Shown here: positions 1 through 33,629 of the stretch, in pieces
Layout of the letters: the number at the start of each line of letters is the position of its first letter
Position numbering within the stretch: the stretch's first letter is position 1
NCBI GenBank assembly: GCA_947176035.1
Contig: CAMWPJ010000009.1
Span: 1 to 33,629 of the forward strand
Origin: an uncultured Clostridia bacterium
GTDB taxonomy: Bacteria > Bacillota > Clostridia > Oscillospirales > Acutalibacteraceae
DNA: 33,629 nt
Direction of reading: 5' to 3'
The notes under the pieces: model-generated
The model's database searches: none
What the model saw: the letters and a program-made list of their open reading frames with translations, nothing else
Told to the model about the DNA's origin: nothing
Translations under genes and position numbers: made by a program

Positions 1-15
1 GTCTGATAAATATTA

Positions 16-72
16 AAATTTGATGTCAAATTTATGTTTATTGTTGCAAAAAATGTTGATAAGTAATAATAT
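16..72 (+). promoter_or_regulatory. Putative xpt promoter with an upstream palindrome
   Basis: A perfect palindrome (AAATTTGA-TG-TCAAATTT) lies at 16-33. It is followed by a possible -35 TTGCAA (44-49) and -10 TAATAT (67-72) with a 17-base spacer. The palindrome could be an operator, but AT-rich DNA produces such sites by chance. A purine riboswitch, common ahead of xpt in Firmicutes, is not visible in these 103 bases and could lie outside the window. Confidence 0.35.
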
Positions 73-103
73 AAAATTAAATTAAAATGGTTGGATTGTT
101 TTT

Positions 104-682
104 ATGGATTTACTTAAAAAGAAAATTTTAGAAGAGGGAGAGGTTTATGAGGGTAATATCCTCAAGGTAGACGGCTTTCTCAATCATCGTATTGATGTAC
201 CCTTTATGCGTCAGGTAGGTAAGGAATTTCACAGGCTTTTCAAGGATGAGGGTATTAATAAAATTCTGACAATTGAGGCTTCGGGTATTGCAATCGGTGC
301 CTTGGTTGCACAGGAGTTTGCGTGTCCGCTCGTCTTTGCAAAAAAGACAAAGACCAAAAATATCGCAGGTGATGTCTATACCTCACAGGTTGAGTCCTTT
401 ACACATGGCACTACATATGACATTATCGTGTCAAAACGTTTTCTTGATAAAAACGACAAGGTATTGATTGTTGATGATTTCCTTGCAATCGGCAACGCAC
501 TGAACGGACTTATAGATTTAGTCAATGCCTCAGGTGCTTCGCTTGCAGGCTGCGGTGTTGTTATTGAAAAGGGCTTTCAGCACGGCGGCGACAAGCTGAG
601 AGAACAGGGTATTAATGTTCAGTCGCTTGCTATCGTTGAGAGTATGGATCATGATACAGGTATGGTTTATTTCAGAGATTAA
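104..682 (+). CDS. xpt: Xanthine phosphoribosyltransferase
   Basis: This purine salvage enzyme converts xanthine and PRPP to XMP in the cytoplasm. The 192-residue product matches the usual Xpt length of about 190. It carries the type I phosphoribosyltransferase PRPP loop near residues 121-134 (VLIVDDFLAIGNAL) and an N-terminal start (MDLLKKKILEEG) typical of Xpt rather than of hypoxanthine-guanine or adenine enzymes. The Shine-Dalgarno region before the ATG is weak. The next gene, 55 bases downstream, is a nucleoside-binding lipoprotein, so the pair forms an uptake-plus-salvage unit. Function is firm by family; transcriptional linkage to the transporter is inferred from spacing. Confidence 0.93.
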   Translation: MDLLKKKILEEGEVYEGNILKVDGFLNHRIDVPFMRQVGKEFHRLFKDEGINKILTIEASGIAIGALVAQEFACPLVFAKKTKTKNIAGDVYTSQVESFTHGTTYDIIVSKRFLDKNDKVLIVDDFLAIGNALNGLIDLVNASGASLAGCGVVIEKGFQHGGDKLREQGINVQSLAIVESMDHDTGMVYFRD

Positions 683-737
683 TATAGTTATTCGGCATTA
701 TGCCTTATAATATAAAATTTAACGGAGGAAGTAAAAA

Positions 738-1979
738 ATGAAACTCACAAAGAAAATTCTTGCAGTTATCCTTGCAGTTTTGTTTGTTGCGGGCTGCTTT
801 GCAGGCTGTTCAGGCGACAAAACACCTGAGGATAATAAGGATGACGCAAAAACCGTAAGTGTAGAGGATATCAAGGTTGGCTTTATATTCCTGCATGATG
901 AAAATTCTACTTATGACCTTAACTTCATCAACGCTGCTGACGAGGCTTGCACAGCTCTCGGTATTAAGGATGAAAACAAGATTTATAAGAAGAATGTTCC
1001 TGAAGGACAGGAGTGCTTTGATGCGGCTGCTGACCTTGCAGAGCAGGGCTGCTCAATCATTTTTGCAGACAGCTTTGGTCACGAGGACTTTATGATTCAG
1101 GCTGCTGAGAAGTTCCCTGAGGTTCAGTTCTGTCACTCAACAGGTATCAAGGCTCATACTCAGAACCTTCCTAACTACCACAATGCTTTCGCATCAATTT
1201 ATGAGGGCCGTTATCTTGCAGGTATTGCAGCAGGTATGAAGCTCAACGAGATGATTGCTGCAGGCGAGTTTACAGCTGATGAGGCTAAAATCGGTTATGT
1301 AGGTGCATTTACATATGCTGAGGTTATTTCAGGCTATACATCATTCTTCCTTGGTGCTCGTTCAGTTTGCCCTACAGCTACTATGGAGGTTACCTTCACA
1401 GGCTCTTGGTATGACGAGGCTAAGGAAAAGGAAGGCGCTAACAAGCTTATCGCTAACGGATGTAAGCTTATCAGCCAGCATGCTGACTCAATGGGTGCTC
1501 CTACTGCTTGTGAGGTTGCAGGTGTTCCTAACGTATCATATAACGGCAGCACAATAGATGCTTGCCCTAACACATTCATCGTATCTTCAAGAATCAACTG
1601 GGCTCCTTACTACAACTACGCTATCAAGAGCGTGCTTGACGGCACAGAGATTAAGGCTGACTGGACAGGTACAATCGAGACAGGTTCAGTAGTTCTTACA
1701 GATATTAATGAGCAGGCTGCAGCAGCAGGCACTCAGGAGGCTATTGACAAGGCTATTGAAGAAATGAAGGCCGGTACTCTTCACGTATTTGATACAGCTA
1801 ACTTCACAAAGGATGGCGCTAAGGTTGAGACATATATGGCTGACGTAGATCTCGGTGATCAGCAGGGTGATACTGAGGCTATTAAGGACGGCTATTTCAA
1901 CGAATCAGCAGACCGTTCAGCTCCATACTTTGATATCCAGATTGACGGTATCGATCTTCTTGATGTTAACTTTGGTTAA
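738..1979 (+). CDS. BMP/PnrA-family nucleoside-binding lipoprotein
   Basis: This is the extracytoplasmic substrate-binding protein of a nucleoside ABC importer. The N-terminus has basic residues, a hydrophobic run and a lipobox ending at Cys20 (VAGC), with a second possible lipobox Cys at 24, so the mature protein should be membrane-anchored. A short Asp/Lys-rich linker leads into the BMP fold (about residues 45-400), which includes the family-typical stretches around NYHNAFASIYEGRYLAGIAA and SYNGSTIDACPNTFIVSSRI. The 413-residue length is slightly above the usual 350-380. A strong AGGAGG-like site precedes the ATG. The transporter ATPase and two permeases follow, separated by a hairpin that may raise expression of the binding protein relative to the membrane subunits. 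Confidence 0.9.
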   Translation: MKLTKKILAVILAVLFVAGCFAGCSGDKTPEDNKDDAKTVSVEDIKVGFIFLHDENSTYDLNFINAADEACTALGIKDENKIYKKNVPEGQECFDAAADLAEQGCSIIFADSFGHEDFMIQAAEKFPEVQFCHSTGIKAHTQNLPNYHNAFASIYEGRYLAGIAAGMKLNEMIAAGEFTADEAKIGYVGAFTYAEVISGYTSFFLGARSVCPTATMEVTFTGSWYDEAKEKEGANKLIANGCKLISQHADSMGAPTACEVAGVPNVSYNGSTIDACPNTFIVSSRINWAPYYNYAIKSVLDGTEIKADWTGTIETGSVVLTDINEQAAAAGTQEAIDKAIEEMKAGTLHVFDTANFTKDGAKVETYMADVDLGDQQGDTEAIKDGYFNESADRSAPYFDIQIDGIDLLDVNFG

Positions 1980-2007
1980 TGTTAAATAAATAATTCAGTT
2001 ACTTTCG

Positions 2008-2047
2008 GGGTGACAAGACATAAAGCCTTGTCACCCTAACCTTTTTA
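2008..2047 (+). terminator. Hairpin between binding protein and ATPase genes
   Basis: A perfect 10-bp stem, GGGTGACAAG (2008-2017) with CTTGTCACCC (2027-2036), closes a 9-base loop. A CTTTTT run starts at 2041. It sits inside the presumed transporter operon and probably acts as a partial terminator or mRNA stabiliser for the lipoprotein message. Confidence 0.7.
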
Positions 2048-2066
2048 ATAGCAAAGGAGAAATTCT

Positions 2067-3608
2067 ATGAGCTCTAAAATCGCAGTAGAATTAAAAGGAA
2101 TAACCAAAACCTTCGGCAGTGTTGTTGCTAATAAAAATGTTAACCTGCAGATGCGCAGGGGGGAGATACTCGCAATTCTGGGCGAGAACGGCAGTGGCAA
2201 AACCACGCTTATGAATATGCTGTCAGGTATTTATTATCCTGACGAGGGAAGTATCCTTATTGATGGTAATGAGGTTGTAATCAAATCACCTAAGGATGCA
2301 TTTAAATATAAAATCGGTATGATTCACCAGCATTTTAAGCTAGTTGATGTTTTTACTGCTACGCAGAATATAGTGCTTGGTGTTAAGGATGACAATAAAT
2401 TCAATATTAAAGAGGCAGAAAAAAGACTTCGCGATATTACTGAAAAATACGGCTTCGAAATTGATTTAAACAGTAAGATATATGAAATGTCCGTTTCTGA
2501 AAAACAGACGGTCGAAATTATTAAGGTGCTTTACAGGGGTGCAGATATACTTATTCTTGATGAGCCTACCGCTGTATTAACACCGCAGGAAACAGGAAAA
2601 TTATTCGATATTCTCCGCCGTATGCGTGAGGATAATAAATCGATTATCATAATTACACATAAGCTGCACGAGGTGCTTGATTTAACTGACAGAGTTGCCG
2701 TTTTGCGTAAGGGTGAATATATAGGCACTGTTAATACCTCTGAGGCTACAGAACAGTCACTGACCGAAATGATGGTGGGCAAAAAGATTTCTCTTAATAT
2801 TGAGAGAACAGAGCCGGTCAATCCTCAGGACAGACTGATTGTAAAAAATATAACCTCGCTTAATAGTGATGGCAGAAGGGTGCTTAACGATATTTCGTTT
2901 ACTGCTAAGGCAGGTGAAATCCTTGGTATCGCAGGTATTGCCGGCAGTGGTCAGAGAGAGCTGTTGGAGACTGTTGCAGGCTTGCAGCATCTTGAATCAG
3001 GTGAAATTATCTATAAGGATACAGATGATGAACCTGTAAATCTGCGTGATAAAACGCCTACTCAGATAAGAGATTTAGGTGTGAGGCTTTCTTTCGTTCC
3101 TGAGGACAGGCTTGGTATGGGGCTTGTCGGCAATATGGATATTATCGACAATATGATGCTCAGAAGTTATCGAAAGGGCAAGTCAGCCTTTCTCGACAGG
3201 AAGAATCCTAAGGATTTGGCGGAGAAAATCATCAAGAGCCTTGAGGTTGTTACACCTAATGCATCAACACCCGTTCGCCGTTTATCGGGCGGTAATGTGC
3301 AGAAGGTGCTTGTAGGACGTGAAATTGCAGCGAATCCGAAGGTGCTTATGGTTGCTTATCCCGTAAGAGGACTTGATATCAATTCCTCTTACACAATCTA
3401 TAATTTGCTCACTAAGCAAAAAGAAAATGGCGTTGCCGTTGTATTTGTAGGTGAGGATTTGGATGTTCTCATCGAGCTTTGTGACAGAATTATGGTTATA
3501 AACTCAGGTGAAATAACAGGTATAGTTGACGGCAGAACTGCTGTTAAAGAGGAAATCGGTCTGCTGATGACCAAAACTTCGGATAAGGAGGGTGCAGATC
3601 ATGCGTAA
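2067..3608 (+). CDS. Nucleoside/simple-sugar ABC transporter ATPase (double NBD)
   Basis: This cytoplasmic ATPase subunit has two fused nucleotide-binding domains, as in NupA/RbsA-type importers (usual length about 500-515; here 513). Domain 1 has a canonical Walker A (GENGSGKTT, residues 39-47), a degenerate signature (SVSEKQ) and Walker B ILDEPTAVLTP. Domain 2 has the degenerate Walker A typical of this family (GIAGSGQRE), a proper LSGGNVQK signature and a diverged Walker B region (YPVRGLDI). That asymmetry is normal in the family and not a sign of decay. AAAGGAG precedes the ATG. The gene overlaps the next permease by 8 bases, indicating translational coupling. Confidence 0.92.
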   Translation: MSSKIAVELKGITKTFGSVVANKNVNLQMRRGEILAILGENGSGKTTLMNMLSGIYYPDEGSILIDGNEVVIKSPKDAFKYKIGMIHQHFKLVDVFTATQNIVLGVKDDNKFNIKEAEKRLRDITEKYGFEIDLNSKIYEMSVSEKQTVEIIKVLYRGADILILDEPTAVLTPQETGKLFDILRRMREDNKSIIIITHKLHEVLDLTDRVAVLRKGEYIGTVNTSEATEQSLTEMMVGKKISLNIERTEPVNPQDRLIVKNITSLNSDGRRVLNDISFTAKAGEILGIAGIAGSGQRELLETVAGLQHLESGEIIYKDTDDEPVNLRDKTPTQIRDLGVRLSFVPEDRLGMGLVGNMDIIDNMMLRSYRKGKSAFLDRKNPKDLAEKIIKSLEVVTPNASTPVRRLSGGNVQKVLVGREIAANPKVLMVAYPVRGLDINSSYTIYNLLTKQKENGVAVVFVGEDLDVLIELCDRIMVINSGEITGIVDGRTAVKEEIGLLMTKTSDKEGADHA

Positions 3609-4707
3609 TAAGCAAAAGGCACATGAGCCGCTTTTTCATATCGCTAAGCGAGATGCACTCCCTTGGCATCAGGCTTGGCTGATTCGTATAGGAGCTATCG
3701 TTCTGGCACTTATTGTGTGTGCGTTTTTAACTATGTTTTTAACGCACGAAAATCCAATCAACGTTTATGCAACTATGATTAAGGGTGCCTTCGGCACATC
3801 GAGACGAGTTTGGAATTTGCTGCAAAGTCTTGCTATGCTGCTTTGCGTATCACTTGCGGTAACACCTGCTTTCAAAATGAGATTCTGGAATATTGGTGCT
3901 GAGGGTCAGGTGCTTATCGGTGGTCTGGCAACAGCAGCATGTATGATTTTGCTTGGTGGTAAAATTCCGAATGCACTGTTGATTCTCACTATGATTATTG
4001 CAAGTATGCTCGCAGGTGCAATCTGGGCACTTATTCCTGCTGTATTCAAGGCCAGGTTTAATACGAACGAAACATTGTTCACGCTTATGATGAACTATGT
4101 TGGTATCCAGCTTGTGTCCTATTTTGTAATGCTTTGGGAGTCACCTAAGGGTTCAGGTAAAATCGGTATTATCAATGCGTCAGATCATGCAGGCTGGTTC
4201 CCTGTACTTGGCGATTATGATTATCTTTTAAACATAATTATAGTTTTGGTAATGACGATAATGATGTATGTTTATCTGAAATACAGCAAGCACGGCTATG
4301 AAATTTCAGTAGTCGGTGAAAGTGAAAATACAGCAAGATATATCGGAATTAACGTTAAAAAGGTTATTATCAGAACAATGCTTTTGTCCGGTGCAATATG
4401 CGGTATTGCAGGACTTCTGCTTGTAGCGGGAACCAATCATACAATCACAACAACAACTGCGAACAACCGTGGTTTTACGGCAATTATGGTTGCATGGCTT
4501 GCAAAGTTTAATCCGATAGTGATGATTCTGACATCATTTCTTCTTGTTTTCCTTGAAAAAGGTGCAAATGAAATTTCAACTGTGTTCAATCTTAATCATT
4601 CCTTTGCGGATATTCTTACAGGTATAATTTTATTCTTCATAATCGGCAGTGAGTTTCTTGTTAATTATCAAATAAAATTCCGCAGTTCACACAAGGAGGT
4701 AAAGTAA
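3601..4707 (+). CDS. Nucleoside ABC transporter permease (NupB-like)
   Basis: This is a membrane permease of the BPD_transp_2 family, 368 residues with about eight to ten hydrophobic segments. Family-typical stretches include FWNIGAEGQVLIGGLA, FNTNETLFTLMMNYVGIQL and GFTAIMVAWLAKFNP, as in YufP/NupB. The ATG at 3601 was chosen because AGGAGG (3587-3592) lies 8 bases upstream; a GTG at 3592 would overlap that site. The start lies inside the end of the ATPase gene, and the second permease follows after one base. The two permeases probably form a heterodimer across the membrane. Confidence 0.9.
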   Translation: MRNKQKAHEPLFHIAKRDALPWHQAWLIRIGAIVLALIVCAFLTMFLTHENPINVYATMIKGAFGTSRRVWNLLQSLAMLLCVSLAVTPAFKMRFWNIGAEGQVLIGGLATAACMILLGGKIPNALLILTMIIASMLAGAIWALIPAVFKARFNTNETLFTLMMNYVGIQLVSYFVMLWESPKGSGKIGIINASDHAGWFPVLGDYDYLLNIIIVLVMTIMMYVYLKYSKHGYEISVVGESENTARYIGINVKKVIIRTMLLSGAICGIAGLLLVAGTNHTITTTTANNRGFTAIMVAWLAKFNPIVMILTSFLLVFLEKGANEISTVFNLNHSFADILTGIILFFIIGSEFLVNYQIKFRSSHKEVK

Positions 4708-4708
4708 A

Positions 4709-5707
4709 ATGGTTACAGGAACAATAATTACTTTTCTTCAGCGTGCGGTTGTACAGGGTATACCGCTTCTTTATGGAGCAACAGGCGAAATAATGACCGA
4801 AAAATCAGGCAATCTGAATCTTGGTATACCGGGTATTATGTATGTCGGCGGTATCAGCGGTGTTATCGGCTCATTTATGTATGAGCAGTCGCTGGAATCA
4901 CTTGATATGATTAATCCGGTTCTGGCTGTGCTTATCCCACTTTTATGCAGTATGCTGGGTTCACTTATTATGGGACTTATATATTGCTTCCTCACTGTAA
5001 CACTGAGAGCGAATCAAAACGTAACAGGTCTTGCTATTACAACCTTTGGTGTAGGCTTTGGTAACTTTTTCGGCGGATCACTTGTTAAGCTTTCAGGCAG
5101 TGAAATTCCTTCAGTAGCACTTACAAAGACAAGCTCATTTTTCAGAGCGACACTCCCGTTTGCAGAGAATACCGGCTGGTTCGGAAAGATATTCCTTTCT
5201 TATGGGTTTATGGCTTATCTTGCCATTATTGTTGCACTTCTTTGTGCGTTCTTCTTGAAGCGTACACGTGGTGGTCTGCATCTCAGAGCAGTTGGTGAAA
5301 ATCCTGCAACTGCCGATGCAGCAGGTATTAATGTTGAGAGGTCAAAGTATCTTGCAACCTGTATAGGCAGTGTTATTGCCGGACTTGGGGGTCTTTATTA
5401 TGTAATGGACTATGCATGCGGTGTATGGTCAAATGAAGGCTTCGGCGACAGAGGTTGGCTTGCAATTGCTCTTGTTATCTTTGCAATCTGGAAGCCTGAT
5501 ATGAGTATTTTTGGTTCTATCCTTTTTGGCGGACTCTATATTGTTTATCTTTATATTCCGGGTCTTGCACTTCGTACGCAGGAACTTATCAAAATGCTGC
5601 CTTATGTGGTAACAATTATCGTTCTTATTATCAGCTCGATGAGAAATAAGAAGGAAAATCTCGGCCCGGCAGCACTTGGATTGTCTTATTTCCGAGAAGA
5701 GAGATAG
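4709..5707 (+). CDS. Nucleoside ABC transporter permease (NupC-like)
   Basis: This is the second BPD_transp_2 permease, 332 residues and strongly hydrophobic. It shows the YufQ/NupC-type stretches TEKSGNLNLGIPGIMYVGG near the N-terminus and FGDRGWLAIALVIFAIWKP towards the C-terminus. It starts one base after the preceding stop, with AAGGAGGTAAA as its ribosome binding site, so it is the distal gene of the transporter operon. Together with the lipoprotein, ATPase and first permease it completes an importer. Nucleosides are the likely substrate from the family and from the neighbouring xpt, but exact specificity is not readable. Confidence 0.9.
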   Translation: MVTGTIITFLQRAVVQGIPLLYGATGEIMTEKSGNLNLGIPGIMYVGGISGVIGSFMYEQSLESLDMINPVLAVLIPLLCSMLGSLIMGLIYCFLTVTLRANQNVTGLAITTFGVGFGNFFGGSLVKLSGSEIPSVALTKTSSFFRATLPFAENTGWFGKIFLSYGFMAYLAIIVALLCAFFLKRTRGGLHLRAVGENPATADAAGINVERSKYLATCIGSVIAGLGGLYYVMDYACGVWSNEGFGDRGWLAIALVIFAIWKPDMSIFGSILFGGLYIVYLYIPGLALRTQELIKMLPYVVTIIVLIISSMRNKKENLGPAALGLSYFREER

Positions 5708-5713
5708 TGTTAC

Positions 5714-5763
5714 AAATTATTGTTTGGTGTAGTAAGCAGTAATGAGGAAATGCGTATTTAGAG
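5714..5763 (+). repeat. Partial copy of the MITE-like element end
   Basis: These 50 bases match the reverse complement of 28886-28935 at 44 of 50 positions, including the terminus AAATTATTGTTT and the last 20 bases up to TTTAGAG. The copy lies between the permease stop and the acetyltransferase start. Its end, with the next shared base, supplies the GAGG ribosome binding site 6 bases before the ATG at 5771. The rest of the element is absent here, so it is a truncated or deletion-derived remnant. Confidence 0.75.
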
Positions 5764-5770
5764 GTATAAT

Positions 5771-6250
5771 ATGTTAATCAGACAATTTGAAAAAGCAGAT
5801 ATTTTGCAGATGATTTCAATTTGGAATGAAATTGTTGAGGAGGGAATAGCCTTTCCACAGGAGGAGTTGCTCGATGAAAAAACAGGCTTGGACTTTTTTT
5901 CATCTCAGAGCTATACTGCTGTGGCAGAAAACAATGGTGTAATCGTTGGTCTTTATATTCTTCATCCGAATAATATCGGCAGATGCGGTCATATCTGTAA
6001 CGCAAGCTATGCGGTCAGCTCAAAGGTACGCGGTCAGCATATCGGCAGGCAGCTTGTACTTGACTGTATTGAAAAGGGTGGAAAGCTTGGCTTTAAAATA
6101 CTGCAGTTCAATGCAGTTGTAGAGTCTAATGTTTATGCCCGCCGTTTGTATGAAAGTATCGGTTTTCATCAGCTTGGTACAATACAAAATGGTTTTCGTC
6201 TCAAGAATGGTGAGTATGAAAATATCTGTCCGTATTATATTGAGTTATAA
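5771..6250 (+). CDS. GNAT-family N-acetyltransferase
   Basis: The product is a 159-residue single-domain protein with the GNAT layout. It begins LIRQFEKADILQMISIWNEI, followed by a central strand region (AVAENNGVIVGLYILHP), an acetyl-CoA pyrophosphate-loop region around VRGQHIGRQLVLDCIEKG (the R/Q-x-x-G-x-G/A type motif) and a C-terminal region with NVYARRLYESIGFHQLGTI. Proteins of this kind acetylate small amines or protein N-termini; the pattern is closest to the phosphinothricin-acetyltransferase-like group, but the substrate is unknown. The GAGG ribosome binding site lies in a repeated element shared with 28.9 kb. A terminator follows. Confidence 0.82.
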   Translation: MLIRQFEKADILQMISIWNEIVEEGIAFPQEELLDEKTGLDFFSSQSYTAVAENNGVIVGLYILHPNNIGRCGHICNASYAVSSKVRGQHIGRQLVLDCIEKGGKLGFKILQFNAVVESNVYARRLYESIGFHQLGTIQNGFRLKNGEYENICPYYIEL

Positions 6251-6280
6251 TGCTGAAATGGAATATTGATATTTTATTAG

Positions 6281-6316
6281 CGGGCAGTCATTGACTGCTC
6301 GTTTTGTTTTTTGCAT
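6281..6316 (+). terminator. Terminator after the GNAT gene
   Basis: CGGGCAGTC and GACTGCTCG form a 9-bp stem with one G-U pair and a 3-base loop (6281-6301), followed by GTTTTGTTTTTTG. This is a classic rho-independent terminator. Confidence 0.85.
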
Positions 6317-6405
6317 ACACAATAACAATAATATAATATAGATTGATTTTATCTAAGATATATTACATTTTATAGGAATATGGTGATTTTAAACAAAAAT
6401 AATTG

Positions 6406-6434
6406 TTGCTATAAGTATGTTTTTATAGTATAAT
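6406..6434 (+). promoter_or_regulatory. Putative promoter of the GH3 gene
   Basis: TTGCTA (6406-6411) and a consensus TATAAT (6429-6434) are separated by 17 bases. The site is 39 bases upstream of the GH3 start. Confidence 0.55.
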
Positions 6435-6472
6435 TGTAAATGGTAAAAATTTGAGAGGAGCGTTTTTCTATT

Positions 6473-8953
6473 ATGAAACACCCGGAAATTATTAAAAAAA
6501 TGAGCCTTGAACAAAAAGCGGCTTTTGTTTCTGGCTACGACTATTGGCATTTAGAGGAGGCACCTGAGCTTGGTCTTCCTAAAATTATGATTACTGATGG
6601 TCCTCACGGTCTTCGTAAGCAAAAGGGTAAGGATTATGTTGAACCTGAAGGAGAAAAGAAAAAAGGCGGTATCGGCCTTGGCAACTCAGTTCCTGCAACA
6701 TGCTTTCCACCTGCATCTACATCTTCATGCTCTTGGGATATGGATTTGCTCAAGGCAGAGGGGGAGGCACTTGGTGAGGAGTGCTTAAAAGAGCAGGTAT
6801 CAACTATTCTCGGTCCCGGTACAAACATTAAGCGTTCACCTGTTTGCGGCCGTAACTTTGAGTATTTCAGTGAGGATCCTTATCTTGCAGGTAAGTGCTC
6901 AGCTAACCTTGTAAATGGTGTGCAGTCAAAGGGTATCGGCACATCACTCAAGCATTTTGCTTGTAACTCACAAGAGGCATTCCGTATGGTTGTTAACGAG
7001 GTAATTGATGAAAGAGCTATGCGTGAGGTTTATCTTACTGCGTTTGAAATCTGTGTTAAGGAAGCTCAGCCTTGGACAATCATGAATGCTTACAATCGCA
7101 TTAACGGTGTTTATGCTTCACAGAATGAGTGGCTTCAGGAAAAGGTACTTCGTGACGAGTGGGGCTTTGAAGGCCTTATCGTTACAGACTGGGGTGCATC
7201 GGTTGACAGAATTCCCGGACTTAAGTATGGTACCGATCTTGAGATGCCTTCATCAGGTACTCTTAATTCACAGAAAATTATTGCTGCTGTTAAGAGCGGT
7301 GAGCTTGATGAGGCAGTTCTCAATAAAAGAGTTGACAATGTAGTCGACCTTATTGTTAAATCAAAGCCGGCTCTTGCTAAAAAGCATACATATGATATTG
7401 AGGCTCATCACAAGCTTGCGCAGAAGGTTGCTGAGGGCTCAATGGTTCTTCTTAAGAATGATGAAGCTATTCTTCCGCTTAAGAGCGGACAGAAGGTTGC
7501 AATTATCGGTGAGATGGCTAAGGCTCCTCGTTTTCAGGGTGCAGGTTCCTCTGTTATCAATCCTACCAAGCTTGATAATGCATATGACGAGCTTTCAAAG
7601 CTTGGCGTTAATATGACATATGCAGCAGGCTATGAAAAAGGCAAGGACGTTATTAACAACGCTTTGGTTAACGAGGCTGTTGAGGCTGCTAAGAAGGCAG
7701 ATGTTGCGGTTGTATTTGCAGGTCTTACAGAGGAATTTGAGGGCGAGGGTTATGACAGACTTAACATCGAAATGCCTAAAAGCCACAACAATATTATCAG
7801 TGCTGTTGCAAAGGCTAATCCGAACACAGTAGTTGTTCTTGCCGGCGGTTCAGTTGTTAATATTACATGGCTTGATGAGGTTAAGGCTCTCCTTAATTCC
7901 GGTCTCGGCGGTCAGGCAGGCGGTGCTGCTGTTGCTAATATTCTTACAGGTGCAGTTAACCCATCAGGTAAAACATCAGAGACTTATCCGCTTTCATTTG
8001 ACCAGAACCCAACCTACGGCAACTATCCGGGCGGTCCTGTAACAAGTGAGCACAGAGAGTCAGTTTATATCGGATACCGTTATTATGATAAGGCTGAAAA
8101 GGATGTTCTTTTCCCATTCGGTTACGGTCTTTCATACACAACCTTTGAATACAGCGATATTAAGCTTTCAGCTGATAGCATCAAGGATACCGATACAGTT
8201 ACAGTATCATTCAAGATTAAAAATACAGGCGACGTTGCAGGTGCAGAGGTTGCACAGGTTTATGTTGCTGATAAGGAATCAACAATCTATCGTCCTGTTA
8301 AAGAACTTCGTGCATTCAAGAAAGTATTTCTTGAGGCAGGCGAGGAGCAAGAGGTTTCACTTGAGCTTTCAAAGAGAGCATTTGCGTTCTACAATGTTGA
8401 GCTTGGTGACTGGATGGTTGAGACAGGTGAGTTTGATATTCTTGTTGGCGCATCAAGCCGCGATATTAAGCTTGCTGCAACAATGACAGTTACATCAACT
8501 GTTGATGCTGCAATCCCTGATTACAGAGAAAGTGCTCCTGCTTATTACACAGCAGATCTTGATGGTATGAAGGGTGCTCAGTTCGAGGCTGTTTATGGTC
8601 AGTCTCTTCCAAATCCTGAACCTGATACTACCAAGAAGATTGATATTTACTGCTGTCTTAACGATGCTCGTCATACAAAGTGGGGCGGTAAAATCTGCGG
8701 CTTAATCGAGGGTATTATGTCAAAGGTTGGCTCAGCCGAAAATGGTGATGGAAAGATGCTTGCTGCAATGGCAACTCAGATTCCGATTCGTAACTTTATT
8801 GCAATGAGTATGGGTGTATTCTCACCTGATATGGCAGACGGTCTTCTTATGATGCTCAATGATGATGAGTCAAGCTTTGTAGGCTTCAGCAAGATTTTCT
8901 GGAGACTCGGCGGAGCTCTTACAAGACTTCCTGCACTTCTCAAGTCAATCTAA
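6473..8953 (+). CDS. GH3 family beta-glycosidase (beta-glucosidase-like)
   Basis: This is a glycoside hydrolase family 3 enzyme that releases terminal beta-linked sugars, probably glucose, in the cytoplasm because no signal peptide is visible. The N-terminal TIM-barrel domain has TDGPHGLR (41-48), GRNFEYFSEDP (127-136), the KHF motif (160-162) and the nucleophile region VTDWGA with Asp239. The GH3 C-terminal domain runs from about residue 320, and a fibronectin-III-like domain covers about residues 560-670, with VAQVYV, RPVKELRAFKKV and FEILVG-type blocks. A further 130 residues without hydrolase motifs follow, rich in Met and hydrophobic residues (about 690-826). A promoter and terminator bracket it, so it is transcribed alone. 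Substrate is inferred from the family. Confidence 0.92.
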   Translation: MKHPEIIKKMSLEQKAAFVSGYDYWHLEEAPELGLPKIMITDGPHGLRKQKGKDYVEPEGEKKKGGIGLGNSVPATCFPPASTSSCSWDMDLLKAEGEALGEECLKEQVSTILGPGTNIKRSPVCGRNFEYFSEDPYLAGKCSANLVNGVQSKGIGTSLKHFACNSQEAFRMVVNEVIDERAMREVYLTAFEICVKEAQPWTIMNAYNRINGVYASQNEWLQEKVLRDEWGFEGLIVTDWGASVDRIPGLKYGTDLEMPSSGTLNSQKIIAAVKSGELDEAVLNKRVDNVVDLIVKSKPALAKKHTYDIEAHHKLAQKVAEGSMVLLKNDEAILPLKSGQKVAIIGEMAKAPRFQGAGSSVINPTKLDNAYDELSKLGVNMTYAAGYEKGKDVINNALVNEAVEAAKKADVAVVFAGLTEEFEGEGYDRLNIEMPKSHNNIISAVAKANPNTVVVLAGGSVVNITWLDEVKALLNSGLGGQAGGAAVANILTGAVNPSGKTSETYPLSFDQNPTYGNYPGGPVTSEHRESVYIGYRYYDKAEKDVLFPFGYGLSYTTFEYSDIKLSADSIKDTDTVTVSFKIKNTGDVAGAEVAQVYVADKESTIYRPVKELRAFKKVFLEAGEEQEVSLELSKRAFAFYNVELGDWMVETGEFDILVGASSRDIKLAATMTVTSTVDAAIPDYRESAPAYYTADLDGMKGAQFEAVYGQSLPNPEPDTTKKIDIYCCLNDARHTKWGGKICGLIEGIMSKVGSAENGDGKMLAAMATQIPIRNFIAMSMGVFSPDMADGLLMMLNDDESSFVGFSKIFWRLGGALTRLPALLKSI

Positions 8954-8973
8954 TTAATTTAATTAATAATAAG

Positions 8974-9013
8974 CACTGCTTTGGTTATTGCCAAGGCAGT
9001 GTTTTTGTTTTTA
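8974..9013 (+). terminator. Terminator after the GH3 gene
   Basis: CACTGCTTTGG (8974-8984) pairs with CCAAGGCAGTG (8991-9001), with one wobble, around a 6-base loop. TTTTTGTTTTT follows. Confidence 0.85.
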
Positions 9014-9022
9014 CCTATTTTA

Positions 9023-9051
9023 TTGTAATTTTATTTTACTTATGATAAAAT
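9023..9051 (+). promoter_or_regulatory. Putative promoter of the LRR protein gene
   Basis: TTGTAA (9023-9028) and TAAAAT (9046-9051) lie 17 bases apart, 22 bases before the ATG. The match to the vegetative consensus is moderate in AT-rich DNA. Confidence 0.4.
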
Positions 9052-9073
9052 AAACAGATACAGAGGTGATTGA

Positions 9074-10726
9074 ATGAAAAAAACATTGTCACTCAGCTTG
9101 AGTTTAATAATATTTATACTTGCAATTCTGTCATCAGCTACAGTTTTTGCCGATGATATACCGCCTGATGATGTTAAAATTCAGCTTGGCAGTACAGATA
9201 CGTATTATTCTTACAATTCCGCTTCCAAAACGCTTACCATAAGCGGAACAGGTGCTACACCCAATTTAAAACGTGACAGTAACTCTCATCCGTGGAATAG
9301 CTGGGACAGCTTAATTGAATATGTTGTTGTGGAAGAGGGTATTACTGCCATTGGTGATTATTTTTTCTATAATATGCCGGCCTCTGATTTTTTATTTCCA
9401 TCAACTCTTGTTAGTCTTGGCAAAGAGTCAATGAGCAGTGTGAATTCATTAAAAAGCATTGTTTTGCCTGAGGGGCTGGAGGAAATAGGCGAAAGTGCAT
9501 TTTACTATTCGGTAATGTTGGAGAGTATAAATATTCCGTCTACTGTTAAAAGTATCGGCAAATCTGCCTTTGAAAATTGTTATGCTCTTAACTCTTTAAC
9601 GTTTGATGATATGTATATGAATGTCGCAATCGGCAACAGGGCATTCTTTTCCTGCCGAAATCTTATGAATGTCACGCTGCCTAAAAGAGCTGCTATGTCC
9701 TCAAATAACTCTTATGCCTTTGGCTTTTATTACAGCAAGAAAGCGTATTTTGTATATGATGATTTTATGCTTAATGTATACAGGGATTCTCCCAGCTATG
9801 AATATGCAGTAAATTCAATTGTAAATACAGATAATTACAGCATTATAAATGAATTTGTCATTCGTGAAGGACAATCGGTTGAACGTACTTTTTACTCTGA
9901 TTATTACAGTGATGAAATGATTTTTATTTTTACACCAAGTGTGAGTGATAATTATAAGTTCTTTTCATCTTCTGATATTAAGACGGTTGATGTGGATTGC
10001 AGCTTTAATGGCAAGACATATACTGATAACTCTCTTGATGATTTGAATTTTACTGTCAGCGCATATCTTGAAAAGGGTAGGACTTATTATTTTACGGTGA
10101 AATGTGTTAGTGAAATATCTGCCGGTGATTTTACTGTGAGTCTAATTAACACTCATAATTATCAAACCGTTGTTATACCTCCAACGCTGACTGATGATGG
10201 ATATACTGCCTATACCTGCACAAACTGCGGGGACTGCTTTAATGCAGAGTATATTAAAAGATTGGGTGTTAAGGTAACAGGCAAAGTTGTTCTGATGGAG
10301 GAACCTGACGGTTCACATTCTCATAATTATCCTGTTGAAAATGCGGTGATAAGCGTAGATGATGAAAATATTATGCTTACAGAAAATGACGGCAGCTTTG
10401 AATTTTATATATTGCCGGATGCCGAATATCTCACTGTAAGTACCCAGTTTGGTATTGACAGAGTTTTTGATTTTGTCTGTGATGATAATATGGAAATGAG
10501 TTTAGGTGATATCAGCTTTTTTAATTTTGATTATGTAAAGGATTGCTATATCAATGCAAAGGATTTTGCGTTTATGCGTAAGCTTTATGGCAGATATTCA
10601 AAAGATGATACTTTGATTTTTGCACAGCTCGACTATAATAAGGACGGAAAAATTGACGATGCTGATTATGTTTTGGCGCAGAGCTTCCTTACTTATGGTA
10701 AAATCACGGAAAGTATTTATTATTAA
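9074..10726 (+). CDS. Secreted BspA-type LRR protein with dockerin-like C-terminus
   Basis: The 550-residue product is probably exported. It has an N-terminal signal peptide (residues 1-26, ending SSATVFA), then BspA/LRR_5-type repeats (about 65-215) with units such as LKSIVLPEGLEEIGESAFYY and LESINIPSTVKSIGKSAF. A pre-peptidase-like beta region (about 255-360) and a small CxxCG knuckle (YTCTNCGDC, about 380) follow. Next is a carboxypeptidase-regulatory-like beta domain (about 398-475). A dockerin-like duplicated Ca-binding segment lies at about 480-545, with the second repeat well formed (DYNKDGKIDDADYVLAQ) and the first degenerate (DYVKDCYINAKDF). The protein could attach to a cohesin-bearing scaffold or host/food polymers. 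No catalytic domain was recognised. Confidence 0.8.
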   Translation: MKKTLSLSLSLIIFILAILSSATVFADDIPPDDVKIQLGSTDTYYSYNSASKTLTISGTGATPNLKRDSNSHPWNSWDSLIEYVVVEEGITAIGDYFFYNMPASDFLFPSTLVSLGKESMSSVNSLKSIVLPEGLEEIGESAFYYSVMLESINIPSTVKSIGKSAFENCYALNSLTFDDMYMNVAIGNRAFFSCRNLMNVTLPKRAAMSSNNSYAFGFYYSKKAYFVYDDFMLNVYRDSPSYEYAVNSIVNTDNYSIINEFVIREGQSVERTFYSDYYSDEMIFIFTPSVSDNYKFFSSSDIKTVDVDCSFNGKTYTDNSLDDLNFTVSAYLEKGRTYYFTVKCVSEISAGDFTVSLINTHNYQTVVIPPTLTDDGYTAYTCTNCGDCFNAEYIKRLGVKVTGKVVLMEEPDGSHSHNYPVENAVISVDDENIMLTENDGSFEFYILPDAEYLTVSTQFGIDRVFDFVCDDNMEMSLGDISFFNFDYVKDCYINAKDFAFMRKLYGRYSKDDTLIFAQLDYNKDGKIDDADYVLAQSFLTYGKITESIYY

Positions 10727-10751
10727 TACAATAAATTAGGCATTTTTTATA

Positions 10752-10780
10752 TTGAAAAATTTTTTGTCTTAATATATAAT
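10752..10780 (+). promoter_or_regulatory. Putative promoter of the pur operon
   Basis: TTGAAA (10752-10757) and a consensus TATAAT (10775-10780) are separated by 17 bases, 50 bases before purE. No purine riboswitch fold was found in the roughly 100-base gap. Confidence 0.6.
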
Positions 10781-10830
10781 AGCTATAATATTTTAGTATA
10801 TAATATAATTTATATAAAAGGAGAATATCT

Positions 10831-11328
10831 ATGAAGAAGGTTGCAATCATTATGGGCTCAGACAGTGATCTGCCAATCGTAACCCCTGCGATTAAGCAGC
10901 TTAAGGAGCTTGGAATTGAGACTGAAGTAAGGGTTATGAGTGCCCATCGTACACCACAGGAGGCAAATGAGTTCTCATCAAATGCTATTGAAAACGGCTT
11001 TGGTGTTATTATTGCTGCAGCAGGTATGGCTGCACATCTTGGTGGAGTATTAGCAGCATCAACAACACTTCCTGTTATTGGTATTCCTTGTTCAGCAAAG
11101 GTGCTTGATGGTATGGATGCAATGCTTGCAACGGTTATGATGCCTCCTGGAATTCCTGTGGCAACAGTAGGTGTTAATGCAGCCAAAAATGCAGCTATTC
11201 TTGCAGCAGAGATTATTGCTGTCGGTGATGCTGATTTAATGCAGAAGCTTCAGGATATGAGAAAAGATATGGCACAGCAGGTTCGTGAAAAGGACGCAGC
11301 ATTACAAGAAAAGCTTAAGGAGATATAA
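10831..11328 (+). CDS. purE: N5-carboxyaminoimidazole ribonucleotide mutase
   Basis: This is class I PurE, converting N5-CAIR to CAIR in de novo purine synthesis. The 165-residue length is normal. Conserved blocks are GSDSDLP (residues 9-15), [16 protein letters not shown] and TTLPVIGIP, all in the expected order. AAAGGAG lies before the ATG. It is the first gene of the cluster and purM starts 4 bases after its stop. No purK is present in the window; class I PurE normally works with PurK, so it is expected elsewhere. Confidence 0.95.
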
Positions 11329-11332
11329 CAAT

Positions 11333-12370
11333 ATGGAAAAAAGTTTCAGCGAAAGCTATGCAGCAGCAGGTGTTGATGTAACCGCAGGCTATGAGTCTGT
11401 TGAACTTATCAAATCACACGTTAAAAGAACAACTATTCCGGGTGTGCTCGGCGGTATCGGCGGTTTCGGCGGTATGTTCGAAATACCTTATGGTGAATAT
11501 AAAAATCCGGTTCTTGTTTCCGGTACAGATGGTGTAGGTACAAAAATTAAGCTTGCCTATCTTATGGACAAGCATGATACAGTAGGTATTGACTGTGTGG
11601 CAATGTGTGTTAATGACGTTGCATGCTCAGGTGCTAAGCCTTTGTTTTTCCTTGATTATATCGCTTGCGGTAAGAATTATCCCGAAAAGATTGCACAGAT
11701 AGTTGCCGGTGTTGCAGAGGGCTGTGTTCAGGCAGGCTGTGCACTTGTTGGTGGTGAGACTGCAGAGCATCCGGGTATGATGCCTAACGAGGAATATGAC
11801 CTTGCAGGCTTTACCGTTGGTATCGGCGAAAAGGACAAGCTCGTTTCAGGTGAGAATCTCAAGGCAGGTGATGCTCTTATCGGCGTTGCATCATCAGGTA
11901 TTCACTCAAATGGCTTTTCACTTATCAGAAAAGTATTCAATATTAATGAAGAGACAATTAAGGTTTATTATGATGAGTTAGGAAAAACTCTCGGCGAGGA
12001 GCTGATTACTCCTACAAGAATTTATGTTAAGCCTCTTCTTGCACTTATGGATAAGGTAACAGTAAATGCAATCAGCCATATTACAGGCGGCGGATTTTAT
12101 GAAAATGTACCGAGAATGTTAAATGATGGCTTTACTGCTGTTATAGAGAAGGATAAATGCTTTAAAAAGCCGATTTTTGACCTTATTGCAAAAACAGGCA
12201 ATATTCCTGAAAGAGATATGTATAATACCTTTAATATGGGCACCGGTCTTGTAATTGCAGTCGATGCTGATAAGGCAGACGAGGCTGTTCGTATTCTTGA
12301 TGAGAATGGAGAGCAGGCAGCAGTTATCGGCGAAATCAAAGCAGGCGAAAAGGGAGTAGAACTCGTATGA
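11333..12370 (+). CDS. purM: Phosphoribosylformylglycinamidine cyclo-ligase
   Basis: PurM (AIR synthetase) closes the imidazole ring of FGAM using ATP. The 345-residue product has the typical start ([24 protein letters not shown]), GTDGVGTK, the block [29 protein letters not shown], and [13 protein letters not shown] in the C-terminal half. The ATG at 11333 is preferred over an in-frame upstream extension at 11285 that lies within purE, because AAGGAGATA precedes it at a good distance and family members start here. Its stop overlaps the purN start (ATGATGA), indicating translational coupling. Confidence 0.95.
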
Positions 12371-12990
12371 TGAATATAGCGGTTCTCGTGTCCGGCGGCG
12401 GTACAAATCTGCAGGCACTGATTGATGCTCAGAATTCAGGTGAGATTAAAAACGGAAAAATCACCTGTGTTATTGCCTCAAACCCTGATGCCTATGCACT
12501 CGAAAGAGCTAAGAAAAATGGCATTGCAACCCGTGTTATTGCAAGAAAAGAATATGCAGACGTTCATACATATACAAGAGCGGTTACGGATGCACTTGTT
12601 GAGGTTAATGCTGACCTTGTTGTTTATGCCGGTTTTATGACAATTCTTGATGAGCAGATTGTTGAGGCGTTTCCTCATAAGATGATGAATGTTCATCCTG
12701 CACTGATTCCGTCGTTTTGCGGCAAGGGTTTTTACGGACTTCATGTTCACGAGGCAGTGCTTGAAAGCGGAGTTAAGCTGACAGGTGCAACCGTTCATTT
12801 TGTAACAGAGGAATGTGACGGCGGTCCGATTATTTTACAAAAGGCGGCAGCTGTAGAAAATGGCGATACTCCTGAAATTCTGCAGAAAAGAGTTATGGAG
12901 CAGTGCGAATGGAAAATACTTCCTCAGGCAGTGTCACTTTTCTGTGAGGGCAGAATTAAGGTAATAGATAATAAGACTGAAATAATATAA
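12367..12990 (+). CDS. purN: Phosphoribosylglycinamide formyltransferase
   Basis: PurN transfers a formyl group from 10-formyl-THF to GAR. The 207-residue length is normal. The N-terminus has the nucleotide-binding [16 protein letters not shown], and the catalytic region reads [12 protein letters not shown], containing the expected Asn and His. The downstream block [19 protein letters not shown] contains the catalytic Asp. The gene overlaps purM by 4 bases. Its dependence on formyl-THF fits with a folate importer elsewhere in the window, though these are separate units. Confidence 0.95.
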
Positions 12991-13010
12991 GTTATTAAGA
13001 GGTGAATATA

Positions 13011-13712
13011 ATGAAAATTACAACTCTTGAAAAAGAATTAAGTACAAATTCATATCCGGGCAGAGGCATTGTTCTCGGTAAATCAAAGGATGGAAAAAAT
13101 GCGGTTATTGCTTATTTTATTATGGGCAGAAGCGTGAACAGCCGTAACAGAATTTTTGAAGAAAATGACAGAGGCGGTATCCGTACAAAGGCTTTTGATG
13201 AGTCCAAAATGGAGGATCCAAGCCTCATAATTTATAATCCTGTTTTGAAAATTGACGGCAAAACAATTGTTACAAATGGCGACCAGACAGATACAATTTA
13301 TGACCATATGAGCGAGGGCTTTTGCTATCATCATGCACTTGTTACACGTGAGTTTGAGCCGGATGCTCCAAACTATACTCCAAGAATTTCAGGTGTTGTT
13401 AAGCCTAATGGTGATTATAATCTTTCAATTCTTAAGTCAAATAACGGTGAGCCGCAGTGTGTAAGATTTTTCTATGAATATCCTTCCGTTGCAGGTCTTG
13501 GTCACTTTATTCATACATATAAATGTGACGGTGATCCTATTCCGTCTTTTGAAGGTGAGCCTACACCGGTTGTTATTGATGGTGATATTGACACTTTTAC
13601 AGATATGATCTGGACCAATCTTAATGAAGATAATAAGGTGTCCCTTTTTACTCGTTTTATAAATCTTGAGACAGGTGAAGAGGATACTAGAATTATAAAT
13701 AAGAATAAATAA
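13011..13712 (+). CDS. purO: IMP cyclohydrolase, PurO type
   Basis: The 233-residue product resembles the stand-alone IMP cyclohydrolase family (PF07826, PurO), which closes FAICAR to IMP. Recognisable blocks are YPGRGIVLGKSKDGKNAVIAYFIMGRS near the N-terminus, SRNRIF, SLIIYNPV and TNGDQTDTIYD. The ATG at 13011 was chosen because AGAGGTG lies 6 to 8 bases upstream; an in-frame GTG at 13002 falls inside that site. It sits 20 bases after purN and before purD, inside the purine cluster. Most bacteria use the C-terminal transformylase and N-terminal cyclohydrolase of PurH instead, so a separate AICAR transformylase is expected elsewhere. Confidence 0.82.
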   Translation: MKITTLEKELSTNSYPGRGIVLGKSKDGKNAVIAYFIMGRSVNSRNRIFEENDRGGIRTKAFDESKMEDPSLIIYNPVLKIDGKTIVTNGDQTDTIYDHMSEGFCYHHALVTREFEPDAPNYTPRISGVVKPNGDYNLSILKSNNGEPQCVRFFYEYPSVAGLGHFIHTYKCDGDPIPSFEGEPTPVVIDGDIDTFTDMIWTNLNEDNKVSLFTRFINLETGEEDTRIINKNK

Positions 13713-13725
13713 AAACGAATAAATT

Positions 13726-13750
13726 TAGGGGCTGTAAACTATAGCCCCTA
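13726..13750 (+). promoter_or_regulatory. Hairpin between purO and purD
   Basis: TAGGGGCT (13726-13733) and AGCCCCTA (13743-13750) form a perfect 8-bp stem with a 9-base loop. No T-run follows, so it is a poor terminator. It could be a processing or stability element between the two genes. Confidence 0.5.
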
Positions 13751-13787
13751 TTACCTATTATATATAATGAAAACAAGGAGATTACAT

Positions 13788-15065
13788 ATGAAGGTATTAG
13801 TAGTAGGTGGGGGCGGAAGAGAGCATGCCCTCATCAGAAAAATAAAAGAATCATCCAGAGTTGACAGTATTGCCTGCTGTCCGGGCAACGGCGGTATATC
13901 CTATGATGCTGATTGCTATAATGTATCGGCAACCGATATTGATGGTGTCGTTAATCTTGCAAAGGAAATAAAAGCAGATTTTGTTGTTGTTGCACCGGAT
14001 GATCCTCTTGTTGCCGGCATGGTGGATGCACTTAATGAAGCAGGCTTTGCTACCTTTGGTCCAAAGGCAAACGCTGCAATAATTGAGGGCTCAAAGGTTT
14101 TTTCAAAGGATTTAATGCTTAAATACAATATTCCTACTGCTGAATATAAGGTTTTTGACAAGTGTGAGGATGTTATAGCATATCTTACAGAGAAAAACGA
14201 ATTTCCTGCAGTAATCAAGGCAGATGGTCTTGCACTCGGCAAGGGGGTTATTATTCCTGAGACTCTCGATGAGGCGATTGTGGGTGTTAAGGAAATTATG
14301 GAGGATAAGATTTTCGGTGCATCCGGCAACAATGTTGTTGTTGAGGAATTCCTTACAGGTCCGGAGGTATCTGTTCTTGCATTTACAGATGGTAAATGCG
14401 TTAAACCTATGGTATCTTCAATGGATCATAAGCGAGCTCTGGATGGGGATAAGGGACTTAATACAGGTGGTATGGGTACAGTATCTCCAAATCCTTATTA
14501 TACAGATGAAATCGCAGCAGAGTGTATGGAAAAAATCTTTATTCCTACAATTAATGCGATGAATTCTGAGGGAAGAACATTTAAGGGTTGTCTCTATTTT
14601 GGTCTTATGATTACTCCTAAAGGCCCAAAAGTAATCGAATACAACTGTCGTTTTGGTGATCCTGAAACACAGGTTGTTCTTCCGAGATTAAAAACAGATA
14701 TTATGGATATTTTTGAGGCAATTAATGATGAAACTCTTTCAGATCTTGACATAGAATGGTCTGACGAGGCTTGCACATGCGTGATTATGGCATCAGGCGG
14801 ATATCCGAAATCTTATCCGAAGGGTATTGAAATCACAGGACTTACCGATGGTCAGCTTGAGGGTGTTACTGTTTATCATGCCGGTACTGCAATTACTGAT
14901 GGTAAGCTCGTAACATCAGGCGGACGTGTGCTTGGCGTTACTGCATTGGGTGATACTCTTGAAAAAGCACTTGAAAAATCCTACAGTGCAGTTGAAAAAA
15001 TAAGCTTTGAAAATGCTCATTATAGAAAAGATATCGGTCAGAAAGCACTAAGTGTAAAAAAGTAA
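13788..15065 (+). CDS. purD: Phosphoribosylamine-glycine ligase
   Basis: PurD joins phosphoribosylamine and glycine to GAR with ATP. The 425-residue product has the N-terminal MKVLVVGGGGREHALI, an ATP-grasp fold (about 105-295) with FPAVIKADGLALGKGV and NTGGMGTVSPNPYY, and the metal-binding YNCRFGDPETQVVLPRL. The ATG at 13788 has AAGGAG 8 bases upstream, whereas an in-frame ATG at 13767 adds seven residues not usual in the family. It is the last purine gene of the cluster; purC, purF, purL and purB are not in the window. Confidence 0.95.
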   Translation: MKVLVVGGGGREHALIRKIKESSRVDSIACCPGNGGISYDADCYNVSATDIDGVVNLAKEIKADFVVVAPDDPLVAGMVDALNEAGFATFGPKANAAIIEGSKVFSKDLMLKYNIPTAEYKVFDKCEDVIAYLTEKNEFPAVIKADGLALGKGVIIPETLDEAIVGVKEIMEDKIFGASGNNVVVEEFLTGPEVSVLAFTDGKCVKPMVSSMDHKRALDGDKGLNTGGMGTVSPNPYYTDEIAAECMEKIFIPTINAMNSEGRTFKGCLYFGLMITPKGPKVIEYNCRFGDPETQVVLPRLKTDIMDIFEAINDETLSDLDIEWSDEACTCVIMASGGYPKSYPKGIEITGLTDGQLEGVTVYHAGTAITDGKLVTSGGRVLGVTALGDTLEKALEKSYSAVEKISFENAHYRKDIGQKALSVKK

Positions 15066-15097
15066 TATGAAAAAATTATGAATTTTACAATTTGTTA

Positions 15098-15126
15098 TTG
15101 ACAATTATACAAAATGGAATTATACT
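15098..15126 (+). promoter_or_regulatory. Strong sigma-A-type promoter of the adaptor-permease pair
   Basis: A consensus TTGACA (15098-15103) and TATACT (15121-15126) are separated by exactly 17 bases, 39 bases before the ATG of the adaptor gene. Confidence 0.75.
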
Positions 15127-15165
15127 AAGCATATCAAATAATAATGCAAAGCAGAGGTTAGTTTT

Positions 15166-16926
15166 ATGGCAACTGTAAAGAAAAGTAAAAAGAAAGTAAT
15201 AGTGCCGATTTGCATTGTGCTTGTTATTGCGATTATTGTCGGAGTTATTTTCGGCATATCAAAGGCAAACGGCGGTGAACAGGTATCACTTTATACTATT
15301 GCAACTGATGACATTTATGAGACTGTATCTTTAACCGGTGAAGTAACATCCGGTACAAAGAAAGAATACAAGGTTGGCAGTGTTGCAACTGTTAAAGAGG
15401 TATTTGTTAAAGTTGGTGATAAGGTTAACAAGGGCGATGTTCTTGCAACCTTTAATCTTGATTCACTCAACAGTGAAATTGCTTCACTTCGTGAAAGCTA
15501 TAATGAGTCACTTACAGGCTATAATGATGCGGTAAAGGTTCAGAAGGAAGCACAGATTAAGGCTGATGAGCTTGCATCAAAGATTGCAGATACTGAAGAG
15601 CTGGTTGCTGAGCTTGAAAATGCTCCTGAAACAACAACTACTCCTACAACAAAGGCTCCTACTACAAGAGTTACTACTGAGCCTACAACAAAGGCGCCGA
15701 CAAAGGCACCTACTAAAGCTCCTACAAGTGCTCCTGTCACAGACCCAATAACTGAGCCTTCTACCGACTCCGGTGCTGAGCCGACACTGCCAAGTGTAAC
15801 AAGACCTGATATCGGTTCGATTTCCGACGCTCTTGCTGAGCTTAACAAAACACTAGTGCAGATTTCAGATAATCTTGATACAATTGCGGAGATGACAAAG
15901 GTTATTACCGAGGCTATCACAATGTGCATAGAAAATGGTGTGTTCGATAGTGATGTAATTGCACAGGCTGTAGCAGATGCAATGGCTCAAGCTATGCGAG
16001 ACGGTATCATTGATGCTGCAACTATTCTTGTTGAAAGTGATTTGGCTGTTAGAATGGTTCAGACCGCTGTAGAATCAATTGATTTTGAGGGTATAGCAGC
16101 AGTTCTTATTAACTCAAATAATGTATCATTAACAGCAGCAGAACTTCAGCTCGCAGCACAGCAGGCACAGTATACTATTTACAGTGCTCAGGCTGATACT
16201 ACATTAGTAAACGCACAGAAAAAGTCACTCAATGCAACTAAAAAGGCACTCGATGTCCTTGAACAGCAGAAGAAGGAAATGGAAAATGGTTGGGTTGCTG
16301 CATTTGATGGTACAATAACACAGGTTGATGTATCAGCAGACTCACAGACCAATATGCTATCAACAGGTATTACACTTGAAAATCTTGATTCTATGGCAGT
16401 AACTGTAAGTCTCAGTGAATATGATTTACATAAGGTTAAGGTTGGTATGACTGCAAAGATAACAACAGCTTATGGTGTTTATGATGGTGAGGTTGCAACA
16501 ATCGCACCTACAGCAACAGGCGGTTCAACAACAAGTATTCTTGACAGCGTTGGCTCAATGGCCGGTATCAGTGGTCTTTCAAGCCTTACTGCTTCAGGTG
16601 CAGGTGTTGAATGTGTTGTTACAATTCCTAAAACAGATGAAAATATTACTGTAGGCTTTGATGCTGATGTAGAAATTGAGACCGGCGAATACCTCGGTGT
16701 AGTAGCTGTTCCGATTGAATCACTCAAGCTTGAAAAGAGTGGTTCATATGTATATCTCTATAATGAGGGAGAGGGTACTGTAACAAAGACTCTTATTGAG
16801 ACAGGTGCTGTGTCTGATTCTGTATATGAGGTTAAGTCAGGTCTTAAGGCAGGCGACAAGATTGTTTCTGCTCCTGCGGGTGATTATACAGAGGAAACAT
16901 TCAAGGTTAAAGTTGTAACTAAGTAA
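15166..16926 (+). CDS. MacA/HlyD-like efflux adaptor with Pro/Thr-rich insert
   Basis: This membrane-fusion adaptor has one N-terminal membrane anchor (about residues 11-30) and an extracytoplasmic body. A lipoyl-like half motif occurs at about 70-98 (VATVKEVFVKVGDKVNKGDVLATF), with the second half at about 383-410, and a long helical hairpin region between them. A beta-barrel and membrane-proximal domain follow (AVPIESLKLEKSGSYVYLYN, GLKAGDKIVSAP). Residues 155-210 are a low-complexity Pro/Thr/Lys insert with repeated TKAPT units, placed in the hairpin region. The 586 residues exceed the usual 350-450. The permease gene follows 12 bases downstream. It is comparable to YknX of Bacillus, but no ATPase gene accompanies it. 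Confidence 0.85.
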   Translation: MATVKKSKKKVIVPICIVLVIAIIVGVIFGISKANGGEQVSLYTIATDDIYETVSLTGEVTSGTKKEYKVGSVATVKEVFVKVGDKVNKGDVLATFNLDSLNSEIASLRESYNESLTGYNDAVKVQKEAQIKADELASKIADTEELVAELENAPETTTTPTTKAPTTRVTTEPTTKAPTKAPTKAPTSAPVTDPITEPSTDSGAEPTLPSVTRPDIGSISDALAELNKTLVQISDNLDTIAEMTKVITEAITMCIENGVFDSDVIAQAVADAMAQAMRDGIIDAATILVESDLAVRMVQTAVESIDFEGIAAVLINSNNVSLTAAELQLAAQQAQYTIYSAQADTTLVNAQKKSLNATKKALDVLEQQKKEMENGWVAAFDGTITQVDVSADSQTNMLSTGITLENLDSMAVTVSLSEYDLHKVKVGMTAKITTAYGVYDGEVATIAPTATGGSTTSILDSVGSMAGISGLSSLTASGAGVECVVTIPKTDENITVGFDADVEIETGEYLGVVAVPIESLKLEKSGSYVYLYNEGEGTVTKTLIETGAVSDSVYEVKSGLKAGDKIVSAPAGDYTEETFKVKVVTK

Positions 16927-16938
16927 GGAGATTTCAGA

Positions 16939-18189
16939 GTGAATATTAAAGAAAGTCTGAAAATCGCTGTAAAGTGTATTAAAGCCAATTGGATGCGCAG
17001 TCTTCTTACTATGCTTGGAATCATTATCGGTATCAGCTCGGTAATTATGATTATCGGTGCAGGTACAGGTGTAAGAGACTATATTGTCGGTCTTATTGAG
17101 GATATGGGATCAAACGCCGTTCTTGTAAGTGTTGATGCTACATCGGCAACCGAGAAGGATTATATGACTCTTGATGATATTCAGAATATCAAGACAAAAG
17201 TAAAAGGCGTTGAACGTTGTTCACCAATGCTTATGGGTTTTGGACGTGCAACTATTGATAAAACAGCCACTGAGGCAACAGCAATGCTTGTTGGCGTTAA
17301 CAGTGATGTTCAGTTTGCACTTACCAATTGTGTTTACGGTCGATTTTTTACTGATGAAGAATATGATGCCAATGCTCCTATAGCTGTAATCGGTACGAAT
17401 TCTGCTGAAATGGCATTCGGTTATCAGGATGTTACAAATGAATATATTACCGTATCATCCAGCGGTAAATCAATGAAGATTAAGGTGTGTGGTGTTGCAA
17501 ATATCGATGCACTCACAAGCTCTCTTGGCGGCGGTTCAAATATGATGAGCAGTATGTTCTCTAACGGTTCTGACCAGCTTATGATTGCACTGTTTATGCC
17601 TTGTACTACACTTACACAGATTACGGGTGTTGATGCTCAGCTGAGCAGTGCATTCGTAATTGCAGAGGAAGGCTATGACTATGATGCAGTAGGCAATGCT
17701 GCTGTTAACTATCTGAAGTCAGCTCACGGCAATTATTCGAACAGTATGTACACTGCACAGAATATGGCTACATATGTTAACATTGTTGATATAATTATGT
17801 CAGTTCTTACCGCGTTTATTGCTTGTGTAGGTGCTATATCGCTTATTGTTGGCGGTATTGGTGTAATGAATATTATGCTTGTGTCAGTTACAGAACGAAC
17901 AAGAGAAATCGGTATCAGAAAATCACTCGGTGCTAAAACAAGTGTCATTACAACTCAGTTTTTGACAGAGTCGATAATCTTGTGTCTGATAGGCGGTATT
18001 ATCGGTGTAACAATCGGTGTTGCCGGTGCATTTGCGGCGTGCTCGCTGATTGATATTTCGCCAAATATTACATGGTGGCTTATCCTTGTTGCATTGCTGT
18101 TCTCAAGTGGTGTAGGCTTGTTCTTTGGTATTTATCCTGCAAGAAAGGCTGCACAGATGAGTCCTATTGATGCACTCAGGAGCGAATAA
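16939..18189 (+). CDS. MacB/FtsX-type ABC transporter permease
   Basis: This 416-residue permease has one N-terminal membrane segment (about 20-42), a MacB periplasmic-core-type extracytoplasmic domain (about 45-275) and three C-terminal membrane segments. The conserved cytoplasmic-loop block GGIGVMNIMLVSVTERTREIGIRKSLGA is intact. The GTG start at 16939 has AAGGAG about 9 bases upstream. Unlike full-length MacB it has no nucleotide-binding domain, as in YknZ-type systems, where a separate ATPase lies between adaptor and permease. Here that ATPase is missing: the adaptor stop is 12 bases upstream and a terminator follows. It probably exports peptides or drugs, or works in envelope stress, using an ATPase encoded elsewhere. 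Confidence 0.9.
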   Translation: MNIKESLKIAVKCIKANWMRSLLTMLGIIIGISSVIMIIGAGTGVRDYIVGLIEDMGSNAVLVSVDATSATEKDYMTLDDIQNIKTKVKGVERCSPMLMGFGRATIDKTATEATAMLVGVNSDVQFALTNCVYGRFFTDEEYDANAPIAVIGTNSAEMAFGYQDVTNEYITVSSSGKSMKIKVCGVANIDALTSSLGGGSNMMSSMFSNGSDQLMIALFMPCTTLTQITGVDAQLSSAFVIAEEGYDYDAVGNAAVNYLKSAHGNYSNSMYTAQNMATYVNIVDIIMSVLTAFIACVGAISLIVGGIGVMNIMLVSVTERTREIGIRKSLGAKTSVITTQFLTESIILCLIGGIIGVTIGVAGAFAACSLIDISPNITWWLILVALLFSSGVGLFFGIYPARKAAQMSPIDALRSE

Positions 18190-18205
18190 TTTAAATTGCA
18201 AATTT

Positions 18206-18243
18206 ACCCTGCACTATTTATTTGGTGCAGGGTTTAGTTTTTA
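18206..18243 (+). terminator. Terminator after the adaptor-permease operon
   Basis: ACCCTGCAC (18206-18214) pairs perfectly with GTGCAGGGT (18225-18233). TTAGTTTTT follows the stem. Confidence 0.85.
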
Positions 18244-18323
18244 TATGCTATATTGGTATACTCGGATTTTTTTGTTGCATATAATAACATATTATGTTAA
18301 AATCTCATTAAGGAGAATCTGAT

Positions 18324-19421
18324 ATGGAAAATATAAAATTGATACTTGATAATTTTAATTTTAAAGGTGATTTGATTAGCTGTGAGAAATTCGGCTCAGG
18401 TCATATAAATGTTACTTATATTGCAAAATATAATGATAATGGAAAGGTAAGTCAATATATTGTTCAGAAGGTTAACACCAATGTGTTTAAGAATATTGCT
18501 GAACTTATGGATAATGTTTTTGCTGTAACCTCATTTCTTCGTGATAAGATTGAGAATTGCGGCGGTGACCCTGACAGAGAGACTCTTAATTTTATCAAAA
18601 CCGCAGATGGTGAGAAGTTTTACCGATGCGACAAAAATGAATGCTATCGTGCATATAAGTTTGTAGATGAGAGTAAAAGCTATAACAGTGTTGACAGTGC
18701 TGAAATATTTGGCAAAAGCGGTATCGCATTCGGAAGATTCCAAAAATATCTGTCAAACTTTCCTGCAACAACGCTTAATGAGACCATACCAAATTTTCAT
18801 AATACAATCTGGCGATTTGAAAATGAGTTTATGCCTGCAGTTGAGAAAGATTCTCAGGGCAGAGCAAAGGATTGTGAAAAGGAAATAGAGTTTGTTATGC
18901 AAAGAAAGGCTGATTGCTCAAGGCTTGTGGATTTGATTGAAAAGGGCAAGCTTCCTATTCGTGTAACACATAATGATACAAAGCTCAATAATGTTATTTT
19001 TGACGAAGAGACTGATGATGCTATCTGCGTTATTGACCTTGACACAGTTATGCCGGGTCTTGCACTTTATGATTTTGGTGATTCAATCCGCTTTGGTGCC
19101 AATACTGCCGCTGAGGATGAGCCTGATACCTCAAAGGTGTCAATCGACCTTGATTATTTCAGGGCATATGCAAAGGGTTTTCTGAGTGAGGCAGGCGATA
19201 GCCTTAACCAATGCGAACTTGATAATCTTGCTTTTTCTGCAAAGCTTATGACCTTTGAATGTGGCATGAGATTTTTGACGGATTATCTTAACGGCGATAC
19301 ATATTTTAAAATCGGATATGATCATCATAACCTTGTACGTGCAAGAAGTCAGTTTGCTCTTGTAAAGGATATGGAAAATAAAATGTGTGATATGGAAGCC
19401 ATTATCAATAGCCTTGTTTGA
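18324..19421 (+). CDS. NahK-like sugar kinase (APH/choline-kinase fold)
   Basis: The 365-residue product has the aminoglycoside-phosphotransferase fold. The catalytic loop is THNDTKLNN (215-223, general base Asp218) and the metal-binding segment is VIDLDTVMPG (237-246). The N-terminal lobe has GSGHINVTY (24-32) as the nucleotide loop and a VQK lysine (49). Length and motif style resemble N-acetylhexosamine 1-kinase (NahK) of bifidobacteria (about 360 residues) more than antibiotic kinases. A role in phosphorylating GlcNAc, GalNAc or a related sugar is therefore likely, but the lacto-N-biose phosphorylase partner is not in the window. It is a single-gene unit with a strong terminator. Substrate is inferred. 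Confidence 0.75.
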   Translation: MENIKLILDNFNFKGDLISCEKFGSGHINVTYIAKYNDNGKVSQYIVQKVNTNVFKNIAELMDNVFAVTSFLRDKIENCGGDPDRETLNFIKTADGEKFYRCDKNECYRAYKFVDESKSYNSVDSAEIFGKSGIAFGRFQKYLSNFPATTLNETIPNFHNTIWRFENEFMPAVEKDSQGRAKDCEKEIEFVMQRKADCSRLVDLIEKGKLPIRVTHNDTKLNNVIFDEETDDAICVIDLDTVMPGLALYDFGDSIRFGANTAAEDEPDTSKVSIDLDYFRAYAKGFLSEAGDSLNQCELDNLAFSAKLMTFECGMRFLTDYLNGDTYFKIGYDHHNLVRARSQFALVKDMENKMCDMEAIINSLV

Positions 19422-19497
19422 CTTTTATAAATTTATATATCATATAAAAAACTCCGCAGATCAATATGTTGGTGCGATAATGAAGTTTTATGTAAAG

Positions 19498-19534
19498 AGA
19501 CGGTACAGTTGAAAGACTGTACCGTCTTTTGTTG
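19498..19534 (+). terminator. Terminator after the sugar kinase gene
   Basis: A perfect 12-bp stem, AGACGGTACAGT (19498-19509) with ACTGTACCGTCT (19516-19527), encloses a 6-base loop and is followed by TTTGTTG. The core stem is shared with the terminator at 32774. Confidence 0.9.
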
Positions 19535-19581
19535 TGATTAAGCACATTGTTTATGCCAGCGTTTTTTCTGTCTATCGCAAT

Positions 19582-19997
19582 CTACTCTTCATCTGTTACA
19601 ATGTTAATGCTGCCGATGCATTGCAGTGAATTCAATCCTTTGGCATCTGTGTAGGAACTAGACCACAAATGCAAGGCTGAAAAATATATCGTACCGTTTC
19701 AGCAGCATCTTCATCTATTATCCAAGCTTCTGAATTGAAGTGACTTACTACTTCATAGGTTGTATTTTCGTTGTTCATTTCAAAATCAACATCATCAAGA
19801 ATACGAGTCAATGATTTGCCTTTTCAGTTGGTTTCAATCAGTTTTGGTCTGCTTAAAATTTTTTCTATTTCTTTCAACTCCCATTGGTTTTTGATAAAAT
19901 TTCTTGCACTTTTGTTTTCTGATTTACATAATTTTATATGTCTTCTCAATATACGAACATTATAACAACTAAACTTGTTGCTATTTCTGTTAATTAT
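19582..19997 (-). pseudogene. Decayed protein gene, family not recognised
   Basis: Between the kinase terminator and the VanY-like gene the minus strand reads as one coherent but broken protein of about 135 residues. The first part starts near 19997 without a clear start codon and includes ENKSARNFIKNQWELKEIEK. An in-frame TGA near 19827 follows ...SRPKLIETN. The frame then continues through ILDDVDFEMNNENTTYEVV and SEAWIIDEDAAETVRYIF. A one-base shift near 19695 leads into SSSYTDAKGLNSLQCIGSIN and stops at 19582. I do not recognise the family. The composition, hydrophilic and with several Trp and acidic runs, looks protein-like rather than random. No intact gene lies in 19422-20200; the remaining parts are two hairpins and AT-rich spacer. 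Confidence 0.5.
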
Positions 19998-20007
19998 TCA
20001 GGCAAAA

Positions 20008-20041
20008 GAAAAAGCCGTTTACATTGTAAGCAAACGGCTAT
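20008..20041 (-). terminator. Terminator of the minus-strand VanY operon
   Basis: Read on the minus strand, AGCCGTTT and AAACGGCT form an 8-bp stem with an 11-base loop, followed by TTTTTCTTTTG. The T-run is on the minus-strand side only. It lies about 160 bases after the VanY-like stop. Confidence 0.75.
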
Positions 20042-20200
20042 ATATTAATTCTCAACTGTTTTAATGAATTACATAAAATATTTTTATTATACTAGGTATG
20101 AGTCTGTATCGTTTTAAATAAAAATATAAATAGTAAATCCACAAAAGTTCTGTTACAATGTAGAATTCTTGCGCTAAAAATGATTGACAATTAATTAAAA

Positions 20201-20941
20201 TCAGTATAAATACAAATATTCTTCAAGACACAGATTGTTATCATAAATAAATTTTGCGTTCTCTTTGCCAACATAACGATAATGCCAAGGCTCATAGCTT
20301 ATTTTTGTTATGTTACTTTTGTCAGTAGGATAACGTAAAATAAAACCATATTTCCAGCTGTTTTTTAATAACCACTGCTGAACCGCTGTTTTTTCTTGCT
20401 CCTCATCAAGAATTTGGTAAGCTGAATCAACTATATCAAAAGCAAGTCCGGTCTGATGCTCACTTGTTCCCGGAACTGCCACAAGCTTTCCGGCTTCAAT
20501 TTCAGCCTGTTTATCTGAGAAGCCAGCTTTTTTTTGTTTTTCTACTTGGTTTTCAAATAAGTTTTCTTGCTTCTCCTGAGAACGATAGGCAGAGCATACT
20601 ATTGGATTAAGACCTTCAGCTCTGCAATCATCAAGCATCTGTTGCAAATCCGGATAACATCTTGAATCTGCAAACAATCCATTTTCAAGTGTTGCAAAAT
20701 TAATACTATATTCATTCGGTAATTTATTATCAGCGTTTACTAAAATGAGTCTCCAATCGGATTTGTCTATCGGAATTTCAACATTAGTGCTTATTGTATT
20801 ATCTGTTTGGGACACATCATTTTCGTTTGTTATAAAGATATCCTGCTTAGATTTAAAATAATTAATCTCAAAAACAGCAACTACCACAGCAACTATCACA
20901 GCAATTATTAAACAAAATATAATTATACTTTTTCTATTCAT
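20201..20941 (-). CDS. VanY-family D-alanyl-D-alanine carboxypeptidase
   Basis: This membrane-anchored peptidoglycan peptidase trims the terminal D-Ala from stem peptides. The 246-residue protein has one N-terminal membrane anchor (residues 6-25), a variable linker and a peptidase_M15/VanY domain (about 75-240). Zinc-site motifs are complete: SEHQTGLAFD (160-169, ligands His162 and Asp169) and EPWH (217-220, catalytic Glu217, ligand His220), with the helper motif SAYRS at 117-121. The ATG at 20941 has AAGGAAG 8 bases upstream; an upstream in-frame extension to 20995 has no such site. It is the last gene of an operon behind a two-component system, suggesting cell-wall-stress-regulated expression. 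Confidence 0.88.
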   Translation of the reverse strand: MNRKSIIIFCLIIAVIVAVVVAVFEINYFKSKQDIFITNENDVSQTDNTISTNVEIPIDKSDWRLILVNADNKLPNEYSINFATLENGLFADSRCYPDLQQMLDDCRAEGLNPIVCSAYRSQEKQENLFENQVEKQKKAGFSDKQAEIEAGKLVAVPGTSEHQTGLAFDIVDSAYQILDEEQEKTAVQQWLLKNSWKYGFILRYPTDKSNITKISYEPWHYRYVGKENAKFIYDNNLCLEEYLYLY

Positions 20942-21024
20942 TTTAAAACTTCCTTTACAATAGATTGTACATATTATAAAAGTATACAGTTTCAAAAGAT
21001 TAACAAAAAAACATCAAATTATCA

Positions 21025-21789
21025 TCAAACATTAAAAAACAAGTATTTGTTATCTTCAAAATATACAGATATAGGATAAATTAAATTATTATTGTCTTTA
21101 TCTGGTTCTTTATAAATAATTTCTATTGCATAATGCCTGTCCAATTCATTTCTGCACCTAACATCATCAGCCTGATAATTTTCTTTGCAATATTCGACAA
21201 GCGCCGTAACTGCTTTGGGTATATCGGATTCAGAATTGTTAATACTCTGTTTAACTCCATCTGAGGAATTCATTTCATCATTAATTTCATTAAAATTAAG
21301 TATAAGACCAACCATTTTACCGTTGATATCATCTATCCACATAATTTGCGGAATATTATTTTTATCTGTCCATGAACAGCACCAGTACACGGCTGATTTA
21401 GCAACCACTTCATCACTCAGGCTAATAAAAAGATTTGGTACAGCCTTAAAATCATTATAGTTATAATCTGAAATACCAAGTTGCTCAAGTATTGCTGATG
21501 AAATTGTTTTGATTTTATCGTAGGTAAAATTGCAGGTTTTAGATTTTTCAGAAATTTCAACTATAGAGGCATTAGGATCTAAGATTGTTAAATTAAAAAA
21601 TGTCCAAGCATTTTTAATATCCTCTTCAGAATCTGATAAAACCAGTGAGATTTTTTTATTTTCTGTTTGCTCAACAGAATTGCGAAGCTGATAATCCAAC
21701 CCTCTTGATGCTAAATCAGGCATAAAAAAACCTGTTACTATTATAATCAAAGTTCCTAAGAAAAAAACTATTCTTTTCAAAACGCTCAT
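21025..21789 (-). CDS. Membrane-anchored protein of unknown function
   Basis: I do not recognise this 254-residue protein. It begins with a short basic stretch and one membrane segment (about residues 6-23), then a predicted extracytoplasmic domain that is acidic and has two Trp-rich patches (YWCCSWTDKNNIPQIMWIDD, about 130-150). Its N-terminal anchor matches that of its neighbours. The start is uncertain: AGGAGG lies 14 bases before the ATG at 21789, while an in-frame GTG at 21804 overlaps that site. Its start region overlaps the end of the kinase gene, and the VanY-like gene follows. Location between sensor kinase and carboxypeptidase suggests a role in sensing or modulating the cell-wall response, which is inference only. 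Confidence 0.7.
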   Translation of the reverse strand: MSVLKRIVFFLGTLIIIVTGFFMPDLASRGLDYQLRNSVEQTENKKISLVLSDSEEDIKNAWTFFNLTILDPNASIVEISEKSKTCNFTYDKIKTISSAILEQLGISDYNYNDFKAVPNLFISLSDEVVAKSAVYWCCSWTDKNNIPQIMWIDDINGKMVGLILNFNEINDEMNSSDGVKQSINNSESDIPKAVTALVEYCKENYQADDVRCRNELDRHYAIEIIYKEPDKDNNNLIYPISVYFEDNKYLFFNV

Positions 21790-21790
21790 A

Positions 21791-23173
21791 TTATTCAGCT
21801 GCACCTCCTCTTAGAACTACTGTAACAACAGTGCCCTTGTCAATCTCACTTTCTATTCTGATGCTTCCGCCATGCACAGCTGCAATTTCTTTACACAGTG
21901 CCAATCCAAGTCCTGAACCGCCCATTTTCCTTGAACGCGATTTGTCCACTCTATAAAACACCTCGGTCAGATGATGAATATCCTTTTCAGGAATTCCCGG
22001 ACCATTATCACAAATCTGTATTGCACAGCCGTCTTTCAGTATAAGTGATTTAATTTTTATTACACCTTTTTCACCGTCAAATGCCTTTCTTGCATTATCG
22101 CACAAATTAATTATCAATGACTTTATAAGGTCCGTGTCAATAAGGCATACTCCCGCTTCACATTCACAAAATAATTTTATATTTTGCTTATTGTAAACAG
22201 GCTTATAGATTTCAACAAAATCATTTATAAAATCTGACAAGCTAACAGGTTTTATATTCACTTTCTCTTTTCCGACAACAATCAGTTCAAGTAGCTTTTG
22301 AGATAAATTTTCAAGTCTTTTTCCCTCAACAGCAATATAATTAGCAGCCTCTCTTGTTTCATCTGTATCAAGAATACCGCTTCTGATTAAATCTGCATAT
22401 CCGATAATTGATGTCATTGGCGTTTTGGTTTCGTGAGCAAAGCTTGCTACAAAGTGTTCCTGCTGATTAATATTATTTTCAAGATGTGTTACCATAGCAT
22501 TAAAATCATCCGCAACAAAACCTATTTCATCATTGGTTTTTATCTCTGCCCTTCTTGACAGATTACCTGACGAAATATCCCTGGACACCTTTGATAATTC
22601 AGATAATGGCTTTGTGAGAAATCTTGATATACTGCCTGATAAAACTGCACAGAGAAGAACAAGAAGCAGAAATACACCCCTGTATATTTTTAAAAGCATA
22701 TTTTGAGATTCAGCAATTGTTGTTATATCGCACACCATATCAAGGAATAATATATTATCACCTGCCTCAAGGTTTCCGGTTATCAAAAGATAGCAATTTC
22801 CATTTTCATTTGAAAAATATTTTGTGACACAATTATCCGCTGAAGTGGTAATATCATTAACAAAAAAATCAAAATTGCCCTCACTGTAAAGTGTTTTATC
22901 ATTCATATAAAGTCTTAAAGCTGTCCACGAATCTGTATTTTCGTCTGAAATCTGTTTTAAAATTTCACCTATACTATCAACATCCATATAATTATTGGCC
23001 TCATTTATTACCTGAAGTGTTCCAAGAACAGTTTGATATGAATTATATGCAGATGTTTTTTCTCTTTCCAGTGCTGCATTAAATGAGAAAGAAATCATAA
23101 GACTTCCTCCAATACCAAATAAAAAGGACAATATACACAGCATTGATAAAATAATTTTTACCGAAAATTTCAT
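21791..23173 (-). CDS. Sensor histidine kinase (VanS-like context)
   Basis: This 460-residue membrane sensor has two transmembrane segments (about 6-30 and 165-185) flanking an extracytoplasmic sensing domain of roughly 130 residues. A HAMP linker follows (about 186-235), then HisKA with the phospho-acceptor His247 in FAHETKTPM. The HATPase domain carries the N box NLCDNARKAF, G1 CDNGPGIPEK and G2 GGSGLGLALCKEIAAVHGG. All catalytic motifs are intact. The gene starts 7 bases after the response regulator stop and precedes an unknown membrane protein and a VanY-like carboxypeptidase. The cognate regulator is the upstream gene, and the signal is probably an envelope condition, though the sensing domain is not recognised. 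Confidence 0.92.
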   Translation of the reverse strand: MKFSVKIILSMLCILSFLFGIGGSLMISFSFNAALEREKTSAYNSYQTVLGTLQVINEANNYMDVDSIGEILKQISDENTDSWTALRLYMNDKTLYSEGNFDFFVNDITTSADNCVTKYFSNENGNCYLLITGNLEAGDNILFLDMVCDITTIAESQNMLLKIYRGVFLLLVLLCAVLSGSISRFLTKPLSELSKVSRDISSGNLSRRAEIKTNDEIGFVADDFNAMVTHLENNINQQEHFVASFAHETKTPMTSIIGYADLIRSGILDTDETREAANYIAVEGKRLENLSQKLLELIVVGKEKVNIKPVSLSDFINDFVEIYKPVYNKQNIKLFCECEAGVCLIDTDLIKSLIINLCDNARKAFDGEKGVIKIKSLILKDGCAIQICDNGPGIPEKDIHHLTEVFYRVDKSRSRKMGGSGLGLALCKEIAAVHGGSIRIESEIDKGTVVTVVLRGGAAE

Positions 23174-23180
23174 ACTTCAC

Positions 23181-23834
23181 TTATACCTCAAATCGATAGC
23201 CTATTTTATTAACTGCCTGAATATGCTGTTCCCAGCCTACCTTTTTACGAAGGCGCTGGATGTGCAAATCAACAGTTTTGCTGCCATATAAAAATTCTTC
23301 GCCCCATACTCTTTCGTAAATTGTTTCACGATACATTGCACGATTAGGATTTTGGGCAAAAAGCAGCAGCAAATCATATTCCTTTGGTGTAAGATGAATT
23401 TCTTTACCATCTTTTTTCACTTGTCTTGAATAAGTATCAATAGTAATTGAGCAAATGTCTATTACAGAATCAATCTTATTATATCTTCTTAAAACAACTT
23501 CAACTCTTGCCAAAAGCTCAGCAATATCAAAAGGCTTTACAATATAATCTTCTGCACCTGCACGAAGACCTTTAACTCTGTCTTCAACTGAATCTTTGGC
23601 TGTAATAAAAATAACAGGAATTTCCATAGGTCGGATGTACTCAATAAGTGTAAACCCATCAAACCCCGGAAGCATAATATCAAGCAGTATCAAATCATAT
23701 CTGTTATTTTCAAGCAAATCAGCAGCGTCTATACCATCAAAAGCACAGGTGCATTTATATCCCTCCTTTGACAAGCTTAATCTAATTAAATTTGAAATGC
23801 TTTTTTCGTCCTCAATTATTAAAATATGATTCAA
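23181..23834 (-). CDS. OmpR/PhoB-family response regulator
   Basis: The 217-residue protein has a receiver domain (1-115), phospho-acceptor Asp52 in LILLDIMLPG, the conserved acidic pocket (IIEDE, 6-10), Thr in FITAKD and Lys in YIVKPF. A winged-helix DNA-binding domain covers about 125-217 (LTPKEYDLLLLFAQNPNRAM, VWGEEFLYGSKTVDLHIQRLRKKV). The start is a TTG with AGGAG 9 bases upstream; no better in-frame ATG exists without losing the receiver's first strand. It is the first gene of the four-gene minus-strand operon and likely controls it together with the kinase. Target sites were not identified. Confidence 0.93.
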   Translation of the reverse strand: MNHILIIEDEKSISNLIRLSLSKEGYKCTCAFDGIDAADLLENNRYDLILLDIMLPGFDGFTLIEYIRPMEIPVIFITAKDSVEDRVKGLRAGAEDYIVKPFDIAELLARVEVVLRRYNKIDSVIDICSITIDTYSRQVKKDGKEIHLTPKEYDLLLLFAQNPNRAMYRETIYERVWGEEFLYGSKTVDLHIQRLRKKVGWEQHIQAVNKIGYRFEV

Positions 23835-24136
23835 GTTAATCAGCTCCTCTGCAATTTATTATACATATTTTCGGCATCAAAACAGCATATTTTATTTGTT
23901 GTAATAAAAAATAATGCAATAACACTGAAAACTCACTGCATCACTACTTGAAATCTAAAGCAATAGTATTGAGATCGTCGCCAATTATTAATGCTTATAG
24001 ATTATATCATTACATATTACCGCTCTTGCTTTATAAGAAATGTTGCTCATTTTTTGCACTTATAAAATTTGATTTTCAGCTTTGAGTTGTTCTTTGATAC
24101 CTTTAATAAAAATTTATAGAGTTTCTATTAGTAGAG
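23835..24136. other. AT-rich spacer upstream of the response regulator
   Basis: This stretch upstream of the response regulator contains a TATAAT-like box close to the TTG start but no convincing -35 hexamer. No intact gene, RNA or clear repeat was found in it. A short minus-strand fragment around 24050-24100 could encode a scrap of protein but is too short to call. Confidence 0.4.
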
Positions 24137-24207
24137 TAAAATGCAAAATGCCGTAACGATCGTTTTTACTTAATTTCAAAACTTTTGTTACGGCACCCCA
24201 GTTAAAA
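24137..24207 (-). repeat. 71-bp hairpin repeat, copy 1 (3' of folT)
   Basis: This copy matches 25174-25244 at about 64 of 71 positions. The core is an inverted repeat, TGCCGTAACG with TGTTACGGCA, with an internal GTTTT/AAAAC pairing, and T-rich sequence follows on the minus strand. It begins 9 bases past the folT stop, so it may serve as a terminator. Conservation of the loop and flanks beyond the stem suggests a dispersed repeat rather than two chance terminators. Confidence 0.8.
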
Positions 24208-24215
24208 CAAGTGTC

Positions 24216-24743
24216 TTATGTTCTTTGAGTTTGATTTAATTCTGTATGTTTTTTTAATAATGGAATCAGCTTGTTTGAAATTAAAAAAATAAATACAAAC
24301 TGAACTACGCTTAATACTGCTGACTGACTTATTCTTGTAATAAACAGCGGCCAATATGGACTGCCGTATAAAAAAGAAATAAAAAAGGTGTTAATAAATT
24401 GGCTTATGATTCCTTGTACAATCAATACAGAAAATAATACATTAAGAAATGTAGCCTTTTTCTTCAGAAACAAACCAAACAGAACACCTGTCAGAAATGC
24501 AGTTAGTGTAAAGCCTGGAAAAAATGCACCTACAGGAAATAAAAGCGCTGAAATAATATCACCGATTGCTGCTACCATTCCACCTGCAATCGGGCCAAAT
24601 AAAATAGCCGCAATAACAATTGGAATAAAACTGAACCCAATTTTAAAATTCCATGTATGTATGGTGAAACGTGCAAGTATAATTTCAGCGGCAACTAATA
24701 TTCCCATAATTGAAACAGACTTAACAGTTAACTTTTTACTCAT
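24216..24743 (-). CDS. folT: Folate-family ECF transporter S component
   Basis: This 175-residue membrane protein binds folate and docks onto a shared ECF energising module (EcfA/A'/T, not in the window). It has about six hydrophobic segments. The N-terminal region includes ARFTIHTWNFKIGFSFIPIV followed by AAILFGPIAGGMVAAIGDII and FPGFTLTAFLTGVLFGLFLKK, the pattern of the FolT group. A tetrahydrofolate riboswitch lies directly upstream, which supports the substrate assignment independently. AAAGGAGG precedes the ATG. The gene is alone in its transcription unit and is flanked by two copies of a 71-bp repeat. Confidence 0.92.
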   Translation of the reverse strand: MSKKLTVKSVSIMGILVAAEIILARFTIHTWNFKIGFSFIPIVIAAILFGPIAGGMVAAIGDIISALLFPVGAFFPGFTLTAFLTGVLFGLFLKKKATFLNVLFSVLIVQGIISQFINTFFISFLYGSPYWPLFITRISQSAVLSVVQFVFIFLISNKLIPLLKKHTELNQTQRT

Positions 24744-24749
24744 GATTTT

Positions 24750-24795
24750 CCTCCTTTCTTCCGTAGCACGGATCTTATTGCCGATCGTAAATGCT
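24750..24795 (-). promoter_or_regulatory. Expression-platform hairpin before folT
   Basis: Read on the minus strand, CTTC...GTAGCA pairs with TGCTAC.GAAG just before AAAGGAGG. The stem abuts the ribosome binding site, which suggests translational control by the riboswitch. The exact switch pairing was not resolved by hand. Confidence 0.5.
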
Positions 24796-24824
24796 ACCGC
24801 CAGAAGTCAAATCACCTCTATAAA

Positions 24825-24938
24825 CAACAGCGGGATGCGAACGCGGTATCGTAAGATGTTATGTTACATAAATCTTTTCGTTCATATGACAACTCCCCGT
24901 TCATATGACACTTAACGCACCGTATTCTACTCTGCTTT
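24825..24938 (-). promoter_or_regulatory. Tetrahydrofolate (THF) riboswitch
   Basis: The minus strand carries the conserved THF-riboswitch (folT motif) segments in order: AGAGTAGA, GTGCGTTAAGTG, ACGGGGAGTTG, a short CGAA segment, a variable hairpin, and CCGCGTTCGCATCCCGCTG. The closing P1 is formed by AGCAG (24932-24936) with CTGTT (24827-24831). The segment order and spacing match the class I THF aptamer. It lies between the promoter and folT, as expected for repression of folate uptake when reduced folates are plentiful. Confidence 0.88.
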
Positions 24939-24955
24939 TATTTTCGACAGAAGTT

Positions 24956-24984
24956 ATTATATCACACCCATTCAGTTAATACAA
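24956..24984 (-). promoter_or_regulatory. folT promoter
   Basis: On the minus strand TTGTAT (24979-24984) and a consensus TATAAT (24956-24961) are 17 bases apart, placing the transcript start just ahead of the THF aptamer. The rest of the gap up to 25173 is AT-rich with nothing further recognised. Confidence 0.7.
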
Positions 24985-25173
24985 CACATAACGATTTTAT
25001 TTTAAATATTCATTATACTTTATTCTCAAAAATCTATTTCATAATTTGTATCAGTCAATACAAATGTATGAATTTAAACATCTGCCGCATCAATATGATT
25101 TTTACTTATTTTATCATATAAGCTACCATTGCATTTCCCTCCAATTTAAAACTATTTTAATTTATGATTGTTA

Positions 25174-25244
25174 TAAAATGCAAAATGCCGTAACGATTGT
25201 TCTTACTTAATTTCAAAACCTTCGTTACGGCACTTCAGCTAAAA
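25174..25244 (-). repeat. 71-bp hairpin repeat, copy 2 (3' of the lipase gene)
   Basis: This is the second copy of the 71-bp repeat. Its inverted repeat TGCCGTAACG/CGTTACGGCA is perfect (10 bp). It lies 46 bases past the stop of the lipase gene, in the same orientation as copy 1, and may act as the terminator of that gene. Confidence 0.8.
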
Positions 25245-25289
25245 TCTGCGGAATTTTTGTTGTAGGTTGATTGCATGCTAAACTATAAT

Positions 25290-26945
25290 TTAATGTGTTA
25301 CTTTCTTTCTTAATACTGCAAATGCAAAGATTATAAACGTTACAGCGAATGATATACCGGCAGTAAATATTAATATATTTGTTGTATTACCTGTCGGCGG
25401 AGATTTTTTCACTGCGGATGAGTTGATGCTTGTAGTTGTCTTTTTTATAGATGTTATTGCAAGGAGGCTGTCATCTACCGGAATAATGTCTTGCTCACTG
25501 TTTGTTCCGATGAACTGTCCAACACCTGTTTCTTTTTCAATGCTGTCGATATCAAGCGATGTGCTTGTTGTGGCTAGTGTTGCAAGGAATTTTGTAGCTT
25601 CTGAATCATACCAAAAATCAACATGTCTTACTGCTTTCACAAACCATGTGTTGTCAGGGAATAGACAGGTCGATGCGTCAATAATTCCATCTGCAGATAC
25701 ATATTTTCCATTCGTATCAAGTGTATTTCCAAAATCTGCTACTGTTGCACCTACTGATGCAAGCTCAGTATCAATAAGATAGTCAGTCTGCTTTGCATAT
25801 GCAGATGTAACAGGTATACCCGGAATGCCATAGTTTGCAATTATTGCAATGTCAACGCCTTTGTTTTTTAGCTCTGTAAGATTTGATTCAAGTCTGCCCT
25901 GTACATAGTGATAGCGAACAATTTTATCATAAAGTCCGCTTGATGTGTCAAGAAAACCGATATCACTCATAGCGTTTACTGCATCGTAAAAATCATTATA
26001 AGGCAGAAATTCCCACATTGCTGGGAGTGTTCCAAGCGGTGCCAACACATCATTATAAACCTTATCTACAAGCTCGGGATCTTCGACAACATCATTAAGA
26101 TAGTCACAGAGATTACCTACATAATCTTCCATAAAAGCAATCAAGAATTTTATACCTGTTAAATTTGTATCAGGACTCTTATAATTGAGAGTGAAGGCTC
26201 TGAGAAAATCCATTATAATTTCCTGATCAAAAATAAAATCCTTTTTCAAAACCTTTGTGACATTAACACCGTTAAAAGCACCATTTATAAACACAAGGCG
26301 CTCAATATCGTTTTTGTCCTTATAAGCATCAATATATGCTGCTGCTACAACTGTTCCCTCTGAGGCACTTACAATTGTTACCTTGCTTTTTCCGGTCTGT
26401 GCCTTAACTCCATCAATAAATGTGTTAAGCTTTTGTGCGTTTTCGCAGGCATCAAGTCGCCAGTCATAGTTAAACGCAAATACATTTTCAGCACCTATTA
26501 CATTGCATATCTGTTTAGCAATTGCAGGTTCGTGGGATGATGGATCCTCAATATATCCGGGATGATTTGCAAGACTGTCAGTCCAATAATTTTTTATGCC
26601 CACATTGTTTGTTGTGTTGCCGTTTTCGTCACAGGCAATGTCAACATATGGCGACATGAAGTCAGCTATTGCATCAATTATTGCCTCGGGACTTCCTCCA
26701 TTACCGCTTGCAGCCTGAAGCAGCATTGTGAGCAGTCCGCCTGTTCCGAGGATAGAGGCGATATTAAAGCCCTCTACAGGGAGTTCTTCGTCGGTATTGG
26801 GATTGTGATATAAACCTGAGCCACCCATACCGTGAATCATAATAACAGGAGTGGTGCTGTTCTTTGCAAATGCAACAGAAACTGTGGAAAGGAGCATTAC
26901 CAGTGCAAGTGCAAAGCATAAAATTGCCTTGAAATACTTTTTCAT
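25290..26945 (-). CDS. Surface-anchored LCAT-like alpha/beta hydrolase (lipase)
   Basis: This is a probable extracellular lipase or acyltransferase. A signal peptide covers residues 1-27 (cut after SVAFA). The hydrolase fold has the oxyanion-region IHGMGGSGL (37-45), the LCAT-type FNYDWRLD (158-165) and a nucleophile elbow SASEG with Ser195, where the first Gly of the usual GxSxG is Ser. Candidate His for the triad lies near VRHVDFWY, close to the C-terminus of the domain. The C-terminus has a linker, SPPTG (515-519), a hydrophobic segment and RKK, the layout of a sortase or membrane anchor with a variant motif. The substrate is unknown. A strong promoter precedes it. Confidence 0.8.
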   Translation of the reverse strand: MKKYFKAILCFALALVMLLSTVSVAFAKNSTTPVIMIHGMGGSGLYHNPNTDEELPVEGFNIASILGTGGLLTMLLQAASGNGGSPEAIIDAIADFMSPYVDIACDENGNTTNNVGIKNYWTDSLANHPGYIEDPSSHEPAIAKQICNVIGAENVFAFNYDWRLDACENAQKLNTFIDGVKAQTGKSKVTIVSASEGTVVAAAYIDAYKDKNDIERLVFINGAFNGVNVTKVLKKDFIFDQEIIMDFLRAFTLNYKSPDTNLTGIKFLIAFMEDYVGNLCDYLNDVVEDPELVDKVYNDVLAPLGTLPAMWEFLPYNDFYDAVNAMSDIGFLDTSSGLYDKIVRYHYVQGRLESNLTELKNKGVDIAIIANYGIPGIPVTSAYAKQTDYLIDTELASVGATVADFGNTLDTNGKYVSADGIIDASTCLFPDNTWFVKAVRHVDFWYDSEATKFLATLATTSTSLDIDSIEKETGVGQFIGTNSEQDIIPVDDSLLAITSIKKTTTSINSSAVKKSPPTGNTTNILIFTAGISFAVTFIIFAFAVLRKKVTH

Positions 26946-26975
26946 TTTATCTTCTCCTTTAAAATTTATATTTTA

Positions 26976-27004
26976 ATTATAATATTGGTACAAGTGAAAG
27001 TCAA
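26976..27004 (-). promoter_or_regulatory. Promoter of the lipase gene
   Basis: On the minus strand TTGACT (26999-27004) and a consensus TATAAT (26976-26981) are 17 bases apart, 31 bases before the ATG at 26945. Confidence 0.75.
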
Positions 27005-27178
27005 CAAAAGTCTATTATATTGTTAATAATTATTATCGACAATGCACAAAAAATATGCTCGATTTATCGCACAAAAAGTCAAGACAAGAAATTATTTTTG
27101 TGTTAGAATATATTTCTATCACAAATGTAATTTCGAATGATTGAGATTGACTTTTTTAATATGTGCAGGAGGTGCGGT

Positions 27179-28105
27179 ATGAATTGGATAACAAGTATTG
27201 AAACAGCAGTAGAATATATTGAAAATAATCTTTTGAGCAGACTTGATTATGAGAATATTGCCGCCTGTGCGTATTGTTCAAGTCATCATTTCCAACGTAT
27301 GTTTTCTGTATTTTCGGGGTATACGCTTGGTGAATATATCCGTGCAAGACGTATGACTCTTGCCGGTGCAGAGCTTAAAGGTTCAGATATAAAAATCCTT
27401 GACCTTGCGATAAAATATGGTTATGAAAATCCTGAGAGCTTTACGAGAGCCTTTACTAAATTTCATGGTATTACACCATCACAGGCACGCAAGACGGATT
27501 CTCAGCTGAAGTCTTTTTCTCGGCTTTCAAATTATGAATCAGACGAGGGCGGCAATCTGCTTGATTATCGGATTATTGACATTGACAGGCAGATATTTAT
27601 TGGCTGCAAAACACATTTTGAAGGTACACCCTACAGCGAGGAGCGGCGAGACCAGGAGGAAGAGCTGTTCCTCTCAACACGAAATATGCAGTGGATGCTC
27701 AAGGGAATGTCAGCTGCCAGCAGTGATTCTTTTAATGAATCACTCGACTATTGTATAATAGATAATTTTGAAGATGAAGGCTATGATTTTTATTATGCAC
27801 AGCCTATGAATAAGCTTTCACTGCTTGATGATATTACAATAAAACAGTTCCATGTTGATAAGATTTCCTTGCCAAAAGCGACCTATGCTGTGTTTGAAAC
27901 CAAAAGTGAGCGTTATCCTACAGAAAGCTATATTAAAATGTGCCGACAAATTTTTTGTGAATGGTTGCCGAGTACAAATTATCAGCTGCTGTCAGGTCCG
28001 GAGCTGATTATTTATCATTGGTATAATGACAGAAAGGAGGACAGGTATATCGAGGTTTATATACCTGTTAAGCTTGAAAATGAAGATTGCAGTATTGGGA
28101 TATAG
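27179..28105 (+). CDS. AraC-family regulator with GyrI-like effector domain
   Basis: The 308-residue protein combines an N-terminal AraC double helix-turn-helix (residues 1-105, with the family blocks SSHHFQRMFSVFSGYTLGEYIRARRM and AIKYGYENPESFTRAFTKFHGITPSQARK) and a C-terminal GyrI-like/SOUL effector-binding domain (about 135-308). This is the architecture of Rob/SoxS-like multidrug-type regulators, which sense small hydrophobic ligands. The ATG at 27179 was chosen for the AGGAGG about 7 bases upstream; the in-frame ATG at 27137 lacks one. The last 26 bases overlap the next gene. Its target genes are not evident. Confidence 0.88.
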   Translation: MNWITSIETAVEYIENNLLSRLDYENIAACAYCSSHHFQRMFSVFSGYTLGEYIRARRMTLAGAELKGSDIKILDLAIKYGYENPESFTRAFTKFHGITPSQARKTDSQLKSFSRLSNYESDEGGNLLDYRIIDIDRQIFIGCKTHFEGTPYSEERRDQEEELFLSTRNMQWMLKGMSAASSDSFNESLDYCIIDNFEDEGYDFYYAQPMNKLSLLDDITIKQFHVDKISLPKATYAVFETKSERYPTESYIKMCRQIFCEWLPSTNYQLLSGPELIIYHWYNDRKEDRYIEVYIPVKLENEDCSIGI

Positions 28106-28586
28106 CGGGGCAGGTAAGTCTATACTTGCCAAAATGTTTGGTGAGCATTATGATATACCTGTTTTGCATCTGGATAAAGTGCAGTTTTTGCCTAACTGGA
28201 AGATACGTGACGAGCAGGAGAAAAGGAAAATTGTTTTTGATTTTATGCAGCAGCAAAACTGGGTTATCGATGGTAATTATTCATCACTGCATAAAGAAAA
28301 AAGGCTTGAACAGGCAGATATAATAATTATTCTTTCCTTTAACAGATTGTTTTGCTTTAAATCTGCTTTGAATAGATATTTTGAAAATAAAGGGCATACT
28401 CGTCCCGATATGGCAGATGGCTGCAATGAAAAGTTTGATTTGGAATTTGCTTTGTGGATATTGTTTTGGGGAAGAACGTATAAGTGCAGAAAAGATTATA
28501 AGAAAGTGTATAATAAATACAGGTCTAAAACCTTGTGGTTTACAAACCGCAGACAGGTTATTGATTATGTGGATTCTTTGAAATAA
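28080..28586 (+). CDS. FlaR-like P-loop kinase (topology modulation protein family)
   Basis: The 168-residue protein has a P-loop at residues 7-14 (GYSGAGKS) and adenylate-kinase-like features: an LDKVQFLPNW segment and the WVIDGNYSS segment. It matches the DNA topology modulation protein/FlaR-related family, whose biochemical role is poorly defined. The ATG at 28080 lies within the last codons of the AraC-type regulator gene, so the two are probably translationally coupled; the ribosome binding site is weak. In-frame upstream sequence would be an N-terminal extension without P-loop homology. A hairpin follows at 28621. Confidence 0.82.
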   Translation: MKIAVLGYSGAGKSILAKMFGEHYDIPVLHLDKVQFLPNWKIRDEQEKRKIVFDFMQQQNWVIDGNYSSLHKEKRLEQADIIIILSFNRLFCFKSALNRYFENKGHTRPDMADGCNEKFDLEFALWILFWGRTYKCRKDYKKVYNKYRSKTLWFTNRRQVIDYVDSLK

Positions 28587-28620
28587 TTGAAAAATAATAT
28601 AATATGTCTTATAAAATACT

Positions 28621-28650
28621 AACCCTCTGCTCATAATAAAGCAGAGGGTT
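28621..28650 (+). terminator. Hairpin after the FlaR-like gene
   Basis: AACCCTCTGC (28621-28630) pairs perfectly with GCAGAGGGTT (28641-28650) around a 10-base loop. The following sequence is AT-rich rather than a clean T-run, since the MITE-like element begins immediately. It is probably the terminator of the AraC/FlaR unit, with its tail disturbed by the element. Confidence 0.65.
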
Positions 28651-28935
28651 AAATTATTGTTTAGAGTGCAATAAATCACCCATAACCGCACACGGGGTAA
28701 AACACAAACAATATGTTGCAATAACAATATAGAGCAATTTACAAATAACCCGTATAAACAACTCTAAAACATACGCAGGTATTGAACCAGCGTATGTTTT
28801 GCGTGCTTTTCGTCTTTTGCTCGGGGGGCAGTACCATCGTACAGCTCCCACTCGCAAAATACAAAATTTTGGGTAATTTCTCACCCTCTAAATACGCATT
28901 TCCTCGTTTTTGCGTACTACGCTAAACAATAATTT
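28651..28935. mobile_element. 285-bp MITE-like element upstream of sigG
   Basis: This 285-bp block is bounded by a 14-bp perfect inverted repeat: AAATTATTGTTTAG (28651-28664) and its complement (28922-28935). A T before and an A after extend it to 15 bp and give TA at both edges, as with IS630/mariner-type targets. Inside are three hairpins: an 11-bp stem with a 13-base loop (28766-28800), a GC-rich stem GGGGGC.GTAC/GTAC.GCTCCC (28824-28849), and GGGT/ACCC (28871-28886). A minus-strand open frame spans 28654-28884 but resembles no protein known to me and reads into the terminal repeat, so I do not call it coding. One end also occurs at 5714-5763. No transposase is present, and no other gene lies in 28587-28967. 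Confidence 0.72.
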
Positions 28936-28967
28936 ACTGTACATAAAATTAGAAAAGGAAGATTTAT

Positions 28968-29735
28968 GTGCAGTATACTAAAGTCGAAATTTGCGGAATC
29001 AACACAAACCAGCTCAAGGTGCTTAAGGAAAGCGAAAAAATGGAGCTTTTGCATAAAGCACACGCGGGTGACAAAGCAGCAAGAGATAAACTGATTGAGG
29101 GCAATCTTCGTCTGGTATTGTCGGTTGTTCAGCGCTTTGCCAATCGCGGTGAAAATATGGATGATTTATTTCAGGTGGGTGTAATAGGGCTTATTAAGGC
29201 GATTGATAACTTCAATCTTGACTTGGATGTTCGGTTTTCAACCTATGCGGTACCTATGTGTATCGGTGAAATTCGTCGGTTTTTGCGAGATAATAACGCA
29301 GTTCGTGTTTCACGCTCAATGCGTGACACTGCCTATAAGGCCATGCAGGTTAAGGAAAGGCTGATTAACGAGAATCAGAAAGAGCCGACTGTTGAGGAAA
29401 TTGCAAAGGAGCTGGGAGTGAAAAAGTCGGATGTCGTTCTTGCACTCGAGGCAATTGTTGATCCCGTATCGCTCTATGAGCCTGTTTATTCCGATGGCGG
29501 CGATACTATATATGTTATGGATCAGGTTGGCGACAGCAATACCGATACAGATTGGATAGACGAAATTATGATTAAGGATGAAATATCAAAGCTTGATGAT
29601 AGGGAACGAAATATTATGTATCTTCGTTTTATGCAGGGCAAAACGCAAATGGAGGTTGCAAAAGAGGTTGGAATATCCCAGGCACAGGTATCCCGCCTTG
29701 AAAAAAATGCACTTAAACGAATAAAAGGACAATAA
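28968..29735 (+). CDS. sigG: Sporulation sigma factor sigma-G
   Basis: This is a late forespore sigma factor that directs RNA polymerase to forespore genes. The 255-residue length and the N-terminus TKVEICGINTNQLKVL are typical of SigG. Region 2 contains EGNLRLVLSVVQRFANRGENMDDLFQVG and the block FSTYAVPMCIGEIRRFLRD. Region 3 includes VRVSRSMRDTAYKAM, and region 4 includes LDDRERNIMYLRFMQGKTQMEVAKEVGISQAQVSRLEK. The GTG start has AAAAGGAAG about 6 bases upstream; an overlapping ATG two bases earlier is out of frame. The usual sigE/spoIIGA neighbours are absent, and a MITE-like element sits 32 bases upstream where the promoter would be expected. Confidence 0.95.
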   Translation: MQYTKVEICGINTNQLKVLKESEKMELLHKAHAGDKAARDKLIEGNLRLVLSVVQRFANRGENMDDLFQVGVIGLIKAIDNFNLDLDVRFSTYAVPMCIGEIRRFLRDNNAVRVSRSMRDTAYKAMQVKERLINENQKEPTVEEIAKELGVKKSDVVLALEAIVDPVSLYEPVYSDGGDTIYVMDQVGDSNTDTDWIDEIMIKDEISKLDDRERNIMYLRFMQGKTQMEVAKEVGISQAQVSRLEKNALKRIKGQ

Positions 29736-29748
29736 AAATATTACTGCG

Positions 29749-29778
29749 TTGACTTAGCTTTGACTCCTGTGATACAAT
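29749..29778 (+). promoter_or_regulatory. Promoter of the DUF3885 gene
   Basis: TTGACT (29749-29754) and TACAAT (29773-29778) are separated by 18 bases, 28 bases before the ATG. Confidence 0.65.
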
Positions 29779-29806
29779 TTATTTAAATAAATCAGGGAGA
29801 AGTATT

Positions 29807-30421
29807 ATGTCGCTGGATTTGATAAAGAAATTTGACTGTGCTTTGTGTGATATAGATAATCCGTTATTAAAACAGCCTTTGTTCTACAATTCGCCTATAG
29901 GTATCAGATTTGAAATAGGTTATGGTGATATTGAGAATAAAGAAAACTATTTTAATAATGCAGTTAACAGATTAGTTCAAATATATAATCACAAAGTCTT
30001 TAAGCCTGATATACTTAGAATTAATATTATTGAAGATGATTATTTTGTAAGTAAACAGAGTGTTTTGAATGTGTGCAAGACTATTGGTCTTGGAGAGTTC
30101 GTCGAGAGGCTTGACGAGTCGGATATTGACGGAGAAATTATTGCTGAGCATCAGATGTATTGGAATATAGACAAATCTGATTTTGATTATAAAAAGCTGT
30201 TTTTTGAAATCGTGCATGGTGATTTTGGTGGGAACAGGGGCTTTGTGGACAGCGTGTATTTTTTGGATTCTGAAAATCATATTCTATTTCATCCTTATGA
30301 TGACAGAGGTGCAGATTTGATTGCGTCAGATAGGGAAAAAATAAGGTGTTTTTACAATTCCTTTAATCAGTGGATACTTGACTATGACCGTGAAAAAATA
30401 GACAATTTGTTTTTATTATAA
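29807..30421 (+). CDS. DUF3885 domain protein
   Basis: The 204-residue cytoplasmic protein matches the DUF3885 pattern: an N-terminal FYNSPIGIRFEIGYGD segment (about 25-40), a YFNNAVNRLVQIYNHKVF helix, and the C-terminal FHPYDDRGADLIASDREKI followed by FNQWILDYDREKID. The family has no established function, and members are common in Firmicutes, often near toxin-immunity-like genes. Here there is no obvious polymorphic toxin partner. It has its own promoter and terminator. GGGAGAAG lies before the ATG. Confidence 0.8.
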   Translation: MSLDLIKKFDCALCDIDNPLLKQPLFYNSPIGIRFEIGYGDIENKENYFNNAVNRLVQIYNHKVFKPDILRINIIEDDYFVSKQSVLNVCKTIGLGEFVERLDESDIDGEIIAEHQMYWNIDKSDFDYKKLFFEIVHGDFGGNRGFVDSVYFLDSENHILFHPYDDRGADLIASDREKIRCFYNSFNQWILDYDREKIDNLFLL

Positions 30422-30429
30422 ATGGATAA

Positions 30430-30464
30430 TAAACCGCTGACAATTCAAAAGGTCAGCGGTTTAT
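30430..30464 (+). terminator. Terminator after the DUF3885 gene
   Basis: AAACCGCTGAC and GTCAGCGGTTT form a perfect 11-bp stem with a 10-base loop, followed by ATTTGTTTATT. A preceding A-rich stretch could let it work in both directions. Confidence 0.8.
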
Positions 30465-30611
30465 TTGTTTATTGATATTGTTTGTTTTCTTAATATAATA
30501 ATATTGCAATTTGCCTTATCATATGATTACAGGTAAAGACTTTTAATTGAAAAGTTTTTGCTTATTTTTTGATTTCACTTTTAATAAATTGTTAAAATCA
30601 TAATGAAAGTA

Positions 30612-30640
30612 TTGACGGATGTTGAAAAATATTATACAAT
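30612..30640 (+). promoter_or_regulatory. Promoter of the EF-G-2 gene
   Basis: TTGACG (30612-30617) and TACAAT (30635-30640) are 17 bases apart, 35 bases before the ATG. Confidence 0.65.
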
Positions 30641-30675
30641 ATGCACAAAGATATTAAATTAAGAAGGGTACAGTT

Positions 30676-32724
30676 ATGAAAAATAGTGCAGAAAATATAA
30701 GAAATATAACCATTGTCGGTCATGCATCCAAGGGTAAAACAACACTTTGTGAAGCATTACTCAATATTGCCGGTGCGACAGAGAGAATGGGCAAGGTTGC
30801 TGATGGCAATACAGTATGCGACTTTGATGCTGAAGAAAAAAAGAGAAAAATAAGTGTTAACAGTGCTGTTGCATCCATTTCTTATAAGGGTAAAAATCTC
30901 AACTTTATTGACACACCCGGCTTGTTTGATTTCGCAATGGGCAGTGCCGAGGGTATTCGTGCTGCCGATACAGCGATTATTGTTGTGTCTGCTCGTTCAG
31001 GTCTTGCAGTAGGTGCTGAAAAAGCATTCAAAAATGCAGGAGCCAAAGGATTGTCACGCATTTTTGTTACAACAAAAATGGATGATGAGCGAGCTGATTT
31101 CTATAAAAGCTTTAACGGAATTGTAGCAAAGTTTGGCACACAGGTTTGTCCTGTTGTTGTGCCTGTACTCTCAGCAGGTCAGGTTCGCTCTTACTATAAT
31201 ATGATTGAGGATAAGGCTTATGTTTATGAAAACGGCTCAAAGAGGGAAGTAACCCCTGAGCCTGCCGATGTTCCTCGTTTTGAAGCAATCAAGGCTGTTT
31301 TTGCCGAAGCGGTTGCATCGACCGATGAAGAGCTTATGGAAAAATTCTTTGAGGGTGAGGAGCTTACCCGCGAGGAAAAAATCAAAGGTGTTAAGCTTGG
31401 TATGGCAGACGGCTCAATTATTCCTGTATTTGCGCTTTCAGGCTTAACAGGTGTTGCGTGTGATATGCTGCTTGATTTTATTGCAGACGTATGTCCTGCG
31501 CCGTTATCAGAATATGCAATTGACAGCGACGGAAGTCCCGTTGAGCTTAAGGCCGATGCCGATGGACCGCTTGCTGCAATTTGTTTCAAGACAGTATCCG
31601 ATGCTTTTATCGGCAAGCTTAATTTCTTTAAGGTTGTCAGCGGCAAAATGACTCCATCCACTCCTGCCTATAATGCAAGAACAGGCAAGGAAGAGCGAAT
31701 GGGTAAGATTATTAAGATGTTCGGTTCAAAACAGCTTGATGCATCAGAGCTTTCAGCAGGTGATATCGGTTGTGTAACCAAGCTGGGTGGTTTTTCAACC
31801 GGTGACACAATGTGTTCATCAAATAATGTTGTAAAACTTGATGGTGTTGCAGTTCCTACTCCTACATATAAAATGGCAATTAATGCTGCTAAAAAAGGTG
31901 AAGAGGAGAAAATTGCCTCAGGTCTTATCCGACTTTGTGAGGAGGATCCGTCACTTGAATTCACTAATAATATTGAGACACACCAGCAGCTTATTGCCGG
32001 TTTAGGTGAGCAGCAGCTTGAGGTTACCATATCAAGACTTAAGGACAAATTTGGTGTAGAGGCTGTTTTGGCAACACCCAAGGTTGCTTACAGAGAAACT
32101 ATTACACGCAAGGTATCTGCTCAAGGGCGTCATAAAAAGCAGAGTGGCGGTCATGGCCAGTTTGGTGATGTATTTATTGAATTTGAGCCTTATGATACAG
32201 AAGGACTTGTATTTGCAGAACGAGTTGTCGGTGGTTCTGTTCCAAAGAACTTTTTCCCGGCAGTAGAAAAGGGACTTAATGAGTGTATGGAGTCAGGCGT
32301 ACTTGCCGGTTATAAAATGGTAGGTGTTAAGGCAACACTTTATGATGGCTCGTATCATCCTGTAGATTCAAGTGAAATGAGCTTTAAAATGGCAGCAAGT
32401 CTTGCATTTAAAGAGGGTATCAGCAAGGCAATGCCTGTAATTCTTGAGCCGATTGTTACACTTAAAGCAATCGTTAATGATGACGCAATGGGTGATGTTA
32501 TTGGTGATATCAACCGCAGAAGAGGCAGAGTTCTCGGTATGTCACCAACTTCTGACGGCAATCAGGAAATTATCGCAGAGGTGCCGGATGCTGAGATGAC
32601 AACCTTTTCAACCTCGATGCGTCAGATTACACAAGGAAGAGGCTCATTTACAACAGAATTTGCACGCTATGACAGAGCACCTGAGCATATTGCCCAAAAG
32701 GTGATTTCCGAATCAAATGTTTAG
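30676..32724 (+). CDS. Elongation factor G paralogue (EF-G-2 type GTPase)
   Basis: This translational GTPase has all EF-G domains over 682 residues. In the G domain, G1 is GHASKGKT (15-22), G3 is DTPGL (79-83) in place of the canonical DTPGH, and G4 is TTKMD (132-136) in place of NKMD. Domain IV contains AQGRHKKQSGGHGQFGDV, and domain V ends with TQGRGSFTTEFARYDRAPEHIAQKV. The G3 and G4 changes match the EF-G-2-like subfamily (the Thermus EF-G-2 group), which exists beside canonical EF-G and whose cellular role is unclear. AAGAAGG precedes the ATG. The housekeeping fusA, normally with rpsL/rpsG/tuf, should be elsewhere. Confidence 0.9.
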   Translation: MKNSAENIRNITIVGHASKGKTTLCEALLNIAGATERMGKVADGNTVCDFDAEEKKRKISVNSAVASISYKGKNLNFIDTPGLFDFAMGSAEGIRAADTAIIVVSARSGLAVGAEKAFKNAGAKGLSRIFVTTKMDDERADFYKSFNGIVAKFGTQVCPVVVPVLSAGQVRSYYNMIEDKAYVYENGSKREVTPEPADVPRFEAIKAVFAEAVASTDEELMEKFFEGEELTREEKIKGVKLGMADGSIIPVFALSGLTGVACDMLLDFIADVCPAPLSEYAIDSDGSPVELKADADGPLAAICFKTVSDAFIGKLNFFKVVSGKMTPSTPAYNARTGKEERMGKIIKMFGSKQLDASELSAGDIGCVTKLGGFSTGDTMCSSNNVVKLDGVAVPTPTYKMAINAAKKGEEEKIASGLIRLCEEDPSLEFTNNIETHQQLIAGLGEQQLEVTISRLKDKFGVEAVLATPKVAYRETITRKVSAQGRHKKQSGGHGQFGDVFIEFEPYDTEGLVFAERVVGGSVPKNFFPAVEKGLNECMESGVLAGYKMVGVKATLYDGSYHPVDSSEMSFKMAASLAFKEGISKAMPVILEPIVTLKAIVNDDAMGDVIGDINRRRGRVLGMSPTSDGNQEIIAEVPDAEMTTFSTSMRQITQGRGSFTTEFARYDRAPEHIAQKVISESNV

Positions 32725-32773
32725 TAGCTGAAAAATTTATGCGTCGTTAAGGTAATAAAATTCTACGTTTAGG

Positions 32774-32806
32774 ACGGTACAGTTAAATGACTGTACCGTT
32801 TTTTGT
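32774..32806 (+). terminator. Terminator after the EF-G-2 gene
   Basis: ACGGTACAGT (32774-32783) pairs perfectly with ACTGTACCGT (32790-32799) around a 6-base loop, followed by TTTTTGTTG. The 10-bp core stem is identical to that of the terminator at 19498. Confidence 0.9.
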
Positions 32807-32840
32807 TGATTATATTAAAAATTTTTTTCAACATTATTAC

Positions 32841-32895
32841 AAAGGTACCTTGACATATTTGGTTTCGCGAGTTATTATATTGTTAAGGTACCTTT
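32841..32895 (+). promoter_or_regulatory. MarR-gene promoter bracketed by two palindromic operators
   Basis: A consensus TTGACA (32850-32855) and TATTAT (32873-32878) are 17 bases apart. The palindrome AAGGTACCTT occurs twice, at 32842-32851 overlapping the -35 and at 32885-32894 just after the -10, with the centres 43 bases apart (about four helical turns). Two identical sites at both edges of the promoter fit repression by a dimeric regulator, most simply the MarR protein encoded next. Confidence 0.75.
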
Positions 32896-32921
32896 ATAAT
32901 TTGAAAATGGAGGAAATGATT

Positions 32922-33539
32922 GTGAAAAAGGACTTTGATGTGAGTTTAAAAAAAGAGCATTATGAAAATGCTGATAACAATGGTAAGTTGATAATCAATT
33001 TGCGCAATATTAATCATACTATGCATTTTTTGTATGAGGGACGAGGAAGTCAGAAGCGAATATTGATAATTCTGCTTGAAAATGAAAACATTACGCAGCA
33101 AGAGCTTACAGAAAAGCTCGGTATTAAGCCGGGCTCAGCAAGTGAAGTCATTACAAAATTAGAAAATAGCGGTTTGATTAAGCGGGAAAAGAGTATACTT
33201 GACCGCCGTACTGCTAATATTACTTTAACGGATGAAGGCCGTGTTATGGCAGAAGAGGCTAAAATGCAAAGAGAAACACGACACAAGGAAATGTTCACTG
33301 CCCTTTCTGAGGAGGATAAGTCAACCCTCCTTTCATTGCTTGAAAAAATCAATAATGATTGGGAAAAATTCTCAACAGAAGGAAGAGAACATCACCATCA
33401 TATGGGACATCCGCACCATAAGGGCCATCATAATCACAAATATAAAAACAATCATAACAATGACAGTGATAATAAAAAAGGCTGTGACGGTAACTGTAGT
33501 GAATGCAGTCACCCTTGCGGCAGGAAAAAACAAAAATAA
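32922..33539 (+). CDS. MarR-family regulator with His/Cys-rich metal-binding-type tail
   Basis: The 205-residue protein has a MarR winged-helix domain (about 30-150), with recognition-helix region TEKLGIKPGSASEVITKLENSGL (63-85) and wing REKSILDRRTANITLTDEG. Residues 156-205 form a tail with 11 His in 157-178 and Cys188, 192, 195 and 199 plus His197, a likely metal-binding segment. The GTG start at 32922 has GGAGG 8 bases upstream; ATGs at 32907 and 32916 overlap that site. Autoregulation is suggested by the paired palindromes. MarR genes with His-rich ends commonly precede ABC multidrug exporter genes in Clostridia, but the window ends before any target is visible. Confidence 0.88.
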   Translation: MKKDFDVSLKKEHYENADNNGKLIINLRNINHTMHFLYEGRGSQKRILIILLENENITQQELTEKLGIKPGSASEVITKLENSGLIKREKSILDRRTANITLTDEGRVMAEEAKMQRETRHKEMFTALSEEDKSTLLSLLEKINNDWEKFSTEGREHHHHMGHPHHKGHHNHKYKNNHNNDSDNKKGCDGNCSECSHPCGRKKQK

Positions 33540-33629
33540 TGTTTATGTTCATGAAAGAAATGATATGAACCCCACAGAAATTGACTATAATTAAAAATAA
33601 AATCCCCATTAAGGTATTTATAACAGTAC

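Follow-up and report, generated by a model that had tools for sequence, protein, structure and literature searches.

Stem-loop-replacing transposition was proposed earlier from the insertions of IS1272 in staphylococci. As described for this element, the inverted repeats of the target are replaced, and the model includes a branch in which the whole stem-loop is duplicated (PMC5678879). IS1272 and TnSha1 have likewise been described at terminators whose hairpin was partly deleted (PMC4923244). Hairpins are also known from the leader of the sporulation gene sigG. In Bacillus subtilis, a hairpin that occludes the ribosome-binding site lowers sigG translation up to 4-fold, and, as reported with that work, such hairpins occur in only 4 of 13 Clostridia representatives (PMC5942855).

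The locus considered here lies in a window of 33,629 nucleotides, the whole stretch of DNA that was analysed, from an uncultured Clostridia bacterium (contig CAMWPJ010000009.1). The genome of this bacterium (G000) comprises 2.155 Mb in 186 contigs; G080 denotes a sister species, and the genus referred to throughout is the Eubacterium coprostanoligenes group. Directly before sigG lies a 285-bp block that is given an even chance of being a non-autonomous chimeric mobile element within the sigG leader, in which the loop of an older palindromic MITE has been replaced.

The block before sigG and its copies

The block, its parts and its neighbours are arranged as follows.

28610..28638, plus strand: putative sporulation-type sigG promoter (TATAA, 17 nt, CATAATA)
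28620..28651, plus strand: terminator-like hairpin after the previous gene; the element's left arm now forms its T-rich tail
28651..28935, no strand assigned: whole element, 285 bp, one among many copies in its own genome
28651..28663, plus strand: left outer arm AAATTATTGTTTA, with T outside; also found on MITEs with unrelated interior
28664..28695, plus strand: left interior part, resembling the CAGACTGTCGATAAAG...CCACGCC end of the genus IS1182-type MITE (by eye, unscored)
28766..28800, no strand assigned: internal hairpin of the type A-tract, stem, loop, stem, T-tract; genus-wide, the stem sequence varies and the pairing is kept
28797..28871, no strand assigned: core conserved across the genus, including a long GC-rich hairpin (28810-28866)
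28893..28922, minus strand: right interior part, resembling the ...CTACACGCTG end of the IS1182-type MITE (by eye, unscored)
28923..28935, minus strand: right outer arm, the exact complement of the left arm, with A outside
28935..28975, plus strand: predicted hairpin of the sigG leader, undisturbed by the insertion; its loop holds the ribosome-binding site and its 3' arm the GTG start
28968..29735, plus strand: sigG, sporulation sigma factor (NF006071, 414 bits, cut-off 372)

The inverted ends (28650-28667 and 28919-28936) show 94% complementarity across 18 nt. Their outer 15 positions, counting the T/A edges, pair perfectly, as the original prediction of a MITE-like element had described. The further details of that description also hold. 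No ORF of at least 80 aa lies wholly within the element, which is thus without a transposase, and a minus-strand ORF (28284-28727) overlaps its left part. Three hairpins, one of them GC-rich, are found at 28766-28800, near 28810-28866 and near 28893-28917. The element adjoins the terminator-like hairpin at 28620-28651, which the original prediction took as the terminator of the previous gene, and ends at 28935, leaving 32 bases to the sigG start codon, GTG at 28968. Searches with Rfam 15 covariance models gave no match over the gathering score within the elements (the window stretch, four loci of the same genome and ten loci of relatives), and a known RNA family was dropped from consideration on that ground. 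A likeness of the interior to 5S rRNA or to the T-loop of tRNA was set aside as well, as it had no Rfam match and the position beside the TCGAT loop is paired, variously as C-G, T-A or T-G. Viral, phage and plasmid collections held no match to the element.

The block is present in many copies. Used as a query against its own genome, it gives 41 matches at E <= 1, with 21 below 1e-6, a figure that includes the match of the block to its own place in the window and counts one copy on contig C20 twice, for its two pieces. Full-length copies stand at 89%, 87% and 77% identity, alongside many partial ones. The true copy number may be higher because several copies stop at contig ends, or lower if halves pair up; L004 and L006, and likewise L009 and L014, lie together in G075 and are possible halves of one copy. 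The end pattern, allowing two mismatches at most, occurs 41 times in the genome as against five times for a reversed-pattern control, and the repetition of the block is far beyond chance. Compared over aligned positions without gaps, the window copy shares 94-98% identity with L002, L004-L007 and L009, 93% with L008, 89% with L003 and 82% with L010. As would be expected of a MITE, these are many copies with common ends and no transposase gene; they lie in both orientations at unrelated sites, some of which are empty in relatives, and the proposal of a mobile element stands.

A further reading is a conserved sigG leader or riboregulator in place of a mobile element; a conserved leader had been named as the alternative should the sequence prove single-copy or confined to sigG. 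In keeping with this alternative, the block is structured, and it occupies the corresponding sigG site in the sister species G080, whose sigG is 91% identical. The gene was detected in 73 of the 80 genus genomes, the window's own included, and among the 30 sigG loci read only those of G000 and G080 have the element, the other 28 being without a match. With many copies at unrelated sites, the alternative is refuted by copy number and retains hardly any probability.

Several lesser copies were observed in passing. A 51-bp remnant in the window (5714-5764), 88% identical to element positions 235-285, has a transporter permease-like ORF on one side and a GNAT-like ORF on the other, both named by eye; its site in G080 has a different MITE interior in the 158 bp visible. 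A lone end-like sequence with two mismatches (25275-25291) is situated at the 3' end of a minus-strand ORF of 551 aa, close to a hairpin whose arms read TGCCGTAACG and CGTTACGGCA. The degenerate copy L010 begins, at position 1501 of its locus, at the 3' end of an RNase P RNA gene (RF00010, 277.7 bits, match 1167-1502), where a terminator is expected.

Outer arms and interior as two layers

The same arms are found on unrelated interiors. Six other elements of the window's genome, about 100 to 241 bp long, are bounded by AAATTATTGTTTA arms and enclose quite different interiors, most with small palindromes, and such arms on MITEs of other interior also occur in G080, G081 and G024. Among 80 genus genomes, the window's own included, 19 match the arm pattern with at most one mismatch: 80 times in G080, 30 in G081, 28 in G000, seven in G024, and one to four times in each remaining genome. 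The perfect terminal repeats of the original prediction are real, but they appear to be the outer 13-bp, T/A-flanked arms of an older palindromic MITE whose inside has been replaced.

A duplication of a TA target, which had been named as something that would support a MITE, is likely, although its support is indirect. T stands outside 85 of the 96 distinct ends in the loci scanned. When joined flanks were aligned to empty sites in other species (n=9), a single TA was seen in two cases (L007 in G075 and L069 in G096); the other seven were gapped or ambiguous (L007 in G081, L065 and L079 in G075, L079 in G062, L002 in G096, and two composite sites in G075). These same observations are what would favour an ordinary MITE of a TA-targeting transposase of the IS630/Tc1-mariner type, with the finished 285-bp form transposed to each site. 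This explanation is considered unlikely. No DDE_3 (PF13358) protein was found in any of the 80 genus genomes, own included, where the same search finds it in 3 of 14 control genomes, and an IS630/Tc1-mariner partner for the outer arms was rejected on this basis. No transposase for the outer arms was found, nor was an autonomous element with AAATT ends recognised in the stretches fetched from G024, G081 and G080, with ORFs listed for L253 and L256. Two further structures of G080 were observed in passing. L303 (G080:C278:4400-6300) has a 948-bp insert where G000 has a 195-bp MITE; the insert shows ORF-like stretches, one recognisable AAATT end and no obvious transposon. L265 (G080:C150:500-3000) is a 488-bp composite within the same AAATT arms, in which the left part of another MITE is joined to the window-type interior.

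The interior has a distribution of its own. With at most 12 candidates per genome scored, the core (28797-28871) has matches in 24 of the 36 other genomes searched from the genus and in none of the 23 from other families, and the core matches read in relatives are without the AAATTATTGTTTA arms. Among the matches listed are Eubacterium coprostanoligenes ATCC 51222 and many MAGs (Eubacterium, Clostridium, Ruminococcaceae), named records that may omit the window's own genome. The interior resembles a different MITE, present across the genus. Arms and interior are regarded as two layers because the arms bound unrelated interiors and the core occurs elsewhere without them.

From the loci read, 136 distinct core copies were collected, those of the window's genome included. 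A match to both left and right ends was present in 66, from which one empty stretch was dropped to give a set of 65; the other 70 were left out. The element in this set runs from CAGACTGTCGATAAAG to CTTTTTCTACACGCTG, with a length of 263-298 bp in 63 cases and of 322 and 333 bp in two. Its internal hairpin takes the form of an A-tract, a stem, TCGAT, a stem and a T-tract. A hairpin of some kind is found in 127 of the 136 copies, with 83 distinct stems and a TCGAT loop in 74. Stem pairing reaches 97.5%, a figure raised by the choice of 90 copies (55 distinct) that had a fitting loop and no fewer than 11 paired positions out of 15, as compared with a mean of 67.1% and a maximum of 71.6% for shuffled arms; this shuffle among copies leaves their relatedness in, and the many stem sequences are the stronger point. 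The hairpin of the window copy has a T-tract of only 4 and is not called a terminator by the scan, so that its role as a strong terminator in the sigG leader was discarded. In one open-access library, no paper treating both Eubacterium coprostanoligenes and miniature inverted-repeat elements turned up, nor did any fitting account of concerted evolution among bacterial MITEs.

Hairpin targets in the genus and a proposed replacement of interiors

The IS1182-type MITE takes hairpins as its target and duplicates them. Exact direct repeats of 18-32 bp, all different, flank 30 of the 65 genus elements, and a stem of at least 6 pairs lies within 27 of these 30. When right flanks were shuffled among elements (200 shuffles), the mean number of such repeats was 0.015 and the maximum 1. 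The same stem stands on both sides of 45 of the 65 elements (30 with identical loops, three with exactly inverted loops and 12 with other loop differences); a further seven were classed as stem-differing, and 13 are without a hairpin on one or both sides. Given the repeats at 30 and the common stems at 45 of the 65, the genus element sits at terminator-like hairpins, often with the whole hairpin on each side. Insertion at a stem-loop with its duplication is thus observed in the genus relatives, and for the window's genome replacement would be the outcome. The exactly inverted loops, left as compared with right, are those of L146, L196 and L163, and a few others look inverted with mismatches.

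The ends of the genus MITE are like those of an IS1182-family insertion sequence. An IS1182 transposase gene (NF033551), which partly reads as N, is present in G023, bounded by CAGCTTGTCGAAAAAG and GTTTTTCTACAGACTG, and the ends of the genus relatives lie within 2-4 mismatches of 16 of the ends of this gene. The gene abuts a hairpin on its left; a duplication is not visible because the contig stops at the gene's right end. In G005, an IS1182 fragment begins with CAGACTGCTGATAAAG directly after a hairpin. Matches to the transposase occur in 3 of the 16 genomes searched, two of them over the cut-off, and the other 13, G000 and G080 among them, have none; PF13751 likewise finds nothing in the window's own genome. 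The ends of the window element show a diverged resemblance to the IS1182-type ends, as judged by eye.

Differing interiors are found at the same sites of the two sister species. The flanks of G000 elements were sought in G080 in two sets, the first of 10 sites, of which L003 was not found, and the second of 18 flanks from 13 loci. In the second set L004, L005, L008, L009, L012 and L017 were readable, L016 lay at a contig end, and L003, L006, L013, L014, L018 and L067 were missing or only partial. Sixteen sites, namely sigG and 15 others, could be read in both species, and all carry MITE-like sequence in G080. The window-type interior is present in G000 at ten of them: sigG, L002, L004, L005, L007 (with an internal deletion), L008, L009, and the fragments L011, L012 and L017. 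Only the sigG site among these ten has a window-type interior in G080. Four of the other nine were fully read in that species (L002, 465 bp; L007, 123 bp; L012, 148 bp; and L011, where the piece of MITE lacks recognisable AAATT ends), and five were read as far as a contig end (L005, 208 bp; L017, 158 bp; L008, 107 bp; L009, 57 bp; L004, 39 bp). The G080 stretches of these nine sites contain no match to the core or element beyond about 21 bp of arm. The 39 bp seen at L004 may be part of a composite resembling L265, in which the core is present; the end visible at L004 is also the end of L265. The remaining six of the 16 are of the hairpin type in G000 and G080 alike. Four of them (L065, L069, L075 and L082) have another interior or another length in one species than in the other; L077 is similar in both (100 and 127 bp), and L079 is a close match in the 94 bp readable. 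Two points of this comparison weigh against a replacement of interiors: the G080 side was readable in full at four of the nine sites, and few arm variants are common by site to both species (L009, L075).

The comparison bears on several explanations at once. Sites of similar copies that are already filled by other MITE sequence in G080 argue further against transposition of a finished TA-targeting MITE to each site. Most copies of G000 look younger than the species split, because paralogues are 94-98% identical as compared with 86% between the window copy and the sigG-site copy of G080, and their sites look older than it. Younger copies at older sites are predicted by interior replacement, and gene conversion predicts the same.

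The mechanism that would account for the block has two steps. In the first, a palindromic MITE with AAATTATTGTTTA arms, targeting TA, would have inserted between the sigG promoter and the ribosome-binding site, probably in the common ancestor of the window's species and G080. In the second, an IS1182-family MITE may have taken that palindrome as its stem-loop target, replacing the loop and leaving the 13-bp arms, in the manner of the stem-loop-replacing transposition of IS1272. We infer both the replacement and its enzyme, no gene for which was found in the window's own genome. Somewhat short of an even chance is given to the broader proposal that one IS1182-type MITE family has two outcomes, duplicating terminator hairpins in most of the genus and replacing the loops of older MITEs here. 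If so, resident MITEs would have been overwritten at existing sites, the sigG leader included, and new sites would not have been invaded.

The main rival, a possible explanation held to be rather doubtful, attributes the swapped interiors at old MITE sites to ectopic recombination (gene conversion) between copies with common arms of 13-20 bp. The fusion of arms with an IS1182-type interior would then have happened once. The four of six hairpin-type sites that differ between the species favour this rival. Their differences are unexplained by IS1182-type replacement, so another recombination process also acts; and because hairpin-type sites change interior too, recombination among copies could explain everything, which is the chief weakness of the replacement mechanism. 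The junction between arm and interior falls at the same place in the well-preserved G000 copies, mostly 93-98% identical to the window copy, as a single fusion followed by copying would also give. Weighing against gene conversion, the common arms are very short for homologous recombination, and no tracts reaching into the flanks were noticed in an unsystematic look.

The sigG leader and comparison with known systems

The gene before sigG encodes a protein similar to DNA topology modulation proteins (NF005576, 202 bits, under the cut-off of 224), and sigG itself scores 405 bits with TIGR02850, the second SigG model, short of the 457 that this model requires. Upstream of the element lie TATAA (28610-28614) and CATAATA (28632-28638), the latter a promoter-like -10 in the loop of the hairpin at 28620-28651. 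This pair is presumably a SigF/SigG promoter, judged by the consensus sequences. A -10-like CAATAMTA or CATAMTA is present in 28 of the 30 sigG upstream regions, motifs short enough to be possible by chance in AT-rich DNA, and by eye TATAA often stands about 16-17 nt upstream of it. The placement of the pair appears to recur in relatives, on a count made without a control: it lies 336 bases before the start in the window, or 51 once the 285 bp are subtracted, and the range in relatives is 39-109. In several relatives, a promoter-like -10 was also seen by eye within the loop of the terminator-like hairpin that follows the upstream gene, with differing stems, which suggests a sigG promoter embedded in a terminator.

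The element lies between the promoter-like pair and the start-codon hairpin (arms 28935-28947 and 28963-28975), a similar form of which is possible in about 20 of the 30 orthologues, as judged by eye. Its insertion would have lengthened the 5' leader of sigG with structured RNA, to a predicted 323 nt or so instead of about 38 nt. The original prediction held that the element might disturb or supply sigG transcription. Supply is unsupported: the promoter-like pair that recurs in relatives is located before the element, and a sigma-70-type scan showed no excess of sites, with three found as against 2.2 expected. Disturbance is possible; the element would then act as a long structured leader. Since the promoter-like pair and the start-codon hairpin are left intact, the element may tune the expression of sigG and probably does not start it.

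For sporulation, the locus is a case in which, in two sister species, two recurring control features of the sigG leader are set apart by 285 bp. The E. coprostanoligenes group offers dozens of natural insertions with readable target hairpins, including duplication of the whole hairpin, the branch proposed in the published model. The locus further suggests that a mobile element can be overwritten in place by a second one, and any dating of MITE insertions by their interior would then go astray.

As in the B. subtilis sigG leader, the start codon is GTG and a hairpin, here left intact, lies close to the ribosome-binding site, although the leader there is 30 nt as opposed to the roughly 320 nt predicted here (PMC5942855). 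The long-TSD subgroup of the IS1202 family resembles the genus element in its target duplications of 16-28 bp, but its ends are TGT...ACA where CAG...CTG is found here, and its description gives no specific target for the subgroup (PMC10132070); as a source of the long duplications, IS1202 was rejected on account of these ends. Like bacterial MITEs, the element is short, non-coding and multi-copy with inverted ends (PMC10969869). Unlike them, its arms and interior seemingly derive from different elements, and its interiors differ at sites common to sister species. A further likeness is to the IS1272/IS1182 family, in which the target is a stem-loop, often a terminator (PMC5678879, PMC4923244), and the IS1182 transposase gene of the genus has similar ends. 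In contrast to that family, the element here spans only about 275-300 bp without a transposase, duplication of the hairpin is the common outcome in the genus, and the replaced target in the window's own genome would itself be a MITE.
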